Shown here one piece after another: positions 1-64,000 of a stretch of DNA of 64,000 bases. The notes beneath the pieces were generated by a model that made no database searches, was not told the DNA's origin, and saw only the letters and a program-made list of their open reading frames with translations. Both the position numbers and the translations under genes were made by a program. The DNA comes from Arthrobacter sp. H35-D1 (GTDB lineage Bacteria > Actinomycetota > Actinomycetes > Actinomycetales > Micrococcaceae), in contig NZ_JASISP010000002.1 in the NCBI RefSeq assembly GCF_030063185.1, forward strand, positions 246,614 to 310,613, read 5' to 3'. Positions within the stretch are counted from its first letter, which is position 1; each line of letters begins with the position of its first letter.

Positions 1-227
1 CACCCACCCCGCCCCACCATGCCCCACCCGCCCGTTTTGGACGTTTTCTTTATTAACTCTCTCGAGGTTGGGGGGGCGCTCCAATGTTGGTCAGGGGGCC
101 GGCCCGGGGCCCCCGCCACAAAAACACTTATAAAGACAGGCGTTTTAAAAGGCGAGGGGGGCGGGGGGCTTTGGCCCCGACGGCCCCCGCCCCGACGTCG
201 TATTTTTCCGGCTCAGCTCGTTTTGGC

Positions 228-350
228 TCAGCGCTGGCGCATCTTTACAACAATGCCCACCAGCAGCGCCAGAAACGCTGCCGCGGCAATACCCGTGATC
301 AGGTTCGCGGCAACATAGGGCGCCGCCAACCAGTCAAACAAATCAGTCAC
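228..350 (-). CDS. small single-pass membrane protein (40 aa)
   Basis: This short frame starts with GTG and reads MTDLFDWLAAPYVAANLITG, then a hydrophobic stretch (about residues 15-35), and ends with the basic tail KMRQR. A purine-rich ribosome binding site (GGGAGTGG) precedes the start. It lies about 100 bp downstream of purH on the same strand, so it is probably translated from the purH transcript. The sequence is what one expects of a one-helix inner-membrane micropeptide; I recognise no family and assign no function. Codon use is GC-rich at third positions, which supports real coding. Confidence 0.6.
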   Translation of the reverse strand: MTDLFDWLAAPYVAANLITGIAAAAFLALLVGIVVKMRQR

Positions 351-454
351 AATCCACTCCCATTTTGTTGGACCCGCAGGAGGGCTTGGGTGGGCCCACA
401 GCCGCGAGGGCCCCGCCCCGAGCTTGCGACCCGAAATTGGGGAGGAAGTGGGGC

Positions 455-2128
455 CTAGTGGAAGAAGTGGCGGGCGCCGGTGAAGTACATGGTGATTCCT
501 GCGGCGTTGGCTGCGGCAATCACTTCTTCATCACGGACGGATCCGCCGGGCTGAACCACGGCGCGGACACCGGCGTCGAGCAGGATCTGCAGGCCGTCGG
601 CGAACGGGAAGAACGCGTCGGAGGACGCCACGGCACCCCGTGAACGCTGTTCCGAAACGGCACCTTCGGGAGCGCCAGAAGCGCCGCCGGCTGCGTCAAC
701 ATCGGATTCCACGGCCACGCCGAGCGTGTTGGCACGTTCCACGGCCAGCTTGCAGGAGTCCACACGGTTGACCTGGCCCATGCCAATGCCCACTGCGGCG
801 CCGTTGTTGGCGAGCAGGATGGCGTTGGACTTCGCTGCGCGGACGGCGGTCCAGGCGAAGGCGAGGTCGGACAGGGTGGCGTCGTCGGCCGGGGCGCCTG
901 CGGCGAGGGTCCAGTTGGCGGGGTTGTCGCCGTCGGCGTCGACCTTGTCTGACATCTGCACCAGCATGCCGCCGGAAACCTGGCGGACTTCTGCCGGGTA
1001 GCGGCCGTAGCCCTCGGGCAGGGACAGCAGGCGGATGTTCTTCTTCTTCGAGAGGATTTCCACCGCTTCGGGCTCAAAGTCCGGGGCGATGACAACTTCG
1101 GTGAAGATCCCTGCCACGGTGCGGGCCATGCCGGCGGTGACGGTACGGTTCGCCGCGATGACGCCGCCGAATGCCGAAAGCGGGTCGCAGGCGTGGGCCT
1201 TCGCGTGGGCGTCGGCGATGGGATCTGCCGCGTCCGGGGAGGCCACGGCCACACCGCACGGGTTGGCATGCTTGATGACGGCGACGGCCGGGCCGGCGAA
1301 GTCGAAGGCAGCACGCAAGGCGGCATCGGCGTCGACAAAGTTGTTGTAGCTCATGGCCTTGCCGTGGAGCTGGTCCGCCTGGGCAATGCCCGACGGCGCA
1401 CCCTTGTCCACGTACAGCGCTGCCTGCTGGTGGGGGTTTTCTCCGTAACGGAGCACCTCTGAGCGTTCCAGCGAGTAGCCCGCGTAGGACGGCCAGTCGA
1501 TGAGACCGTCGCCGTCCTCGTCCAGGAACTGGGCGGCGGTCCAGGCTGCCACCGCGTTGTCGTAGGAGGCAGTGTGGGCGAAGGCTGCTGCGGCGAGGCG
1601 CTGGCGGGCGCCCAATTCGAAGCCGCCGGCCTGCGCTGCTGCAATGACGGCACCGTATTTGGCAGGGTCCACCACCACGGCCACCGAGGGGTGGTTCTTG
1701 GCGGCCGCACGGACCATGGAGGGCCCGCCAATGTCGATCTGCTCAACGACGGCGTCCTGTCCGGCACCGGATTTCACGGTGTCCACGAACGGGTACAGGT
1801 TCACGACCACCAGGTCGAAGGGCTCGACGTGCATTTCTTCGAGCTGGTGCACATGGTCGGGCAGGCGGCGGTCAGCCAGGATCCCGGCATGGATGAGCGG
1901 GTGGAGGGTCTTGACGCGGCCGTCCAGGCACTCGGGGAATCCTGTCAGCGTGGACACTTCGGTTACGGGAACACCGGCGGCAGCAATTTTGGCTGCCGTT
2001 GAGCCGGTGGAAACAATGGCGACACCGGCGGCGTGCAGGCCCATGGCCAGCTCCTCCAACCCGGATTTGTCGTAGACCGAGATCAAGGCCCGGCGGATGG
2101 GAACACGGTTAAGAGGAACGCTTGTCAC
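455..2128 (-). CDS. purH: bifunctional AICAR transformylase / IMP cyclohydrolase
   Basis: PurH performs the last two steps of IMP synthesis in the cytoplasm, formylating AICAR and closing the ring. The N-terminal MGS-like cyclohydrolase domain (about residues 8-150) shows the typical [13 protein letters not shown] and STGSTAAKI stretches. The C-terminal transformylase domain carries the active-site KHANPCGVA motif (K286, H287). I place the start at the GTG giving [10 protein letters not shown] because a GGAG site lies 7 nt upstream and homologues begin here; the frame stays open further upstream without support. The 557-aa length is slightly long because of a Gly/Ala-rich insertion around residues 476-500. 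Family knowledge places purN next to purH in Arthrobacter, but here purN lies 7.3 kb away. Confidence 0.96.
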
Positions 2129-2204
2129 AGAAATTCTCCGTAGGGTGGATCGACGATGGCGACATATAGAGTTTAGGCCACTTCCCGCCGGTAGGATTTC
2201 CCTT

Positions 2205-3764
2205 ATGACTTCACGTGAGCTGGACCACGCAGCGTCCCTGGCTGAAACCATTGCACCCAACCTCCCCGCAGAACTTCCCCGACTGATCAATTCGGTCATC
2301 CTTCCCGGCTTTATTGGTACGACTGTGCCACAGTGGTTGGCGACGGCCCTCGACAACGGGCTGGCCGGCGTCGTGTACTTTGGCCACAATATTGACCCCG
2401 ATGCCCCGGAACAGGTGGCGGCCCTGTCCGCCGCCATTCACGCGGCCAACCCGAGCGCCGTCATCGCCGTGGACGAGGAAGGCGGAAATGTCACCCGCCT
2501 GCAGTCCCGCGACGGCTCCACCCTTCCCGGTGCTGCCGCCCTGGGCGCGTTGGATGACTTGACGACGACGGCTGCCGCGGGCCGGGCGATAGGTCGCCTG
2601 TGCCGGGACGCCGGCATCAACTTGACCATTGCCCCGGTGGCGGATGTCAACACCAACCCGTTGAACCCCGTCATCGGCGTGCGGGCCTTTGGCGCCGACA
2701 CCACCCTTGTCAGCGCCCACACCGCCGCTGCCGTCACCGGCATCCAACGCGAGCGGGTGGCCGCCTGCGCCAAGCACTTCCCCGGGCATGGGGACACCGT
2801 GGCCGACTCGCACATGGACACGGCGCGCGTGGACCTCACCATGGAGCAGATGAGGCAGTTCCACCTGCCCCCTTTCAAGGCTGCTGCAGATGCCGGCGTT
2901 GCCTCCATGATGAGCGCGCACATCATCATTTCCGAACTCGGCGAGGTTCCCGCCACCTTGAACCCGGCCGCCGGCGCACTTTTGCGCGAGCTGGGTTTTG
3001 AAGGTGTGTTGATCACCGACGCGCTTGACATGGCCGCCGTGCGCGCCACGGTGGGTCCCGGCGAGGGCGGCGTGCTGGCACTGCTGGCCGGCAACGACCT
3101 GCTGTGCGTCGGCAACCCGCAGAACGCCTACACCACGGGTCGGGACGACGAGTCCTGCTACACCGAGGTGTACGATGCCCTGCTCGCCGCCGCCACTTCC
3201 GGCCGCCTGCCGGAGGAGACGCTGCGCCGTGCCGCCGCCCGCGTCCAAGCACTGGCGCAGTGGTGCGCCGGCGAACCCGACGACGCCGCCGCGGATGCCA
3301 TCGACTGGGCGGACGTGGCTGCCCGCGCCTGCCGCCTGGACTCGCTGGGCGAAGGCTCCGCTGTTTCACTGCCGGTGCTCACGGGGACGGGCCGGGTGAC
3401 GCTGATCGATTCCCGCACAGGCCACAACATGGCAGCTGGCCCCACCAAGAATTTCCTCGCCACGGCGCTGTCCAGCTACGCGGTGACCGAAGCCAACGCT
3501 GCCGAGCTTTCCGGCGCAGAGCTGGAAATCCTCGTCACGCAGTCGCAGGGTGCAGTGCTGGTCATCGCCGATTCACTGGACTCCCCCGAGCAACAGGAAA
3601 CGCTTGAGCTCGTGCTTTCCGCGGCGCCCGGCGCCGTGTGCATCAATGCCGGTTTAGCCCCCGAACATCCCTGCGCCGTCGCCACCATCCACTGCCACGG
3701 GTTCAACAGGGTTGGCGCCCAAGCAGTCGTTTCATTGCTGGAACAAGAGCAGGGAGCGCCATGA
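2205..3764 (+). CDS. nagZ: glycoside hydrolase family 3, beta-N-acetylhexosaminidase
   Basis: NagZ-type enzymes remove GlcNAc from muropeptides during cell-wall recycling. The GH3 N domain carries [10 protein letters not shown] (91-100), the family signature [14 protein letters not shown] (190-203) with the His of the Asp-His acid/base pair at H203, and the probable nucleophile D272 in ITDALDM. There is no signal peptide, so it should act in the cytoplasm, unlike the secreted B. subtilis enzyme. At 519 aa it is longer than the short Gram-negative NagZ and keeps a C-terminal extension. The start is the ATG before TSRELDHAA, preceded by AGGA. It is the first gene of an operon whose stop overlaps the murQ start (ATGA). 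Confidence 0.92.
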
Positions 3765-4702
3765 CCACCGCAGAAGCACGCGGCATCGATGCGGTCCGCT
3801 CCGAAATCGGTGCGCTTGTCACCGAGTCGACCAACCCCCGGTACCCGGATTTGGCGGCACTGGGCACTTCCGAGCTCGTCGCTGGAATGAACAGCGAAGA
3901 CTCCCTGGTTCCGGCCGCGATTGGCAGACAGCTTCCCGTCATCTCCGCCATCATCGATGAGATTGCCACCCGCATGCGCCAGGGCGGCCGGCTCATTTAC
4001 GTCGGCGCCGGGACACCGGGCCGGCTGGGCGTGCTGGATGCCAGCGAGTGCCCGCCCACTTTTGGCACCGACCCCTCATTGGTGGTCGGTGTCATTGCCG
4101 GGGGCCGGACAGCCGTGAACCAGGCGGTGGAAAACGCCGAGGACAGCGAAGAAGCCGGGGTCGCAGACATGGCCGCCTTGGATTTGGGCCCCACGGATTC
4201 GGTGGTGGGCCTGGCAGCCTCGGGCCGCACCCCGTATGTGGTCGCCGCAGTGAAGGCCGCCCGCGCGCAGGGCGCCTACACGGTGGGCTTTGCCTGCAAC
4301 AACAACTCGGTCCTGGGCGCCGCGGCGGACACGGCACTGGAAATCGAGGTGGGCCCGGAAATCCTTAGCGGGTCCACGCGGTTGAAATCCGGAACCTGCC
4401 AGAAACTGGTGTTGAACATGATCAGCACCATCAGCATGGTCCGGCTGGGCAAGACCTACAAAAACGTCATGGTTGACCTCCGCGCCACCAACGCCAAGCT
4501 GCATGCCCGCAGCGAGCGCACGCTCATGCGCGCCACCGGCTGCGACGCCGCCACGGCCACCTCGGCGTTGACCGCAGCCGACGGCCACGTCAAGTCCGCG
4601 ATCCTGTCCATCATGACGGGCCTGCCTGCCTCCCAGGCGACGGAATTGCTGGCCGCCAACGACGGTTTCCTGCCTGCAGCCATCGCCGCCGGCACCCTGT
4701 AG
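3761..4702 (+). CDS. murQ: N-acetylmuramic acid 6-phosphate etherase
   Basis: MurQ cleaves the lactyl ether of MurNAc-6-phosphate to give GlcNAc-6-phosphate and D-lactate. The 313-aa protein has the N-terminal TESTNPRYPDLA stretch, and the SIS-fold signature GAGTPGRLGVLDASECPPTF with the catalytic-region Glu, followed by SGRTPYV and the GSTRLKSGT phosphate-binding segment. It is co-translated with nagZ through an ATGA overlap. No MurNAc kinase (AnmK or MurK) or MurP-type PTS component is present in the window, so the phosphorylated substrate must be made by a gene elsewhere. Identification by family motifs is strong. Confidence 0.95.
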   Translation: MTTAEARGIDAVRSEIGALVTESTNPRYPDLAALGTSELVAGMNSEDSLVPAAIGRQLPVISAIIDEIATRMRQGGRLIYVGAGTPGRLGVLDASECPPTFGTDPSLVVGVIAGGRTAVNQAVENAEDSEEAGVADMAALDLGPTDSVVGLAASGRTPYVVAAVKAARAQGAYTVGFACNNNSVLGAAADTALEIEVGPEILSGSTRLKSGTCQKLVLNMISTISMVRLGKTYKNVMVDLRATNAKLHARSERTLMRATGCDAATATSALTAADGHVKSAILSIMTGLPASQATELLAANDGFLPAAIAAGTL

Positions 4703-4725
4703 AAGTACGACGCCGGAGCCCTCCC

Positions 4726-5844
4726 ATGCCTGCCACCCACCAAGAACTCGAAAAAGAAATACAAAGCCTGCTCGACCAGTGCGTGGGCGACGGGGTTGCA
4801 CCCGCCGCCAGCTGCGCCGTCGCGCTCGGCCGTGATTGGCTGCCGGAAATAAGTGCCGGGAAGGCCTCGGCACAGAGCTTCTTCGATCTGGCCTCCGTCA
4901 CCAAACTTTTCAGCACCGTCACGGCGCTGGCCCTGGTGGATACCGGCACCCTGGAACTGGATGCGCCCATCAGCACCCAGCTGTCCGCCTACCGCGACGG
5001 GCCGAAGTCTGCCGTGACGCTGCGGCACCTGCTCACGCACACCTCCGGGCTGCCCGCGCAGTGGTTCGGTTGGCGGACCGCCCTGTCGGAGGGACGCGGC
5101 TTCAACCGGGAAGCACTCCTTGCGGACTTGCTGTCCACGAAGCTGGAGGCAGTTCCGGGAACGCGCTTTGAGTACTCGTGCACCGGATTCAACACCATCA
5201 TGGCGGTGGCCGAACACGTGACGGGCACGGCTTGGGCGCAACTCGTGCAGGAGCACCTGCTGGATGCACTGCCCACCACCGGCATCACCGGCGCTCCGCC
5301 GCTGGAATTGTGCTCCCCCACTGAATTTCAGCCCCTGTTGGGCCGCGGCCTGGTCCAGGGCGTGGTCCACGACGAAGCGGCGTGGTCGCTGGGCGGATTG
5401 AGCGGCAACGCCGGCATGTTCGCCACAGCCGCCGGGTTGCGCGTCTTTGGCGTGGCGCTTCTCAACGGCCTGCCCGGCATCCTCTCCCCCGGGCTGGCTG
5501 CGGAGATGTGGCGCAGCCAGCTTCCCGAGGTGCTGGGCAGCCATTTCAGTCCTGACAACCCCGAATTCGGCCACGGACTGGGCGTGCGCATCAACCAGCA
5601 GCCATGGATGGGAACGCTCGGCACGCGGGCCCGCGGACATGGAGGATTTACCGGCACGGCGCTGCTGGTGGACAAAAGCCGGGACGCCGTCGTGGTCCTG
5701 CTCAGCAACCGGGTGAGCCCCAGCCGGGACGGCAATGACGCAACAGAACTGCGCAAGGCGGTGTCCGACGTCGTGCTGGCTGCGGCCACGAGCAACGCCG
5801 CGGAAGAAGCTGCGCCGTGCCCACAACAGCGGAAGGCACCATGA
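4726..5844 (+). CDS. serine hydrolase of the beta-lactamase family, AmiE-like
   Basis: This 372-aa protein belongs to the class C beta-lactamase / penicillin-binding fold (PF00144). The catalytic SxxK tetrad is visible as SVTK near residue 60, the YxN-equivalent as YSCTG, and the third motif as HGGFTGT. No signal peptide is seen, so it is probably cytoplasmic. In Bacillus subtilis the muropeptide cluster contains AmiE, a member of this same family that cuts MurNAc from peptide; position directly after nagZ and murQ suggests the same N-acetylmuramyl-L-alanine amidase role here. That assignment is inference from context; a D,D-carboxypeptidase or esterase role cannot be excluded. The stop overlaps the next start (ATGA). 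Confidence 0.82.
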   Translation: MPATHQELEKEIQSLLDQCVGDGVAPAASCAVALGRDWLPEISAGKASAQSFFDLASVTKLFSTVTALALVDTGTLELDAPISTQLSAYRDGPKSAVTLRHLLTHTSGLPAQWFGWRTALSEGRGFNREALLADLLSTKLEAVPGTRFEYSCTGFNTIMAVAEHVTGTAWAQLVQEHLLDALPTTGITGAPPLELCSPTEFQPLLGRGLVQGVVHDEAAWSLGGLSGNAGMFATAAGLRVFGVALLNGLPGILSPGLAAEMWRSQLPEVLGSHFSPDNPEFGHGLGVRINQQPWMGTLGTRARGHGGFTGTALLVDKSRDAVVVLLSNRVSPSRDGNDATELRKAVSDVVLAAATSNAAEEAAPCPQQRKAP

Positions 5845-7193
5845 GCGTCCCCGCGGCAGTGTTGACGGGCGACCGTGTGGTCCAGGAGCTGCCGTGGCGT
5901 TGGCGGGTGCAGGGCAGTATTTTCCTCATAGGCGGGCTCGGCTTCATGTTCGATGCCTGGGACGTGACGCTGAACGGTTTCCTCATCCCCCTGCTGTCGA
6001 AGGAATGGGGTTTGAGCCCGGGCCAGGCAGCGTGGATTGGGACGGCGAATTTGATCGGCATGGCCGTGGGCGCGTTTGCCTGGGGGTCCATTGCCGACAT
6101 CATTGGGCGCAAAAAGGCGTTCACCCTGACGCTGCTGATTTTTGCCGCGTTCACGGTGTTGGGCGCCGTGTCCAATGAGATTGTGCTGTTTTGTGTTTTC
6201 CGCTTTATGGCCGGTTTTGGCCTGGGCGGCTGTATCCCGGTGGACTACGCGCTGGTGGGCGAGTTCACCCCGCGCAAGCACAGGGGGCGGGTGCTGACGG
6301 CGATGGATGCTTGGTGGCCCATTGGCGCGTCGTTGTGCGGGGTGGTCTCGGCGGTGTTGATGGCCAGCTTTGGCAACTGGCGCTACTTGATGCTTGTCAT
6401 GGTGCTGCCTGCGCTGCTGGTGTTTTGGGTGCGCGTGGGGGTGCCGGAGTCGCCGCTGTTCCTGGTAAAAGCGGGCCGACCCGCCGAGGCGAAGGCCGTC
6501 ATTGACAAGCTCATTGAACGCACGGGAGCCACGGTGGGGCCCTGGGTCCTGCCCGATCCGGCGGATGCCCCGCGCTTGTCGCTGGGCAAGGTCACCGACC
6601 AGCTGGCCGGGCTGTGGCGCTTCAATTGGCGCATCACGGGTGTTGCGTGGTCTTTGTTCCTGACCATTCTGCTCGTGTACTACGGGGCGCTGACGTGGAT
6701 GCCTTCCATTTTGGTGGCCACCGGCTACGCCGAGAACAAGGCATTCATGGCCACGGCCTCCATGACGGCGATTGGCCTGGTGGGCGTCATCGCCGCGGCC
6801 CTGCTCGTGGAGCGGGTGGGACGCAAGTGGATCCTGGCCGTCACCGGGCCGCTGGCCGCACTCTCGCTGGTGATCTTTGCCTTGGTGCTGGATGCCCCTG
6901 TTGCTGCCCAAGTATGGCTTTTGGTGTTTGGCTTCGTCATCCAGGTGGCCATCCCCGTGCTCTACACCTATGTCTCCGAGTTGTACCCGACGCATCTGCG
7001 GGCCACCGGTTTTGGCTGGGCGTCCACGGTTTCGCGGGTGGGTGCCGGGTTGGTGCCACTGATCTTCGGCTCCCTGCTGTGGCCCGTTTTGGGTCTTCCG
7101 CTGACTTTTGGCCTCACCGGCGGGTTGGTGCTGCTGGCCGTGGTTTGGATGGCATTCGCCGCGCCGGAAACGAAGGGCGCCGCGCTTGACTGA
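5841..7193 (+). CDS. MFS transporter, probable muropeptide or sugar importer
   Basis: The 450-aa protein has about 12 hydrophobic segments and the MFS motif A region GSIADIIGRKKAF between helices 2 and 3, with VPESPLFLV before the central cytoplasmic loop, as in sugar-porter-like MFS members. The start ATG overlaps the stop of the serine hydrolase and has GGAAGG 5-10 nt upstream. As the last gene of the nagZ-murQ-amidase operon it is the best candidate for bringing the cell-wall fragment into the cytoplasm, a job done by AmpG or MurP in other bacteria. The substrate is inferred from the operon only. Confidence 0.85.
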   Translation: MSVPAAVLTGDRVVQELPWRWRVQGSIFLIGGLGFMFDAWDVTLNGFLIPLLSKEWGLSPGQAAWIGTANLIGMAVGAFAWGSIADIIGRKKAFTLTLLIFAAFTVLGAVSNEIVLFCVFRFMAGFGLGGCIPVDYALVGEFTPRKHRGRVLTAMDAWWPIGASLCGVVSAVLMASFGNWRYLMLVMVLPALLVFWVRVGVPESPLFLVKAGRPAEAKAVIDKLIERTGATVGPWVLPDPADAPRLSLGKVTDQLAGLWRFNWRITGVAWSLFLTILLVYYGALTWMPSILVATGYAENKAFMATASMTAIGLVGVIAAALLVERVGRKWILAVTGPLAALSLVIFALVLDAPVAAQVWLLVFGFVIQVAIPVLYTYVSELYPTHLRATGFGWASTVSRVGAGLVPLIFGSLLWPVLGLPLTFGLTGGLVLLAVVWMAFAAPETKGAALD

Positions 7194-7199
7194 CTTTGG

Positions 7200-7652
7200 C
7201 GGAGGCAGGGGTTGCGGCGGCGACGGGACAACTAACCGCACCGGTGTCATCACCGACCCGCTCGTGCCGGAGGCCTGAAATGACTTCAATTCCAGCGATC
7301 CCGAGAAGTCGGCCCAAGACGCCATGCGCGGCCGCGGGCTTCAGGGTGAAGGATTCACACTGGCCATGTTGACGTCCCGAACCCCCTCCATGACAACATT
7401 CTGGTGGAGACTCCCCTTCCCGACGGCAACCTGGCCAACAGGGACCAGCGCTGGGAATACATCACTGAAGACACCTATCCTGCGTACATGGATTTGGCCA
7501 ACGACCCGGACCGCTTGCAGGACATTGTTGAGCAACAAGTGAGCGATCAGGGATACCAAGACGCAGTGGACTCCAACCGAATTCTTAACCGAATGGATTC
7601 CATCAGCGACCAGATAGTCTTCGGAGATGGGAATCCGTTCGATGGGAAATAA
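7200..7652 (+). pseudogene. decayed gene remnant upstream of a lipoprotein
   Basis: Protein-like text can be followed in one frame from about 7234 (TTNRTGVITDPLVPEA), through an in-frame TGA at 7276-7278, then DFNSSDPEKSAQDAMRGRGL up to about 7380. It continues in another frame as HDNILVETPLPDGNL and then an 82-codon open stretch ending at 7652. The last part, rich in Asp, Gln and Tyr, has good coding character but no ribosome binding site in front of its only possible starts. I read this as one gene broken by a stop codon and a frameshift, overlapping the start of the following lipoprotein gene. The original family is not recognised. Confidence 0.5.
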
Positions 7653-8349
7653 CCGCCGCCATGGCCCGTTGCTGGTGTTGGCCCTGCTCCTGGCGCTGGC
7701 CCTGGCCTCATGTTCCCTACCATTCCAAACGCAACCCAGCACCACAGAGGAGACTTCCGTGGGTACCAGCACATCCATGATGGACAAGGCCGGGATCAAG
7801 AAGATCAAGGCCGACGGCGGGGGCCGCTTCGACCTGAGCGCCACCTCCGTGCCACAAGAGTCGGTGGGGCTGGCCCCCCATGCGAATGACGTCGCCTACC
7901 TTGCCACGGACATTGACAAGCCAGTGAAGATCACCCTCGAGCTTCCCCATGACACACTGACCGTGAAGACCAGCGACTTCAAAATGTCCACCTATTCAAC
8001 CAGCCCCTTCGTCGACACCGTCACGTGGTTTGAGCCAGTGGACGGACTCGATGCCTTGGATGCCGCCGTTGCCGCGGCGAATGAACATTTTGGCTTTTCA
8101 CACACTAACTTGGCTGCGTGGGAGGCCAAGGATTTCATGTCTGCAGGAAGCAAGGGCCAACAGAGCCTGGGCATGGGAGTAAAGAACGGCACCGCCGTGT
8201 ACCTGTTGGTCTATTGGAAGAAGGACTCCCCCGCTCAGGTTCTGCAGTTCTCCGCCTTGATAGCCCCGGGCTATTACAAGCCTGAAGTTCAGGCAGAAAT
8301 TGCCGAGTACGGCCGGGCACCCATCGGTTTCGATGCGGATGGGGAATAG
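7642..8349 (+). CDS. lipoprotein of unknown function
   Basis: The 235-aa product begins MGNNRRHGP, has a hydrophobic signal stretch and a lipobox LALASC (acylated Cys near residue 24), so it should be an exported, membrane-anchored lipoprotein. The rest is soluble, with no motif that I can tie to a family. I prefer the second ATG (7642), 9 nt after GGGA, over the one at 7627. It overlaps the end of the decayed frame upstream, which suggests the two were once a translationally coupled pair, for example an exported protein and its surface partner. Confidence 0.72.
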   Translation: MGNNRRHGPLLVLALLLALALASCSLPFQTQPSTTEETSVGTSTSMMDKAGIKKIKADGGGRFDLSATSVPQESVGLAPHANDVAYLATDIDKPVKITLELPHDTLTVKTSDFKMSTYSTSPFVDTVTWFEPVDGLDALDAAVAAANEHFGFSHTNLAAWEAKDFMSAGSKGQQSLGMGVKNGTAVYLLVYWKKDSPAQVLQFSALIAPGYYKPEVQAEIAEYGRAPIGFDADGE

Positions 8350-8436
8350 ACGCCCTCCCCCACGGTTCCGCCACATCCACCGTATAGCCTGTCTTGTACA
8401 GAGATGTGCACCCTTGCACGAATTTGAGGAGAAACC

Positions 8437-8739
8437 ATGAGCGCTCTGCTTCCCACTGTTTTTGCCACCGCCGGCCTGCTCGGCGGATACACTGCCGCCC
8501 GTGCCACGGGGAACCGCCAGCTGGGCGGTGCCGTGCTTGCCGCAGCCGGGGCAGCAGCTTTTGCGAGCTGGAAGAAAAACGCCGGGACCGGCAGGGCGAC
8601 GGTGTTGACCGCCACCTATGTGCTGGCTTTTGGCGTCTCGCACCCGTTGGCCAAAAAGATGGGGGCACTGCCTGCGGTGTACACCATCACGGCTGCCACG
8701 GCGCTGGCCTCGCTCTGCTTTGGCGGCAAGCGCGGCTAA
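8437..8739 (+). CDS. small membrane protein (100 aa)
   Basis: The 100-residue product consists of three or four short hydrophobic helices rich in Ala and Gly (GLLGGYTAARATGNRQLGG, AAAGAAAFASWKK, VLTATYVLAFGVS, TAATALASLCFGG) and ends in GGKRG. A very good ribosome binding site GAGGAG lies 7 nt upstream of the ATG. It resembles small integral membrane proteins common in Arthrobacter genomes. No catalytic residues are visible and I assign no function. Confidence 0.75.
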   Translation: MSALLPTVFATAGLLGGYTAARATGNRQLGGAVLAAAGAAAFASWKKNAGTGRATVLTATYVLAFGVSHPLAKKMGALPAVYTITAATALASLCFGGKRG

Positions 8740-8816
8740 TGTATCCCGCCCGACTCGATAGAATGAATGTGGCGGCCCGTCTGGTTGCTGCCGCATTGAT
8801 ATAGAGAAGGGCATGC

Positions 8817-9449
8817 ATGGAACTCGCCGCCGACGCTACAGGCTTCCTCTCCAGCTTCTGGATATACGTCGTCGGAGCAGGTTTCGTCGCATTTTCAGCA
8901 TTGCTTCCGCCTGTTCCCAGCACCACCGTCTTCGTCGCCTTGGGCGCACTTGCCGGGATCGACGGTGGCCCCAACGCGGGCTTCTTGGTGCTCGCCATGC
9001 TGGCAGGTGCCGTAGCGGGGGACCTGGCCACGTACGGGCTCATGCGGCTCTTTGGCCAAACACGCTGGGGATCGACGCGCGGTCCCAGACGCCAGCGGGC
9101 CGTTGACGCCGGCACCCGCAGGCTGCGGCAACGGCCATACATGTTCATGCTGACCTCGCGCTTCATCCCACTGGGCAGGCTGTCCGCGAACATGGCCGCG
9201 ACCATTGCCGGATACCCGCTGCGCGCCTTCTTGGTGTTTTCATTGGTTTCCGGCAGCATTTGGTCTCTTTATTCAGTGGGCATTGGGATCCTGACCCAAT
9301 TCTGGCCCAACGTCTCCACGCAGGTGGCAGTGCTGATTGCGATCGTCGCCTCCATTGTGTTGGGCTGGCTCGTTGGCAAAGTCTCCACGTGGCTGCTGGA
9401 CAGGAAAAACTCAAGGGAACATCCAGCAGCGGTACTTCCGGAAAGTTAG
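8817..9449 (+). CDS. DedA family membrane protein
   Basis: This 210-aa protein matches the DedA/SNARE-associated family: a first helix, the loop region VPSTTVFVALGALAGIDGGPNAGF, the central GAVAGDLATYGLMRLFG, the conserved basic stretch RPYMFMLTSRFIPLGRLSANMAATIAGY (R followed by IP.GR), and C-terminal helices. Family members are phospholipid scramblases or flippases and support membrane homeostasis. The ATG has AGAAGG just upstream; another ATG 4 nt earlier is out of frame. Its stop overlaps the purN stop region by 4 bp on the opposite strand, so the two genes converge with no spacer. Confidence 0.85.
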   Translation: MELAADATGFLSSFWIYVVGAGFVAFSALLPPVPSTTVFVALGALAGIDGGPNAGFLVLAMLAGAVAGDLATYGLMRLFGQTRWGSTRGPRRQRAVDAGTRRLRQRPYMFMLTSRFIPLGRLSANMAATIAGYPLRAFLVFSLVSGSIWSLYSVGIGILTQFWPNVSTQVAVLIAIVASIVLGWLVGKVSTWLLDRKNSREHPAAVLPES

Positions 9450-10027
9450 GCCTGCACTGAATCCCAGCGCCCGGCCAGGTCCGCCAAGACCTTGATGAGC
9501 AGCTCCCGTTCGGCCACTTTGATGCGCCCGTGCAGTGAATCTTCCGTATCTTCTGGAAAGACTTCCACAGGCGTCTGCGCGATGATGGGCCCGGTGTCCA
9601 CGCCCGCATCGGCGAAATGAACGGTGCATCCGGTGACCTTGACCCCGTAGGCCATGGCGTCACGAACCCCGTGCGCGCCCGGGAATGAGGGCAGGAGCGC
9701 TGGATGGGTGTTGACGTAGCGGCCCTCGAAAGCGTCGATGAAACCGGGAGCAACGATGCGCATGAATCCGCTGGAGACAACGTAGTCGGGCGCGTAGGAC
9801 GCCACCTTTCGCAGCAGCGCGGCGTCCCAATCCGTGCGGGTGGAGAAGTCCTTGAAGTTCACCTCAAATGTCTCCAGACCGGCATCGGCCGACCGCTGGA
9901 CTCCGTAGGTGCCGGGCCTGTCGGCTCCCACCGCGGCGATTTCCACGGGCAGGCTGCCCTTGGCAACGGCGTCAATGACGGCCTGCAGATTTGAACCGGT
10001 TCCGGAGACTAAGACAACTATGCGCAT
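9446..10027 (-). CDS. purN: phosphoribosylglycinamide formyltransferase
   Basis: PurN uses 10-formyl-THF to formylate GAR, the third step of IMP synthesis. The 193-aa protein starts MRIVVLVSGTGSNLQAVID, the GAR-binding P-loop of the family. It contains the catalytic NTHPALLPSFPGAHG (Asn and His) and GVDTGPII with the active-site Asp. Length is normal. It follows the DUF6350 gene by 34 bp on the same strand, as in related genomes, but purH, its usual downstream partner, is separated by about 7.3 kb of plus-strand genes. Confidence 0.96.
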   Translation of the reverse strand: MRIVVLVSGTGSNLQAVIDAVAKGSLPVEIAAVGADRPGTYGVQRSADAGLETFEVNFKDFSTRTDWDAALLRKVASYAPDYVVSSGFMRIVAPGFIDAFEGRYVNTHPALLPSFPGAHGVRDAMAYGVKVTGCTVHFADAGVDTGPIIAQTPVEVFPEDTEDSLHGRIKVAERELLIKVLADLAGRWDSVQA

Positions 10028-10061
10028 GCGACCAATTTTAGGGCCAAGGGGCGGGTTGGCC

Positions 10062-11384
10062 CTATTCGGCGGCTTCGCTGCGGCTTCGCATCAGCGGCAG
10101 GGTGGTCCCGTCGCCTTCGAGCCACGGCGCCACCAACCCACCGATCATGACGCCGACGGCGACTTCGGCACCAATCCACAGCGCCGCCGAAACCGGGTCG
10201 GGGCCAAGATCCGTCAAGCGTCCAATCCCCGCCGAGCCGTGCGAGAGGAAAAAGAGGAAGCTGGAGAAGAGTGCGGCCACCACCCCTGTCACGGCGCCAA
10301 GGAAGATCGTTGACAAAGGCAGCGACAACCAGCGTTGCCTGATCTTCAACGACAACCATTCGTCAAAGTGGTTTTCGCCAGCCCGCACAAACCACCAACC
10401 ACCCAGAACACCGGCAGCGACGGGAATCAGCAGCGCCACAAAGCCCCAGCCAAGCTCGCCGACGGGAAGTGCGGCCAAGAGCGGGATGGGAGGAACTGGT
10501 GCCACCGACGTGCCCAGCGGTGAAACGCTTGAGCCAACGCCAAGGGAGAAACCATCCCCGCCGGTCCAGGCCAGCGTCCAAAATGCCATGTTGGGCATGT
10601 AGGCCAATTGGGCCAGTGTCAGGGCCGCCCCGCCCGTGGCGCCGGCGTGCAGGCCCTGGTAGACGGCGATGATGTCATTCCAGCGTCCAATCACGTTGGC
10701 GGCCAGCAGCAACGCCGAGACCGAGACGGCCGAAACTACGGCGATAAAGCCTGATGTGACAACCGTCCACACATAGGACCCCGCCCAGCGCTGGTCTTGG
10801 CTTGTCCTGGAAATCCAGTCGGCGGCGCTGATGCCGATGAGCCGGCTCCACGAGCCCGCTTCAAGCCGTGAACCTGTGATGAGTCCGGCAGCTGCAGGAA
10901 TGACGGGAAACAGCACGCTGGCCAGCAGCGGTGCCTTGACGTCTGCAGTGCTGCACACGAATCCCGTGGCCAGCCCGGCCGCCGCATAGACCGCAAGGGC
11001 ACCAAACAGCGGCTGCCACAATTGGTCCGTGTAGGAGGCCCGTGCCAGGCGTCTGCCCGAACGCCATGAAAGGAAGAACGGGATGAGGAGAAGTCCCAGC
11101 GGGATCAGGCTGAAGGTGCCGGTCTGCATGGTGGCCGCGTCCGGACCGCTGCTCAACGTGAGGTTGAGCGGGACGCCATGGCCAACGAGCCAAATCTGTC
11201 CTGCGAACTGTGCAACAACTGAGAGGTTCTTTTCGGCGAAGCCGCCGGCGAACCAGGTGGCTGCCAAGGGAACAACCACTATCAAAGCCGAAATGACGAA
11301 CATTTGGGCAGCCTCGAAGGCCCCCTGCAGCCCTAGCGGCATGGGAATCCCGTCGCGCTGGCGCTTGGCCACTTTGCTGTTCAT
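10062..11384 (-). CDS. DUF6350 family polytopic membrane protein
   Basis: The 440-aa product has about ten hydrophobic segments and matches the actinobacterial family annotated as DUF6350, which by location is found beside purN and sometimes described as cell-division associated. Function is not established. I chose the ATG that gives MNSKVAKRQRDGIPMPLGLQ because family members begin with this basic stretch before PMPL.LQGA.EA. The frame is open for another 28 codons upstream with only weak alternatives, so the start is uncertain. It is probably co-transcribed with purN. Confidence 0.8.
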   Translation of the reverse strand: MNSKVAKRQRDGIPMPLGLQGAFEAAQMFVISALIVVVPLAATWFAGGFAEKNLSVVAQFAGQIWLVGHGVPLNLTLSSGPDAATMQTGTFSLIPLGLLLIPFFLSWRSGRRLARASYTDQLWQPLFGALAVYAAAGLATGFVCSTADVKAPLLASVLFPVIPAAAGLITGSRLEAGSWSRLIGISAADWISRTSQDQRWAGSYVWTVVTSGFIAVVSAVSVSALLLAANVIGRWNDIIAVYQGLHAGATGGAALTLAQLAYMPNMAFWTLAWTGGDGFSLGVGSSVSPLGTSVAPVPPIPLLAALPVGELGWGFVALLIPVAAGVLGGWWFVRAGENHFDEWLSLKIRQRWLSLPLSTIFLGAVTGVVAALFSSFLFFLSHGSAGIGRLTDLGPDPVSAALWIGAEVAVGVMIGGLVAPWLEGDGTTLPLMRSRSEAAE

Positions 11385-11497
11385 CGACTCCCATGGTGCC
11401 ACATGACGGGCCCCACATCCGTGAACGGCGCCGGTGGACTTTCCCACATAATGCTGCGAAAGCCACATTTAGCTACAAACAGGACGTTAAACACAAA

Positions 11498-11525
11498 CAG
11501 GGCCCGGGATAAATCCCGAGCCCTG
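11498..11525 (-). terminator. rho-independent terminator of the cold-shock gene
   Basis: A GC-rich hairpin with arms CAGGGC.CGGGAT and ATCCCG.GCCCTG lies about 60 bp after the csp stop and is followed on the minus strand by a T-rich tract (GTTTGTGTTTAAC). Confidence 0.8.
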
Positions 11526-11582
11526 CCTGTTCAAGCCGCTAGGCCTAAAGAATGCGCGGTTGCCCGCACGGTTTCTTTAGAA

Positions 11583-11786
11583 TTAGATAGCCTGGATGTT
11601 GACTGCCTGAGGACCCTTCGGACCCTGCTCAACATCGAAGGAAACCTTCTGGTTCTCTTCGAGGGAGCGGTAGCCTGAGGAGTTGATCGCGGAGTAGTGC
11701 GCGAAAACATCCTGGGACTGGTCATCGGGTGAGATGAAGCCGAAGCCCTTTTCAGCGTTGAACCACTTGACGGTACCTGTTGCCAT
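11583..11786 (-). CDS. csp: cold-shock protein, CspA family
   Basis: This is a typical 67-aa single OB-fold nucleic-acid chaperone. The RNP1-like GFGFI and RNP2-like VFAHY motifs are intact, and the protein starts [18 protein letters not shown]. It binds single-stranded RNA and DNA and melts mRNA structure. A strong ribosome binding site (GAAGGAAAC) lies 7-8 nt upstream. The gene has its own long leader and terminator, so it is monocistronic. Whether it is cold-induced or constitutive cannot be told from the protein. Confidence 0.97.
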
Positions 11787-11950
11787 TATTTCTGTTTCCT
11801 TCTGAAGTTGGAGATTCCGCCCGACCTTCGGGCCTCCGTTTACGGTGTAAGTCCGCTTCTCCAGAAAAGCGACGTCTCCCCAAGGGGCGGCATCGCTTCA
11901 ACTACAAAAAACGCAACACTACAACTACGTCTCAGTATACATGCCCACGA
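11787..11950 (-). promoter_or_regulatory. csp promoter and long structured 5' leader
   Basis: A TATACT -10 hexamer on the minus strand (plus 11934-11939) has a weak TGGCAC at -35. It would give a leader of about 140 nt. The leader contains the perfect hairpin GCCCGACCTTCGGGC (11819-11833). Long structured leaders are usual for thermoregulated csp mRNAs, but temperature control here is inference. Confidence 0.5.
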
Positions 11951-12276
11951 CTCCAGTGCCACTTATTACTGAGAGGTGCGTCACTTTAATTCCCGCGGCG
12001 CACGCCTAATCCGCAAAGAACGTTGAGTTTCCGGGGATTCGTGCCGATTCAATGCGACACGTCACTCATTGCCGCATTGTTGCTTCGCGGGCATGTCGGG
12101 CAAAAAGTCCGGATGTTACGCAACGGACGACGCCGAACCCACCTCCCAGCCGCCTGCCGCGAACGCTTGTGGTTCAGTTTGCGGACGCACCGTTTCAGCC
12201 AAGGCGCTGCCGTATAGTGGGTGGAATATGCCGGGACGACGCCCTGGATGACAACAACACCAAGAGGTGAGGCCGA
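11951..12276. other. intergenic region between csp and the redox operon
   Basis: I see no supported gene in this stretch. It contains the upstream side of the csp promoter and, near 12213-12218, a TATAGT hexamer that may be the -10 box for the plus-strand operon starting at 12277; its -35 is not convincing. Confidence 0.4.
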
Positions 12277-12771
12277 ATGCAACGCATCAATGCCCTCCCC
12301 CGTGTTGCCGCCCACGCCCTCATTCTTGCTTTCGCTGCGTTCATGCTGCTGGCCATTGGCTCCACCGGCGCCCAAGCCTCCCCCAATGGGCAAGTCGCAT
12401 CGATTGGCGCTTCCGCGTTCAATGACACCGTGTTGCACGATGACAACGCACAGAACGTTGACGCCGCGCTAAACGATGGCCCGGCACTGAACACTTCAGC
12501 CGGGATGACCGCAGACACCGTCCGGGGCACCGCCGCGAAGTCGTCCGCCGGCGTCTCCGGCCAAGTGTTGACGTCCTGCACCCCTGGAAGGGACAAGGTT
12601 CGGGTGGAATCCAACGCCGTTGCTCCCGCCCAGGCCCAGTTGCAGCACTCTCCCGGCAATGACTGCACCGGGCTTTTCGCTCCCGTCCATCCGGGGATCG
12701 CAGCGGACCAGCTCTCGGGCAGGACCCCTGCAGCATTGACACATCTGGACCTTGGGATCGTGCGGACGTAG
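12277..12771 (+). CDS. secreted protein of unknown function
   Basis: The 164-aa product starts MQRINALPRVAAHALILAF, a clear Sec signal peptide ending in GAQA-S (cleavage near residue 35). The mature part is small, polar, has two Cys (TSCTPG and NDCTG) and no recognised domain. AGAGGTGAGG precedes the ATG. It lies 158 bp upstream of an exported thiol oxidoreductase gene on the same strand; the two Cys make a disulfide and a functional link to that enzyme plausible, but this is inference. Confidence 0.7.
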   Translation: MQRINALPRVAAHALILAFAAFMLLAIGSTGAQASPNGQVASIGASAFNDTVLHDDNAQNVDAALNDGPALNTSAGMTADTVRGTAAKSSAGVSGQVLTSCTPGRDKVRVESNAVAPAQAQLQHSPGNDCTGLFAPVHPGIAADQLSGRTPAALTHLDLGIVRT

Positions 12772-12928
12772 ACACAGGCACGCCTGCACCCCACCGAAGG
12801 CGAAGAGCCAAAGGCGGGTGCCCGGCGTCGAACGTGTCCTTGTATATACGCATGGTGCGCCGTGGCCGGTCCGTCATTGAGACGGGACCGCCGATGTGAC
12901 GAGCCTGCACAATCTTGAAAGTTCCCCC

Positions 12929-13654
12929 ATGAATACGAAGAAAACCAGGAACCTCATCCTGACGCTGGTACTGGGTGTCGTGGTCGTTTTAACAGTGATG
13001 TTTGTTGGCGCAGCCGCCCAGGAGAAGCGCGTAAACGAAGCGAATGCCCCGGCATCCGGGGGCCAAGCCCCAGCAGGCTCCGACCAGCCTGCCGCCGCGG
13101 AACTGAATTTGGAGCGGCGCACCGCCGACGATCCCGTGGCCTTGGGAGCCGTGGACGCGCCGGTCGTCATGATCGAATACTCGGACTACAACTGCCCCTT
13201 CTGCGGCGCCTACGCCCGCAAGACCCAGCCTGAAATCGTCAAGAAGTACGTTGACACCGGCCAGTTGCGGATCGAGTGGCGGGACCTTCCAGTGTTGGGA
13301 GAAGCCTCGATGAACGCGGCCGTGGCCGCCCGTGCCGCAGGTGAGCAGGGACTGTTCTGGGAGTTCAACGAAGCGCTCTATGCGTCCGCCCCCGAAAAGG
13401 GCAAGGCCGACCTGTCCGAGAAGGCACTGCTGGCCTTTGCCGAGCAGATCGGCGTTCCAGACATGGCACAGTTTGCCCAGGACATGTTGAGCCCCGAGCT
13501 GGAGGCCAAGGTCCAGGCAGACCTGTCCGAGGGAACCCAGCTGGGGCTGAACAGCACACCCACCTTTGTCATCAACAACCAGGCCATTCCCGGAGCGCAA
13601 CCGATGGATGTTTTCACCCAGGTCATTGACGAAGCGCTGGCAAAGGCCAAGTAG
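12929..13654 (+). CDS. membrane-anchored DsbA-like thiol oxidoreductase
   Basis: This 241-aa protein has an N-terminal membrane anchor (residues 8-30), an Ala/Pro-rich linker, and a thioredoxin-fold DsbA domain with the active-site CPFC (C89, C92) and a cis-Pro loop TPTFVINN near the C-terminus. Such proteins form or shuffle disulfides in exported proteins. I chose the ATG giving MNTKKTRN; a GTG 33 nt upstream (12896) is in frame and cannot be excluded. It is followed after 2 nt by a CcdA gene, so the pair makes an electron-transfer unit across the membrane. Confidence 0.88.
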   Translation: MNTKKTRNLILTLVLGVVVVLTVMFVGAAAQEKRVNEANAPASGGQAPAGSDQPAAAELNLERRTADDPVALGAVDAPVVMIEYSDYNCPFCGAYARKTQPEIVKKYVDTGQLRIEWRDLPVLGEASMNAAVAARAAGEQGLFWEFNEALYASAPEKGKADLSEKALLAFAEQIGVPDMAQFAQDMLSPELEAKVQADLSEGTQLGLNSTPTFVINNQAIPGAQPMDVFTQVIDEALAKAK

Positions 13655-13656
13655 CG

Positions 13657-14496
13657 ATGGACATTGGATACACGGGGGCGTTCCTTGGCGGAATGCTGAC
13701 CCTTTTGAGCCCGTGCTCGGTCATGTTGTTGCCCGCTTTCTTTGCCTACGCATTTGCCAGTCCCGGCAAATTGATGGGCCGCACTGTCCTGTTTTACGCC
13801 GGGTTGCTCACCACTTTGGTGCCCTTGGGATTGCTGGCCGGTTTCCTCGGGTCCCTGGTGATGCAAAACCGGGGCTGGCTGATTACGGTGGCGGCCGCCG
13901 TGGTGATTGTCATTGGGATCCTGCAGATCATCGGCGTGGAATTCACCGGGCTGAGCCGCGGTTCCGGCGCCGACGGGACGTCGGCCGTCTCCGTTTTTGT
14001 GCTGGGTTCGGTCTACGGCGTGGCCGGAGTGTGCGCGGGCCCCATCTTGGGTTCCGTGCTTGCGGTGGCCGCTGCGGGCGGGAATCCGCTCTACGGCGGG
14101 ATCATGCTGGCAATTTTTGCGCTGGGCATGGCGCTGCCGCTGGGGATCATGTCACTGCTGTGGACTCGGTTGCGGCTGGGCGAGCGGTCCTGGCTGAAGC
14201 CGCGCCGCTTCCGGTTGGGCCCGTGGGAGAATTCCGTGTGGATGGTGGTTTCCGGCGTGCTCTCGATTGGCATTGGCGTGCTTTTGCTGGCCACGCAGGG
14301 CACCTCTTCGCTGGGCGGCTTGCTCACCATTGACGCCCAATATGCTGCGGAATCGTGGGTTGTTGCCATGTCGGCCAAGGCCTCGAACTTGGTGTTCGGA
14401 CTGGTTGCACTGGCTGTGCTGCTGGCGGTGGGCGGGCTGTACCTGTGGCGCACCCACCGGGCGGAACGCGAACGCAGCACCACGGAAGGGGGCTGA
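13657..14496 (+). CDS. ccdA: CcdA/DsbD-family membrane thiol transporter
   Basis: The 279-aa protein has about seven helices and the two conserved Cys of the family: one in LLSPCSVMLLPAFFAYAF near the N-terminus and one in VAGVCAGPILGSVL. CcdA proteins carry reducing equivalents from cytoplasmic thioredoxin to extracytoplasmic thiol proteins. It begins 2 nt after the DsbA-like gene, so the DsbA-like protein is the probable partner. No resA, resB or resC cytochrome maturation genes lie nearby, so a role in cytochrome c assembly is not indicated by context. Confidence 0.88.
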   Translation: MDIGYTGAFLGGMLTLLSPCSVMLLPAFFAYAFASPGKLMGRTVLFYAGLLTTLVPLGLLAGFLGSLVMQNRGWLITVAAAVVIVIGILQIIGVEFTGLSRGSGADGTSAVSVFVLGSVYGVAGVCAGPILGSVLAVAAAGGNPLYGGIMLAIFALGMALPLGIMSLLWTRLRLGERSWLKPRRFRLGPWENSVWMVVSGVLSIGIGVLLLATQGTSSLGGLLTIDAQYAAESWVVAMSAKASNLVFGLVALAVLLAVGGLYLWRTHRAERERSTTEGG

Positions 14497-14497
14497 T

Positions 14498-14962
14498 TTG
14501 CTCACCATTGCTGGCAATCTGCGCCAATGGCCAGGGCGCCGTTGGGTGGCAGGAACAGCTGCGGCCGTGCTGATCTTTGTGGTGGTTGCCATTCCAACCG
14601 CCTTGATCCCCAATATGTTCTTCACCCGCGAGATCCCGCCCACCTGGTGGTCCTACACCGCGCTGGGTATCAGCTCGTTGTTGACGGGACTGCTGGTGGC
14701 AACCTACGTGGCCTCCCCCATAGCCCGTACGGGAAACACCAACAAGTCCGGAATTGTCGCGTCGCTCTTGACGTTCTTTGCCGTCGGCTGCCCTGTGTGC
14801 AACAAACTGGTGCTGCTGGCATTGGGCACGACTGGTGCCATGACGTTTTTTGAGCCTGTGCAGCCCCTGCTGGCAGTGATCTCCATTGGCCTGCTGGTGT
14901 GGGCACTGCTGCGCCGGGTTTCCCAGGAAAATGCCTGCCGGGTGGCGCCGGTGGCTTCCTAG
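14498..14962 (+). CDS. small CxxC membrane protein, third gene of the redox operon
   Basis: I place the start at a TTG just after the ccdA stop because GGAAGGGGG lies 6-8 nt upstream; the frame is otherwise open far into ccdA. The 154-aa product has four hydrophobic helices and the motif VGCPVCNKLVLLALG (C98, C101) at the start of the third. The CPVC pair in a membrane helix, and the position behind dsbA-like and ccdA genes, suggest a role in the same thiol relay. The family is not named with confidence. Confidence 0.75.
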   Translation: MLTIAGNLRQWPGRRWVAGTAAAVLIFVVVAIPTALIPNMFFTREIPPTWWSYTALGISSLLTGLLVATYVASPIARTGNTNKSGIVASLLTFFAVGCPVCNKLVLLALGTTGAMTFFEPVQPLLAVISIGLLVWALLRRVSQENACRVAPVAS

Positions 14963-14990
14963 CCCGTCTCTCCGGTCCGTACCCCATTCG

Positions 14991-15288
14991 TACTGCAGCT
15001 CCTGCGAGTGCCCCGAACTCTCCACCGTTCATTCTGCAGCTCCTGCGGGTGCTTTGGATTCTCATCCGTTCATTCTGCAGCTCCTGCGGGTATCTTGGAT
15101 CCTCATCCGTTCATTCTGCAGCTCCTGCGGGTATTGAGCCCTGACACCCGCAGGAGCTGCAGAATCAACCAGAGGAACGGCGGCACACCCGCAGGAGCTG
15201 CAGAACCAAATCGGGGTACGGCGGCACACCCGCAGGAGCTGCAGAATCAACCAGAGGAACGGCGGCACACCCGCAGGAGCTGCAGTAT
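14991..15288. repeat. two-armed array of 41-bp repeats in opposite orientation
   Basis: Four direct copies of ATTCTGCAGCTCCTGCGGGT start at 14991 (variant), 15031, 15072 and 15113. Four inverted copies (ACCCGCAGGAGCTGCAGAAT) start at 15146, 15187, 15228 and 15269. The period is 41 bp within each arm (40 bp for the first step). The 20-bp core is conserved in both arms but the 21-bp spacers differ between arms, so each arm probably grew by tandem duplication after inversion of one core. Each core also holds the small palindrome CTGCAG. Apparent reading frames over it merely repeat translated cores and are not genes. Confidence 0.92.
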
Positions 15289-15376
15289 CAACCATGGGCC
15301 CGACGGCGTTGCTCACCGAAGCCGTGCCGCAACGTACCGATGAGTCAATACCGTTGAGTCAATACCGATGGCCCAA

Positions 15377-16192
15377 TCAAGCGAAGGCGGGTGCCGGCGG
15401 CTGCTTCCGGCGCCCCTCTTCGACTCTCGCGCGGTGCCGGCGAGCGCGAACAAGTCGCCGTGGCGATGCGAAGACGGTGGTCACCTCACTGGCGTACAGC
15501 ACCGAATCCGGGGCGCGTCCGGCCAACGCTTCGAAGCCGGCCGCGGCCAACAGCCCGTCCTCGAGATACAGGAGCTCTGCGTGCTGCAGCGGCCACTGTT
15601 GGTGGTGGTTGCGCGCGTAAATGGTGTGGCCGAGGCGGGTTTCATGGAAACCCCAGCGGGCCGTCAGAAAAGTAGATATCGGATCGGTCGCGAGCGCAGC
15701 ATTTGCCGCTGGGTCATGGCCCGGACGCACGATGATGTGGGAGGTTGCCTCCGGTTCACCGTGCCGCCTGGTGCGGTAGGCCACTTTCCCATCACGCTGG
15801 TCCAGTTTCATGGAAGCCCACCGATAGTTCAGTCCAAAAGCTGCCCGAGCGATGAGCACCGGCACAAGGTGTGACGCCTCAAGGCTGAGAAACACAACGC
15901 CTCGCCGTCCCTGTTCATCGATCGAGTACAGCCGCACGTTGACTTCAGGGAAGTCGCCGAGCCACGGAATGCTTGGGCCACCGAAGAACGAGCTCTTGGA
16001 CATCTGAAACGCGATGAGCCCAACCCAAGTACTTCCATCAATCACGTCGGGGCGGCATCCCGCAGGCATGAGCGTTTCGACCATTCCAGGATCGACACGC
16101 CAGTGCAGAAACGTCACATCGCTCCAGCGTTGCCGCAGAATTGCACGGCTCCCCAGTGGGGGTGCTTGCGGGGAAAGCAGGGGAACATTCAT
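15377..16192 (-). CDS. DUF2071 (YqjF-like) protein
   Basis: The 271-aa product matches the DUF2071 family: an N-terminal LRQRWSDVTFLHWRVDPGMVETLMPAG.RPDVIDGSTWVGLIAFQM stretch, then EVNVRLYSIDEQGRRGVVFLSLEA and YRWASMKL. The family is related in fold to acetoacetate decarboxylase, but its activity is unknown. The ATG has GGAAAGG 8-9 nt upstream. It begins 15 bp after the acyl-CoA dehydrogenase stop on the same strand, so both are probably one transcript. Its 3' end faces the 41-bp repeat array. Confidence 0.85.
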   Translation of the reverse strand: MNVPLLSPQAPPLGSRAILRQRWSDVTFLHWRVDPGMVETLMPAGCRPDVIDGSTWVGLIAFQMSKSSFFGGPSIPWLGDFPEVNVRLYSIDEQGRRGVVFLSLEASHLVPVLIARAAFGLNYRWASMKLDQRDGKVAYRTRRHGEPEATSHIIVRPGHDPAANAALATDPISTFLTARWGFHETRLGHTIYARNHHQQWPLQHAELLYLEDGLLAAAGFEALAGRAPDSVLYASEVTTVFASPRRLVRARRHRARVEEGRRKQPPAPAFA

Positions 16193-16207
16193 TGACAGAC
16201 CCTTTCC

Positions 16208-17893
16208 TTACGCCCGGGCCAGGATTCCGGCCAGGTCGGCGGACGCAGGCAACGTGCCGTAGTTGAAGGTGCGCCCCTCCCCCATCCGGGAGACAACAAA
16301 CGCATCGGAGACCGCCGCCGGTGCAAACCGCAGCAATAGCGAAGCCTGCAACGCAAGGGCCAGCTTTTCCACCACGGTGCGGGCCTGGCCGGCGAAGTCC
16401 TGCGGCGTTGAACGGATGGGCGCCACTTCTTCTTTCAGCCTCGCCGCGAAGTCGTCAAACACCGGATGCGCGCCCGACGCCAGCCGAAGCTCAGCAACGA
16501 ACGCCTCCACGGACTCGGGCTCGGTGGCCATCGCCCGCAGCACATCGAGCGCGATCACATTGCCCGTCCCCTCCCAAATCGCCATGACCGGCTGCTCCCG
16601 GTACCGCATGGCCAGCGGAAAGTCTTCGATGTAGCCGTTGCCGCCCAGGCACTCCATGGCTTCATACGCGTGGTTGGGCCCACGCTTGCACACCCAGTAT
16701 TTGGTGACGGCAGTCGCCAGCCGACGAAACGCTCGTTCGGAGGTTCCGGCGTCGTTGTCAAAGGCACGGGCCAGGCGCAGGCCGACGGCGGTCGCGGCCT
16801 CCGCTTCCAGCGCCAGGTCCGCGAGCACGTTGGTCATGGCCGGCTGGTCGATGAGCCGCGCGCCAAAGGCGTGCCGGTGGCGGGCGTGCCAGACGGCCTC
16901 GGCCACGGACTGGCGCATCCCGGCCGCCGTGCCCAGCACGCAGTCCAACCGGGTCTGGCCCACCATGCCCATGATGGCGCGCACGCCGCGGCCCGGGTCA
17001 CCGATCCGCCAGCCTGCGGTATTGGCAAATTCCACCTCGGCGGAGGCGTTGGAGCGATTGCCCGCCTTGTCCTTGAGCCGCTGGAGCAGGAAGGTGTTGC
17101 GGGCCCCGTCGGGCAGAACGCGTGGTACCAGGAAACAACCCAGCCCGGCGTCGTCCTGTGCCAGCACCAAAAACGCGTCCGACATCGGCGCCGAGCAAAA
17201 CCACTTGTGCCCCGTCAGCAGGTGGTGGTCGCCGTCGGACACCGCCCGGGTGCTGTTGGCGCGCACATCGGATCCGCCCTGCTTCTCCGTCATGGCCATG
17301 CCAACCAGGGCTCCGGGCTTGTCCGGCGTCAGTTCCGGCACATACCGGCGCGAATACAGCCGCGGAAGCCACTCCCCCGCCAAGTCTGGGGCCACCGCGA
17401 TGGATTCGACCGCCGCATGGCTCATGGAAATCGGGCAGGCATGGCCCGGCTCAACCTGCGCGAACAGCATGAACTGGGCCGCGCGCAAAGCATTTGCCCC
17501 CTTGCCGGGATCCGCCCACGCCGAGGTGTGCGCACCGGCCGCAACAGCCTGGGCGATGATGCGGTGGTACGAGGGATGGTATTCCACCTCATCGATCCGC
17601 TGCCCATACTTGCTGTGCGTGTGCAGCAGTGGCGGGTTTTTGTGGGCCAGCCGGGCGTCTTCCTGGAATTGTGCAGAGCCAACGACGGCGCCCGTTGCCT
17701 CGAGCGACGGGGTTCCGAGCGCTTGGGTTCCGGCGGCGGTGGTGGTGGTCTCCTCGGCCTCGCCGATGGTGTGAAGGTACTCAACCAGCGGCGTGTTTTC
17801 GAGGAACTCGTTGACGTCTACGCGTGGCGGGGGCTGGTTCAGCACGTGGTGGGTCGGATAGCAGGAGACGGGTCCGGCAGCGTTGGCGGTCAT
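16208..17893 (-). CDS. AidB-like acyl-CoA dehydrogenase
   Basis: The 561-aa flavoprotein has the AidB-type N-terminus (THHVLNQPPPRVDVN, then an N-terminal extension) followed by the acyl-CoA dehydrogenase core with ISMSHAAVE, GMAMTEKQGGSDVRAN, HKWFCSAPMSDAFLVLAQ and the C-terminal YEAMECLGGNGYIEDFPLAMRYREQPVMAIWEGTGNV region. E. coli AidB is induced by alkylating agents and binds DNA; the true substrate of this branch is not settled. The start ATG gives MTANAAGP. Six 13-bp repeats lie just upstream in its promoter region. Confidence 0.9.
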   Translation of the reverse strand: MTANAAGPVSCYPTHHVLNQPPPRVDVNEFLENTPLVEYLHTIGEAEETTTTAAGTQALGTPSLEATGAVVGSAQFQEDARLAHKNPPLLHTHSKYGQRIDEVEYHPSYHRIIAQAVAAGAHTSAWADPGKGANALRAAQFMLFAQVEPGHACPISMSHAAVESIAVAPDLAGEWLPRLYSRRYVPELTPDKPGALVGMAMTEKQGGSDVRANSTRAVSDGDHHLLTGHKWFCSAPMSDAFLVLAQDDAGLGCFLVPRVLPDGARNTFLLQRLKDKAGNRSNASAEVEFANTAGWRIGDPGRGVRAIMGMVGQTRLDCVLGTAAGMRQSVAEAVWHARHRHAFGARLIDQPAMTNVLADLALEAEAATAVGLRLARAFDNDAGTSERAFRRLATAVTKYWVCKRGPNHAYEAMECLGGNGYIEDFPLAMRYREQPVMAIWEGTGNVIALDVLRAMATEPESVEAFVAELRLASGAHPVFDDFAARLKEEVAPIRSTPQDFAGQARTVVEKLALALQASLLLRFAPAAVSDAFVVSRMGEGRTFNYGTLPASADLAGILARA

Positions 17894-17913
17894 GCCACTA
17901 GGCTATGCCGTGC

Positions 17914-17991
17914 GTCAAGACGATACGTCACGACAATGTGTCAAGACAATACGTCAGGACCGGACCTCAAGACCGGGCCTCAAGACTGCGA
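17914..17991. repeat. six imperfect 13-bp tandem repeats upstream of the AidB-like gene
   Basis: Units start at 17914, 17927, 17940, 17953, 17966 and 17979 with consensus GTCAAGACNATAC; the last three diverge to CTCAAGACCGGGC-like forms. Read on the minus strand each unit carries TC(T/C/G)TGA(C/G). The array fills the gap between the DUF1810 stop (inside the last unit) and the AidB-like start 20 bp away. It may be a set of regulator sites or multiple -35-like elements. Confidence 0.85.
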
Positions 17992-18420
17992 GCGCCACGA
18001 CGTGAGGATCTTTTCGGTGGCAGGGTCGTTCAGTCCTGCAAAAAAGCGCTCAAGAACCTGCTGAAAGAGGTTTTCGTGGGGCGCTGCATGGCTAAACAGT
18101 GTCATCGATGAGCGGAGTTTCATGGCATCCATGGGGCCGAGGATGTTCACTGCCAAGCTGGCGTCGCCGTCGAGCAGGAGCCGTGAACACTCCCGCAGCC
18201 GCGGCCCAAGGACAGGATGGGCCAGGTAGGCTTTCGCCTCGCCCATCGACGTGATGGCATAAAGCCTGGCGGTCGTGCTCGAGCCAAGACCGGAGACCTG
18301 CGGAAACACGAACCACATCCAGTGGCTTCGCTTGCGCCCGGCACCCAACTCCGCCTTGACGGCGTCGTACGTCCCTGACTGCGCGGCAACGAAACGCTCA
18401 AGGCCTGCTGCCATGCCCAT
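17980..18420 (-). CDS. DUF1810 family protein
   Basis: The 146-aa product has the whole DUF1810 signature: LERFVAAQSGTYDAVKAEL, GRKRSHWMWFVFPQVSGLGSS, and the C-terminal LF.....E..F..VL.RFF.G..D..T..IL. The family is widespread, small and cytoplasmic, with no proven biochemical role. The ATG giving MGMAAGLERF has GGAAACGG upstream. It lies 30 bp after an alpha/beta hydrolase gene on the same strand and is likely co-transcribed. Its last codons overlap the 13-bp tandem repeats. Confidence 0.88.
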   Translation of the reverse strand: MGMAAGLERFVAAQSGTYDAVKAELGAGRKRSHWMWFVFPQVSGLGSSTTARLYAITSMGEAKAYLAHPVLGPRLRECSRLLLDGDASLAVNILGPMDAMKLRSSMTLFSHAAPHENLFQQVLERFFAGLNDPATEKILTSWRSQS

Positions 18421-18450
18421 GGTCCGTTTCCGGGAATCCGAGGGGCGCCG

Positions 18451-19134
18451 TTACAACCCGGCGGCAGTGCAGGCCCCGTCCAGGAACTGCGCCACCTCCA
18501 ACGGATGGGACAGGATGGGGGCATGGCTGGAATCCAGCTCGGTCACGGCCGCGCCCATGCGGGCCGCCATCTCGCGCTGCAGCAGCGGCGGAACCGCCTG
18601 ATCAGCTGTGGCCACCAAATAATGCGACGGCAGATCGATCCAGGCCGGCGGCCTGACGGGCACCCGGTCAAGCCCGATCCGCACCATTCTCTGCGTGGCC
18701 GCGGCAACCGCAACGGCCTCGGCCGGAGCATCGGCGGCCAGCACCTGCGCAAAGTGGTCCCTGTCCATGTAGGTGTAGTCCCCGGCCACCACAACATGGT
18801 CCGGGATCAGACTGCCCGGGTGTCGGCGGGACAGCCCGCCGACGGATTCACCCTCGGCCGGGGCGAAGGCCGCCACGTAGGCAAGCGCCTTCACGGCAGG
18901 GTGGGCATGGGCGGCCTCGCCAATCACGGCTCCCCCATAGGACCAGCCCACCAGCAGAACCGGCCCCGGCACGGTGCCGAGGGTGCGGCGCACCGCTGCC
19001 ACGTCGCCGTCGAACGTTTCAAGATCCAGCTGGGCCGCCACCGGCTGGTGCCCCATGGCTTGAAGCTCCATGATGACCCGCGCCCAACTCGTTCCGTCCG
19101 ACCACAGCCCGTGCACCAAAACGATCGTTGCCAT
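18451..19134 (-). CDS. alpha/beta hydrolase
   Basis: This 227-aa protein begins MATIVLVHGLWSDGTSW (oxyanion HG), has the nucleophile elbow GWSYGG, and a C-terminal SSHAPILSHP that supplies the His. It resembles small esterases of the salicylate-esterase/methylketone-like branch (plant-type AB hydrolase 6 family) common in actinobacteria. The substrate is unknown. It is the first gene of a pair with the DUF1810 gene. Confidence 0.85.
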   Translation of the reverse strand: MATIVLVHGLWSDGTSWARVIMELQAMGHQPVAAQLDLETFDGDVAAVRRTLGTVPGPVLLVGWSYGGAVIGEAAHAHPAVKALAYVAAFAPAEGESVGGLSRRHPGSLIPDHVVVAGDYTYMDRDHFAQVLAADAPAEAVAVAAATQRMVRIGLDRVPVRPPAWIDLPSHYLVATADQAVPPLLQREMAARMGAAVTELDSSHAPILSHPLEVAQFLDGACTAAGL

Positions 19135-19218
19135 TCAAGCCACCCCGCTTTGTAGAAGTTCCCCCAAAGGTACCAAAGGCTGGCCTCGTGTCGAGGGGAA
19201 TCTGGCCGCGGTGTTTGA

Positions 19219-20751
19219 CTAATCGCAGAGGAACACGCCTGCTCGATAGCCATAGTCTCGTTCCAGCTGGTCGATGCCGTCGGGGTTGTGGCCTGTCAAT
19301 GCTTCCTGGATGGCTTCCGGGGGCGCCGGGAATTCTGCGTTGAGGTGCTTCAACGCCCACGTGTTGCTGGTGAACGCCCACTCAAAAACCAGCAGGGCGC
19401 CAATCACTGCGGCCCACGTCAGCACGTGTGCCGCCGTCCACTCCATTTCTCCGTTCAACGGTCCAAGCACCATGGTGCGGGTAGTCACCATGGCGAAGCC
19501 GGCGGCAAAGAACCCGGTAAAAACGGCGGCCTCCGTCGCCCCAAACGACACCCCTGAACGGATGAACCAGCGGCTGCGCACCATGAACTGCCAGTACATG
19601 GCGGCGTTGACGATGGTCAGCACCGTGTACGCCCACAGTGCTGCGAGCGTCCACCAGGGGACGTCGTCGATCATCCCCGGAACAAGCAACGTACCCGCCA
19701 GCGCCAAAACGGCGATCAGGTTGGGTGGGATGCAGATCAGAAAGCGGGTCCGCCGGGCAGCGTGTGGCGTGGAGGGCCCGCTGGAGTGGGTTTCATCGGC
19801 CATCCACTGCGGAATCTTTGCCATGCCGGCCTGCCCGCTGCCAGAGACAGTGCCATCCGGGCCCAGTTCCTGCCCTGGCCCAGCCTCGGGGTCGCGTTGA
19901 TGTTGGCCCGCAACAGGTTCGTCGGCTAGTTGGGCAAATTCCTGCCCCACGTAGCGGCGTTCAATCATAATGTTGTCCTGGACAAACGGCCGTTCAGGAT
20001 CGAACCACACGTCAAATACATTGCCCGCCGCCGGCGCCCAGACCGGGTAGTCGAAGAAGCGGATCCTGGCGGTCTCCAGTTGCCCGCTCGTCCGGTACTC
20101 CAAGCCCACGTGAAACATGGCCCTGTCCTCGACCATAAGCTCTTCGTTTGTCACCGCAGCAACCGTGGCGATTGAGTGCTCGCCGCCCGCCACAATGTCC
20201 TGCAGATGGTGGTGGTCGTCCCTGGCCTGTTGCCACACGATCTGCGCCAGCCTGAGGTACTTGAGGGTGGGCAGCAGCAGCAAAACGGCGATCCCGACCA
20301 GCAGCAGGGAGCCCAGCCAGTCCTCGGCAACTGCGCGAATGGCCGCTGCGGCAACACTGCCGGCCAGCAGCCCGGACAGCACCGAGACGTGGGACAGGCG
20401 CCTGCCACGTTGTGGAAGAACCGTGTGGGCGCGGTGTTTCGAGACGCTCTTGAGATTCCCATACCCCAACACGTGTTTGAATGCGTGGCCAATCTCGTGG
20501 CCCAGTGCAAGAGCGCCCACGAAGCCAATCACGAACAGCAGTGCCGGCACAAAGTGCGCGACATCCTCAAACACCTTGCCGATTTCCAGCGGTGAGTAGA
20601 ATCCGAGCATCGCCACGGCCAAGGCCCACAACAACGCCACCCCGAAGCAGGCTCGGATGGTCTTTTGGACGTAGCCGGACCACACCACCGGCGACGTGGG
20701 CAGTGGCACCGTCCGCGCCTCCAACACCGCCCGAGACATGGGATACGCCAC
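19219..20751 (-). CDS. polytopic membrane protein with an HEXXH motif, possible intramembrane metalloprotease
   Basis: The start is the GTG giving MAYPMSRAVLEARTV, with GGAGGGGG 6-8 nt upstream; an ATG 18 nt earlier is less well placed. The 510-aa protein has two N-terminal helices, then the motif LGHEIGHAF (H85, E86, H89) at the end of the second, two further helices, a soluble beta-rich domain (about 200-270), an acidic linker (about 275-325), and four C-terminal helices. HEXXH within or next to a membrane helix recalls site-2 proteases (M50), but I see no clear NPDG-type third-ligand motif, so zinc protease activity is only a hypothesis. There is no known family name I can give. Confidence 0.75.
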   Translation of the reverse strand: MAYPMSRAVLEARTVPLPTSPVVWSGYVQKTIRACFGVALLWALAVAMLGFYSPLEIGKVFEDVAHFVPALLFVIGFVGALALGHEIGHAFKHVLGYGNLKSVSKHRAHTVLPQRGRRLSHVSVLSGLLAGSVAAAAIRAVAEDWLGSLLLVGIAVLLLLPTLKYLRLAQIVWQQARDDHHHLQDIVAGGEHSIATVAAVTNEELMVEDRAMFHVGLEYRTSGQLETARIRFFDYPVWAPAAGNVFDVWFDPERPFVQDNIMIERRYVGQEFAQLADEPVAGQHQRDPEAGPGQELGPDGTVSGSGQAGMAKIPQWMADETHSSGPSTPHAARRTRFLICIPPNLIAVLALAGTLLVPGMIDDVPWWTLAALWAYTVLTIVNAAMYWQFMVRSRWFIRSGVSFGATEAAVFTGFFAAGFAMVTTRTMVLGPLNGEMEWTAAHVLTWAAVIGALLVFEWAFTSNTWALKHLNAEFPAPPEAIQEALTGHNPDGIDQLERDYGYRAGVFLCD

Positions 20752-20888
20752 TTGCTGCCCCCTCCACATAGCTGAGCTTTCATTGTGCCCATGGGCGGCG
20801 GCGATGTCGAGCTACGCCACGGCTGGCCCCGCAACTCTCCGCGATAACGTCCCAGCCCCTGTCACCGCACCACCGCACCACCGCGAGG

Positions 20889-22427
20889 CTACAGGCGCAT
20901 GTCCCCGGTTTCGATGTAGCGCTGGTGCCAGGAAAGCGCCTCGCCCATCAGGTGCGGGGTGTGCTTGCCATAGGAATCGCGCGATGCCCTGGCAAAGTAG
21001 TCTTCGAGCATCGGCTTGTAGTCGGGGTGCGCACACTTTTCGGTGATGTCGCGGGCGCGCTGCTTCGGCGCGAGCCCGCGCAGGTCGGCCAGGCCCTGCT
21101 CAGTGATGATGAGCATGGTGTCATGCTCGGTGTGGTCCACGTGGCTGGCCATCGGAACAATGCCGGAGATCGCCCCGCCCTTTGCTGTGGACGGGGACAT
21201 GAAGGCGCCGAGGAAACCGTTGCGGGCAAAGTCGCCGGAGCCGCCAATGCCGTTCATGACGTTCATGACGTTCATGACGTTCATGACGTGCGATCCCACC
21301 ACATGGGTGGAGTTCACGTTGCCATAGATGTCCGCTTCGATCATGCCGTTCAGGGCGATGCAGCCCAAGCGGCGGATCAGTTCGGGGTGGTTTGAGATTT
21401 CCTGGGTGCGCAGCATAATGCGCTCACGGTAGAAGTCCACATGCCGATTGAATTCCTCAATGCCGGCCTCGGACAGCGAGAACGAGGTGGCGGAGGCAAA
21501 GGCCAGCGTGCCGTCCTTGATGAGTTCAAGCATGCCGTCCTGAATCACTTCGGTGTACGCCTTCAGTCCGCGATAGCCTCCGCGGGTCAGCCCGGCCAGC
21601 ACGGCGTTGGCAATGTTGCCCACCCCGGACTGCAACGGCAGCAGCGTGTTGGTCAGGCGTCCCGTCTTGATTTCCCCGTCCAGGAAGTCCAGCAGGTGGT
21701 CGGCGATCTGGTTGGAGGCCTCGTCCGGAGCGGCAAACGCGGAAAGGCGGTCCGGTGCGTCGGTTTCCACGACGGCGATGACCTTGTCCACGTCCACGTC
21801 CAGGTACGGCTGGCCAATGCGGTCTTCGGGTTGGGTCAGCATGATGGGCTTGCGAAACGGCGGCAGCGCGGTGCCGTAGTAGATGTCGTGCATCCCCTCC
21901 ATGGCGGTCGACTGCTGCGTGTTGACTTCCAGAATTACGGCGTCGGCCATGTCCAGCCAGGTCTTGTTGTTGCCCACTGAGGAGGAAGGAATCAGGCTGC
22001 CGTCCTCGCGAATGCCCACAACCTCGACAATGGCGATGTTGATGCCTCCGTAGAAGCCGAACCAGGTGTGCTGCGCCACGTGGCTGAGGTGGATGTCCAT
22101 GTAGTCCAGGTCGCCGTCGTTGATCCGCTTGCGCAGCGCCGGGTCGGACATGTACGGCAGGCGCAGTTCCATGCCGCCCACTTTTGCCAGGACGCCGTCC
22201 AGCTCAGGCGCGGTGGAGGCGCCGGTGAGGACCTTGATCTTGAACGATCCGCCGTCGGCGTGCACTTCTTCCATCCGGGAAGCGAGCGCCTGCGGGACGG
22301 CTTTGGGGTACCCGGCGCCGGTGAATCCGCTCATGGCTACTGTCATGCCCGGCTTGATCAGCGCCGCCGCCGCCTCGGCCGACATTCGCTTATCCAACAG
22401 TCCGGCGTGGCGGATACGATCGTGCAC
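20889..22427 (-). CDS. acetyl-CoA hydrolase/transferase (succinyl-CoA:acetate CoA-transferase type)
   Basis: The 512-aa protein matches the Cat1/AarC class: MHDRIRH..LLDKRMSAEAAAALIKPGMTVAMSGFTGAGYPKAVP at the N-terminus, PLQSGVGNIANAVLAGL in the middle, and GSGDFARNGF followed by SIVPM-like GIVPMASHVDHTEHD at the C-terminus. It moves CoA between acetate and succinyl-CoA, or hydrolyses acetyl-CoA. Odd point: right before GIGGSGDF, where homologues have a single MN, four 9-bp repeats encode MNVMNVMNVMN, adding nine residues in a loop near the CoA-transfer core. The gene appears otherwise intact. Confidence 0.9.
   Translation of the reverse strand: MHDRIRHAGLLDKRMSAEAAAALIKPGMTVAMSGFTGAGYPKAVPQALASRMEEVHADGGSFKIKVLTGASTAPELDGVLAKVGGMELRLPYMSDPALRKRINDGDLDYMDIHLSHVAQHTWFGFYGGINIAIVEVVGIREDGSLIPSSSVGNNKTWLDMADAVILEVNTQQSTAMEGMHDIYYGTALPPFRKPIMLTQPEDRIGQPYLDVDVDKVIAVVETDAPDRLSAFAAPDEASNQIADHLLDFLDGEIKTGRLTNTLLPLQSGVGNIANAVLAGLTRGGYRGLKAYTEVIQDGMLELIKDGTLAFASATSFSLSEAGIEEFNRHVDFYRERIMLRTQEISNHPELIRRLGCIALNGMIEADIYGNVNSTHVVGSHVMNVMNVMNVMNGIGGSGDFARNGFLGAFMSPSTAKGGAISGIVPMASHVDHTEHDTMLIITEQGLADLRGLAPKQRARDITEKCAHPDYKPMLEDYFARASRDSYGKHTPHLMGEALSWHQRYIETGDMRL
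21252..21287. repeat. 9-bp tandem repeat inside the CoA-transferase gene
   Basis: Four perfect copies of GTTCATGAC lie in tandem. On the coding (minus) strand each unit reads Val-Met-Asn. A change in copy number would keep frame and alter loop length by three residues. Confidence 0.95.
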
Positions 22428-22594
22428 AGTGGTCCTCTTTCACTTTTATTCCGGCAGCATCCGTCCAATGTCGCCCAGACCACTATAGACGGTGACGAAC
22501 CATACACCCAGTTGGGCATCCAGTCCATAATTTTCTGCCATATTAAGCACGACGGCGTCACATGCCATGGGCGCGCCGGGAACCTTGCGCCGCT

Positions 22595-22635
22595 GGGCGG
22601 CCGGGCGGCTGCGCCATTGGGCGGCCGGGCGGCTG
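22595..22635. repeat. duplicated 17-bp GC-rich motif
   Basis: GGGCGGCCGGGCGGCTG occurs twice (22595-22611 and 22619-22635) separated by 7 bp, in the 264-bp gap between the CoA-transferase start and the next plus-strand gene. The rest of this gap holds the CoA-transferase leader; no gene is seen. Confidence 0.85.
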
Positions 22636-22691
22636 CCGAGACAAAAGACCATTCGGTGGACTATTCGGTGCCGTCATGTGCAGACTTGACC

Positions 22692-23156
22692 ATGCCTCCG
22701 GACAAGCCAGACAAAACAGACAAGACAGAGCACACCGAGGAAACCCTGCCTCGCAAGAAATCCGCTGAGTGGGAAAAGGACGCGGAAGGGTGGGCAAAGC
22801 CTCCAGCCCCTTCCGACGGTTCGCCGAGCTCGAAGGCTCGCAAACGCCGCTTCATCACCGGATGGAGTGTGGGAATTGCGGTGGTGGGCTGGGTGCTTGC
22901 CATCATTCCCATCACTCTGCTGAATGCCTACATCCAGCTGGTGGGCCAGTGCACCAAGGATTCCAACAACCTATGCACTTCGGCCTCCGAGCGCGACAAC
23001 ATCCCTGTGGCAATTTTTTTCATCGTGCTGCTGGTGGTGGGTCCGCCCCTGCTGGGCTTGGCCGTCGCTGCCGGGAAACGGCCGGCACCGGAGCGCAAAG
23101 CAGCGGCAACAAACGAAGGCTCCCAGCCAAAGCTGGTAGACATGGAGGATGACTGA
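22692..23156 (+). CDS. membrane protein with charged N-terminal tail
   Basis: The 154-aa product starts MPPDKPDKTDKTEHTEETLP, a long Lys/Asp/Glu/Pro tail, followed by two hydrophobic helices (about 60-85 and 115-135) flanking a loop with two Cys (GQCTKDSNNLC). No family is recognised. The ribosome binding site is weak and upstream in-frame starts exist, so the N-terminus is uncertain. The end overlaps the next gene by 8 bp; this and the next two genes form a run of small membrane proteins with similar layout (polar tail followed by helices starting with WxV). Confidence 0.65.
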   Translation: MPPDKPDKTDKTEHTEETLPRKKSAEWEKDAEGWAKPPAPSDGSPSSKARKRRFITGWSVGIAVVGWVLAIIPITLLNAYIQLVGQCTKDSNNLCTSASERDNIPVAIFFIVLLVVGPPLLGLAVAAGKRPAPERKAAATNEGSQPKLVDMEDD

Positions 23157-23514
23157 CATTTCCAGCCACCCTGCCCCCCATGGTGAAGATTTGAAGCCGC
23201 AGCGTTCACAGCAGACTGGCACGCTGGTCTCGCTCATTGGCTGGACGGTGGTGCTCCTGCCCATCATCTTGATGTCGATAACAATTTTTGCGGCCGTTGT
23301 GAATCCTTCGGCCGGCATGGCCGCCCCTGGCCGGCTCGCGCTGATGTTCCTGGGCGCCATCTTGTTGTTCTGCATGATCGCCAGCCCGCACCTGCTGGGC
23401 CAGGCCGTCATTCACCGAGAGCGTGCCATGTGGCGCGCTGCCGTGGCCACGAGCATTCCCACCGTCGCGGTGATTGTGTACTTCATGTTCCGCTGGCTGT
23501 CCAACTTGGGTTGA
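23149..23514 (+). CDS. three-helix membrane protein
   Basis: The 121-aa protein has a polar 25-residue N-terminus and three hydrophobic helices (about 27-50, 60-82, 95-115). It starts within the end of the previous gene, with GGAGG just before the ATG, so the two are translationally coupled. Helix 1 (LIGWTVVLLPIILM) resembles the first helices of both neighbours (AVVGWVLAIIPITLL and TVVGWLLLAYPIVLL), which suggests that the three genes arose by duplication. No function is assigned. Confidence 0.7.
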   Translation: MTDISSHPAPHGEDLKPQRSQQTGTLVSLIGWTVVLLPIILMSITIFAAVVNPSAGMAAPGRLALMFLGAILLFCMIASPHLLGQAVIHRERAMWRAAVATSIPTVAVIVYFMFRWLSNLG

Positions 23515-23542
23515 TCCCAGCAAGGCATGCCAAAATGTAGCC

Positions 23543-23938
23543 ATGCCACGTCCCCATCGCGAGATCCCGTCCCAACGCCTGCCCGTCTCACGCACCCAGG
23601 CACCGGAGACCACCGCCAAAAAGCCCCGTTCCCTGTGGTGGGGCATGCTGATCACCGTGGTTGGCTGGCTCCTGCTGGCCTACCCGATTGTGCTGCTGGG
23701 CCTGGTGTCCACCGTGTTGGCGACCGGTCCGCTGGACGGAAAAGTGACGGCCGCCGGAGTTGCTTTGGGCATCCTCGGGTACCTCGGCACGCTGGCCATG
23801 CTGGCGTTCCCGCCGGTGTTGGGGTTCGCCGTCATGGCACGACGCCGGACACCCTGGATCATTGCCATCGTCACCGGAGTGCTGACGCTGGCCGCATTCC
23901 TTTACCTGACGGTCGAATGGCTGGTCCCGCTGGCCTGA
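23543..23938 (+). CDS. three-helix membrane protein
   Basis: The 131-aa product has a basic N-terminal tail (MPRPHREIPSQRLPVSR), then helices near residues 33-60, 70-95 and 105-125. It is the third of a run of small membrane proteins and shares with them the pattern GW.L...PI.LL in the first helix. The preferred ATG follows the previous stop by 28 bp. No domain is recognised. Confidence 0.68.
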   Translation: MPRPHREIPSQRLPVSRTQAPETTAKKPRSLWWGMLITVVGWLLLAYPIVLLGLVSTVLATGPLDGKVTAAGVALGILGYLGTLAMLAFPPVLGFAVMARRRTPWIIAIVTGVLTLAAFLYLTVEWLVPLA

Positions 23939-24038
23939 CGCTGCGCAACCACGCCCACTGCTAAATCCACCGCCGCTGGCACTGCCACTTCCAATCCCAT
24001 TGCCGGACCACAGCGCAAGCCGCGGCCTGCGAGCGGAA

Positions 24039-24935
24039 CTACTGGCCGGCGTCGTGCTTGATGAAGGTGACCATGCCGGGTTCCAGGCGGGTGCGCATGA
24101 CCTCGATGGCCTCGGGGTTTTGGTCCACCAGCACGAAGCGGCGCCCCAGCTCCAGCGCGGCCGCTCCGGTGGTGCCGCTGCCGCCGAAGAAGTCCAGCAC
24201 CCAGTCGCCCCTCTCGGTGCTGGCAGAGATGATGCGGCGCAGGATGCCCAGCGGTTTTTGGGTGGGGTAGCCGGTCTTTTCGCGCCCGTTGGGTGAGACG
24301 ATGGTGTGCCACCAGGTGTCGGTGGGCAGTTTGCCGAGCGCCACTTTTTCGGGCGTGACGAGGCCGGGCGCCATGTAGGGCTCGCGGTCCACTTCGCTGC
24401 TGTTGAAGTAGTACGTTTTGGGGTTTTTGACGTAGACGAGGATGTTGTCGTGCTTGGCGGGCCACTTCTTTTTGGAGCGGGCGCCGTAGTCGTAGGCCCA
24501 GATGATCTCGTTGAGGAAGCATTCGCGGCCGAAGAGCGCGTCCAGCAGGACCTTGGCGTAGTGGACTTCGCGGTAGTCGAGGTGGAGGTAGAGGGTGCCG
24601 TCGTCGGCGAGCAGGCGCCAGGCCTCCTCCAGCCGGGGTTCCAGGAATTCCCAGTAGTCGCCGAAGGAGTCGTTGTAGCTGAGCGTCAGGCCCTTGATGG
24701 TCTCGTAGTTTTGGCCTTTGAAGCCCACGCGCGAGCCGGTTTCACTGCGCACGTTCGTCATGTTCTGGCGGGCTTGGACCTTGCCGGTGTTGAACGGCGG
24801 GTCGATGTAGATCAGCCGGAATTTTTCATCCGGCAACGTGCCCAGGTAGGCGAGATTGTCGCCTTGGACCACCAAGTTCTCCTTTTGGCCCTGCCAGATG
24901 GGCAGTTGCCCGAAGTCCTGCGCGTCTTGTGTCAT
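24039..24935 (-). CDS. orphan DNA methyltransferase (N6-adenine or N4-cytosine, beta class)
   Basis: The 298-aa enzyme carries motif IV as YIDPPFNTG near residue 45 and, far downstream, the SAM-binding motif I as DFFGGSGTTGAAALELGR, the beta-class order. The TWWHTIVSPNGREKTGYPTQKPLGIL stretch preceding motif I is also typical. DPPF favours N6-adenine methylation. No restriction endonuclease gene lies next to it, so it is solitary and could have a regulatory or anti-restriction role. A helper specificity subunit is not seen. GC content is host-like. Confidence 0.92.
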   Translation of the reverse strand: MTQDAQDFGQLPIWQGQKENLVVQGDNLAYLGTLPDEKFRLIYIDPPFNTGKVQARQNMTNVRSETGSRVGFKGQNYETIKGLTLSYNDSFGDYWEFLEPRLEEAWRLLADDGTLYLHLDYREVHYAKVLLDALFGRECFLNEIIWAYDYGARSKKKWPAKHDNILVYVKNPKTYYFNSSEVDREPYMAPGLVTPEKVALGKLPTDTWWHTIVSPNGREKTGYPTQKPLGILRRIISASTERGDWVLDFFGGSGTTGAAALELGRRFVLVDQNPEAIEVMRTRLEPGMVTFIKHDAGQ

Positions 24936-25048
24936 GCTCCAAGGCTAGCCCGGTGGTTGGGTTCGCAGAAACCGGGTCGACAGCCACCGTCCACGGTCAT
25001 AATGCGGGACGCCTTCACCCTGTACGGGCAGTGGTGGTTCAGCGGGGA

Positions 25049-25549
25049 TTATTCCGTGGAGACCGAGCAATCGGTGTCCGAGACCTCTGCTGTGACGGAA
25101 ATGTCTGTGCTGTCCTTGCTGAAAATTCGCAGCTCTCCCCCGCTGCCATCCGTGGAGCTGATTCCCTGCCACCCGCCCTTGATGGAATCCGTGTCCTTGA
25201 TCTCGGCAAAGCCGCTGTCCTGCAACACCGGGTTGACGGCCTCCATGACTGCCTCCCAGCCGCCGGCAAGGTCCGGCAGCGAATCCTGGGAGCGCAGGGT
25301 CCCTATGGACAGGAAGCACTTGCCGTCGCTGTGCCGGCTGAGCCGGGTTTGCTGATTGTCCACCGGCAGCCACGGCTCGCCCGGGAATTTCGCCGCCAGA
25401 GTGTCGCCGATGTCGGTGGAGAGCTGCTGATACTGCGGACCAGCCTCGGCCGCGGTAAGCGTAGTGGACGAGCTGCAGGAGGCGGTAGCCAGCGCTGTGC
25501 AAACCAGCACCACGGAGAGGCGTGCCGGTGTGCGGAATACTTTCAACAT
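25049..25549 (-). CDS. lipoprotein of unknown function, paralogue of a nearby pseudogene
   Basis: The 166-aa product has a signal peptide ending in the lipobox LATASC (Cys near residue 25). The mature part includes AEAGPQYQQLSTDIGDTL, a Cys in DGKCFLSIGTL, and ends with SGGELRIFSKDSTDISVTAEVSDTDCSV; two Cys could form a disulfide. It is divergent from the WXG-calpain gene with 114 bp between. A clear but broken relative lies at 28013-28420 on the same strand. A surface role, for instance as partner or protector for the secreted protease, is a guess from location. Confidence 0.8.
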   Translation of the reverse strand: MLKVFRTPARLSVVLVCTALATASCSSSTTLTAAEAGPQYQQLSTDIGDTLAAKFPGEPWLPVDNQQTRLSRHSDGKCFLSIGTLRSQDSLPDLAGGWEAVMEAVNPVLQDSGFAEIKDTDSIKGGWQGISSTDGSGGELRIFSKDSTDISVTAEVSDTDCSVSTE

Positions 25550-25663
25550 GGCTCAACTCTAGCGATCAAGTCGCGAGGGCGGATGGTTAGGTCTCCCCAT
25601 TGGCCCAAAACCATCCGCCCCGTAAGCTGAAAAAAGCAGCCGTCCACGCATACAGGAGCCTCC

Positions 25664-26776
25664 GTGAACAACATGATCGGTGCCGATCCCGAACAATTGC
25701 GGGAGTTCGCGCGTGCCGCCTTGAAGGGCAGCGAGCAACTGGCACGGGCCGAGTCCATGATCTCCACCAGCCTGTCCCAATCACGGTGGCAGGGACCCGA
25801 CTCACAGCGCTTCAAAGCCAAATGGGGCTCCGACCACCGCACCAGGCTGAAGACCGTGGGGGCCGAATTGCGGGACATTGCCTCAGCCCTCAAGCGCAAT
25901 GCCGAGGAGCAGGAGAAGGCCAGTGCCGTTGACTCCGGCGGCGCGGGCGGCCCCGGCGCACCCGGCGGCGACAGAAGCGACCGCGACCAGCCGGGCGACC
26001 CGGACCCCTTCGACGGCATGGGCGAATACCACGACCTCCCGGAGGACATCCCCCTGGACGACGAAGCGCTGGACCCAACCAACATGGAACAGGGCAGGCT
26101 CGGCGACTGCTGGTTCCTGGCGGCAGCCGGCGCAGTGTCCAAGAACGATCCGGACTGGATCAGGGACCACATGGAAAAGAACGACGACGGCACCTGGACG
26201 GTAAAAATGTACAAGGACGGGGAGCCCGTCTACATCACGGTGGAGGGCACAGTCCCGGAAGGCTCAGTTCATGACGCCAGCGGCAATGACAACTGGCTTT
26301 CCATCTACGAAAAAGCCGCAGCGGAGTACTTTGGCGGCGACTACGAAGATCTCGACGGCGGGTTCAGCCACGACGGCCTGGCCGCAATTACCGGCCAAGA
26401 TGTGCAAAAAACTGGAGAAACCAACTTTGACGACCTCGCCGAGAAGCTGGAGAACGGTCCGGTTGCCGTGGGCACTGAAGACGAGCCGGACGGCAGCCGC
26501 AACTGGTTCTTTGAGTCGGACAAGATCGACGACGACCGCATCGTCCCCAATCACGCGTACATCGTCGATACCGTTGAATCCCGCGAGAACCCGGACACCG
26601 GCGAGTCTGAGACAATGATCCACCTGATCAACCCGTGGGGCCCCAACGGGGGAAACTTGGAGGGCGACACCACCACAGATGGCCAGAACCAGCGCTGGGG
26701 CGATATCTGGCTCACTGAAGAGCAGTACAAGGAGAACTTCGATTCCGTGTACTCCTCCGCGTCAACGAAGGATTAG
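25664..26776 (+). CDS. WXG100-like protein fused to a calpain-type cysteine protease
   Basis: The 370-aa protein starts at a GTG with AGGAG 6 nt upstream. Residues 1-90 form a helical hairpin of the ESAT-6/WXG100 type with SRWQGPDSQRF (W42-x-G44). After a Gly/Ala/Asp-rich linker (90-135) comes a calpain (C2) protease core: GRLGDCWFLAA (Cys149), VPNHAYIVD (His297) and LINPWG (Asn323), a complete triad. WXG domains are export signals for type VII secretion, so the protein is probably a secreted protease effector or toxin, with substrate unknown. No type VII secretion machinery genes lie in the window. The small gene 9 bp downstream is a likely partner. Confidence 0.88.
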   Translation: MNNMIGADPEQLREFARAALKGSEQLARAESMISTSLSQSRWQGPDSQRFKAKWGSDHRTRLKTVGAELRDIASALKRNAEEQEKASAVDSGGAGGPGAPGGDRSDRDQPGDPDPFDGMGEYHDLPEDIPLDDEALDPTNMEQGRLGDCWFLAAAGAVSKNDPDWIRDHMEKNDDGTWTVKMYKDGEPVYITVEGTVPEGSVHDASGNDNWLSIYEKAAAEYFGGDYEDLDGGFSHDGLAAITGQDVQKTGETNFDDLAEKLENGPVAVGTEDEPDGSRNWFFESDKIDDDRIVPNHAYIVDTVESRENPDTGESETMIHLINPWGPNGGNLEGDTTTDGQNQRWGDIWLTEEQYKENFDSVYSSASTKD

Positions 26777-26785
26777 GGGACTTAG

Positions 26786-27064
26786 ATGGAAACCGAAAAA
26801 GTAACTCTCAGCGCGGGACAGGGGTCTCAACCCACTGTGGGGACGCTGCGCATCGGCATTATTGATGTTGCCAGGTACGACGGCGTGTCCAAGGCCCGCC
26901 TTCTGCTCCGTCCGGCGTCGGGAGACCGGGCAGTGACGGTCACGGAGGGCACCTCCGTGACCGTGCCCGGACACGGTGAACTAACCCTGGAGCATGTATC
27001 GACCGACGGGAAAGGTTCCGTCACCCTCAGTCTGCAAAGCTCTCCCGCCGCTCCGGCGGATTAG
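26786..27064 (+). CDS. small beta-rich protein, candidate partner of the calpain-like protease
   Basis: The 92-aa product begins METEKVTLSAGQGSQPTVGT, lacks a signal peptide, and alternates hydrophobic and polar residues as in a small beta-barrel (LRIGIIDVARY, RLLLRPASG, TVTEGTSVTVPGHGELTLEHV). GGGGA precedes the ATG and it starts 9 bp after the protease stop, so both are made from one mRNA. That position suits an inhibitor or immunity protein, or a beta-sandwich chaperone. No Cys and no catalytic motif is present. Its stop overlaps the next gene's stop by 3-4 bp on the opposite strand. Confidence 0.72.
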   Translation: METEKVTLSAGQGSQPTVGTLRIGIIDVARYDGVSKARLLLRPASGDRAVTVTEGTSVTVPGHGELTLEHVSTDGKGSVTLSLQSSPAAPAD

Positions 27065-27861
27065 GCGCGCAGCACGTCCTTGGTGGCGTGGTCGTAGTGG
27101 AACGTCACGGGTCCGCCGTCGTGGGAGAACTCGTGGTTGGCGCCGCCGTTCACGCCGAACGCACCGTAGTTTTCATCCCACGACCCGTTCACCACGGCCT
27201 TGTAGCTGTACTGGCCTGCAGGCAGTTCGGTGGTGAGCTTCCAAACGCCACGCCGGCGGTCCAGCTTCATCTGGACGGCGTCGTGGCTCGGATCCCAGTT
27301 CGCCGCTCCGACTGCAACGCCAAAATCGCCAACCAATGCCACTGACGCGGGCTGGTTTTCAAGCACGACGTCGGACGCATCCGTTGCGGATTCCTCGGCG
27401 GCTGGGGCGGTGGAACCGTTGGCGGACGGAGCGGATGTCTTTGCCGCGGACTGCTTGGCCGGGGTTTCCTTGGCCGGCTTGGCGGCGGGCTTTTCCGCAG
27501 GCTTTTTGGGCAGTGCCGTATTCGCCGGGGCTTCGGTACCTGTTGTCAGAGCTTCAATGAGCTTGTCCACAGTGTTGAAAGCGACGGTGGCCTTCAGTCC
27601 GTTTTCGGTGATTTCCCAGCCGCTGCGGCCTTTGGTCATCCAGTTGGCCTTGGCCAGGATTGCCGTTGCCTTGGTGAGGTTCTTGTGGCCGCGGGGAATG
27701 CCGCCGCTGAGGAGTTCGGACTCTTCCGGGGTGAACGGAACGCGGGCAACGGCTTCTGCCAGCACCTCTCCCCCGTTGGGCTTCGCATCCAGCCACGATC
27801 CGGCGGCCATGATGTCCAGAACTTCTTTGAGTCGACGATTGGTGTTGTCGCGAATGCTCAC
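27061..27861 (-). CDS. protein with a C-terminal pullulanase X25-like (E-set) domain
   Basis: I place the start at the GTG giving MSIRDNTNRRLKEVLD because AAGGAG lies 8 nt upstream. The 266-aa protein has a helical N-terminal domain (1-90, ending in a winged-helix-like WMTKGRSGWEITENGLKAT), a long Ala/Lys/Pro linker (95-160), and a C-terminal beta domain SVALVGDFGVAVGAANWDPSHDAVQMKLDRRRGVWKLTTELPAGQYSYKAVVNGSWDENYG, which matches the X25/glycogen-binding E-set module found in pullulanases. No glycosidase domain is attached, so it may bind starch-like polymer or serve as a regulator. Function unknown. Confidence 0.8.
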   Translation of the reverse strand: MSIRDNTNRRLKEVLDIMAAGSWLDAKPNGGEVLAEAVARVPFTPEESELLSGGIPRGHKNLTKATAILAKANWMTKGRSGWEITENGLKATVAFNTVDKLIEALTTGTEAPANTALPKKPAEKPAAKPAKETPAKQSAAKTSAPSANGSTAPAAEESATDASDVVLENQPASVALVGDFGVAVGAANWDPSHDAVQMKLDRRRGVWKLTTELPAGQYSYKAVVNGSWDENYGAFGVNGGANHEFSHDGGPVTFHYDHATKDVLRA

Positions 27862-28012
27862 AGCAGATCTCCTTGTAACAGCGGGGTGTCTATCTACTGT
27901 GACACGGTATGCAGGTACCGGCGAGTACGTGACGCTGATGGTCATCATTCCTGTCGACATCACCGCAGCTATGTGCATCACATAGTCGCAAATCAAGGAG
28001 CTCGTCGCGACA

Positions 28013-28420
28013 CTACTGCACTACGTTCATTGTGCAGATCTCCTCCGACGCCTCGGTGCTGACCGCGATTTTTGTGGAGCTCTTCGCTGTGATCCGCAGC
28101 TCGCCACCGAGGTTATTGATGGAGGTGATGCCGGCCCACGCACCCTGAATGGAGTCTTCGTAGGTGCTGTGGGCGAATCCTGCATCATCCAGAGCCGGCT
28201 CAATGATCTCCATGACCGACTTCCATCCGCAGGCCAGTCCGCGCAAGTCCTTACATAAATTGAAATGTGCCGATGCAGAGGTTGCACACTCCCTCCTTGT
28301 TCGTCCGTATGCTGGCCCCATTTCCTTCGACAGGAGCCAGTTCCAGGCCATGGCATTCAGCACTCACAACTTAGCTGATGTCCGTGGTCAACTGCTGATA
28401 CGCCGCACAAGCTTCGGCAG
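28013..28420 (-). pseudogene. decayed paralogue of the lipoprotein at 25049-25549
   Basis: Reading the minus strand in shifting frames gives AYQQLTTDIS then a stop, then ELAPVEGNGASIRTNKEGVC followed by NLCIGTFQF and a stop, then GLACGWKSVMEIIEPALDDA, EDSIQGAWAGITSI and GGELRITAKSSTKIAVSTEA. Each segment aligns in order with the intact lipoprotein (AYQQL/QYQQL, KCFLSIGTL, LAGGWEAVMEAVNPVLQD, SIKGGWQGIS, GGELRIFSKDSTDISVTAE). The signal peptide and lipobox are missing. So this is a truncated copy with at least one stop and two frameshifts. The two copies bracket the WXG-calpain and X25 genes. Confidence 0.82.
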
Positions 28421-28500
28421 GTCATAGGAGGGTAGGAACACGGTAGCCCTCCGCCGGTCAAGCGGTCAGGTCAAGCACAACACCGAGCACTATTGTTACC

Positions 28501-28515
28501 ACCCCATTTTGGGGT
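28501..28515. terminator. short hairpin downstream of the CBS-HEPN gene
   Basis: ACCCCATTTTGGGGT forms a 6-bp stem with a 3-nt loop about 45 bp after the stop of the minus-strand gene. There is no U-tract, so termination is uncertain; it may simply mark the left edge of the island. Confidence 0.35.
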
Positions 28516-28559
28516 AATCACATGAGTGGTTACGAATATTTCACTCCAAGTCTTTGACG

Positions 28560-29369
28560 TCACTCAACATCTATAGAGATAGAGGAACTTTCAAAGGACT
28601 GTTCAAGCGCATTTTGAATGGATTCAAGATTATGAATCCTACTTATGAGATCACCAAGATCTCGGCCACTCGTATACAGCGAACGGTCTGGATGCATAAC
28701 ATCGTTCCTGAGCGCCACCAACCCTCTTTTTAATCCAGTCCAAGAGCCAAAGGAACGGAGCGATTCTTTAAATCCTTCCTGCTTACCAGCAATCTGAAGT
28801 AAATCGGCCAAGTTGCAAGCCGCAAAACAATCAATAAACTCATCGTCGATCTTTTGTCTTGCAATAAATTCAGAAAGTATTTCTTGTCGTGTTTGGGACA
28901 AAAGTAAAAGAGCATCCGCACTGTCCACGAAGCAACTTCTGAGATATTTGCAGAAGTTCATTTCCACACTCGCAACCCTTAAGTAAATAAATGATTTTCC
29001 GATTGGCGATCCGAGATCAACTGCTGTGACAAAGCCCGTCAATCGGCTCCCCTCAAGGATGAACTGAAATGGATCCTCAAGTAACCTATTTGCGGTTTCG
29101 ATGAATCCCGTATCTGCTGAAATGATAGATCTCATGCCAATAGCTTGCATGGCTTCACCTGCTTCCACCCCAGATTTACAGTCTGAAAGTACAAGCACTC
29201 CCACTGGTACTCCACCTTCAATTACGGGACAGCTGTCGAACTGCCGACTCCTCAACGTAAGCGAGACTTCAAGACTGTCCGCCTGAGGAGCGCAGGAAAA
29301 TACTTCCGAAATGGGCCGAGCAATATGGCTTACCTTAATAAATTCTCGGTTTCCTAAAATTAATTCCAC
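28560..29369 (-). CDS. CBS-pair protein with C-terminal HEPN-type RNxxxH motif
   Basis: The 269-aa protein has two CBS-like repeats (about 13-65, PISEVF..PQADSLEVSLTLRSRQFDSCPVI.GGVPVGVLV, and 80-120, GFIETANRLLEDPFQFILEGSRLTGFVTAVDLG). These are followed by a helical C-terminal domain with LVALRNDVMHPDRSL (R221, N222, H226). Rx4-6H with a polar residue after Arg is the catalytic motif of HEPN ribonucleases. CBS pairs usually bind adenosyl nucleotides, so ligand-gated RNA cleavage is a reasonable model. GC content is well below the host. The GTG start has a poor ribosome binding site and the true start may lie a few codons downstream. It is the most downstream gene of a minus-strand trio. Confidence 0.75.
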   Translation of the reverse strand: MELILGNREFIKVSHIARPISEVFSCAPQADSLEVSLTLRSRQFDSCPVIEGGVPVGVLVLSDCKSGVEAGEAMQAIGMRSIISADTGFIETANRLLEDPFQFILEGSRLTGFVTAVDLGSPIGKSFIYLRVASVEMNFCKYLRSCFVDSADALLLLSQTRQEILSEFIARQKIDDEFIDCFAACNLADLLQIAGKQEGFKESLRSFGSWTGLKRGLVALRNDVMHPDRSLYTSGRDLGDLISRIHNLESIQNALEQSFESSSISIDVE

Positions 29370-29457
29370 ACCTAGGTCCGATCGTTCATTTCAGATGGAT
29401 GTTCTCGGTAAAAATAGCTTAAGGTAAATTCATCATTAAGTAAATCGAAATCTATAG

Positions 29458-32400
29458 CTACTGCGCCACGGCTGCGGCATCCGCAAACACATCGGCAGGC
29501 ATGGCCCTCTGCAGCTTCCAGGTGATGGCGATTGGCTTCTCACCCTTGTGTTGGACGTAGTCCACCTGACCAAGGCACGTGTAAGGCATGGTCAACCCAG
29601 TTTCGTCTTCCGCTGCATCCCGGGTGAAGAGCACAATCTGCGATCCGTGAGACGCCCGGTCCAAATAGCGCAGCCCCGTCGGACTCGATGGTGACGTCGC
29701 GTTTTGCGACTCCCAGTGAAACAGTTCGGGGCTGACCGCATAGTCCTTGTACATGGTCGTCGCCGAATGATTGGATTCGTTCTTGTTCAGAGTCACGAAG
29801 AAGGCATCTGTCTTCGTTTCCGAACACCATGCAACACCTTCGCGGTGGCTGACGTTCTTACCCTTGGCCAGCGATCCGAACTCCAATGCGGCAAGTATTT
29901 CTTCGCGCCTGTACGTGGCGTGCGAGAGCAAGGGGATGCCAGCCAGCTCCATGCCCAGGCTCTTGCCTGCTCGCTTGGAGGCTTGTGCCGCCACAGAGAC
30001 AAGCTGCTGAATCTCATGACATACGAAGGGGTAATTTCGCAGATGCCTGAACCCGGCGTCGTAGGAAGTGAAGCCGCCCGCATCGTCCCACAGGGTATAG
30101 AAGAGCATCTTGGCGAAAACCTGTTCGCGCGGTGTCAGCTCGGAGTAGGACGGGGCGCCGTTGGACACAAGCATCGAATACGTCTCGGCTCGTTCCTGGT
30201 CATCGACATGGATGAGGGCAGCCATCCGGGACAGCAGCTTGTCCTCGGCCGCGTACGACAAGCTCTCGAGCTTGCCGATTATCAAGGCTTCCGCCGGCGA
30301 GAGTCCTCCAATTAGGTTGGCCTTCCGCAGATATCCGGTCCAGGAATCTTTCGTCGAGCGGTAAATAGTCTTTATGTCGTGGCCGGACTTCACCAGGTAT
30401 TCCGCAAGCAGCACCTCAGCATAGGACTTTATGTCCCTAACCAAGCTGGGCCGGTTCAAGTTCAGTTGTGCTTTCAAACCGGTCAGGACAACATCCTTGG
30501 CCACACGGTCAAGGATAATATGCGACCCGGACGGCAGGAACGGGAAATCATCCTCGACTGCCTTCGCCAACTGCTTCCGCCCGTACCCAGTCAGTGCCCG
30601 GTACCGAACATCGAAGCGGAACTCTCGGTGCTGCTGCCCGATGAAGTCCAAAACGGTAAGAACGGCCTTGTCCGGGGCCCGGCGCAACCCGCGCCCCAGT
30701 TGTTGGATGAAGATCGTGGAACTTTGCGTGGGTCGAAGCAGCAGAATCGTGTCCACCTGAGGCAGATCCAGCCCTTCGTTGAACAAGTCGACGGCGAATA
30801 TGCAGTTGATTTCCCGAACACGCAACCTTCGCAGCGCAAGCGCGCGTTCGGCGTCGTCCGTTTGGCCCGACACTGCGACCGATGCGATCCCGGCACGGTT
30901 GAACACTTCAGCCATGTAAACGGCATGTTGGACGGAGACACAGAATCCGATGGCGCGCATGTCCGCGGTGCTGGTGACCTTCTCCCGCAGCTCCCTAATG
31001 ACCTTTGCAGCGCGTGCATCATTGCCGGTGTAGAGCTGGCTCAGCTGCTGAAGGTCGTAGGAGCCGCGCTTCCACTCCAGATGGCTCAGGTCGACGTCGT
31101 CCGACACCCCGAAATAGTGGAACGGCACGAGCAAGTCCGCATCCAGCGCGTCCCACAGTCGCAGCTCGCTGGCCGTGCGCCCCTCGAAAAATTCGTCTGC
31201 AACGTGGATTCCGTCGCCCCGCTCAGGTGTTGCCGTGAGCCCCAGCAGTTCCATGGGTTCCAGATGGTCGATGAGCTTGCGGTACGTGGGCGCTGCCGAA
31301 TGGTGGAACTCGTCGATGACGACGACGTCGAAGCGGTCTGCCTGCAATGCGTCGATGCCCTTGGCCGAAAGCGACTGGACGCTGGCGAAGACGTGCTTCC
31401 ACAGTGTGGGCTTGCGCTCGCCGACGTAAAGCTCGCCGAAAGCGCCATCCTGCATGACGTTGCGGTAGGTCGTCATTGACTGTTGCAGGATTTCCTTGCG
31501 GTGGGCGACGAAAAGCAGTGACAAGTCCCGCCCTGCGGCCTCGCACAAACGCTTGTAGTCGAGTCCGGCGATGACAGTTTTGCCCGTACCCGTGGCGGCA
31601 ACGAGCAAGTTTCGGTGGAAGCCCTTGGCGCGTTCGGCCTCGAGGTCCTCAAGCATCTCTTCCTGGTGGAGATACGGCTGGACTTCCAATCCAGTAATCG
31701 CGTCGGGCGCGGCCGTGAATTTGCCGCCATTGCGGGCTAGGGCGGCGTCCAGCTTGTCGGCGTCAAGCCCTGGATCGTATCTTTGGAACGCCCGCTGTTC
31801 CCAGTAGCTGTCGAACGTGACGCCAAACTTTTGAAGCAGGGCAGGGGTCCCTACGTTGGAGAGCCGCACATTCCATTCGAGTCCGTCCAACATGGCAGCC
31901 TGGCTCAAGTTGGAGCTGCCCACATATGCTGTGTCGAAGGCTGTGTTGCGACGGAACAGCCAGGCCTTTGCGTGGAGCCGTGTGGACTGCGTCTCGTAGC
32001 TGATCTTCACCTCGGCGCCATACTCGTTGACGAGGTGGTCGATGGCCCGTCGCTCGGTGGCGCCCATGTATGTGGTGGTGATGACTCGAAGTTTTCCGCC
32101 GCGTTCCTTCAAGCCAAGCAGTGCGGAATCCAGGAGACGGATTCCTGTCCAGCGAATGAAAGCACAGAGTAGGTCAACGGAATCTGCGGACTCAATCTCG
32201 GCTCGAATCTCTGCGGCGAGGTTCGGGTCATCTTTCCCGTTGGTCAGCAGCGCGCTGTCGCTGAGCAGCGTTGTTGGCCTGCGCAGCTGCCGGCGCTTCA
32301 GAGTATCAGGCCGATGCAGCGATTGAAGTTGCTGCGGACCCGTGGTGACTTGATTCCCAGGGTCTATGACTCTCAGAATCTGGTTGGCTTTGGCAACACG

Positions 32401-32613
32401 ATCCTCGGCTTTGATGCCCTTGAGCACTTCGCGGACGGCATCGGCAACATGCCGGGCAAGGACATCCGGCGAGATTTCCTTATCGACCTGGACAAGCTCC
32501 TGCTGCAGCTCCGGTACCAGCCGTAGCCGATTTCCCAAGTCATCGGTATGCAGCAGCTCGTAGAGCCCTTCGACCAGCAATTCTGCCGGCTCTCCCCCAT
32601 CAAATATGTTCAC
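29458..32613 (-). CDS. PLD-nuclease / SF2 helicase / DUF3427 protein
   Basis: This large protein (1051 aa from the GTG at 32613) has an N-terminal phospholipase-D-type domain with one HxK motif (STRLHAKAWLF), and then a superfamily 2 helicase: Walker A ATGTGKTVIAG, Walker B VIDEFHH (DEFH), motif III LGLTATPER, motif VI QQLGRGLRR. A long C-terminal part matches DUF3427. Proteins of this layout occur in defence islands and restriction-like loci, and presumably translocate on nucleic acid and cut it. The start is uncertain: the frame is open to a TTG at 32694, and a TTG at 32580 behind GGGGGAG is also plausible. GC content is closer to the host than that of its two AT-rich neighbours. Confidence 0.88.
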   Translation of the reverse strand: MNIFDGGEPAELLVEGLYELLHTDDLGNRLRLVPELQQELVQVDKEISPDVLARHVADAVREVLKGIKAEDRVAKANQILRVIDPGNQVTTGPQQLQSLHRPDTLKRRQLRRPTTLLSDSALLTNGKDDPNLAAEIRAEIESADSVDLLCAFIRWTGIRLLDSALLGLKERGGKLRVITTTYMGATERRAIDHLVNEYGAEVKISYETQSTRLHAKAWLFRRNTAFDTAYVGSSNLSQAAMLDGLEWNVRLSNVGTPALLQKFGVTFDSYWEQRAFQRYDPGLDADKLDAALARNGGKFTAAPDAITGLEVQPYLHQEEMLEDLEAERAKGFHRNLLVAATGTGKTVIAGLDYKRLCEAAGRDLSLLFVAHRKEILQQSMTTYRNVMQDGAFGELYVGERKPTLWKHVFASVQSLSAKGIDALQADRFDVVVIDEFHHSAAPTYRKLIDHLEPMELLGLTATPERGDGIHVADEFFEGRTASELRLWDALDADLLVPFHYFGVSDDVDLSHLEWKRGSYDLQQLSQLYTGNDARAAKVIRELREKVTSTADMRAIGFCVSVQHAVYMAEVFNRAGIASVAVSGQTDDAERALALRRLRVREINCIFAVDLFNEGLDLPQVDTILLLRPTQSSTIFIQQLGRGLRRAPDKAVLTVLDFIGQQHREFRFDVRYRALTGYGRKQLAKAVEDDFPFLPSGSHIILDRVAKDVVLTGLKAQLNLNRPSLVRDIKSYAEVLLAEYLVKSGHDIKTIYRSTKDSWTGYLRKANLIGGLSPAEALIIGKLESLSYAAEDKLLSRMAALIHVDDQERAETYSMLVSNGAPSYSELTPREQVFAKMLFYTLWDDAGGFTSYDAGFRHLRNYPFVCHEIQQLVSVAAQASKRAGKSLGMELAGIPLLSHATYRREEILAALEFGSLAKGKNVSHREGVAWCSETKTDAFFVTLNKNESNHSATTMYKDYAVSPELFHWESQNATSPSSPTGLRYLDRASHGSQIVLFTRDAAEDETGLTMPYTCLGQVDYVQHKGEKPIAITWKLQRAMPADVFADAAAVAQ

Positions 32614-32815
32614 CAGGCCAGGGTATGCGATTGGTGCGACAACGACGAATGGTGAGGATTTTCCGACCGAGGACTGGAGCGCATATTTTGGCAATCAACC
32701 CAACGATCCGCCGCATCAAGTATCCTCTCAAAGAGACCCAAAATAATCATCTTCAAACTTGTTAAAGTAATCTTCAACCTACAGCACTAAATCGAGTTAG
32801 CAGCTAATATATGCA

Positions 32816-35377
32816 CTATTTAACCTTCCCAATTTTATCATTCACAAAATGCTGCCACCGTGTTTTTTGTGCTCGAAACCTCAGCACATCTGCCAAATCT
32901 CGAAGGGATTCAGCGGTCTTTATACTGATATTTTTTATTTGATCAAAACTTCCGACAATTAATTCATTAAGTATGCGTTCCCGTTGTCCGAAAGTAGGCT
33001 GCGAACCCTTAATCACAAAAGAATAAGATATCTTGCATAGAATCTTGTTATAGTCGCTATAGTGACCCTCTTTTAAATACCGTCCAATCAATTCAAGTGC
33101 GGGAACAATTTGAGTAGAGTCTGACAACTCGAAGAGAACATTAAGCTGCAGAAGTAAATCTGCTTCCGACCAGCGACCTAATTCACTCGGCCCACATGCC
33201 ATCAGATTACGCGCCGTTTTGAATTCTTTTGCTATATACATCGCACGTGCAGCGACGCGCCAAGCCCCTGGGACTGCACTCCCAAGATACAGCGTAATAT
33301 CAATCAGTTGATCCTGCTCCAACAATTCTCGTGACAAATTTTCGGACACACGATTGAAAAAATAACTGAGATCCAAAGTATCCGAGTCGATCGTCGCAGT
33401 CTTCAATGGGCCGAGAAGGCGGAGATATTCGCTGTCAGCCAAAATTTCCGTGGTCAAGCCGTGATGCTTTACGCGACTCGCACCAAAATTAAAAGAAGCT
33501 GCGGGTACATTCAACCATCGGGGCTCTTCTTTACCTGTAGGGCGTAGAACTTCGACCATGCTGCTTACGACTAGTTCGTCAATGGCAGCCTCTACGTCGA
33601 TATTATCTTGATTACCCGTCCTTCGTTGAACAGCATCAAGGGCGGCCAAGGGCACGACACTCCGCCAGCTGCACAGAAGTAAGAATGTTCGCTGAGCTCC
33701 AAGACTGAGCCTTTCGAACGATCGCTGAAAGAGTGCATCCAAAATATCGTCGCGTTTCGCCAATACGCGCTCTACTTTCTTGGGTATACGGTGTTCCCTA
33801 GCTATATCCCCAAGAACGATTTTGACCACATAGGGATGTCCGTATGTTTCACGGTGGAGAGAACGGATATAAGTTGGTGATTCAGCTAGAATTGTAACGA
33901 TATTTAATCGACTGGCAGTATTTTTAACTAAAATATCAAATTCGTCAAATTCCATACCAACAATTTCGATAGGGTATTGGCCTTTGAAGTCTGTAAACCT
34001 AGTGGTGATTAGCAGTTTATTGGGAAGCCGAACGCTCGATTTTAATACTCTAAATAATGCCGCCGGTTCCAATATAGTTTCAAAATTATCGAATACGAAC
34101 AGAGTCCGTTCACCGGCACTTCCTCGCAATGCGGACCTGAATGCATCTTCCGGTTTACTCACGTCATATCCCATAGCCTTAACCAGACTAGAATATGATT
34201 CCGCTGCATCTCCAAAACTCAATACTTTTGGCTTTACAGCGACTGCCCCTTCGGTATCTAATAAATCGACATCGCGGGCGCTAAACCAAAGAATTAAATC
34301 GAATTCTCCCTGTTCAGCTATAGTATGAAGCACCTGCAGAGCAGTGGAAGTTTTACCAATGCCACCAGGGCCACCCAATGTGATTATGGGATCAATCTCT
34401 GGGTCGAGAAGTTCATCAAATAGCTCTTTTTCTAATACCTCACGTTCGACATAGTCCTCTTTTTTGGGTGGTAAATTACCCCAAGTTGAACCCTGCAGGT
34501 CTAATTCCATAAGTCCTTCGGATTCACTCGGAGATAACAATTGAGGCTCAAGTGCATATTGGGATGCTAACGTCCGTTTACGCAACCCTGTGTGATACGA
34601 CAGTGCTTCATACGATTGATCTCTGTCTAAATAATGTCCGTTCGCAAAAAAAATATCGTCACCACCGGGCAACACCTCAGCCAAGTGTACATTCAGCGCT
34701 TTATCTTCACAGATTAAGATAAGACCTTTACGTGGACATTCTTCTGGAATGTCAATTTTTGCTTCCGCGAGGAGCACATACCGCGGGTCTCCAACGATTG
34801 TTTCTGTGACAAGGCACCATGGTAGTCGTAAAAGCTCAAAATTATTGGAGAGCATTTTTAATGATTCTGATAGATATCCGGCCGCGTCCACGACCTGCCC
34901 AAGAACGGGCGCACCATGATCATACTTATTACGAATATTCGCAAATCGAGTAAAGAATGAAACAATGGCTGATTTTTCCGTACGCACTGAAGGCTCAGAT
35001 ATTCCAATTGCTCGTTCTGTACTTTCCAACAAATTCAAGCATTCTGCCTGCCACGCCTCTGATGCTCTGTTAAACCGCTGGGTTACTTGGCCAATAATAG
35101 AGCTAGATTCTCGACGAAATATACTCTTTGCTGGCCCTGTGACTAATTTCTGAAATTCGTAAGCCCAAGATCCCACACCTGGAGACCTGACTAGGTTATA
35201 TTCTGCTTCGTAGCGAAAGAGGTGATCTTTGTCTGTGTCGAGCAAAGCTAGGGAATTTATAAGAGCGATTTTGGTCGTCAATTCACCATAGCGAAGTAGC
35301 GACTTAAATCGCGCAACATCTCCGTCGAAAGACTCATTTTCGACACGAATTTGCATCATCTGCAGTGGTGTCTTCAT
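32816..35377 (-). CDS. STAND (NB-ARC-like) NTPase with N-terminal HEPN-type domain
   Basis: The 853-aa protein starts MKTPLQMMQIRVENES. Residues 25-185 are helical and contain FANIRNKYDHGAP (R149, N150, H154), the RNxxxH signature of HEPN RNases. A beta-rich segment follows (190-300), then an NB-ARC-type ATPase: P-loop GGPGGIGKTS (335-344), Walker B TLFVFDNFE (425-433), sensor-like LLITTR (455-460), and the GxP motif YGHPYVV (512-518). The C-terminus (about 620-853) is helical and TPR-like, the usual sensor part of NLR-type proteins. It is AT-rich and foreign-looking. By family logic it detects a trigger through the C-terminus, oligomerises with ATP, and activates the HEPN nuclease. No ribosome binding site is obvious. 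Confidence 0.82.
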   Translation of the reverse strand: MKTPLQMMQIRVENESFDGDVARFKSLLRYGELTTKIALINSLALLDTDKDHLFRYEAEYNLVRSPGVGSWAYEFQKLVTGPAKSIFRRESSSIIGQVTQRFNRASEAWQAECLNLLESTERAIGISEPSVRTEKSAIVSFFTRFANIRNKYDHGAPVLGQVVDAAGYLSESLKMLSNNFELLRLPWCLVTETIVGDPRYVLLAEAKIDIPEECPRKGLILICEDKALNVHLAEVLPGGDDIFFANGHYLDRDQSYEALSYHTGLRKRTLASQYALEPQLLSPSESEGLMELDLQGSTWGNLPPKKEDYVEREVLEKELFDELLDPEIDPIITLGGPGGIGKTSTALQVLHTIAEQGEFDLILWFSARDVDLLDTEGAVAVKPKVLSFGDAAESYSSLVKAMGYDVSKPEDAFRSALRGSAGERTLFVFDNFETILEPAALFRVLKSSVRLPNKLLITTRFTDFKGQYPIEIVGMEFDEFDILVKNTASRLNIVTILAESPTYIRSLHRETYGHPYVVKIVLGDIAREHRIPKKVERVLAKRDDILDALFQRSFERLSLGAQRTFLLLCSWRSVVPLAALDAVQRRTGNQDNIDVEAAIDELVVSSMVEVLRPTGKEEPRWLNVPAASFNFGASRVKHHGLTTEILADSEYLRLLGPLKTATIDSDTLDLSYFFNRVSENLSRELLEQDQLIDITLYLGSAVPGAWRVAARAMYIAKEFKTARNLMACGPSELGRWSEADLLLQLNVLFELSDSTQIVPALELIGRYLKEGHYSDYNKILCKISYSFVIKGSQPTFGQRERILNELIVGSFDQIKNISIKTAESLRDLADVLRFRAQKTRWQHFVNDKIGKVK

Positions 35378-36039
35378 GGAACTAGCTTGCCACAGGTCAA
35401 AGACTTTGTCATTGAATTCTGCCCCATGATTTTGCCTCGCCCATTCATACGGGTCAGCCCAAGTCTAGGCTGCTTTATGCTCTTTGACCGTGGCGCAATT
35501 GATGGATTCTACAGGGCTGATGGAGACGATGCCGGGGTCGAAGTGGGCTACGATCGGGGCCGTCCACGCGGGCATGCTTCGGGATTAAGGATCCGTCTGA
35601 CAACGGGGCGCTAAGTATTTTCCGTCAGTCGCCTTTCGTCGAAGACAGCGCTTGAGCAACTGGGGCATTCGGGTTTCGGGGCTTCTACCCCACGGGCATC
35701 AGGAAATCGATCCCGGCGGTGATTGAGTGTTCTACCGGTGCCATCGATGCCACGGGTGCTGGTGACCAGACAGACTATGGACACGTTGTACCCGTAAGCC
35801 TCGCCACCACGCCACCACGCCACCACGCCATTCTTGCCCCTGCTACCTCCTTGGTGGACATCATTCACAGGTCCGCCAAGCACCTGTGGGGGCTGTTGTG
35901 GTGATCGGACGCTGCTGTAGCGGCCTCCGATCACCACAACAGCCCCCGAAGGTATTTGGCGCCCACTGCGCAAATGGTTCCGCACCGATTTCAACGGACG
36001 GAGGGAGTTCTTATACTTGTAGAAACTGGAGAATGCGCT
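35378..36039. other. 660-bp intergenic right flank of the HEPN island
   Basis: I see no supported gene. The first 100 bp are AT-rich and belong to the island; from about 35480 the composition returns to host-like. The stretch holds three 8-bp tandem copies of GCCACCAC (35803-35826) and a 22-bp perfect inverted repeat (35888-35947). Open frames across it on both strands lack ribosome binding sites and family similarity that I can see; it may contain gene debris. Confidence 0.5.
35888..35947. repeat. 22-bp perfect inverted repeat
   Basis: Left arm 35888-35909 (GGGGGCTGTTGTGGTGAT then CGGA) and right arm 35926-35947 pair perfectly around a 16-nt loop. It lies 90 bp upstream of the antitoxin gene. 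It could be a bidirectional terminator without U-tract, a transposon relic, or a recombination site. Confidence 0.85.
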
Positions 36040-36276
36040 ATGGCTAAAAATCAGACGAACTTGCGGATCGAAAAGAGTCTGGACCACCGTCTTGAAGTTC
36101 TCGCCAAGCGGACCGGGCGAAGCAAGGCCTTCCACGCAGCAGAGGCAATCGAGGGCTTCCTTGACGACCAAGAAGACTGTCTTCTTGCCCAGGACAACTT
36201 GGCGGATTTTCGCAACGAAGATGACTCTGCAATGCTGCTTCACGAGGACGTCAACTGGGATGCACTCGGTCAATGA
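36040..36276 (+). CDS. antitoxin, ribbon-helix-helix / RelB-DinJ type
   Basis: The 78-aa protein begins MAKNQTNLRIEKSLDHRLEV, a beta strand then helix typical of ribbon-helix-helix DNA-binding antitoxins, with LAKRTGRSKAFHAAEAIEGFLDD continuing the fold and an acidic C-terminal tail (NEDDSAMLLHEDVNWDALG) that would wrap the toxin. GGAG lies 8 nt upstream of the ATG. Its stop overlaps the next start as ATGA, the usual arrangement with a RelE-type toxin, but here the toxin frame is truncated. Confidence 0.85.
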   Translation: MAKNQTNLRIEKSLDHRLEVLAKRTGRSKAFHAAEAIEGFLDDQEDCLLAQDNLADFRNEDDSAMLLHEDVNWDALGQ

Positions 36277-36365
36277 CCCACAAAATCAGGCACACTCGGA
36301 GGGCCTCGAAACAACTCAATCGTTACGGAAAAACTCGCCCGGTGGGGACAAGCTCGCCCGCCTGA
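36273..36365 (+). pseudogene. truncated RelE-family toxin
   Basis: The frame reads MTHKIRHTRRASKQLNRYGK and then unrelated residues to a TGA after 30 codons. The first 18 residues match the N-terminus of RelE/ParE-superfamily toxins (short strand, then ..A.KQL..), which are normally 85-95 aa. All catalytic residues are missing, so the toxin is dead and the antitoxin gene is orphaned. The next gene begins downstream on the other strand, so the 3' part was deleted. Confidence 0.7.
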
Positions 36366-36383
36366 CGCACGCTCGGCAAACGG

Positions 36384-37898
36384 TCAGCCGAGCTTGCCGC
36401 CCAAGCGTTGGCGCATCAGCACGCTGGCATCGTTGAGACCGACAACTTCCACGTCCTTGCCATAGTGGCGGTATTTCTCCGTAACAGCGTCCAACGCAGC
36501 GATCGTGGAAGCGTCCCAGAGGTGTGAGCCGTGCATGTCAATGACGACTCTCTCGGGGTCCAGGGCGTAGTCGAACTGCGTGTACAGGTCATTGGATGAG
36601 GCAAAGAACAGTTCGCCGTTCACCGCGTAGGTGGCAATTTCATGCCCCTCAATGGTTTTCACGGTCCGCTCGACCGTCATGAAATGCGCCACGCGGCGGG
36701 CAAACAGGACCATGGCCACGAGCACGCCCACGCCGACGCCAATCGCCAAGTTGTTCGTGGCAACGGTAAAGACCACGGTGGCGAGCATGACAGTGGTTTC
36801 GCTCTTGGGCATCATCTTCAAGGTGCTGGGACGGATGCTGTGCCAGTCGAACGTGGCTATGGATACGAAGACCATCACCGCCACCAGGGCCGCCATGGGA
36901 ATCAAGGAGACCACATCGCCCAGGACCACCACGAGAATAAGCAGGAAGACCCCTGCCAGGAAGGTGGAGATGCGGGTCCGTGCTCCGGAGGCCTTGACGT
37001 TGATCATGGTCTGGCCGATCATCGCGCAACCACCCATTCCGCCGAAGAAGCCGGTGACAATGTTTGCCACGCCCTGGCCCCACGCTTCGCGCGTCTTGGG
37101 CGAACGCGTGTCAGTGATGTCATCGACAAGCTTTGCTGTCATCAGTGACTCGATCAAGCCAACAAACGCCATGGCCAAGGAGAAGGGGAAAATGATCTTC
37201 AAGGTTTCCAGGCTGAACGGAACGTTCGGCAGGAGCAGCGAGGGCAGTGAATCGGGCAGCGCACCCTTGTCACCCACGGTGGGAACGGCCACAGCAGCAA
37301 AAACTGTGATGAGAGTCAGCACCACAATAGCGACCAGCGGGGACGGAACGGCCTTCGTCAATCGCGGCAGGCCGAAAATGATCAGCAAGCCGGCAGCCGC
37401 CAACGGGTACACCAGCCACGGCACCCCGATCAGCTCGGGCACCTGGGACATGAAGATCAGGATGGCCAGGGCGTTCACAAAGCCAACCATGACCGAACGC
37501 GGAATGAAGCGCATCAATTTTGCCACTCCGCCCAGGCCCAGCAGAATCTGGAAGATGCCGGCCAGAATGACAGCGGCGATCAGATAGTCAAGACCGTGGC
37601 TCTTCATCAGCGGGGCGATGACCAACGCAACCGCACCGGTGGCAGCTGAAATCATGGCCGGCCGCCCGCCAACAAAGGAAATGGTCACAGCCATGGTGAA
37701 CGCGGCAAACAAGCCGATCCGCGGATCCACCCCGGCAATGACGGAGAAGGCGATGGCCTCCGGAATCAACGCCAGTGCGACCACGAGCCCCGCCAGGACT
37801 TCGGTCTTGAGCCGGCGCGGGGACTTCAAGGCGCCGACAACTGATTGCAACTGTTCGGGAGTTAAAACCGGGGTATCCCCGGCGGTCTTGACGGCCAT
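36384..37898 (-). CDS. SulP-family anion transporter with STAS domain
   Basis: The 504-aa protein has the SulP core with about 12-14 helices: EVLAGLVVALALIPEAIAFSVIAGVDPRIGLFAAF near the N-terminus, and GQGVANIVTGFFGGMGGCAMIGQTMINVKASGARTRIS in the middle. A C-terminal STAS domain (about 400-500, with VVIDMHGSHLWDASTIAALD) follows. Members carry sulfate, bicarbonate or other anions; the substrate cannot be told here. It is transcribed away from a MerR gene whose operator lies in the 184-bp gap, so control by that regulator is possible. The last 20 bp before its end adjoin the toxin remnant. Confidence 0.9.
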   Translation of the reverse strand: MAVKTAGDTPVLTPEQLQSVVGALKSPRRLKTEVLAGLVVALALIPEAIAFSVIAGVDPRIGLFAAFTMAVTISFVGGRPAMISAATGAVALVIAPLMKSHGLDYLIAAVILAGIFQILLGLGGVAKLMRFIPRSVMVGFVNALAILIFMSQVPELIGVPWLVYPLAAAGLLIIFGLPRLTKAVPSPLVAIVVLTLITVFAAVAVPTVGDKGALPDSLPSLLLPNVPFSLETLKIIFPFSLAMAFVGLIESLMTAKLVDDITDTRSPKTREAWGQGVANIVTGFFGGMGGCAMIGQTMINVKASGARTRISTFLAGVFLLILVVVLGDVVSLIPMAALVAVMVFVSIATFDWHSIRPSTLKMMPKSETTVMLATVVFTVATNNLAIGVGVGVLVAMVLFARRVAHFMTVERTVKTIEGHEIATYAVNGELFFASSNDLYTQFDYALDPERVVIDMHGSHLWDASTIAALDAVTEKYRHYGKDVEVVGLNDASVLMRQRLGGKLG

Positions 37899-38023
37899 TT
37901 CTGGCTCCGTTCATGGTCAGGACGACGCAGCACGTCGCCTTCGCTTTCAAAAAAATGAGAAGAATGAGGGGGCGCAACACCGCGCCGATCTGAGGATGGG
38001 CCACCCGAGGGGCCCCACGCTCC

Positions 38024-38056
38024 TTGGCAACTCTACCTTAACGTGATGGTAGAGTT
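38024..38056 (+). promoter_or_regulatory. MerR-type promoter/operator
   Basis: A perfect 9-bp inverted repeat (AACTCTACC ... GGTAGAGTT, 38029-38037 and 38048-38056, 10-bp spacer) lies between a TTGGCA -35 (38024-38029) and a TAGAGT -10 (38050-38055) that are 20 bp apart. The over-long spacer with a centred dyad is the hallmark of promoters activated by MerR proteins through DNA distortion. It reads toward the merR gene, so autoregulation is expected. Confidence 0.75.
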
Positions 38057-38082
38057 TCACTCGGAACAGGAGGGCAGCGCCC

Positions 38083-38460
38083 ATGACGGCAACAACAGGC
38101 ATGACCATGCACATTGGTGAACTGGCGGAACGGACAGGGTTGTCCCTGCGCACCATTCGGCACTACGACGACGTCGGGCTGCTCCCGGCCACGGCCCGCA
38201 CCGACGGCGGTTTCCGCCTGTATGCGGAGTCCGACTGCGACCGACTCCAAGTGATCAAGGCCATGAAACCGCTGGGATTCTCCCTCGAGGAAATGGCGGA
38301 GATCCTCTTACTCCTCTCCCCCGACGACGGCGATGCCGGGTCCTCCACGGAAGTCGCCGAACGCTTGGCCTCCTACCGCGACCGGGCCATCCACCAACGT
38401 GCCAAGATGGCGCGAAACCTTGCCCAAGCCGACGGATTCATCCAGCACCTGGGCGGCTGA
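38083..38460 (+). CDS. MerR-family transcriptional regulator
   Basis: The 125-aa protein has the winged helix signature MHIGELAERTGLSLRTIRHYDDVGLLPATARTDGGFRLYAESD followed by VIKAMKPLGFSLEEMAEILLLL and a short coiled coil. It lacks C-terminal Cys metal ligands, so it is more like organic-ligand MerR proteins. Starts at 38083 or at the ATG 18 nt further (MTMHIGEL) are both possible. It is divergent from the SulP gene and carries its own operator upstream. Confidence 0.9.
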   Translation: MTATTGMTMHIGELAERTGLSLRTIRHYDDVGLLPATARTDGGFRLYAESDCDRLQVIKAMKPLGFSLEEMAEILLLLSPDDGDAGSSTEVAERLASYRDRAIHQRAKMARNLAQADGFIQHLGG

Positions 38461-38553
38461 CACTGGTGGTTGGCTCTGGCCGCTGCCCTATGGTTAAGGC
38501 AAGGGCGGGCAAGTTTCCGCCGTGGGATTGAGCGAAGCAACGGAGTTTCTTAC

Positions 38554-39033
38554 GTGCAGGACCTTTCAAGTGCCGACGGCAATATCCTGATCGCCGATTT
38601 CGTCAACATCGATGCGGCCGGGAAGGTCAACATCATCGGTGGCGGGGTGCAGTTCCTTGGCTTCGATCCAGACACCGGGATGACCGCGCCGTTCTCGCTG
38701 TACGCCAGCATCATCGTCACCCTTCCCACGCTCGATGAAGCGTCGGAGGCCGTGGATATCCTGCTCGTGGACGCCGACGGGCAGCCCGTGACGCTGCCCG
38801 GGCCGGAGGGGCCGAACCCGCTGCGCTTCAACCAGATTGTCGACTTCACACACGTGAAAAACCCTGCCGTCCAGCAGCCGCCCATCGGGTTTCCGGGCAG
38901 CTCAAACGTGGTGATGAACTTTCCCGGCGGGCTTCCGTTGCCGTCGGGATCCACCTATGAATGGGTGGTGCTGGTGGACGGAAGGCGGCTCGCATCCACC
39001 ACCTTCTTTGTGCCGGGGCCTGCTGGGGTATGA
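38554..39033 (+). CDS. DUF6941-like protein
   Basis: The start is a GTG with GGAG 9 nt upstream. The 159-aa product reads MQDLSSADGNILIADFVNID, then GKVNIIGGGVQFLGFD and SLYASIIVTLPTLDEASEAVDILLVDADGQPV, alternating strands, and ends STYEWVVLVDGRRLASTTFFV. This pattern agrees with DUF6941, a family of cytoplasmic beta-sandwich proteins without known function. It lacks a signal peptide. It sits alone between the MerR gene and a minus-strand toxin-antitoxin pair. Confidence 0.72.
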   Translation: MQDLSSADGNILIADFVNIDAAGKVNIIGGGVQFLGFDPDTGMTAPFSLYASIIVTLPTLDEASEAVDILLVDADGQPVTLPGPEGPNPLRFNQIVDFTHVKNPAVQQPPIGFPGSSNVVMNFPGGLPLPSGSTYEWVVLVDGRRLASTTFFVPGPAGV

Positions 39034-39075
39034 GAGGGAAAGGTTGGCATCCCTGTGTCTCCGGAAGACCGGTTG

Positions 39076-39729
39076 CTAGATTTGGGGGCTTCCTGGATTG
39101 AGAATCTCAATGTTCAGGCCGTTGAGATAGTCGGCCAGCCAATCGAAGCCCCGCCCGGCAGCGAAAATCCGACCATGCAAAGGCAGCGGTTCCAGATCCC
39201 CTGATTGCACCCTGTCTCCGAAGAAAACATAAGCCCGGTCCGTGTTGCGGCGACTGCTCATCCACACCAGTCCGTCAAACCCCGCTTCATGGGCTGCCTC
39301 GGCCCAGCGCACAGTTCGGTCGTACTGGTCCGCCATAGTGTCGGTTACCTGCTTGGCTTCTGTTCCGAGGATGCGCAGTCCGTCGCCCATCAGGGAGGCA
39401 AGCCGCAGGTCGCGGGTGGGCGCCAAGGGAGCGCATACCCGGTCCGCCACATTTCGATACAGTACTTTTCCCGGACCCGGGGGAACTTCGTGCAGTATGG
39501 ATTCACACACCGCAGCCTGCTCGGTATCTGCGGCATAAAGCACGGGCACAACCGGAGCGCCAAAGAATGCGAACCGGGTTCTTGATCCAATCCCCGGGTT
39601 GAAGTCTGTCACCCTCCGGGGACTTCCCTCTCCGTGGTTGGCATTGCCGAAGACTCGATACAGCACAGTGCCGCGCTGGAGCGCATGTTCCTGCGCCTGG
39701 AAAGGGGTGGGAGGAACGCGGTTCACCAT
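39076..39729 (-). CDS. RES-domain toxin, module 1
   Basis: The 217-aa protein matches RES toxins, which degrade NAD+ by phosphorolysis and stop growth. Key residues in the usual order are R25 in TVLYRVF, Y65 in PVLYAAD, E76 in AVCESILHEV, and a C-terminal FDGLVWMSSRRNTDRAYVFFGDRV with the conserved Ser. Its start overlaps the antitoxin stop by 7 bp, so translation is coupled. It is the second gene of a minus-strand operon and is a separate subtype from the RES protein at 41344, being longer and with low similarity outside the core. Confidence 0.88.
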   Translation of the reverse strand: MVNRVPPTPFQAQEHALQRGTVLYRVFGNANHGEGSPRRVTDFNPGIGSRTRFAFFGAPVVPVLYAADTEQAAVCESILHEVPPGPGKVLYRNVADRVCAPLAPTRDLRLASLMGDGLRILGTEAKQVTDTMADQYDRTVRWAEAAHEAGFDGLVWMSSRRNTDRAYVFFGDRVQSGDLEPLPLHGRIFAAGRGFDWLADYLNGLNIEILNPGSPQI

Positions 39730-40481
39730 TCGACGTTGAAGGACTGCCTGGCCGCTTCCACCACCGTTTCGGGGCTGTCCAGCTGATCAACCGGCCGGGC
39801 GCCATCAAGGTAGCCGGTCGGCGAGTACAGCCATAGCGCCAGATCTGCTTCCGAGTTGTCCGCCGTCGCGGCCACTTCAATGAGCTCCTTCATGACCGGC
39901 CTAATGGCGTGCTCGCGAGAGTCGATCTGAAACCCGGGATAACGCAGTCCACCGGGCCGTCTGATCGCCAAGAGCTTGCCCCTTGCGCGTTGCTCCGAGG
40001 CGTAGCTGCGGTTCGGCGATTTGGAGCCGGCCGATTGGGAAACTTCCAGACTGGAGAGCAGACCGAACTCTGCCTCCATGTCACGCCACACGTTCTCTGT
40101 GGACTGCATGCTCCGAGCGAGTTGCGGTGATACGGGCGTTTCGACTTCAGCCAGCGCACGGCCCAGTACTGCAACACTGCGCTCCATGTTGACCGCAGCA
40201 GCCACCTGCCCATCGACGGACCGATGCCGCAGGATGGCTCCCGACGATTGACCGACAAGGCTGGCCAAAAGACTGTCGCGGAGGGCGCTCATCTGCGAGC
40301 GCGCTGGTTCAGTTGTTGGCAGCCGTGCGTCAAGTACGAGTGCAGCGGCGAAAATTGTCTCATCCATCTGGGTTGAAGAGGCCTGCGTTTGAGTGAGCGT
40401 TTCGTGATCGCCATCGGGAGCACGCCCGGCTGGGCGGCGAACTTCCACGTCCCCAACAACTAACTTCTTCGAATTTGCCAT
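39723..40481 (-). CDS. antitoxin of RES module 1
   Basis: The 252-aa protein precedes the RES toxin. The N-terminal half is polar and helical; the C-terminal part (ADLALWLYSPTGYLDGARPVDQLDSPETVVEAARQSFNVEW) is the toxin-binding region of the Xre/MbcA/ParS (DUF2384-like) antitoxins, ending in a short tail that reaches into the NAD site. I do not see a clear helix-turn-helix in the N-terminus, so DNA binding is uncertain. AGGAG lies 7 nt before the ATG and a TATAAT box 29 bp upstream. Confidence 0.8.
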   Translation of the reverse strand: MANSKKLVVGDVEVRRPAGRAPDGDHETLTQTQASSTQMDETIFAAALVLDARLPTTEPARSQMSALRDSLLASLVGQSSGAILRHRSVDGQVAAAVNMERSVAVLGRALAEVETPVSPQLARSMQSTENVWRDMEAEFGLLSSLEVSQSAGSKSPNRSYASEQRARGKLLAIRRPGGLRYPGFQIDSREHAIRPVMKELIEVAATADNSEADLALWLYSPTGYLDGARPVDQLDSPETVVEAARQSFNVEW

Positions 40482-40509
40482 TCAATAACTCCTTACGCTT
40501 CTTACGTCT

Positions 40510-40515
40510 ATTATA
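40510..40515 (-). promoter_or_regulatory. -10 box of RES module 1
   Basis: A perfect TATAAT on the minus strand lies 29 bp upstream of the antitoxin ATG. The -35 at 17 bp is poor, which would fit a promoter that is weak or activator-dependent. Confidence 0.6.
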
Positions 40516-40622
40516 CGCGTCAGGACCGTGGGGGTAGAAGTGGCTCACATATACATCCAAAATACTCGCGAACGCAGCCGCCTCCGATTTCCCCAGCGCT
40601 CACTATGGTCCTCGTTGGGTCA

Positions 40623-40651
40623 TTGACTGTTGGTTGCAAAGCGCGGATGAT
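40623..40651 (+). promoter_or_regulatory. possible promoter of RES module 2
   Basis: TTGACT (40623-40628) and GATGAT (40646-40651) are separated by 17 bp, about 70 bp upstream of the second antitoxin start. The -10 is a weak match. Confidence 0.35.
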
Positions 40652-40723
40652 TAATGCTAGGAACTGGATTGGACTATTTACAATTCCTGAATGAGTTCCA
40701 AATATCGACCGAAGGATTCCCGC

Positions 40724-41347
40724 ATGTCCCCGTCCCAGTCCATGCTGCAGAGCCCGTCTGAGGCACGCACGGCAATGTTGGGCATAAAGCTTGTTTCCCT
40801 CGCCAATTTGCTTCGCTTGGTGCCTGAAACCGACGACTTCCGCATCGGCAAGCAATCAGTCACGGCCGCCTTGGACGCCTTCGCGCAGGTTGGTGTCGGT
40901 CGGCACGCAGCCGCCCATGGTGCGCAATTCATGGCTGGCAACCTCACGCCCAGGCTGACCACCAAAATGCTTGAAGATGTCCTTGAAGCCATAGAACAGT
41001 CTCCGCTGCCTGATCATGAATGGGCTCCCATGGCGGAACTGCTCGGTGACGACCTGCTCGAGAGTTTGCTCGGAGCGTCTGCTTCCTCGGTGCGGCGTTA
41101 TCGAACCGGCGAGCGTCCGACGCCGGACCGCATTGCCCAACGGCTGCACTTCGTGAGCTTGATAGTCGCAGATCTCGCCGGCAGCTACAACAGTTTTGGC
41201 ATTCGCCGCTGGTTCGGCAGGAGCCGGCAGGCGTTGTCCGGCCAGTCCCCGTCCGGGATTCTTGCCGGCGACTGGGACTCGAGTGATCCCGGGGCGACGG
41301 ACGTCCAAGCACTTGCCGCTGCCTTGCTGGCACCCATGTCATCATGA
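40724..41347 (+). CDS. Xre/MbcA/ParS-type antitoxin of RES module 2
   Basis: I favour the ATG giving MSPSQSMLQS because AAGGA lies 8 nt upstream; an ATG 33 nt earlier is in frame. The 207-aa protein has a helix-turn-helix-like core (LLGDDLLESLLGASASSVRRYRTGERPTPDRIAQRLHFV) and a DUF2384-type end (LAGSYNSFGIRRWFGRSRQALSGQSPSGILAGDW) that clamps RES toxins. It overlaps the toxin start as ATGA. It is divergent from RES module 1 with about 240 bp between the two starts. Confidence 0.85.
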   Translation: MSPSQSMLQSPSEARTAMLGIKLVSLANLLRLVPETDDFRIGKQSVTAALDAFAQVGVGRHAAAHGAQFMAGNLTPRLTTKMLEDVLEAIEQSPLPDHEWAPMAELLGDDLLESLLGASASSVRRYRTGERPTPDRIAQRLHFVSLIVADLAGSYNSFGIRRWFGRSRQALSGQSPSGILAGDWDSSDPGATDVQALAAALLAPMSS

Positions 41348-41868
41348 TTGCCTTCCGCCACGGCGACAGCCGGTTTCCCTTTCTCTGGGAAGACGATGCG
41401 CAGCCCCCAGCCCGATGGCATCGAGCGGGTGAAGGTCCTGTGCAATACCTTTCCGACACGCCCACCGGTGCTTGGGCGGAATTTTTGCGGCATGAAGAAA
41501 TCACCGACGAGTCCGACTTGGAAGGCATCAGCAGGGCCATGTGGGCCGTCAGGATTGATGACTCGAGTTTTTCCTCGCCCCAGCTGCCAGATGCCACTCT
41601 ACGTGGGGGGATCGAGACCTACACCGCGTGCCAAGATGAGGCGGCAAAGCTCCGCAATGACGGGGCAGCCGCAGCTCGCACCAGATCGGCAGCGCTCTAT
41701 GAGGGTGCTGCAAGAGGCTGGCGGGTGGAGCACGGCCTCCAGCCAGGACATGATGCCGACGGTCAGGTCTACATCCTGTTTGGCCCGCGGCCCGAAGCCG
41801 TGGGGTGGTGCGTTGTCAGCCAGGGCCGACCGCCGGCAGGACTGCTTGCCTTGGTGCGCCCGCTGTAG
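41344..41868 (+). CDS. RES-domain toxin, module 2
   Basis: The 174-aa protein is a compact RES toxin with the invariant Arg in ARWHRAGEG (R27), Tyr in VQYLSDTPTGAWAEFLRHEE (Y35) and Glu (E46) in the expected spacing. The first ATG is used, overlapping the antitoxin stop. RES toxins consume NAD+ to cause bacteriostasis when the antitoxin is lost. The two RES modules differ in length and in antitoxin type, so they are not a recent duplication. Confidence 0.85.
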   Translation: MIAFRHGDSRFPFLWEDDAQPPARWHRAGEGPVQYLSDTPTGAWAEFLRHEEITDESDLEGISRAMWAVRIDDSSFSSPQLPDATLRGGIETYTACQDEAAKLRNDGAAAARTRSAALYEGAARGWRVEHGLQPGHDADGQVYILFGPRPEAVGWCVVSQGRPPAGLLALVRPL

Positions 41869-42021
41869 GCGTGCCCAGCCCTCCCCACCCGGCCGTCCGG
41901 CGTCGTACCCGGGATTGAACACTTCGCCCTGCCTAACAACTCTCGAAATTTCCGGCAGAGGTTGGTAGCGTTCGGCTCAAGGGCAGCATTGCCTCGGCCC
42001 ACACTGTGAAAGGTATTTCCC

Positions 42022-43077
42022 ATGAACGGGTTCCCGATGGATTACGAACTGTACGAGCTCGGCGATTTCAAGCTCCAAGGGGGTGCAACGCTGCGCGGGG
42101 CACGGCTGGCGTACAAGACCTACGGCACGCTGAACGCCGAGAAGAGCAACACGATTGTGTACCCCACCTGGTATTCCGGACGCCACTGGGACAACGAATG
42201 GCTCATCGGGGAGGGCATGGCGCTGGACCCGGCCAAGTACTTCATCATTGTCCCGAACATGATTGGCAACGGCCTCTCGAGTTCCGCGAGCAACATGCCG
42301 GCGCCCTACAACGCGGGCCGCTTCCCCAACATCACGTTCTACGACCAAGTCGAGGCGCAACACCAACTGGTGGCCGAGCACTTTGGCATCGAAACCCTTG
42401 CCCTAGTCACCGGGTGGTCGATGGGTGCCGGCCAAACGTACCAATGGGCCGTCAGTTATCCGGACATGGTCCAGCGCGCCCTGCCGTTCTGCGGGTCCTC
42501 CAAAACCAGCGAACACAACTTCGTGTTCCTTGAAGGCGTCAAGGCGGCGCTGCAGGCCGACGCCGCCTTCCAGAACGGCTTCTACACTGAGCAACCAACC
42601 CGCGGGCTGCGCGCGGTGGCACGCGTCTACGCTGGTTGGGGGTTCTCACAGGCGTTCTACTGGGACCGCGTCTACGAGCACATGGGATTCTCGGCGCGCC
42701 TGGGCCTGGACCTCTCCTTCTCCTCGCTGGAGGACTTTCTGGTCTGGTACTGGGAGGGGCACTTCCTGGGCCAGCGCGACGCCAACGATCTGCTGACCCA
42801 GCTGTGGACGTGGCAGCACGGCGACGTCGGGGCAACCCCCGGCTTCGACGGGGACCACATCAAGGCGCTGCAATCCATCAAGGCCAAGCTGATCGCCCTG
42901 CCCGCCAGAAAGGACCTCTACTTCTGCCCGGAGGACGAGGACTACGCCTCCCAATACATTCCCAACGGCGAGGTCCGCGTCATCCCCGGAGTGTGGGGTC
43001 ACTTTGCCGGCAGCGGCGACAGCCCCGTGGACGCCGCCTACATTGACAGCGTCGCGAAGGAGCTACTGGACAGCTAA
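42022..43077 (+). CDS. MetX-like alpha/beta hydrolase / homoserine acetyltransferase family
   Basis: The 351-aa protein starts MNGFPMDYELYELGDFKLQGG and follows the MetX layout: LAYKTYGTLNAEKSNTIVYPTWYSG, the nucleophile elbow GWSMGAGQTYQWA, and C-terminal acid and His in GVWGHFAGSGD. It belongs to the alpha/beta hydrolase superfamily close to homoserine O-acetyltransferases, but the absence of the usual GGSMGGMQ elbow makes true MetX function doubtful; a hydrolase or acyltransferase on another substrate is likely. AAGG lies 8-9 nt before the ATG. No methionine genes are adjacent. Confidence 0.82.
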   Translation: MNGFPMDYELYELGDFKLQGGATLRGARLAYKTYGTLNAEKSNTIVYPTWYSGRHWDNEWLIGEGMALDPAKYFIIVPNMIGNGLSSSASNMPAPYNAGRFPNITFYDQVEAQHQLVAEHFGIETLALVTGWSMGAGQTYQWAVSYPDMVQRALPFCGSSKTSEHNFVFLEGVKAALQADAAFQNGFYTEQPTRGLRAVARVYAGWGFSQAFYWDRVYEHMGFSARLGLDLSFSSLEDFLVWYWEGHFLGQRDANDLLTQLWTWQHGDVGATPGFDGDHIKALQSIKAKLIALPARKDLYFCPEDEDYASQYIPNGEVRVIPGVWGHFAGSGDSPVDAAYIDSVAKELLDS

Positions 43078-43088
43078 GCGACCATGGT

Positions 43089-43489
43089 CGCCACCGTCGC
43101 GGCGCTCAATGGCGGGGTGGCTGGACAGCACCTCCAAACTGGGCAAATATGAACTGAACCAGTGGTGAACCAGACCATCGGCAGGTCGAGACAAGGCTGC
43201 GACCGGCCTCATACGGAAGGCGGACACGTGATGAGCGCGGACTATAAAGTCGGGGACAGGGTGAGCTGGGACTCGGAGGCTGGCAGGGTTTCGGGCAAAA
43301 TCATCAAAATCCACACGAAGGATTTCCAGTACAAGGGCCATCAGCGGCGGGCCAGCACGGACGACCCCCAGTACGAAATTAAAAGCGAGAAGACCGACCA
43401 CATCGCAGCGCACAAGGGCGGGGCTTTGCGCAAACTCAAATAGGGTGAATCGGGATTGAACGCTACGACGCCACCGTCGCGGCGCTCAA
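43089..43489 (+). repeat. 21-bp direct repeat flanking a small gene
   Basis: CGCCACCGTCGCGGCGCTCAA occurs at 43089-43109 and 43469-43489, each followed by a GCGGGG-containing stretch. The repeats bracket the TUDOR-domain gene, 380 bp apart, as if the gene with its leader had been duplicated or inserted between them. Confidence 0.75.
43231..43443 (+). CDS. hypervirulence-associated TUDOR domain protein (DUF2945)
   Basis: The 70-aa protein MSADYKVGDRVSWDSEAGRVSGKIIKI... is the small SH3/TUDOR-like domain of PF11160: VGDRVSW at the start, GRVSGKI, and a C-terminal DHIAAHKGGALRKL. Members are small cytoplasmic proteins often near stress genes; function is not established. GGAAGG lies about 10 nt upstream; a GTG immediately before the ATG is an alternative. 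It precedes a DUF488 gene by about 70 bp, a frequent pairing. Confidence 0.88.
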   Translation: MSADYKVGDRVSWDSEAGRVSGKIIKIHTKDFQYKGHQRRASTDDPQYEIKSEKTDHIAAHKGGALRKLK

Positions 43490-43514
43490 GTGCGGGGCAA
43501 TTTAGGGGGTCTCA

Positions 43515-44069
43515 GTGACAAAAGCCAGTACAGGCGAACGGGCCGCGCAACAGGTATTCACCATCGGCCATTCCACCCGTGAATTTGATGAGGTGCTGGC
43601 GATGCTGCGCGCCAACGGGGTGACTGAGCTGGTCGATGTGCGTTCGTTTCCAGGGTCGCGGAAATACCCGCAATGGAACCAGGATGCGATCAAGGCTGCC
43701 TTGCCCGCGGACATCAAGTACCGGTGGCTCCGGGACATTGGTGGCCGGAGGTATACGCCAGTAGGTGTGGCGAGTCCGAATGGTGCGTGGCGGGTCAAGG
43801 CCTTCAGCGACTACGCGGATTACATGGCGACCGATGAATTCCGTGCGGGGCTCCAAGAGTTGCTGCAGCTCGCGACCGAATCGGTGCCGGCCATCATGTG
43901 CAGCGAAGCCGTGCCCTGGCGGTGCCACCGGCGGCTGATCACCGACGCGCTGCTTGTCGAGGGGGTGGAGGTGTTCCACATTATGTCGGAATCCTCGACC
44001 AAGCCCGCGGAACTAACCCCGTTCGCCTCGGTGCAGGACGGAAAAATCACCTACCCCGCACCAGCGTGA
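43515..44069 (+). CDS. DUF488 family protein
   Basis: The 184-aa protein begins at a GTG with GGGGG upstream and has the DUF488 signature: FTIGHSTREFDEVLAMLRANGVTELVDVRSFPGSRKYPQWN near the N-terminus and MCSEAVPWRCHRRLITDAL with conserved Cys, Glu, Trp, Cys, His and Arg near the end. The conserved C.E....CHR motif suggests a metal- or nucleotide-linked enzyme, but no reaction is proven. It ends 70 bp before the stop of the GH20 gene on the other strand. Confidence 0.9.
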   Translation: MTKASTGERAAQQVFTIGHSTREFDEVLAMLRANGVTELVDVRSFPGSRKYPQWNQDAIKAALPADIKYRWLRDIGGRRYTPVGVASPNGAWRVKAFSDYADYMATDEFRAGLQELLQLATESVPAIMCSEAVPWRCHRRLITDALLVEGVEVFHIMSESSTKPAELTPFASVQDGKITYPAPA

Positions 44070-44138
44070 GAAGGGGTGCGAATGTGGCGATGGTGCCGTC
44101 CTGCTGCATTTCTGCCGCAGGCTACTGGGGCAAATCGG

Positions 44139-45740
44139 CTACTGCAGGAATTCGCGGCCTGGCCAGCGAGAGATCGTTTCGGCGCCGGCCATAAAGGCGT
44201 CATAGTCCATGCCGGGAACCACGCCACGCCACATCTTCTGTGCCAGCAGCCCGAACGCGGGCTCGATCATGCCGTGCATCACGGACTCGTCGTAATCCTT
44301 GAGCACCAGGTCGTTCCACAGAGCGCTGGCCGCGCCAAGCAGCTGCGGGTGGTGCGGGTAGAGGTTCTTCCCCTCCCCAAAAACATGCGGCTCCCAAGTC
44401 TCGAACAGCAACCGGCCGTCCAGCGCACCACCATGGTAGTAGTCGGCGAAAGGCACAATGTAGAGCAAGTCGTCATTGGTGTTGATGACGTTGTAGCCGT
44501 CGGCCACGGCCGCCTGGCCGCTGTACCAGTCATTGTTCCAAGCACAAATGAGCACATCCCGGTTGTACCCGGTCTCCGGGGCGCCGGCACCGTTGGCCAT
44601 GGTGCTCAGGCTCCCCCAGGCCATGGGCTGCTTGCCGAGCGAGCGGATGTGGGCGCTGATCTCATTGAAGAACTTCCGGTACTCCGGCTCGTGGTCCTTG
44701 GCGTATTCATCCGCGCCAAAGTGCACCACCGGCCCCCTGAACCACGGCATAAATTCCGTGAACAGCTCCTTGACCAGCTCCGTGGCCTCCGGGCGCGACA
44801 AATCGAGCATGTCCGAATCCCCGCCGTTGAGCCCCAGCTCCGGCTTCCACTTGATGAGCGAGCGGGCGTGGGCCGGGACGTCGATCTCCGGCACCAGGTT
44901 CACGTGGTGCGCCGCCGCCAGATCCTCCAAGCCGTCCCACTCCGCGCGGGTGTAGCTTCCGTCCGTGGCTGCCAGCCCGGCCAGAAGCGGGTTCTCGGAC
45001 TCCAGCCGGAACGCCTGCTGTGCCACGTCCCAGCTGCGCTTGGTGTCCTTGGCAATCTCATTGTCGTTCAGGTGCACCAAGAAGGTGTTCAGCTTGAACC
45101 AGCCCATATACCGAACCATGTCCTGCAGGTACCCGACCTGCGAAAAGCGCCGTCCCACATCCAGCATGAAGCCGCGCACGGGGTAGTTGGGCCAGTCCAC
45201 AGCGTTGCCGCGCGGCAGTTCGGGAGAAGCAAGCAGCATCTGCAGCAGCGAGCGGGTGGCCCAAAAAACCCCTGTCGCCGTCCGGCTGTGAAGCACGACG
45301 CCGTTCCCCACCGACAGCACGTAGCCCTCGCCTGCCGCCGTGGCATTGTCGGTGCCACAATCCAACGCCGGGTCCAGGGCGAGCAGGATGTCCCCTGCGC
45401 TGATGTTCCCTGAACTAAATTCTCCGGCTGCGGTGCCCCCGCCCACCCCGGCACTCTCTGCAGAGGCGGCTGTGCCGGTCAGGCCCGCCAGCTCGGCGAT
45501 CTCCGCGACCAGCTGTGTTGCCGTGGACTCCAGCAAGCCATCCGCCCAGAGCACACGGAAGCCGTCCTTCAGCTCCAGGGTACCGGAGCTGGCCGTCCAC
45601 CGCTGGAGTGCCGGAACCACCACGGGGGCAGAATTATCCTCTGCGGACATGTCCTCTGCAGAATTGTCCGCTGCGGAAATGTGCGCTGCGGAAATGTGCG
45701 GGGCGGAAATGTGCGGGGCGGGTACTTCGGTGATGGGCAT
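44139..45740 (-). CDS. glycoside hydrolase family 20 beta-N-acetylhexosaminidase
   Basis: The 533-aa protein has a GH20b-like N-terminal domain (about 40-185) and a (beta/alpha)8 catalytic domain starting at PVRGFMLDVGRRFSQVGYLQDMVRYMGWFKLNTFLVHLNDN. The catalytic pair D344-E345 is in HFGADEY. It removes terminal GlcNAc or GalNAc. There is no signal peptide, so it should work inside the cell on imported sugars, consistent with the ABC transporter genes upstream on the same strand. Unusual: residues 8-37 are six pentapeptides of the type A(P/A/E)(H/D)(I/N/M)S encoded by 15-bp repeats. A hairpin at 45783-45823 separates it from the transporter genes. Confidence 0.92.
   Translation of the reverse strand: MPITEVPAPHISAPHISAAHISAADNSAEDMSAEDNSAPVVVPALQRWTASSGTLELKDGFRVLWADGLLESTATQLVAEIAELAGLTGTAASAESAGVGGGTAAGEFSSGNISAGDILLALDPALDCGTDNATAAGEGYVLSVGNGVVLHSRTATGVFWATRSLLQMLLASPELPRGNAVDWPNYPVRGFMLDVGRRFSQVGYLQDMVRYMGWFKLNTFLVHLNDNEIAKDTKRSWDVAQQAFRLESENPLLAGLAATDGSYTRAEWDGLEDLAAAHHVNLVPEIDVPAHARSLIKWKPELGLNGGDSDMLDLSRPEATELVKELFTEFMPWFRGPVVHFGADEYAKDHEPEYRKFFNEISAHIRSLGKQPMAWGSLSTMANGAGAPETGYNRDVLICAWNNDWYSGQAAVADGYNVINTNDDLLYIVPFADYYHGGALDGRLLFETWEPHVFGEGKNLYPHHPQLLGAASALWNDLVLKDYDESVMHGMIEPAFGLLAQKMWRGVVPGMDYDAFMAGAETISRWPGREFLQ
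45630..45719. repeat. 15-bp coding repeats in the GH20 N-terminus
   Basis: Six units of about 15 bp (GCGGAAATGTGCGGG-like on the plus strand) encode consecutive APHIS / AAHIS / AADNS / AEDMS pentapeptides. The three units closest to the start codon are nearly identical and the rest diverge, so the array seems to be growing from the 5' side. Confidence 0.85.
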
Positions 45741-45782
45741 GGGGGTTCATCCGTTTCCGTGGGTGTCGTTTAAAGAGGGTAG

Positions 45783-45823
45783 CCGTCAGCCCGCGTGCTG
45801 TTGGCGGCATGCGGGGCTGACGG
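45783..45823. terminator. hairpin between the transporter genes and the GH20 gene
   Basis: CCGTCAGCCCGC and GCGGGGCTGACGG can pair with one bulge around a 16-nt loop. No U-tract follows, so it may be a partial terminator or an mRNA processing/stability element that lowers GH20 expression relative to the transporter. Confidence 0.5.
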
Positions 45824-45861
45824 TGGAGTCTGCAAGTTGCGCAGATGGGCAGGAAACTTGG

Positions 45862-46692
45862 CTATGCCTGTGCGGCCAATGCGTGCCGTTCCTCGCGGCG
45901 CTGGCGTTGGCGGGCCGGATCGGCAATGGGGGACGCCATCAGCAACCGCCGAGTGTAGTCGTTCTTCGGGTTTTCCGTCACGTCCGCGGCGTCGCCGAAT
46001 TCCTTCACTTCCCCGCGATACAGCACGCAGACCCGGTGGCTCAGGTGCCGCACCACGGCCAAGTCGTGGGAGATGAACAGATATGCCACGCCCGTCTGTT
46101 CCTGGAGCTCCAGGAACAGGTCAAGCACGCGGGCCTGCGTGCTCAAGTCCAGAGCCGAAACAGGCTCGTCGCAGACAATCAGCTTCGGTTCCATGGCCAG
46201 TGCCCGGGCAATCGCCACGCGCTGGCGCTGGCCGCCGGAAAACTCGCGGGGCAGCCGGGTGGCGGCGTCGCCGGGCAGATGCACGCGGTCCAGCAGCCTT
46301 CCCACCTTGGCCTGTGCGGCCAACTTGTCCATGCCCTGGACAATGAGCGGCTCGGAGAGGATGTCGGCGATGGTCATGGCAGGGTTCAGCGACGTGTAGG
46401 GGTCCTGAAACACCACCTGGATGTCCTTGCTGACCTTCCGCCGGCCCTCGCCCGAGAGGTGGGAGATGTCCTGGCCATTGAAGGTGACGGTCCCTTCCGT
46501 CACAGGTGCCAGACCCAGGACAGCGCGGCCAATGGTGGTCTTGCCGGAACCCGACTCCCCCACCAGTCCCACGGTTTCCCCGGCCTTGACGTCCAGGTTG
46601 ACGTTCTTGAGCACCCGCACGGGAGGCTTCCGCCATCCCTTGACGGGGAATTCGGTGACCAGGTTGCTGACCTGGAGCAGCGGAGCACTCAC
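45862..46692 (-). CDS. ABC transporter ATPase, OppF/DppF type
   Basis: The 276-aa ATPase has Walker A GLVGESGSGKTTIGRAVLGL, Q-loop VFQDPYTSLNPAMT, signature FSGGQRQRVAIARALAMEPKL, Walker B IVCDEPVSALD and the His switch YLFISHD. The C-terminal part has the region typical of oligopeptide-class importers (HPYT-like DYTRRLLMASP). It starts at a GTG overlapping the stop of the permease-ATPase fusion (GTGA). It energises uptake with the ATPase half of that fusion. Being second ATPase of the importer, it fits F in the A-B-C-D-F scheme. Confidence 0.93.
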   Translation of the reverse strand: MSAPLLQVSNLVTEFPVKGWRKPPVRVLKNVNLDVKAGETVGLVGESGSGKTTIGRAVLGLAPVTEGTVTFNGQDISHLSGEGRRKVSKDIQVVFQDPYTSLNPAMTIADILSEPLIVQGMDKLAAQAKVGRLLDRVHLPGDAATRLPREFSGGQRQRVAIARALAMEPKLIVCDEPVSALDLSTQARVLDLFLELQEQTGVAYLFISHDLAVVRHLSHRVCVLYRGEVKEFGDAADVTENPKNDYTRRLLMASPIADPARQRQRREERHALAAQA

Positions 46693-48527
46693 AGTGCAGC
46701 CTCCTGAAGTGATTCGTTCGCGGGCGGCAGCAGCCGGGTGCGGGGCGTTTTGTCTTCCAGCCCGGCATCGAGCAGCATCCGCGTGTAGGGGTGTTGCGGG
46801 TTGGCGAACAGCACCTCAACCGCGTTCTGTTCCACGATCCGGCCCAATTTCATGACAGCAACGCGGTCGCAGAGATCGGCCACCACACCAAAGTTGTGCG
46901 TCACCATGACCACGGCCATGTCCTTTTCCTTTTGCAGTTCGCGCAGCAGGTCAAGCACTTCGGCCTGGACTGTCACGTCCAGCGCAGTGGTGGGCTCGTC
47001 GGCGATCAGCACGTCCGGATCGCACGCCACAGCACCGGCGATAAGCACGCGCTGTGCCATGCCGCCGGAGATCTCGTGCGGGTAGGAGTCAAAGGTGCGC
47101 TGCGGATCGGCAATGCCCACCCGGTCCAACATGGCCAGGGCCTTGGCCTTGGCATCCTTGCCGGAGAGTCCCATCTGCCGGCGCAGCGGCTCCACCAGCT
47201 GGAAGCCGATCTTGAAGGAGGGGTCCAGGTTGGACATGGGCTCCTGCGGAATGTAGGCCACCTTTTTGCCCAGCACGTTGCGCATGGCGCGCTTGGACAG
47301 TCCGGGCAGGGACTCCCCAGCCACCTCGATGGTCCCGTCCACCACTTGGCCGCCGGAAGGCAGCAGGCCCAGGATGGCCCAGGCGGTCTGGGTCTTGCCG
47401 GAGCCGGATTCGCCCACCAGGCCCAGGATTTCCCCGCGCCTTACTCCAAGGGAAACTCCCTTGACCACTTCTTTCACGCCGTCTGCCGCAGGGTAGCCCA
47501 CACGGAGCCCACGCACGGCCAGCACGCTGTCGGCGGGGATCTCGTCAAAGCCTTCCACGGGGGCTTCGCCACCTGCGGTGGGCAGGGGTTCGGCAGCTGC
47601 GGGGGCTCCGGCGTCGTTCTTCTTGGAAGAGGAACGACGGCGGCGACGCACCTTCGGCCTGTCTTCCAAGGCGTCCCGGAGGCTGTTGCCGAAGATGATC
47701 AGGGCGGCGCTGACAAGGCCCAGGGCGATGCCCGGCCACAGCATCAGCCCGGGGGCGATGTACAGGTTCACGAGCGCTTCGTTGAGCATGGTGCCCCAGC
47801 TGGGGACCGTGACGTCGCCCAGGCCCAGGAAGTCCAGGCCGGACTGGACACCGATCACCACGACGCCGGCCAGTGCCGCGTAAATGATGATGGGTGCGCG
47901 GATGGCGACCAGCACGTGGCGGCCCAGGATGCGTGTCAGGGACAGCCCGGAAACTCGGGCGGCGTCGACGTACAGCTCGTTGCGCACGCCGCTGACTATG
48001 GCCCGGACCAGCCGGTGGAAACCGGGGGCCATCAGCACGCCGAAAACGACCATGCTCAGCCACACGTTGCTGCCCCACGCGGCGCGGACGGCCAGCAGGA
48101 TCATGATGTTGGGCAGCGCGATCAACAGGTTGCTGATCCAGTCCAAACTCGAGTCCATTGCACCGCCAAAGTAGCCGGCAAACAGGCCGGTGGTCACGCC
48201 GATGGCCGTGGCCACCGCCAGGGCCAGTGCGGCACCGCCCAGGGTGATGCGCCCGCCATAGACAATCCTGGCGAAAACGTCGCGCCCGGCACTGTCGGTG
48301 CCCAACCAATGCTCGGAGCTGGGACCCAGGAGGGCCTGCCCGATGTCCGCGGCGGAGGGGTCGAAACGGGTCAGTAGCGGCGCCAAGGCCACGGCAAGGA
48401 CAATAAGTGCCAGCACGCCCAGCGAGATGGCGGCCATGGGCGAGGAGGTGATGCGCAAGAACAAGCTCTGCCGACGGGCCGACTCGCTCTTTGGCGTCAC
48501 GGCAGCGGGATCAAGGACGGAGGTCAT
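46689..48527 (-). CDS. fused ABC permease (DppC) and ATPase (DppD)
   Basis: The start is the ATG overlapping the stop of the upstream permease gene (ATGA), giving MTSVLDPAAV; the frame stays open for 9 more codons. Residues 1-300 are a DppC-type permease with six helices and the EAA-like loop YVDAARVSGLSLTRILGRHVL. A basic and Ala/Pro linker (about 305-350) leads to an ATPase with Walker A GLVGESGSGKTQTA, signature ISGGMAQRVLIAGA and Walker B VLIADEPTTALD. The signature is ISGGM instead of LSGGQ, usual for DppD-type subunits. Such C-D fusions occur in actinobacteria. With the B permease, F ATPase and binding protein, the importer is complete. Confidence 0.93.
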   Translation of the reverse strand: MTSVLDPAAVTPKSESARRQSLFLRITSSPMAAISLGVLALIVLAVALAPLLTRFDPSAADIGQALLGPSSEHWLGTDSAGRDVFARIVYGGRITLGGAALALAVATAIGVTTGLFAGYFGGAMDSSLDWISNLLIALPNIMILLAVRAAWGSNVWLSMVVFGVLMAPGFHRLVRAIVSGVRNELYVDAARVSGLSLTRILGRHVLVAIRAPIIIYAALAGVVVIGVQSGLDFLGLGDVTVPSWGTMLNEALVNLYIAPGLMLWPGIALGLVSAALIIFGNSLRDALEDRPKVRRRRRSSSKKNDAGAPAAAEPLPTAGGEAPVEGFDEIPADSVLAVRGLRVGYPAADGVKEVVKGVSLGVRRGEILGLVGESGSGKTQTAWAILGLLPSGGQVVDGTIEVAGESLPGLSKRAMRNVLGKKVAYIPQEPMSNLDPSFKIGFQLVEPLRRQMGLSGKDAKAKALAMLDRVGIADPQRTFDSYPHEISGGMAQRVLIAGAVACDPDVLIADEPTTALDVTVQAEVLDLLRELQKEKDMAVVMVTHNFGVVADLCDRVAVMKLGRIVEQNAVEVLFANPQHPYTRMLLDAGLEDKTPRTRLLPPANESLQEAAL

Positions 48528-49465
48528 GAAAGCCGCACTTTCGGGTTGAGCCACCCATTGACCAGGTCAATGAGCAGGTTGACGATGACGACGATGATGA
48601 CGGAGACCACCACGGCGCCCACGACGATGGGAATGTCCCCGACCCCCGTGGCTTCCACGGCGATGCTTCCCAGACCCGGCAGGGCGAAGACCCGCTCGAT
48701 CATGACGGCACCGGACATCAGGGCGATGAAGTTCAAGGACATGACGGTCAGGGTGGGCGGGGCGGCGTTGCGCAGCACGTGCCGGAACAGCACGCTCGCC
48801 TCGGACAGGCCGCGGCTGCGCAAGGTGCGCACGTAATCCATCTCGAGCACCGCGATAGTTGCACTGCGGACCTGTTGGGACAGGCCGGCTACGGCGCCTA
48901 TCGCCAGCGAAAAGACCGGCAGCAGCAGGCTTTGCGCCCAACCGCCCACCGACACCCCAAACGGCGTGTATCCCGTGGCGGGCACCAGCCCCCAATCGAT
49001 GGAAACCTTGACTACCAGGACCAGCGCCAGCCAGAAGCCGGGAAACACCAGCCCCAGCACGGAAACTACCTGCAGGATCTTGTCCGGCCAGCCCCTGTAC
49101 AAGGCGGCCACCACACCCACCACCACGGAGATGAGCGTGGAGATGATGACAGTTCCCACGGCAAGGGAAAGAGTCACCGGAATTCGGGTGGCCAGCAGGT
49201 AGCTGACCGACTCGGCATTGAACCAGGACTGGCCCAGGTCGCCTTGGACGGCGCCCACCAGCCAATGCAGGAATTGCACAAGCACGGGGTCGTCGAGACC
49301 CAGCTCTGCCTGTTTCGCCGCCAGCTGTTCGAGGGAGGCCTGGTCGCCGAGGATGTTGCGCGCCACGTGTTCGCTGTTGGCGAGCATCAGGGCAAACACG
49401 ATGAAGGAGGCGACAGCCACCAGTGCAATGCCCGATCCGATTCGCCGGAAAATGTAGGAAATCAA
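48524..49465 (-). CDS. ABC transporter permease, DppB/OppB type
   Basis: The 313-aa permease starts at a TTG (MISYIFRRIGSGIALVAVASF) with AAGGA 7 nt upstream. It has six helices, the N-terminal R-I-x-x-x-I-x-x-x-x-x-V-S-F-like stretch, DPVLVQFLHWLVGAVQGDLGQSW, and the EAA loop YVRTLRSRGLSEASVLFRHVLRNAAPP. It pairs with the permease half of the fused protein to form the membrane channel. It lies 69 bp downstream of the binding-protein gene. Confidence 0.93.
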   Translation of the reverse strand: MISYIFRRIGSGIALVAVASFIVFALMLANSEHVARNILGDQASLEQLAAKQAELGLDDPVLVQFLHWLVGAVQGDLGQSWFNAESVSYLLATRIPVTLSLAVGTVIISTLISVVVGVVAALYRGWPDKILQVVSVLGLVFPGFWLALVLVVKVSIDWGLVPATGYTPFGVSVGGWAQSLLLPVFSLAIGAVAGLSQQVRSATIAVLEMDYVRTLRSRGLSEASVLFRHVLRNAAPPTLTVMSLNFIALMSGAVMIERVFALPGLGSIAVEATGVGDIPIVVGAVVVSVIIVVIVNLLIDLVNGWLNPKVRLS

Positions 49466-49534
49466 GGGTCAATCCTTGCGTGTGAGGGTGGTGGCGGCCG
49501 GGATTCCGGCCGCCACCGTTTGTGCTGCTGGTGT

Positions 49535-51073
49535 CTACTTCGCCGGGGCGAAGTTGTAGATCGACGGAACGGGCTGGCCGTTCTGGACGTCTACTGTGAC
49601 GTTCTTGGAGATGAAGTACGGCTGGTCGATGCGGTACCAGGGGGCGAACCAGGCGTTGTCCACCAGGTACTTGTTCAACTCCTTGAGCTTGCCGTCCGCG
49701 GCATCGCCTTCACTGCCGAGGATCTCGGAAATGAGAGCCTTCGTCTCCGGGGTGCTGGAGTTGAAGATGTTCCAGGGAGCATTCTCAACAACCATGCTGT
49801 TGATGGCCGACCAGGCGACCACCGGTTGGCCGAAGGCCGTGAATGCGGCACCGTAGGTGCCCGACTGCTGCTCTGCTTGGTACTGTGCCGACGGGATGTC
49901 AACCCAGTCCACCGTGATGCCGACCTTGGAGAGCTGTTCCTTGATGACCGGGGCCAAGGCGGGATCCATGTCCGAGGACGTGGGCATCTTCAGGGTGAAA
50001 CCGTCGGCCAGGCCCGCTGACTTGAGCAGGTCCTTGGCCTTGTCGACGTCGTACGTGTACGCGGCGTCCAAGGACTCGTCGTAGGCAGCCGAGGACGGGC
50101 CGAAGACCTGGCTGGTGGTGTTTCCAAGGCCCTGCGCCACGTTTTTCAGCAGCGCTTCCTTGTCAATGGCGTAGTTGATGGCCTGGCGGACCTCCACCTT
50201 GCCCAATTCCGGCGAGAGTGAGCCGGCGCGGTCAAGCAAGGTCAGGCCCTGCCAGTCCCCGGGAACCATCTCGACAGTGACGCCGGCGGACTCGGCGGTC
50301 TTGACGGTCTTGGCAGTTGAGATCATGCCGTCGGCTTGGCCCGAACGGACTGCATTGAAGCGGGCGTTTTCATCCTTGATCGGCTTGATGACGAGCTTGG
50401 AGAACTTCTGCAGTTCCGGATCCCAGTAGTCGTCGTTCTTCACGAACGTGTACTGCGAGCCGGGGGTGGTGGCGGAGCGGTCCAGCTCGTACGGGCCCGA
50501 ACCAATAGGCTGGGTGTCCACCGTCTCGGCGTCAAAGTTGGCCGGCGACTGGATGTAGCCGCCTGGTCCGCCCAGGGCGTACAGCAGCGCGGGGTCAGGA
50601 GTGGAAAGGTTCAGCCTCACCGTCTTTGCGTCGACCACGTCCACGCTCTCCACAGCGCCCAGTGCAGCTGCCAGCGGTCCGCCGGCCTTCTGGAACCGGT
50701 CAAGGTTGCCCTTGACCGCCTCGGCATTGAGCGCTTCGCCGTCCGTGAACTTGACGTCGTCGCGCAGCGTCAGCGTCACCGTCTTGCCGTCCTTGGACAC
50801 GTCCCACTTGGTGGCCAGCATGGGCTGCAGCTCGCCCTTGGAATCGCGCCGGATGAGCGTGTCGAAGACCGGCTGGAAGTACTGGACGAACTGGGCTTCA
50901 CGCGACATGGCCGGATCCAGCGACTGCGGCTCCACTCCGGAGGCGAGGGTCAGTGTGGCATCCTCGGGGGAAGTACCCGCCTGCTTGTCGGCGCCTGCTC
51001 CGCAGCCCGCTAGAAAAATTGCGGCCGTGGCCGCCAGCGCCAAGACCCGGTAGGCCCGCTTGGGTGCCTTCAT
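49535..51073 (-). CDS. extracellular solute-binding lipoprotein, family 5
   Basis: The 512-aa protein has a lipoprotein signal with lipobox IFLAGC (Cys 24) and the SBP_bac_5 pattern: GVEPQSLDPAMSREAQFVQYFQPVFDTLIRRDSKGELQPMLATKWDVSKDGKTVTLTLRDDVKFTDGEALNAEAV. It captures ligand outside the membrane for the Dpp-type permease. Family members bind peptides, nickel, or oligosaccharides; the GH20 and sulfatase neighbours favour an amino-sugar glycan here. AAGGAG precedes the ATG. It is the first gene of the operon and is divergent from the PadR gene, with a palindromic site in between. Confidence 0.93.
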   Translation of the reverse strand: MKAPKRAYRVLALAATAAIFLAGCGAGADKQAGTSPEDATLTLASGVEPQSLDPAMSREAQFVQYFQPVFDTLIRRDSKGELQPMLATKWDVSKDGKTVTLTLRDDVKFTDGEALNAEAVKGNLDRFQKAGGPLAAALGAVESVDVVDAKTVRLNLSTPDPALLYALGGPGGYIQSPANFDAETVDTQPIGSGPYELDRSATTPGSQYTFVKNDDYWDPELQKFSKLVIKPIKDENARFNAVRSGQADGMISTAKTVKTAESAGVTVEMVPGDWQGLTLLDRAGSLSPELGKVEVRQAINYAIDKEALLKNVAQGLGNTTSQVFGPSSAAYDESLDAAYTYDVDKAKDLLKSAGLADGFTLKMPTSSDMDPALAPVIKEQLSKVGITVDWVDIPSAQYQAEQQSGTYGAAFTAFGQPVVAWSAINSMVVENAPWNIFNSSTPETKALISEILGSEGDAADGKLKELNKYLVDNAWFAPWYRIDQPYFISKNVTVDVQNGQPVPSIYNFAPAK

Positions 51074-51130
51074 GGAAACTCCTTTGTTTTACATATGCAA
51101 TGGGTGACGGTGGACACGCAAGCATCTGAA

Positions 51131-51142
51131 CTATGTACATAG
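51131..51142. promoter_or_regulatory. probable PadR operator palindrome
   Basis: CTATGTACATAG is a perfect 12-bp palindrome in the SBP-padR gap, containing the ATGT..ACAT type core bound by PadR proteins. A second half-site ACATAGTC lies at 51211-51218 near the padR start of transcription. Confidence 0.65.
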
Positions 51143-51174
51143 TCAACTAGCTACAATGCTTATAGATCAATGCT

Positions 51175-51203
51175 TTGCGAGTAAATATTAAGACAGCTAT
51201 GAT
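51175..51203 (+). promoter_or_regulatory. promoter of padR and the sulfatase gene
   Basis: TTGCGA (51175-51180) and TATGAT (51198-51203) are separated by exactly 17 bp, and the operator half-site ACATAGTC lies 7 bp after the -10, consistent with autorepression. Confidence 0.6.
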
Positions 51204-51235
51204 TCTAAGCACATAGTCCAATGAGAGGCAACACG

Positions 51236-51844
51236 GTGCTGAGCAAACTTGAGTGCATAATTCTGGGTCATCTGGTGCGCACGCCCATGGCCGGTTACGA
51301 CCTGCACAAGTGGCTCAACCAGGAGGGGCCGTTCTTCGGCTACTCCCCCCAGCCGTCGCAGATCTACCGCCAACTGAACAAATGCCTGGAAAAGGGCTGG
51401 GTGGACCTTGTCATCGATCAACGCACCACTGGCCCGGACGCGAAGGTGTACCGGTTGACCGATGCCGGCGTCGCGACGTTCAAGGAATGGGCCCTATCCC
51501 CCCACGAACCCACAGTGCGCCCGCTCGACTCCGATTTCCAGATGCGGTTCCTGCTCACAGGCATCCTGGGCCCGGAGGTGGCACTGCGCATCTTGACCAC
51601 CGAACTGGACTACCGCCGCACACAACACCAGGTGAAGGCGTACAGCGACGATGTGAACCCTGACGACGCCGCCATTGCGGTGGACCCGGCCTGGCACAAG
51701 GAGCTGGTCCGCCTGGGCCGCGAACGGTCTTACCTGCTGGGCACCACCTACCTGACCTGGCTGGAGTTGACCCACGCCCGGCTCACCGAACAAATTGCTG
51801 ATTTCAACACCGCCGGCAGCGGCCCCGCTCGGGAAATCGCCTAA
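51236..51844 (+). CDS. PadR-family transcriptional regulator
   Basis: I place the start at the GTG giving MLSKLECIILGHLVRTPMAGYDLHKWL because GAGAGG lies 7-8 nt upstream; an ATG 15 nt earlier is in frame. The 202-aa protein has the PadR winged helix (1-85, with FGYSPQPSQIYRQLNKCLEKGWV and YRLTDAGVATF) and the Vir C-terminal helical dimerisation domain. It very probably controls both the divergent ABC transporter/GH20 genes and its own operon with the sulfatase. Confidence 0.9.
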   Translation: MLSKLECIILGHLVRTPMAGYDLHKWLNQEGPFFGYSPQPSQIYRQLNKCLEKGWVDLVIDQRTTGPDAKVYRLTDAGVATFKEWALSPHEPTVRPLDSDFQMRFLLTGILGPEVALRILTTELDYRRTQHQVKAYSDDVNPDDAAIAVDPAWHKELVRLGRERSYLLGTTYLTWLELTHARLTEQIADFNTAGSGPAREIA

Positions 51845-51858
51845 AAAGGAAGCACCCC

Positions 51859-53460
51859 ATGAAGATCATTTACGTCGACGTCGACACGCTCCGTCCCGAC
51901 CACACCGGCCCGTACGGCTACCAGCGTCCCATCACCCCGAATCTGGATGCCTTTGCCAAGGATGCAGCACGCTTCGAAAGCTACTACGCCTCAGACTCCC
52001 CCTGCATGCCCTCCCGCACCGCCCTGACCAGCGGCCAGTTCGGGATCACCAACGGGGTGATCGGCCACCACGGCGAGGCCGCACGCTTCCGGGCCGACGC
52101 CGGCCACGGGCTGGTGGAGGGCCGCCCGCTGCTGGGACAACACTTGGGCGCACATGGCTATTTGACTGCTGCCGTCTCCTCTTTCGCCGAAAGGCACCGG
52201 GCCTGGTATTTTCTTGGCAACTTCCGTGAAAGCGTCCGCGCCACCCCCGACGTGGGAGACGAACCGGCGGACGTCGTCACCGACACGGCGCTGGAATGGA
52301 TTGGACGGCACGCAGAGATGGACGACTGGTACCTGCACCTGACGTATTGGGACCCGCACATGGACTACCTCCAAGAACAGGAATGGACGGACAAGGCGGC
52401 CGCGTCCGGACCCGCCCCCGCCTGGCCCGACCAGGAGGCCATTGACGGACATGCGGAGATTTACGGGCCGCGCTCCGCCCTGGACTTCATGTACTCCGAC
52501 GGACTGTTTGAACGACGCGTGCCGTACAATTTCCCGCAGGAAATCCGCACCCGCGCCGACTACGAACAGCTCATCAACGGCTACGACGGAGCCATCCACT
52601 TCTGGGACAGTGAATTTGGCCGCTTGCTGGACGGCTTGGCCGCACTCGGGATTGAAGACGATGTTGCGATCGTGGTGAGTGCCGACCACGGGGAGGCGTT
52701 CGGGGAACAGGGCTCCTATGCCGAACACGGACTGGCCAGTGAGCCGACCCACCACCTGCCGATGCTCGTGAAGTGGCCTGGCCTGACCGAAAACGCCGGC
52801 TCGGGACCTGCCTGCGACGCGCTGCTGTACAACATTGACTACGCCCCCACCATCTGCGATTTACTGGGCCTGCCCATCCCGGAAAAGTGGCAGGGCGAGT
52901 CCTTCGCCGATGCAGTGCGCGGAAGATCCATTGAATCGCGCGATTATCTGGTCCTGGGGCACGGAGCCCACACCTACCAGCGTGCCGTGCGCACCCGGGA
53001 CCACCTGTATATACGCACCTACCATCCAGGGGCATTCCGTGCCGAGTGGGAATCCCTGTTCCATGTCACCGACGACCCATATCTCGTGGACAACCTCATC
53101 GATTCCGAGCCGGATCTGGTGGACAAGATGCGTTCCAAGCTTGCTGTCTGGTGGAACCGGTATGCCGGCATGCCGGGCTCACTTCCGGACCCGATGCAGA
53201 CCACCTTGCAAAACGGACCCGCCCTGTACAACGATCCCGAGCTATACATGGAGCATCTGCGCCGCACCGGTCGCGGACATTTGGCCGACGACCTGCACGC
53301 GCGGATCAATCCCGGCACGGGAGCAGTCAACGTCTCCTGGCAAGCGCCTGTCGATCCGGACAACTCGGGGCGCATCAACGGCCCGGCAGTCAAGACGATT
53401 TTCCCCGACACCGGAGCGCACCTGTTCCGGAACAGCCCCGAGCCGGCAGCCGCCCGCTAG
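51859..53460 (+). CDS. sulfatase (formylglycine-dependent type)
   Basis: The 533-aa enzyme begins MKIIYVDVDTLRPDHTGPYGY, the metal-binding start of sulfatases, and has the activation motif SPCMPSRTALTSG (C49-x-P-x-R, the Cys that becomes formylglycine). A second metal site is VVSADHGEAFGEQGSYAEHG. There is no signal peptide, so it should act in the cytoplasm after uptake. A formylglycine-generating enzyme is not encoded in the window. Standing behind padR and opposite a GH20/ABC operon, it likely removes sulfate from an imported sulfated sugar or related molecule. Confidence 0.9.
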   Translation: MKIIYVDVDTLRPDHTGPYGYQRPITPNLDAFAKDAARFESYYASDSPCMPSRTALTSGQFGITNGVIGHHGEAARFRADAGHGLVEGRPLLGQHLGAHGYLTAAVSSFAERHRAWYFLGNFRESVRATPDVGDEPADVVTDTALEWIGRHAEMDDWYLHLTYWDPHMDYLQEQEWTDKAAASGPAPAWPDQEAIDGHAEIYGPRSALDFMYSDGLFERRVPYNFPQEIRTRADYEQLINGYDGAIHFWDSEFGRLLDGLAALGIEDDVAIVVSADHGEAFGEQGSYAEHGLASEPTHHLPMLVKWPGLTENAGSGPACDALLYNIDYAPTICDLLGLPIPEKWQGESFADAVRGRSIESRDYLVLGHGAHTYQRAVRTRDHLYIRTYHPGAFRAEWESLFHVTDDPYLVDNLIDSEPDLVDKMRSKLAVWWNRYAGMPGSLPDPMQTTLQNGPALYNDPELYMEHLRRTGRGHLADDLHARINPGTGAVNVSWQAPVDPDNSGRINGPAVKTIFPDTGAHLFRNSPEPAAAR

Positions 53461-53505
53461 GATCGATGCCACTGCTACAAGAAAATTTTAGACAGGGGTG
53501 GCATC

Positions 53506-54327
53506 GTGGGCCAGCAGACCAGCATGGTCCGGCAAAGCAATGACTTAGTACGTCAAATCGTGGTGGCGGCCAGCGCCGTCGTCGCCGTCGTTGGTTCCTT
53601 CATCGGCTCCGGCGCGGCAGGGGGCACCGAAATCCAGAATGCGTCCAACGGCGCGTTGGCGGCCGATGCCACCCTGATTGCCCCCGGCGGACCGGCGTTT
53701 TCCATCTGGAGCGTGATCTATCTCGGTCTGGTGGCCTACGCTGTTTGGCAGTTCCTCCCTGCTCAAAAGACGGCGCACCGTCACCGCGTGCTGGGTTACC
53801 CCGCGGCAGCATCGCTGCTGCTGAACGCCGTCTGGATCCTGAGCATCCAGTTCGACCTGCTCTGGCTCAGCGTCCCGATCATCGTTGCGCTCTTGGCAGC
53901 GCTGGCCGCAATTTTCGTGCTGCTGTTGCGCAACAAACCGATCAACATTTTGGACACGGTGATTACCGACGGCACCATGGGCCTGTACCTGGGCTGGGTG
54001 TGCGTAGCCACCGCGGCCAACATTGCCGCCGTGCTGGTGGCTGCCGGCTTCGAAGGCTTTGGGCTCGATGCGAATGTCTGGGCGGTGGTGGTGCTGGCCG
54101 TGGCGGCTGCCGTTGGCATCGCCCTGGCCGTCTACGGACGGGGCCGGCTCGCTCCCTCCGCTTCCCTGTGCTGGGGCTTGGCTTGGGTGGCCATGGCTCG
54201 GCTCAACGGCGACCTACTTTCCACACCTGCGGCCACGGCGGCCATCGTGGCGGTCGTGTTGGTTCTTGCCGTCACCGTTGTAGCCCGCGTGCGCGCGGAC
54301 CGGGGCTACCAACCGGGGTCAACCTGA
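53506..54327 (+). CDS. TspO/MBR-like membrane protein
   Basis: The 273-aa protein begins at a GTG and has about seven helices. The segment GGPAFSIWSVIYLGLVAYAVWQFLP and NAVWILSIQFDLLWLSVPIIVALL recall TspO/MBR tryptophan-rich sensory proteins in their longer actinobacterial form. Ligand and role are not known. Its last codon and stop lie inside the left terminal repeat of the adjoining insertion sequence (stop at 54325-54327, repeat from 54321), so the natural C-terminus may have been changed by the insertion. Confidence 0.78.
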   Translation: MGQQTSMVRQSNDLVRQIVVAASAVVAVVGSFIGSGAAGGTEIQNASNGALAADATLIAPGGPAFSIWSVIYLGLVAYAVWQFLPAQKTAHRHRVLGYPAAASLLLNAVWILSIQFDLLWLSVPIIVALLAALAAIFVLLLRNKPINILDTVITDGTMGLYLGWVCVATAANIAAVLVAAGFEGFGLDANVWAVVVLAVAAAVGIALAVYGRGRLAPSASLCWGLAWVAMARLNGDLLSTPAATAAIVAVVLVLAVTVVARVRADRGYQPGST

Positions 54328-54336
54328 AGTTACGTT

Positions 54337-54383
54337 GGTCCTTTCCCCGGTTTCCTTCTGAATTCCGGGGGAAGGACCTTTTT
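54337..54383 (+). terminator. terminator hairpin inside the left end of the IS
   Basis: GGTCCTTTCCCCGG and CCGGGGGAAGGACC form a 14-bp stem (one G-U) around a 14-nt loop, followed by TTTTT. It would stop transcription running in from tspO and protect the transposase from outside promoters. Confidence 0.85.
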
Positions 54384-54440
54384 CGTACCACTATTTTTAG
54401 CTAATAAATTCTTGGGGAAATCCCTTCATTTTGTGATAGT

Positions 54441-55650
54441 TTGGCGCATTCTTTGGCTATGAAGAGGATGACGCCTGCGATGCATGTAGCCGTGCAAACA
54501 ACTCGGCGGGTTAATAAATCCTGCATGGAGGTCGAGTACCGTTCGGCGCTACTGCGCCGGTCCTCCCGCGAAGACGGCAAGGGCAAGCACGAAACAATGG
54601 CGAATCTCTCCGCCCTGCCGGAGGCGGCGGTGGAGACTCTGCGGTCATCGTTGGCGGGCAAGCCCATGGTCGAAGCCGGTGCCGGGTTGCAGATCACCAG
54701 GTCCTTGCCCCACGGGCATATCGAAGCCGTTTACGCCATGGCTAAAGGGCTCGGGTTCGAGGCGATGCTGGGGCCGGCTTGCCGGGAGCGCGATGTGGTC
54801 ATGGCGCTTTTGCCGGCACGGATTTGTGCACCGTCCTCGAAGCTGACGACCTTGTCCTGATTCGCCGATACAACCCTGGGCCATGACCTGGGCCCGGTGA
54901 GCACGGACGATTTGTACCGTGCCATGGACTGGCTCGGTGCCAGGCAGGGGACGATTGAAAAAGCGTTGGCTCGGAAGTACCTGCGCCCCGAGGTGAATCC
55001 GGGGAAACTGGCCCTCTTTGACCTCTCATCCTCGTGGGTGACGGCCACCCTCAACCCCCTGGCAGCGCACGGCTATTCCACGGATAAAAAGCGTGGCGTG
55101 GAGCAGATCGAGTACGGGATGCTGGCCACCCGGGCCGGGATCCCCGTCGCGGTCCGTGTGCTGCCCGGAAACACCGCGGATACGACCGCGTTCATCGGTA
55201 TCGCCGCCGAAATCCAGGCCCTGGCCCAGGTAGAGGACATGGTCAGGGTCGGAGACCGGGGCATGATCACCTCCGCCCGCATCGACGCGTTGAAGGAGAC
55301 GACCTTGGGGTGGATCAGTCCGCCCCTGGCAGCGCTGCGCAAACACAAGCGCGAAGGGCTCCTCTCTGTGACCGAGGAGCGGTTGAAAACCATCCAAAAG
55401 GCAGTGGCCGCGGGCCGGAACAACATGGCCAAGCACTTCATCCTCACGATCACCGACACCACCCTCTCCTGGGAAAGGATCCCGGAAACCATCGCACGGG
55501 AAGCGGAGTTGGAAGGGATTTACGTCATCCGCACCAGCGTTGACGCAGACACCATGGAGGCCTCTGCATGCTCGCCGGCCACCTGACCTGGCACCTACGC
55601 GCCGCCCTGGCACCCCCACCCAGACCCAGCACCAAGCCACCACCCACGGA
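54441..55650 (+). pseudogene. broken IS1634-type transposase (copy 1)
   Basis: The N-terminal part (to about 54860) reads MEVEYRSALLRRSSREDGKGKHETMANLSALP, a family hallmark, and ends at a frameshift or stop near 54860. The middle continues from 54897 in a new frame with FDLSSSWVTATLNPLAAHGYSTDKKRGVEQIEYGML and VRVLPGNTADTTAF, including the catalytic DLSSS and QIEYG regions. It jumps after ALKETTLGWI directly to SPPLAALRKHKREGLL, so about 40 residues are missing. Another deletion and frame change near 55560 precede the C-terminal CMLAGHLTWHLRAALAP. It cannot give an active enzyme. Confidence 0.85.
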
Positions 55651-55678
55651 AAGTAGCCAGACACCCCAAACGAACTAA

Positions 55679-55712
55679 CAGGAAGGTCCCCGGAAACCCA
55701 GGGACCTTCCTG
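55679..55712. terminator. hairpin inside the right end of IS copy 1
   Basis: CAGGAAGGTCCC and GGGACCTTCCTG form a perfect 12-bp stem with a 10-nt loop, followed by TCT. The same hairpin with one mismatch is seen at 60132-60166 in copy 2. Confidence 0.75.
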
Positions 55713-55736
55713 TCTCAACTAACGTAACTTCAGGTT

Positions 55737-56024
55737 AGAAACTGGCAGCCCTAGGCCTTGACCAAGCGACCTGGAGTTCAGGAAAACATTCCTTAACCCG
55801 AGGTCGCTTAGCTTTTGGGTGCGGCAAGGCGGTCAGCCTTGCCACCCCAGCAGACCGGGCATGGGATATCACAGCAGCCTTGGATCTGGGCTTGGGGCAG
55901 GCAACAGGGAACGTCACCGGTTTGTTGGGACCGCGTCATTGACTGGTGCTAGCCGGGTTTGCGGGATCCGTGTTCGCTCGGGAAACAGCCATCGGGATCT
56001 GGCCGGTGCAGACAGAACTGCGGG
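55737..56024. other. gene debris between the IS and the DapA-like gene
   Basis: About 290 bp with no complete gene. One plus-strand frame reads KAVSLATPADRAWDITAALD then LGLGQATGNVTGLLGPRH and a stop (about 55827-55941), and another gives LAGFAGSVFARETAIGIWPV to a stop near 56040. Both have protein-like composition but no starts, so they look like fragments of genes lost when the IS moved or deleted DNA. The original family is not recognised. Confidence 0.4.
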
Positions 56025-56915
56025 CTACAGGGAGTAGGAGAGCGTCAGCATGGAGGCAAGTACGCGCTCATCTTCCTCGCCAACGGGAAGCAGAGGCAGC
56101 CGCGGGTCACCCGCCGGGGCACCCTGCTGCGACAACCCCGTCTTGATTGCCGAGGGCAGTCCTTGTTTAACAATGAACTGCAGGAATGGCTTGAGTTCTT
56201 CGTAGAGCGTTTTCGCACGAGCACTGTCACCGCTTGAGGCAGCTACGTAGAGCGCCTTGATCGGCTGCGGCAGCAGGCACATGGCTGCCGTACTCCAACC
56301 AACAGCACCAGCTTCGACCGCGTCGAGGATGAGCGGGTTGCTGCCGTTGAGGAAGGGCAGGGTTCCTGCAGTGAGCTCCCGCATTTGATTCATCCGGGTG
56401 ACGTCGCCTGTAGACTCTTTCACCGTGGTGACATTCGGGATCGACTCGAACATGCGCACCAACAGTTCCGGGGACATGTCCACGCCAGCAGTCGCCGGGT
56501 TGTTGTAGGCGACCACGGGGATGTCGATGGACGCCCCGATGGAGGCGTAATGTCCGAAGATCTCCTGCTCCTTCAGAGCCCAGTAGGAGATGGGAGCGAC
56601 CATCACGGCATCTGCGCCGGCCGCCTGCGCGTACTGTACTCGCTCGATGGTGCCAGAGGTCGTCAGATCCGAGCTACCCACAACCACGGGAACCTCTCCG
56701 GCGGTGGCTTCCACCGTTGCATCAACGACAGCCTTCCATTCAGCGAGCGAGAGGTAGGCTGCCTCCCCGGTGCTGCCCAGGGGTGCAATGGCGTCCGACC
56801 CATTGCTAATTAGTTCTCGGACAAGTTCCTTGAGCCGGACAAGGTCCAGCTCGTCTTTATCAAACGGGGTAATGGGGTAAGCAACTAGACCACGGATCTC
56901 TGCTTTGTGCACCAC
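56025..56915 (-). CDS. dihydrodipicolinate synthase family lyase/aldolase
   Basis: The 296-aa protein is a class I aldolase of the DapA superfamily: GLVAYPITPFDKDELDL at the start, APLGSTGEAAYLSLAEW (GxxGE), the Tyr in PVVAYNNPATAG, and the Schiff-base Lys in VTTVKESTGD. Family members act as aldolases or lyases on keto acids or as N-acetylneuraminate lyases, so the reaction is open. Since biosynthetic dapA is usually clustered elsewhere, a catabolic role is more likely. The start is a GTG with AGGAG 6 nt upstream. It is divergent from the XRE-cupin regulator, with that regulator's presumed site in the gap. Confidence 0.88.
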   Translation of the reverse strand: MVHKAEIRGLVAYPITPFDKDELDLVRLKELVRELISNGSDAIAPLGSTGEAAYLSLAEWKAVVDATVEATAGEVPVVVGSSDLTTSGTIERVQYAQAAGADAVMVAPISYWALKEQEIFGHYASIGASIDIPVVAYNNPATAGVDMSPELLVRMFESIPNVTTVKESTGDVTRMNQMRELTAGTLPFLNGSNPLILDAVEAGAVGWSTAAMCLLPQPIKALYVAASSGDSARAKTLYEELKPFLQFIVKQGLPSAIKTGLSQQGAPAGDPRLPLLPVGEEDERVLASMLTLSYSL

Positions 56916-57016
56916 TGTGTTCTCCTTTGTTCTTGCACTCCTTGAGCTCGAGTCTCGACTCCCGGTGCGTCTGCTTGAATGGATGACGCAACTCTACGCA
57001 AACACCGGTTACTTTT

Positions 57017-57032
57017 TTTGCCTATAGACAAA
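57017..57032. promoter_or_regulatory. candidate XRE-cupin operator 1
   Basis: TTTGCCTATAGACAAA is an imperfect palindrome between the divergent dapA-like and regulator genes. It shares TTTGCC.ATAG.CAAA with two sites upstream of the MOSC gene. Confidence 0.6.
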
Positions 57033-57084
57033 AACCGTAACACAATCGTAATAATAATCATTCGATGGAAGGCACCCGAAATCC

Positions 57085-57660
57085 ATGAACGACGTCGCCG
57101 ACGATGACCTGCAAATCGCCTCCAGAATTCGCGCAGCACGGCTCGCCAGAAGCTTCACGCTCACGCAGGTCTCCGCTCGGTCAGGGGTATCCGTGGGACA
57201 TCTGTCTCGCCTTGAGAACGCCGAACGCTTGCCCACCGTCCGTGTACTGATGCAGCTCGCGCAGGCACTTGGCGTGTCTCTGACCGAATTGGTAGGGGAA
57301 TCCGCCTCAGAATCGGAGGTCCATGTATCGCTTGCCTCAGACCGAAATGTCTCAGGAACCCTTGACAAGTCGCTCGTGCCGCTGTCCGATCCCCAATCAC
57401 TCGTCCTACAAGCGTTTGAATTACAACTCGAACCAGGCCGAAAGGGCGAGCCCACGTGTCATCTAGGCGAGGAGTGGATCTACGTTGTCTCTGGTCGTGT
57501 CAACGTCCTCGTCGGCTCGGAAACCGTCGCGCTGGGGCCAGGGGATGCGACCCATTTCCCGGCTTCAATCCGTCACTGCCTCAAGAACCCACATTCAAGT
57601 CCTGCCGTCGCTGTGATCGTCGCTTCCACTGGCTCGTTGCCAGACCCTTCGGCGCACTGA
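57085..57660 (+). CDS. XRE-family regulator with C-terminal cupin
   Basis: The 191-aa protein has an XRE helix-turn-helix (about 12-67: ASRIRAARLARSFTLTQVSARSGVSVGHLSRLENAERLPTVRVLMQLAQALGVSLTELVG) and a cupin ligand-binding domain (about 105-180, with the GEEWIYVVSGRVNVLVGSETVALGPGDATHFPASIRHCLKNP pattern). Such proteins sense small organic metabolites. It lies between the dapA-like gene and the MOSC-reductase pair, and repeated TTTGCCTATA-type sites in both gaps suggest that it governs both flanks. Confidence 0.9.
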   Translation: MNDVADDDLQIASRIRAARLARSFTLTQVSARSGVSVGHLSRLENAERLPTVRVLMQLAQALGVSLTELVGESASESEVHVSLASDRNVSGTLDKSLVPLSDPQSLVLQAFELQLEPGRKGEPTCHLGEEWIYVVSGRVNVLVGSETVALGPGDATHFPASIRHCLKNPHSSPAVAVIVASTGSLPDPSAH

Positions 57661-57672
57661 GCCAACCCGGGG

Positions 57673-57703
57673 TTGCCCATAGGCAAATACATTTGCCTAT
57701 AAT
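57673..57703 (+). promoter_or_regulatory. promoter with XRE-cupin type sites upstream of the MOSC gene
   Basis: TTGCCCATAGGCAA (57673-57686, an almost perfect palindrome) and TTTGCCTATAAT (57692-57703) lie in tandem. The second overlaps a consensus TATAAT -10 (57698-57703), and TTGCCC 19 bp before it may act as a -35. Binding of a regulator here would block RNA polymerase. Confidence 0.6.
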
Positions 57704-57727
57704 GAGACCTCAAGTCCGGAGTGAAAG

Positions 57728-58222
57728 GTGGCTTCTGTGAAAAATACCGGATTCTTTGTCGGAGAAGTTCAGAGCCTGTTCCGTTGCACCATCGCGGGCG
57801 AAGAAATGGAGAACTGCAACTCGCTCGACCTCATCCAGGGACAGGGAGTCGAAGGGGACCGCTACCTCAATGGCACAGGTCACTACTCGCCCCGCCCCCA
57901 CCCCGATCGCCAAGTGACGCTGATCGAGTCCGAAGTACTGGCTGCCCTGCTTCGTGACGCTCAAGTCAATCTCCCCCCTGAGGAGACCCGAAGGAACATT
58001 GTCACCATCGGGGTTCCCTTGGCTCACTTGGTGGGACGTCAGTTCCGGATCGGTGACACGGTGCTCTACGGCGGCCGTCTCAACATTCCGTGCCGGTACC
58101 TTGAAGACCTCAACGACCGACCGGGAGCCTTTAACGCCCTCGTCAACAGATCAGGACTGAACGCACAGATCATCGTCGGTGGGCCTGTGTATGTCAGCGA
58201 TAAGATTGCGCCGCTTCCGTGA
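57728..58222 (+). CDS. MOSC-domain protein
   Basis: The 164-aa protein begins at a GTG with GGAG 6 nt upstream (a GTG 9 nt later is also possible). It matches the MOSC fold (molybdenum cofactor sulfurase C-terminal): GEVQSLFRCTIAGEEM, GQGVEGDRYLNGTGHYSP, and RRNIVTIGVPLAHLVGRQFRIGDTVLYGGRLNIPCRYLEDL with the conserved Cys in IPC. Such domains handle sulfur on molybdenum enzymes or bind Moco. Its stop overlaps the reductase start (GTGA), so the two form one functional unit. Confidence 0.88.
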   Translation: MASVKNTGFFVGEVQSLFRCTIAGEEMENCNSLDLIQGQGVEGDRYLNGTGHYSPRPHPDRQVTLIESEVLAALLRDAQVNLPPEETRRNIVTIGVPLAHLVGRQFRIGDTVLYGGRLNIPCRYLEDLNDRPGAFNALVNRSGLNAQIIVGGPVYVSDKIAPLP

Positions 58223-59175
58223 CCAAGAAACTGCTCATCGCCTCCCGCATCGAACGCATCGAACACCTCTCCGCCCAGGTGAAGCGATTCTCTGTGCGCC
58301 CCGTGCATCGCCCCACATTCCCTGATACAACTCCAGGATCGCATGTGCTGGTTCGACACAAGAATGGCCTGCTACGCAGTTACTCGCTCTGCGGTGGCAC
58401 TGAGGACCCCGGGCTCTACCAGTTCGCTGTGCTTCGTGAAACCGATGGCAAGGGTGGCTCGGTCGCCTTCCATGACAACACTGCCGAAGGTGACTCCATC
58501 CACGTCAGCTACCCCACCGCATCATTACCTCTGCACCCCGAGGCGAACTCGCATGTATTCATCGCCGGAGGAATCGGGGTGACGCCGTTCGTGCCCCTCG
58601 CACTAGCTGCCCAACAGCGCGGCCACAGCGCAACACTGCACTACGCCGTACGCACAGCATCGGCGGCAGCCTTCAAGCCCACACTGCAGGCAATCCCGCG
58701 TCTGGCCATGGAGCTGTACGCCTCGGACCAAAACCAGCGGCTGGATGTGGCCGCCGTCGTCAGCGGCTTGGCACCCGAGCAACATCTATACGTTTGTGGG
58801 CCCCCCAGACTTCTCGACGCGGCCGGCAAAGCTGCGCAGGCAGCCGGCCTGAATGGACGCGTACATCTGGAGTCGTTCAGTGGGCTTGACGCCGCAGAGG
58901 CGAACTCCGGGGACCCGTTCACTGCTTACCTTTCTCTCAGCAAGCGCACTGTCGACGTCCCGGCGAACAAGAGCCTGCTGCAGGCTCTCCGGTCCTCGGG
59001 ATCGGGCCTGGACGTCGACTCATCCTGTGAGGGTGGGGTGTGTGGCGCCTGCCGGGTGACTCTTCTCGGGGGCGACGCCGTCCACCGTGACATTTGCCTG
59101 ACTCCTCGTGAGCGCGAACAGAACATCATCACCTGTGTCTCCCGTGGGAAAGGAACAATCACACTCCACCTCTAG
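58219..59175 (+). CDS. VanB-type ferredoxin reductase (FMN/NAD/2Fe-2S)
   Basis: The 318-aa protein follows the phthalate dioxygenase reductase/VanB layout. A flavin domain (RHKNGLLRSYSLCG) is followed by an NAD domain (VFIAGGIGVTPFVPLA, and YVCGPPRLLDAA), and then a C-terminal plant-type [2Fe-2S] domain (SSCEGGVCGACRVTLLGGDAVHRDICL, four Cys). It passes electrons from NAD(P)H to an oxygenase. No Rieske oxygenase gene is adjacent; the debris and IS remnants nearby suggest part of the pathway was lost. It is fused in translation with the MOSC gene, a pairing that points to use with MOSC-type enzymes. Confidence 0.92.
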   Translation: MTKKLLIASRIERIEHLSAQVKRFSVRPVHRPTFPDTTPGSHVLVRHKNGLLRSYSLCGGTEDPGLYQFAVLRETDGKGGSVAFHDNTAEGDSIHVSYPTASLPLHPEANSHVFIAGGIGVTPFVPLALAAQQRGHSATLHYAVRTASAAAFKPTLQAIPRLAMELYASDQNQRLDVAAVVSGLAPEQHLYVCGPPRLLDAAGKAAQAAGLNGRVHLESFSGLDAAEANSGDPFTAYLSLSKRTVDVPANKSLLQALRSSGSGLDVDSSCEGGVCGACRVTLLGGDAVHRDICLTPREREQNIITCVSRGKGTITLHL

Positions 59176-59184
59176 TAGTACTTT

Positions 59185-59530
59185 GTCAGGTTGGAGGCGG
59201 GCGTTGGCGCGTGGAGCAGCGTTCAAGCATGCCGACGATGATTTCTTGCAGAGCTTTTAGGACACTAGACAGGCTCAGGCCACCGCTTGGACATTTGGGC
59301 TGGTGAGCCTTTATCTGGTGATGAAGAGCTGTGCCGCAACGACCAAGGCGAGGTGGCGATGGAATACGGTGAAGGATCGTCCTTCGCAGTGGTCCAGGCC
59401 CAGGCCGGTCTCTAGGTCGCGGTAGTCGTGTTCGATCCTCCATCTCATCCTGGCGAGCCTGACGAGTGTTTTCAGGGGTGTGTCGGCGGGCAGGTCACTG
59501 ATCCAGTAGTCCGTGGGGGCCGGTTCTGGT
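59185..59530 (-). mobile_element. IS701-family remnant
   Basis: A minus-strand frame between about 59520 and 59312 reads APTDYWISDLPADTPLKTLV and then RLARMRWRIEHDYRDLETGL followed by GLDHCEGRSFTVFHRHLALV. This is the C-terminal third of IS701-type DDE transposases, including the catalytic Glu region WRIEHDY. The remaining element is missing upstream and its sequence runs directly into the second IS1634-like remnant. The probable IS end lies near 59185 (TTTGTCAGGTTGG). Confidence 0.75.
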
Positions 59531-59584
59531 GACGTGGCGCCACGTCACTTGGTGCAGTTGCTTCCTCCCTGCGGCCTTGCGCAA

Positions 59585-60191
59585 CACCGCGATTCAAGAC
59601 TTGGCCCAGGACCAGGGACCGTTGCAAATGTCGCCCTTCGATGAGCAGAATCTGGCCGAGATCAGCCAGCCCGATTATCCCGGGGAACGACTGATCGCCT
59701 GCTACAACCCGCCCCTGGCAGCGCTGCGCAAACACATATGCGAAGAACTGTTGAACGTCACCGAAGAGCGGTTGAAGACCATCCAAAAAACAGTGGCCGC
59801 GGGCCAGCTCAAAAACGCTCGGAAAACCGGGACCAGGGTCGGGACAACCCTGGGCCAGAACAACATGGCCAAGCACTTCGTCCTCACGATCACCGACACC
59901 ACCCTCTCCTGGGAAAGGAACCCGGACACCATTGCCAGGGAAGCAGAGCTGGACGGGATCTACGTCATCCGCACCAGCGTTGACGCAGCCACCATGGACG
60001 CCGCCGAGACAGTGCGGATTTACAAGTCCTTGGCGAACGTGGAGAAGATCTTCAAAACCCTCAAATGACGGGACCTGCACATCCGCCCGATCCACCACCT
60101 ACGGAAAGTAGCCAGACACCGCAAACGAACCAACAGGAAGATCCCCGGAAACCCAGGGACCTTCCTGTCTCAACTAACGTAACTTCAGGTT
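59585..60191 (+). mobile_element. IS1634-like remnant, copy 2 (3' half)
   Basis: A plus-strand frame from about 59585 reads DLAQDQGPLQMSPFDEQNLA and then EISQPDYPGERLIACYNPPLAALRKHICEELL, covering residues that copy 1 has lost, then VTEERLKTIQKTVAAG, NNMAKHFVLTITDTTLSWER and ETVRIYKSLANVEKIFKTLK before a stop at 60068. The 5' half is missing, replaced by the IS701 remnant. The right terminal repeat AACGTAACTTCAGGTT (60176-60191) is intact and identical to that of copy 1, with the same preceding hairpin. Both copies have the same orientation. Confidence 0.82.
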
Positions 60192-60203
60192 AACATAGGG
60201 AGC

Positions 60204-61937
60204 ATGTGCGGAGCATGCGATCCTACGTCGAACCTGAACCCCCTCCAACCTTCCTCCGGAGCCTCTGCAGAGCCTGCCCCATCGGGCAAGCGCGGTGGGC
60301 CGCCAGCCGGACAGCTGGATCCCGCCTCGTGGCACGATCCGGACGGCGATGCTGAGCTGTTGATCTCCGGCGGGCCCATCCTCACCATGGACCAGAACCG
60401 CCCACGAGCCGAAGCCGTTGCCGTCCGAGAGGGGCGGATCCTGGCCGTCGGCTCGGTAGATGAGCTGCGTTCACTCACCGGTCGCAAGACGGAGATGGTG
60501 GATCTCCAGGGCCGGACGCTCCTGCCCGGGCTCATTGACCCGCACATGCATTCCTCCATGGTCCAACTCAACGACTGGGTCGATGTGAGCCCCATGACCA
60601 CCCCGGGCGCGGACGACGTTTTTGCCGCGCTCCGCGACGCTCCCGAAACGTCGACAGGATGGGTGCTGGCCCAGCAGTTCGACCCCAGCATCACCGACGG
60701 CCACCCTGTCCTGAACCGTGAAGTGCTTGACCGGCTGGTTCCGAACCGCCCGCTTCTGGTGCTGGAAAGCAACGGGCACATTGCCTACGTCAATTCGGTG
60801 GCCCTGGCCCGGGCGCGAGTGGACAAGAACTCTCCCAACCCGCCGGCCGGCCGGTACACCCGCGATGAGCACGGCGAATTGACCGGTCGCCTTGAGGAAG
60901 CCTCGGCTCTGGGGGCTTTCCGCCAAGGGATCCCGTTCGTCGCCGGCGATGCTGCCACCGCACGTATCCGCGGGTTGTTGTGGCATGCTGCCGGCAAGGG
61001 CGTCACCATGCTCCACGACTGCGGGATCGGCTCGATCGCCGGCACATCCGACTTGGCGGACCTCCATCAAGCCATCGACGCCGATTCACCCGTGCGCTAC
61101 CGCGGAATGCTCGTTTCGACGGACTACGATGCATGGATGGAGATGGGGCTTCGCCCGGGATGCGGCAATGACCTGTTCAGGGTGGACGGCATCAAGGCCT
61201 GGTCCGACGGCTCGAACCAAGCCGGAACAGGCTTCCAACGCGAGCCTTATCTTGGCCAGGAAAGCCGCGGCTCGCTGAATTATTCACCGGAGGAACTCGC
61301 CGAGGTTGTGCTGCGCGCACACACGGACGGTTGGCAGGTGGGAGTCCACGCCAACGGCGATGCGGCCATCGATGTAACGATCGACGCTTTCGAACAGGCT
61401 TTGAAGGCCCACCCGCGCTCCGATCACCGCCACCGAATCGAGCATTGCAGCGTAATGCGCCCGGAACATATCGAGAGGATGGTTGCGCTGGGGCTGTCGC
61501 CGTCGTTTTTGATTGGCCACGTCCGTTGGTGGGGCAAGGCTTTCCGCGACCGGCTCCTGGGGCCGGAACGGGCAGCGTTCTACGATCCGTGTGCGTCGGC
61601 GCTGCGCGCCGGTCTGCGGATCTCCCTACACAGCGACTGGAATGTCACTCCGCTGGAGCCCTTGCGTTACGTCGAGGATGCCGCCACCCGGATCATGGCA
61701 GAAGGCGGGGAAGTTCTCAACGCCAACGAGCGCATCGGCGTGGAGGCGGCACTGCGGGCTGTCACGATCGACGCCGCTTGGCAATGCCGTGCAGACAAGA
61801 TCACCGGTTCAATCGAGGCCGGCAAATATGCCGACCTGGTGCTGCTGGAGGAGAATCCGCTGGAGGTGGAGCCGACGTCGATCGCCAACATTGCCGTCTC
61901 CCAGACACTCCTCGCCGGCAGGGTTCGCTTCCAGTAG
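60204..61937 (+). CDS. YtcJ-like amidohydrolase
   Basis: The 577-aa protein belongs to amidohydrolase family 3: LLISGGPILTMDQNRPRAEAVAVREGRILAVGSVDELRSL, DLQGRTLLPGLIDPHMHSSM (metal-binding HxH), DGWQVGVHANGDAAIDV, HRIEHCSVM, and the C-terminal GSIEAGKYADLVLLEENPLEV. The N-terminal MCGACDPTS is a Cys motif seen in several actinobacterial enzymes. The substrate is unknown. The ATG stands only 13 bp after the IS right end, with GGGAG almost touching it, so the natural promoter and leader were displaced and expression may rely on the IS. Confidence 0.88.
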   Translation: MCGACDPTSNLNPLQPSSGASAEPAPSGKRGGPPAGQLDPASWHDPDGDAELLISGGPILTMDQNRPRAEAVAVREGRILAVGSVDELRSLTGRKTEMVDLQGRTLLPGLIDPHMHSSMVQLNDWVDVSPMTTPGADDVFAALRDAPETSTGWVLAQQFDPSITDGHPVLNREVLDRLVPNRPLLVLESNGHIAYVNSVALARARVDKNSPNPPAGRYTRDEHGELTGRLEEASALGAFRQGIPFVAGDAATARIRGLLWHAAGKGVTMLHDCGIGSIAGTSDLADLHQAIDADSPVRYRGMLVSTDYDAWMEMGLRPGCGNDLFRVDGIKAWSDGSNQAGTGFQREPYLGQESRGSLNYSPEELAEVVLRAHTDGWQVGVHANGDAAIDVTIDAFEQALKAHPRSDHRHRIEHCSVMRPEHIERMVALGLSPSFLIGHVRWWGKAFRDRLLGPERAAFYDPCASALRAGLRISLHSDWNVTPLEPLRYVEDAATRIMAEGGEVLNANERIGVEAALRAVTIDAAWQCRADKITGSIEAGKYADLVLLEENPLEVEPTSIANIAVSQTLLAGRVRFQ

Positions 61938-61988
61938 TCCGCGTCCCCGGATTGGGAAGCAGCAGGCGTTGGGCAGTAACCTCGTCCC

Positions 61989-62723
61989 ATGACCGCTGAC
62001 AAAGGCACCGCCAAAGGCACCCCCAATGGCACCGCCAAAGGCACCCCTTCCGACGAAAAGTCGACCAACGAACCTGACAACTCCGATGGGAGCCGGCGGT
62101 TCTCCTCCGGAGACCTGGCGCCCGCCGCTGCAGTGGGATTCGTTTTCCTGATTCTGCGGATCTTTGCCGTGTCCGGTTATGACTGGAACACGGCGTTCGC
62201 AGTGAGCACCACGCCGAGTCTCAGTGATGGCTTGGCTCTGGTCTTTGGCTCCCTCATGGCCGGACACGTGCTGGTGGAGATTCTGCTGGTGGTTGTCCTC
62301 CCCTTGCTCCTCGCCACATACTTGTGGTCCTCAGGCGGGCATCGGGCTACCGTGCTGTTGGCCACCACGCTGGGATCAGTCACGCTGATTGCCCTGACGG
62401 TCAGTTTCAAAATCTGGTGGTTGCCGGCGGCAACGGCAGCCGTTTTTGTGGCGTTCGTCTTGATCCGCAAGGTCTCCGTGAAACACTTGGTGCGCCGCTT
62501 GTTCGCAAGGGCCATGGCCAGTGTCGGATGGGTGGCCGCGGCTGCCGTTTTGCTCGTCGCTGCCTTTGTGCAGACACCGTGGGTTCCCCACGAGCAGATC
62601 AAGACCACGAACGGTGCTGTCAGCGGCTACGTCCTCAGCGTCGATTCGGGATACCTGAACGTGCTGACCGACGAACACGAATTTGTGATCCTGAACAGTT
62701 CCGACGTGCTGTCCCGCAAATAG
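61989..62723 (+). CDS. polytopic membrane protein with low-complexity N-terminus
   Basis: The 244-aa product starts MTADKGTAKGTPNGTAKGTP, a duplicated GTxxGTP stretch, followed by a polar region and about four helices (50-70, 90-115, 120-165, 185-200). The C-terminal soluble segment (QIKTTNGAVSGYVLSVDSGYLNVLTDEHEFVIL) lies probably outside the membrane. No family is recognised. It ends just before a bidirectional terminator. Confidence 0.72.
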   Translation: MTADKGTAKGTPNGTAKGTPSDEKSTNEPDNSDGSRRFSSGDLAPAAAVGFVFLILRIFAVSGYDWNTAFAVSTTPSLSDGLALVFGSLMAGHVLVEILLVVVLPLLLATYLWSSGGHRATVLLATTLGSVTLIALTVSFKIWWLPAATAAVFVAFVLIRKVSVKHLVRRLFARAMASVGWVAAAAVLLVAAFVQTPWVPHEQIKTTNGAVSGYVLSVDSGYLNVLTDEHEFVILNSSDVLSRK

Positions 62724-62748
62724 GCCGCGCAAATGGGCCGTGCAGATA

Positions 62749-62792
62749 AAAGCACCCCGCCCTTGGATGTCCATCCAGAAGCGGGGTGCTTT
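62749..62792. terminator. bidirectional rho-independent terminator
   Basis: AAAGCACCCCGC and GCGGGGTGCTTT form a perfect 12-bp stem around a 20-nt loop, with A-tract and T-tract ends on both sides. It serves the membrane protein gene and, on the other strand, the convergent putP gene. Confidence 0.88.
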
Positions 62793-62831
62793 CAATTGCA
62801 GCCAAGAACGCTGCGGAGAGCTGCCTTCAGA

Positions 62832-64000
62832 CTAGTTCACTGCGACGGTGACAGGCTTCTTCTCGGCGGAATCGGCCACCATTGCGGTGAATTCCTCTTC
62901 GATGACCGGGTTCGGCTTGTAGGTCATCTTGGAAACAACAACCACCACCAGAAGGTTGATCAGGAACGCGGGGACAATCTCGTACATGGCGTCATGCAGG
63001 AAGGGAGTCTTGCCCCACGCAAACACCACCGCGGTGGCCACGATCATGCCCGTCAACGCACCTTGTGCGGTGAGCTTGCGCCAGTACAGGCTGAGCAGCA
63101 CGATCGGTCCGAACGCGGCACCGAATCCGGCCCACGCGAAGGACACCAGGTCCAGGATGCTCGCTTCTTGGTCCAGCGCGATGATTGCAGCAATCACGGC
63201 GATCACCAAGACACCCATGCGACCCAACGTGACCTGCTGCTTGGCCGTGGATTCACGCCCTGTCATGTTGTAGAGATCTTCAACCAGCGCAGAGGAGCAC
63301 ACGATGAGCTGCGAGGAGATGGTTGACATGATGGCAGCCAGCACGGCGGCCAAGACAAGGCCCGCAACGAACGGGTGGAAGAAGATCTGGCTCAGCTTCA
63401 GGAACACCGTCTCCGGGTCGTCCAAGCCCATGGAGGGATTGTCGGCGAAGTACGCGATGCCGACAAGTGCGGTGGCGATTGCCCCGGCTGCGGACAAGAC
63501 CATCCAGCCAATGCCGATGCGGCGGCCGGCTTTGGCGTCCTGCGGTGAGCGCAGCGCCATGAAGCGCACGAGAATATGCGGCTGGCCGAAGTAGCCCAGG
63601 CCCCATGCCGCGGTGGAGAAGATCCCGACCGCCCAAACAAGGGTGTTTCCGTCACCGAATCCCCTGAACAAGTTCAAGGTGTCCGGATCGAGCTCTTGCA
63701 GCCGGGTCACGGTGGCACCAACGCCACCGGTTTGGATCACGGCGATGACCGGCACCACGAGGAGGGCGGTGAACATCAAAAGCCCTTGGGCGACGTCGGT
63801 CAGGGTGGCCCCGAGGAAGCCGCCAAAGAGGGTGTATGTCAACGTGACAACCGTGACAACGCCCATGCCGGCCAAGTAGGGCCAGCCGAAGGAGCTCTCA
63901 AAGAACTTGCCGGCGGCCACCATGCCCGAGGAAACATAGAAGGTGAAGAACACCAAAATGATGGCGGCGGAGCCAATGCGCAGCCAATGCGAATTTACCT
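62832..64000 (-). CDS. putP: sodium/proline symporter (PutP type), 3' part
   Basis: The coding sequence runs off the right edge; about 389 residues are visible. The text matches the sodium:solute symporter family (SSF), PutP branch: FFTFYVSSGMVAAGKFFES, WGLGYFGQPHILVRFMA, ISTI-like MSTISSQLIVCSSALVEDLY with the serines that line the sodium/proline site, and SFAWAGFGAAFGPIVLLSLYWR. It imports proline with Na+. The first residues visible (VNSHWLRIGSAAIILVFF) lie in the third or fourth helix, so the start is probably some 350-450 bp beyond the window. The terminator at 62749-62792 follows its stop. Confidence 0.93.
   Translation of the reverse strand, partial: VNSHWLRIGSAAIILVFFTFYVSSGMVAAGKFFESSFGWPYLAGMGVVTVVTLTYTLFGGFLGATLTDVAQGLLMFTALLVVPVIAVIQTGGVGATVTRLQELDPDTLNLFRGFGDGNTLVWAVGIFSTAAWGLGYFGQPHILVRFMALRSPQDAKAGRRIGIGWMVLSAAGAIATALVGIAYFADNPSMGLDDPETVFLKLSQIFFHPFVAGLVLAAVLAAIMSTISSQLIVCSSALVEDLYNMTGRESTAKQQVTLGRMGVLVIAVIAAIIALDQEASILDLVSFAWAGFGAAFGPIVLLSLYWRKLTAQGALTGMIVATAVVFAWGKTPFLHDAMYEIVPAFLINLLVVVVVSKMTYKPNPVIEEEFTAMVADSAEKKPVTVAVN

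What the first reader, a model, noticed from the sequence alone, without database searches (positions are those of the whole stretch)
28560..35377. Candidate immunity island: CBS-HEPN protein, PLD-helicase-DUF3427, and HEPN-STAND NTPase
Three minus-strand genes in a row carry two separate HEPN-type RNxxxH motifs (RNDVMH in the first, RNKYDH in the third) on either side of a PLD/SF2 helicase. HEPN domains are RNases used in abortive infection and toxin systems, STAND NTPases act as NLR-like pathogen sensors, CBS pairs bind nucleotides, and PLD-helicases process foreign nucleic acid. The combination of nucleotide-sensing HEPN plus NLR-like HEPN plus helicase is not one I can match to a named defence system. 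Association as one system is inference from order and strand; no overlap between the genes is seen.
Basis: partly seen in the sequence, partly recalled or inferred. Interest (0 to 1): 0.88.

Follow-up and report, generated by a model that had tools for sequence, protein, structure and literature searches.

The report
Restriction enzyme flanked by CBS-HEPN, STAND
A soil bacterium's DNA-cutting defence gene has picked up two unrelated predicted immune genes, one on each side; one of them belongs to a rare family of predicted RNA-cutting proteins with a nucleotide-binding sensor that often turns up beside DNA-cutting defence systems, perhaps as their backup.

Summary
The three genes are real and as described, but they are not one three-gene system. 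The middle gene is a SauUSI-like type IV restriction enzyme (PADLOC mREase_IV, 1109 bits), present in 14 of 22 other genus genomes at 65-92% identity. The two outer genes are low-GC additions (0.442) at its two ends; relatives have near-empty sites of about 81 and 127 bp there. No full-length STAND relative was found in 294 other family genomes. The CBS-HEPN gene is more interesting. Searches gave 13 bacterial loci of a patchy family; the R-N/D-x3-H site is nearly invariant (R 23, H 24 of 24 sequences used). In 8 of 13 it lies beside or near a restriction-type system: SauUSI-like twice, complete DISARM twice, DISARM-like, Dpd/DISARM-like, Hma/GmrSD-like, and a UvrD-methyltransferase cluster. 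A ninth is fused to a RAMA (restriction-associated) domain. In one PADLOC scan, 7 of 13 loci had restriction-type hits, against one hit of any kind at 19 control places. An E. coli CBS+HEPN protein, DS-11, is a published anti-phage gene. Best reading: a nucleotide-gated suicide RNase that recurrently joins DNA restriction. RNase activity and coupling are inferred, not shown.

The parts
28560..29369 (-). CBS-HEPN protein, 269 aa: CBS pair (about 15-120), HEPN region (about 122-260), motif RNDVMH at 221-226
   Evidence: ORF; motif; CBS weak in Pfam; R and H in 23 and 24 of 24 sequences used; HEPN region matches HEPN-STAND N-termini by hhalign, Prob 97, E 8e-11
29458..32694 (-). SauUSI-like type IV restriction enzyme, 1078 aa as called (homology begins at residue 7-16 in most close relatives): PLD nuclease (HxK 241, GSSN 259), SF2 helicase (GTGKT 369, DEFH 461), DUF3427
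   Evidence: Pfam; PADLOC mREase_IV PDLC03659, 1109 bits; motifs; genus homologues
32816..35377 (-). STAND/NB-ARC NTPase, 853 aa: RNKYDH at 149-154 in the N-terminal region, P-loop GPGGIGKT 336, FDNFE 429
   Evidence: Pfam NB-ARC 24.0 bits over cut-off 23.5; motifs; no full-length relative found
27935..29453 (.). Segment absent from a close relative (1519 bp against about 81 bp in genome G284); carries the CBS-HEPN gene and a 116-aa lipoprotein-like ORF
   Evidence: blastn of the window against L042
32643..36012 (.). Segment absent from a close relative (3370 bp against about 127 bp in genome G277); carries the STAND gene; its helicase-side edge lies about 50 nt inside the helicase ORF as called
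   Evidence: blastn of the window against L043
27061..27996 (-). X25/Mrr_N-like protein, a genus-conserved neighbour of the helicase (not proposed as part of the mechanism)
   Evidence: Pfam X25_BaPul_like 69.6 bits, Mrr_N weak; cluster c2, in 13 of 17 loci compared

Best explanation
The locus is a resident type IV (modification-dependent) restriction gene with two separately acquired defence genes lodged at its ends. Proposed working: (1) the PLD-helicase binds modified phage DNA, translocates with ATP and cuts it (from family knowledge of SauUSI; not shown here). (2) The CBS-HEPN protein is a dimeric RNase held off, or switched on, by an adenine nucleotide bound to its CBS pair; when infection or DNA breakdown changes that ligand, the HEPN pair cuts RNA (tRNA or mRNA) and stops growth. 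It is a backup for when restriction fails or is inhibited, as PrrC is for its type I enzyme (inferred). (3) The STAND protein is an independent NLR-like sensor that may fire its own N-terminal HEPN-like effector (inferred). Shown here: the domains, the conserved HEPN site, the extra segments, and the recurrent placing of CBS-HEPN genes beside restriction-type systems. Not shown: RNase activity, ligand, physical contact with the restriction enzyme, phage protection.
For: Helicase = PADLOC mREase_IV, 1109 bits, with intact PLD and SF2 motifs; 14 of 22 other genus genomes have it at 65-92% identity, two more at 34%. Low GC of both flanking genes and near-empty sites at the helicase ends. CBS-HEPN lies directly downstream of the same helicase (mREase_IV 1108.5 bits) in Arthrobacter silviterrae, 51% identical; in the helicase tree the two genomes fall in different clades. 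CBS-HEPN relatives lie beside DISARM with DrmA, DrmB and DrmC (L101: 1025, 236, 209 bits; L104: 937, 247, 160 bits), DrmD-DrmMI (L098: 627, 291 bits), a Dpd/DISARM-like operon (L060: DpdE 1036 bits), HmaA at 1507 bits with a GmrSD_N protein and a HEPN-nucleotidyltransferase pair (L097), and a UvrD/methyltransferase cluster (L099). In L147 a RAMA domain (78 bits) is fused ahead of CBS and RNNVMH. The 65 nearest genes of 13 loci hit 87 PADLOC families at 1e-20 (25 shown); 106 control genes from 19 places in the same genomes hit 1. By locus, restriction-type hits in 7 of 13 against any hit in 1 of 19, Fisher p 0.003; 4 of 9 once the four loci used to build the search profile are left out, p 0.026. 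Conserved R/H and profile match to HEPN. DS-11 needs its CBS tyrosine and HEPN residues for defence (PMC13092281, passages).
Against: 5 of 13 bacterial loci (L061, L100, L102, L103, L147) show no restriction system beside the gene in the stretch read; L061 and L102 are short contigs, L103 lies near a contig end, L147 has the RAMA fusion, and in L100 the neighbour is a trypsin-CHAT-ATPase-TPR protein. Most haloarchaeal plasmid members have no restriction gene directly adjacent. One member used (L061) has lost the R and N of the motif, and one left out of that count (L064) lacks the whole motif, its gene ending at a transposase gene. 13 of the 14 other close genus helicases have no CBS-HEPN in the genome, so the pair is optional. 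Genus slots beside the helicase hold many kinds of gene, so a hotspot alone could explain adjacency. The AlphaFold model is uninformative.
Confidence: 0.5

Rival explanations
1. Plain defence hotspot: the helicase gene is merely a landing place; CBS-HEPN and STAND are stand-alone defence genes with no functional tie to it or to each other.
For: Slots on both sides of the helicase vary across the genus: HNH-like and NERD/UvrD-like proteins (labels by eye) and many singletons. DS-11 works as a one-protein system (PMC13092281, passages). Most haloarchaeal members have no restriction gene directly beside them.
Against: CBS-HEPN sits directly downstream, same strand, in two separated helicase clades; relatives adjoin several other restriction types, and one is fused to a RAMA domain.
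Confidence: 0.38
2. One three-gene immune system: STAND sensor, helicase and CBS-HEPN act together.
For: Same strand, short gaps, equal GC of the two outer genes; no minus-strand terminator-like site in the two gaps. One distant CBS-HEPN gene (L100) lies near a large protein with a STAND-type ATPase stretch.
Against: Co-occurrence fails: no STAND match in the 14 other genus genomes with a close helicase, A. silviterrae among them, and only two weak NTPase-region matches at the other 12 bacterial CBS-HEPN loci.
Confidence: 0.05
3. The CBS-HEPN protein is a non-catalytic or regulatory nucleotide/RNA-binding protein rather than a toxin.
For: L061 lacks R and N of the motif; non-catalytic HEPN domains exist (PMC3710099 abstract passage).
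Against: R and N/D kept in 23 and H in 24 of 24 sequences used, while identity to the window protein falls to about 20%.
Confidence: 0.1

Closest known systems
DS-11 (DefensePredictor, Science 2026, PMC13092281; passages read)
   Same: One protein with CBS and HEPN domains; an aromatic residue also sits near the end of the CBS pair here (position 129, Y/F in 23 of 24; that it matches DS-11 Y157 is a guess)
   Different: DS-11 is reported as a single-protein E. coli system; the family here often adjoins restriction systems.
SauUSI, type IV restriction enzyme (PMC3874153; passages read)
   Same: N-terminal PLD, middle ATPase/helicase, C-terminal DUF3427 in one chain
   Different: About 140 aa lie before the match to the PADLOC model; substrate unknown
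PrrC with PrrI, HEPN guard of a type I enzyme (PMC3710099; passages read)
   Same: HEPN nuclease encoded beside a restriction system, sensing nucleotides, acting as second line
   Different: PrrC uses an ABC ATPase, not a CBS pair, and is tied to type I R-M
Backup HEPN effectors in BREX/BR and CoCoNuT loci (PMC12839542, PMC11090510; passages read)
   Same: HEPN RNase as last-resort effector next to DNA restriction
   Different: 'CBS' occurs 0 times in either main text
HEPN-STAND-TPR-S1 proteins (PMC3710099 table, passage read)
   Same: N-terminal HEPN-like motif, then STAND NTPase
   Different: The window protein has no TPR or cold-shock match in Pfam at E 0.1 and only a weak match to HEPN

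Membership tests
SauUSI-like type IV restriction enzyme | PLD nuclease + SF2 helicase + C-terminal DUF3427 in one chain | tested here: met
   Pfam PLDc_2, ResIII, Helicase_C, DUF3427 all above cut-off; PADLOC mREase_IV 1109 bits over 139-1076
SauUSI-like type IV restriction enzyme | Intact catalytic motifs | tested here: met
   HAK 241, GSSN 259, GTGKT 369, DEFH 461; not aligned residue by residue with SauUSI
SauUSI-like type IV restriction enzyme | Cuts m5C/hm5C DNA with ATP | not testable with these tools
   -
HEPN superfamily (CBS-HEPN protein) | Conserved R-x4-6-H | tested here: met
   R 23/24, N/D 23/24, H 24/24; truncated L064 and near-duplicate L066 left out
HEPN superfamily (CBS-HEPN protein) | Profile similarity to known HEPN families | tested here: met
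   HEPN_Swt1 in 3 of 14 members, best 1.3e-4, below Pfam cut-off, not in the window protein itself; hhalign Prob 97, E 8e-11 with HEPN-STAND N-termini
HEPN superfamily (CBS-HEPN protein) | Helical-bundle fold | tested here: inconclusive
   C-terminal part modelled as helices, but pLDDT 38
DS-11-type CBS-HEPN | CBS pair plus HEPN in one protein | tested here: met
   CBS in 11 of 14 members at E <= 0.5; HEPN as above
DS-11-type CBS-HEPN | Sequence homology to DS-11 | not testable with these tools
DS-11-type CBS-HEPN | Anti-phage activity needing CBS ligand residue and HEPN residues | not testable with these tools
STAND NTPase | P-loop NTPase of the NB-ARC/NACHT type | tested here: met
   NB-ARC 24.0 bits over cut-off 23.5; P-loop and FDNFE
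HEPN-STAND proteins | N-terminal HEPN | tested here: inconclusive
   RNKYDH aligns with RNRVAH of HEPN-STAND proteins, but Prob 3.4, E 0.013; against the CBS-HEPN profile Prob 0.7; no Pfam hit for residues 1-310

The most novel reading that the evidence does not exclude
CBS-HEPN proteins are a portable guard module: a nucleotide-gated RNase that has independently docked onto several kinds of DNA-targeting defence (SauUSI-type, DISARM, Hma/GmrSD, Dpd-like, and by fusion a RAMA domain) and fires on a nucleotide signal made when the DNA-targeting system is engaged or defeated. (Raised from 0.30 to 0.34 after the RAMA fusion was found.)
Probability: 0.34. Interest if true: 0.72.

Novelty: new variant of a known kind. 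Interest (0 to 1): 0.48.

Why it matters
If the link holds, one small RNase family would serve as a common backup for very different restriction systems, as PrrC does for one type I enzyme, and the CBS ligand would be a nucleotide signal of failed restriction. It would also give a role to an unassigned CBS gene seen beside two DISARM, one Hma and two SauUSI-like loci here. Searches of the held open-licence library showed no title or abstract start tying CBS-HEPN proteins to these systems, nor did the passages read in five papers; most listed papers were not opened, and subscription journals are largely missing.

Tried and rejected
Three-gene system: rejected on co-occurrence. Phage or plasmid carriage: no match of CBS-HEPN or STAND in 50,697 phage records; none in viral contigs by peptide pattern; in 72,556 plasmid records only haloarchaeal CBS-HEPN relatives and no STAND match. 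Universal restriction link: rejected, see evidence against. Structure: one two-sequence AlphaFold job, mean pLDDT 38, not used for a fold search; the STAND N-terminus was never folded because the queue was full. Genome-wide statistics were not possible; shuffles and window genes were used instead. More family members in the families of G890 and G843: none beyond those known (39 and 101 genomes).

Rows dropped before counts: of 42 of 396 phylum genomes with a match, G000 and the 8 whose match reached well into the HEPN part were kept; two of the rest (G814, G759) were read and not counted. Of 63 of 394 class genomes, G000, G398, G401 and G388 were kept; the C-termini of the other, CBS-region matches were not checked. 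In the 24-sequence motif count L064 (truncated, no motif) and L066 (near-duplicate of L065) were left out; L143-L145 came in by matches over the HEPN part only. G221 was left out of the helicase tree because the script's motif filter found no frame for it. Control places were chosen by me, mostly at round coordinates or contig starts; several are short contigs and they are not matched in length. The PADLOC table shows only 25 of 87 families, so 7 of 13 is a floor; L100's hit to a PADLOC TPR model is not counted as restriction. L099 counts among the 8 of 13 by reading; its UvrD and methyltransferase genes lie fourth and fifth from the CBS-HEPN gene, outside the three nearest genes scanned.
Full report
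What is there. The three ORFs are intact on the minus strand at the stated places. Gene 2 carries a PLD nuclease, an SF2 helicase and DUF3427, all above Pfam cut-offs, and matches PADLOC's type IV methyl-directed restriction enzyme over 139-1076 at 1109 bits. SauUSI has this domain order and cuts m5C and hm5C DNA with ATP (PMC3874153, passages read). The PLD and helicase motifs are intact. Gene 1 has a weak CBS pair and RNDVMH at 221-226; gene 3 has NB-ARC/STAND motifs and RNKYDH at 149-154.

Where it sits. The window belongs to a 4.46-Mb genome. A helicase at 65-92% identity is in 14 of 22 other genus genomes (one copy, G052, is cut by a contig end) and two more have one at 34%. In several of them it stands between a sulfate-permease gene and an X25/Mrr_N-like gene with a methyltransferase gene behind it. 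The genes immediately next to it vary from genome to genome.

Two extra segments. Genes 1 and 3 have GC 0.442, against 0.59-0.67 for the other 19 large window genes listed. Against genome G284 the window has 1519 extra bp (27935-29453), starting 4 nt beyond the helicase ORF; against G277 it has 3370 extra bp (32643-36012) at the other end, starting about 50 nt inside the helicase ORF as called. Both outer genes therefore look acquired beside a resident restriction gene; loss from the relatives is not excluded, but the low GC speaks for gain. No minus-strand terminator-like site was found in the two gaps, but such scans are weak.

Co-occurrence. CBS-HEPN: 3 of 295 family genomes match; one is this genome, one is G211 (51%, residues 8-256), and the third, G075, is a CBS-only piece. 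In G211 it again lies directly downstream of the helicase, 124 nt away, same strand. STAND: 7 of 295 genomes match, but apart from the gene itself every listed match covers 250 residues or fewer around the NTPase at 25-37% identity; nothing in plasmid or phage records by tblastn, or in viral contigs by peptide pattern. At the other 12 bacterial CBS-HEPN loci tblastn with the STAND protein gave two weak NTPase-region matches, in L097 (a KAP NTPase) and L100 (a trypsin-CHAT-ATPase-TPR protein). The three-gene unit was thus not seen again in what was searched. In a maximum-likelihood tree of 14 helicases (window and 13 of the 14 relatives) the window and G211 lie in different clades among relatives without CBS-HEPN. 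Either it was gained twice at the same spot, or gained once and lost many times; CBS-HEPN identity (51%) is well below helicase identity (82%), which mildly favours two gains.

The CBS-HEPN family. Single-protein and profile searches of family, class and phylum samples gave 13 bacterial loci with both parts, the window included. Two further family samples gave no new ones, so it is rare and patchy in what was sampled. Over 24 sequences (13 bacterial, 11 haloarchaeal; truncated L064 and near-duplicate L066 left out) R221 is kept in 23, N/D222 in 23, H226 in 24, CBS D118 in 24, and an aromatic residue at 129 in 23. The C-terminal part matches the N-termini of five HEPN-STAND proteins by hhalign at Prob 97, E 8e-11, 109 columns; of three of those scanned, one matches Pfam HEPN_Swt1 at 1.1e-4 and two more weakly. 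Two single-sequence comparisons with the same profile, a stretch of the helicase as control and the window STAND N-terminus, gave Prob 1.0 and 0.7. The AlphaFold model has pLDDT 38 and says nothing reliable.

Its neighbours. Read locus by locus: window and G211, SauUSI-like (1109 and 1108.5 bits); G843 (L101), DrmA 1025, DrmB 236, DrmC 209 bits; G771 (L104), DrmA 937, DrmB 247, DrmC 160 bits; G815 (L098), DrmD 627 bits, DrmMI 291 bits and a UvrD gene; G398 (L060), DpdE 1036 bits with DrmMI- and DruE-like genes; G890 (L097), HmaA 1507 bits, a GmrSD_N protein (91 bits) and a HEPN-nucleotidyltransferase pair; G803 (L099), a divergent cluster with UvrD/Cas4-like and type III methyltransferase (451 bits) genes. 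No restriction system was seen in the stretches read at G401 (L061), G777 (L100), G964 (L102), G1011 (L103) and G388 (L147). In L147, however, the 760-aa protein itself carries a RAMA domain (Restriction Enzyme Adenine Methylase Associated, 78 bits) ahead of CBS and RNNVMH, a fused restriction tie. PADLOC scan of up to three genes on each side: 65 genes hit 87 families at 1e-20 (25 shown), against 1 family (mad2, one gene) for 106 genes at 19 control places in the same genomes. By locus, restriction-type hits in 7 of 13 against any hit in 1 of 19 (p 0.003), or 4 of 9 when the four loci used to build the search profile are left out (p 0.026). The sample is small and the controls are unmatched.

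Counter-evidence. Of 13 haloarchaeal plasmid loci read (PLSDB tables are incomplete), six have an annotated restriction or HNH endonuclease within about 8 kb (L137, L139, L141, L142, L143, L144), but none directly beside the CBS gene; L139 has one a small gene away. L146 has UvrD, PD-(D/E)XK and helicase-related genes around it. In 8 of 13 a gene of 115-127 codons diverges from the CBS gene; seven of these eight are homologous (46-92% identity to L065). So the family can stand without restriction beside it, as DS-11 does.

What is known. HEPN fused to CBS, and at least 16 HEPN clades linked to R-M, were reported in 2013 (PMC3710099, passages). DS-11, one E. coli protein with CBS and HEPN, protects against phage and loses this with Y157A in CBS or with HEPN mutations (PMC13092281, passages). 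HEPN backup effectors are discussed for BREX/BR and CoCoNuT loci, with no mention of CBS in the main text (PMC12839542, PMC11090510, passages). In searches nothing listed pointed to CBS-HEPN beside DISARM, Hma or SauUSI-like genes; most listed papers were not opened.

Verdict. Ordinary in parts, with one fresh thread: a recurrent CBS-HEPN neighbour of DNA-restriction systems, best read as a nucleotide-gated backup RNase. Coupling to restriction is a hypothesis, about as likely as a plain hotspot; the STAND gene looks like an independent neighbour.

Noticed in passing
L147:9141-11423 (genome G388): A 760-aa protein joining a RAMA domain (78 bits) to CBS and a HEPN motif (RNNVMH): a modification-reading candidate fused to the CBS-HEPN unit.
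   Followed up: partly
L011:108-2705 (genome G000, contig C15): A second STAND protein in the same genome: weak Swt1-like HEPN (RNRVAH), NB-ARC, TPR and cold-shock domains, 25% identical to the window STAND over 250 residues of the NTPase.
   Followed up: partly
L100:9118-13356 (genome G777): Trypsin-CHAT-ATPase-TPR protein of 1412 aa close to a CBS-HEPN gene.
   Followed up: partly
39076-40481: RES-domain protein (55 bits) overlapping a gene with a weak MbcA/ParS antitoxin match: a likely RES-Xre type toxin-antitoxin pair.
   Followed up: no
35956-36276: RelB-family antitoxin gene (57.9 bits, cut-off 50) next to the STAND segment; a partner toxin was not looked for.
   Followed up: no
27061-27996: Protein with an X25 pullulanase-type domain and a weak Mrr_N-like stretch, near the restriction gene in much of the genus (cluster c2, 13 of 17 loci compared).
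   Followed up: partly
28013-28363: 116-aa lipoprotein-like ORF that looks like part of the 166-aa ORF at 25049-25549 (by eye); genome G247 has a DNA relative right behind its helicase without CBS-HEPN.
   Followed up: partly
25664-26776: 370-aa protein with a calpain-like signature (GDCWFLAA) after a WXG100-like N-terminus (recognised by eye, not searched).
   Followed up: no
L064-L066, L137-L141: Haloarchaeal CBS-HEPN genes diverge from a small gene in 8 of 13 plasmid loci read; seven of these small proteins (115-118 aa) are homologous. Possible antitoxin or regulator.
   Followed up: partly
L048:12353-15193: In A. silviterrae the other side of the same helicase holds a low-GC (0.42-0.45) three-gene cluster, not identified.
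   Followed up: no
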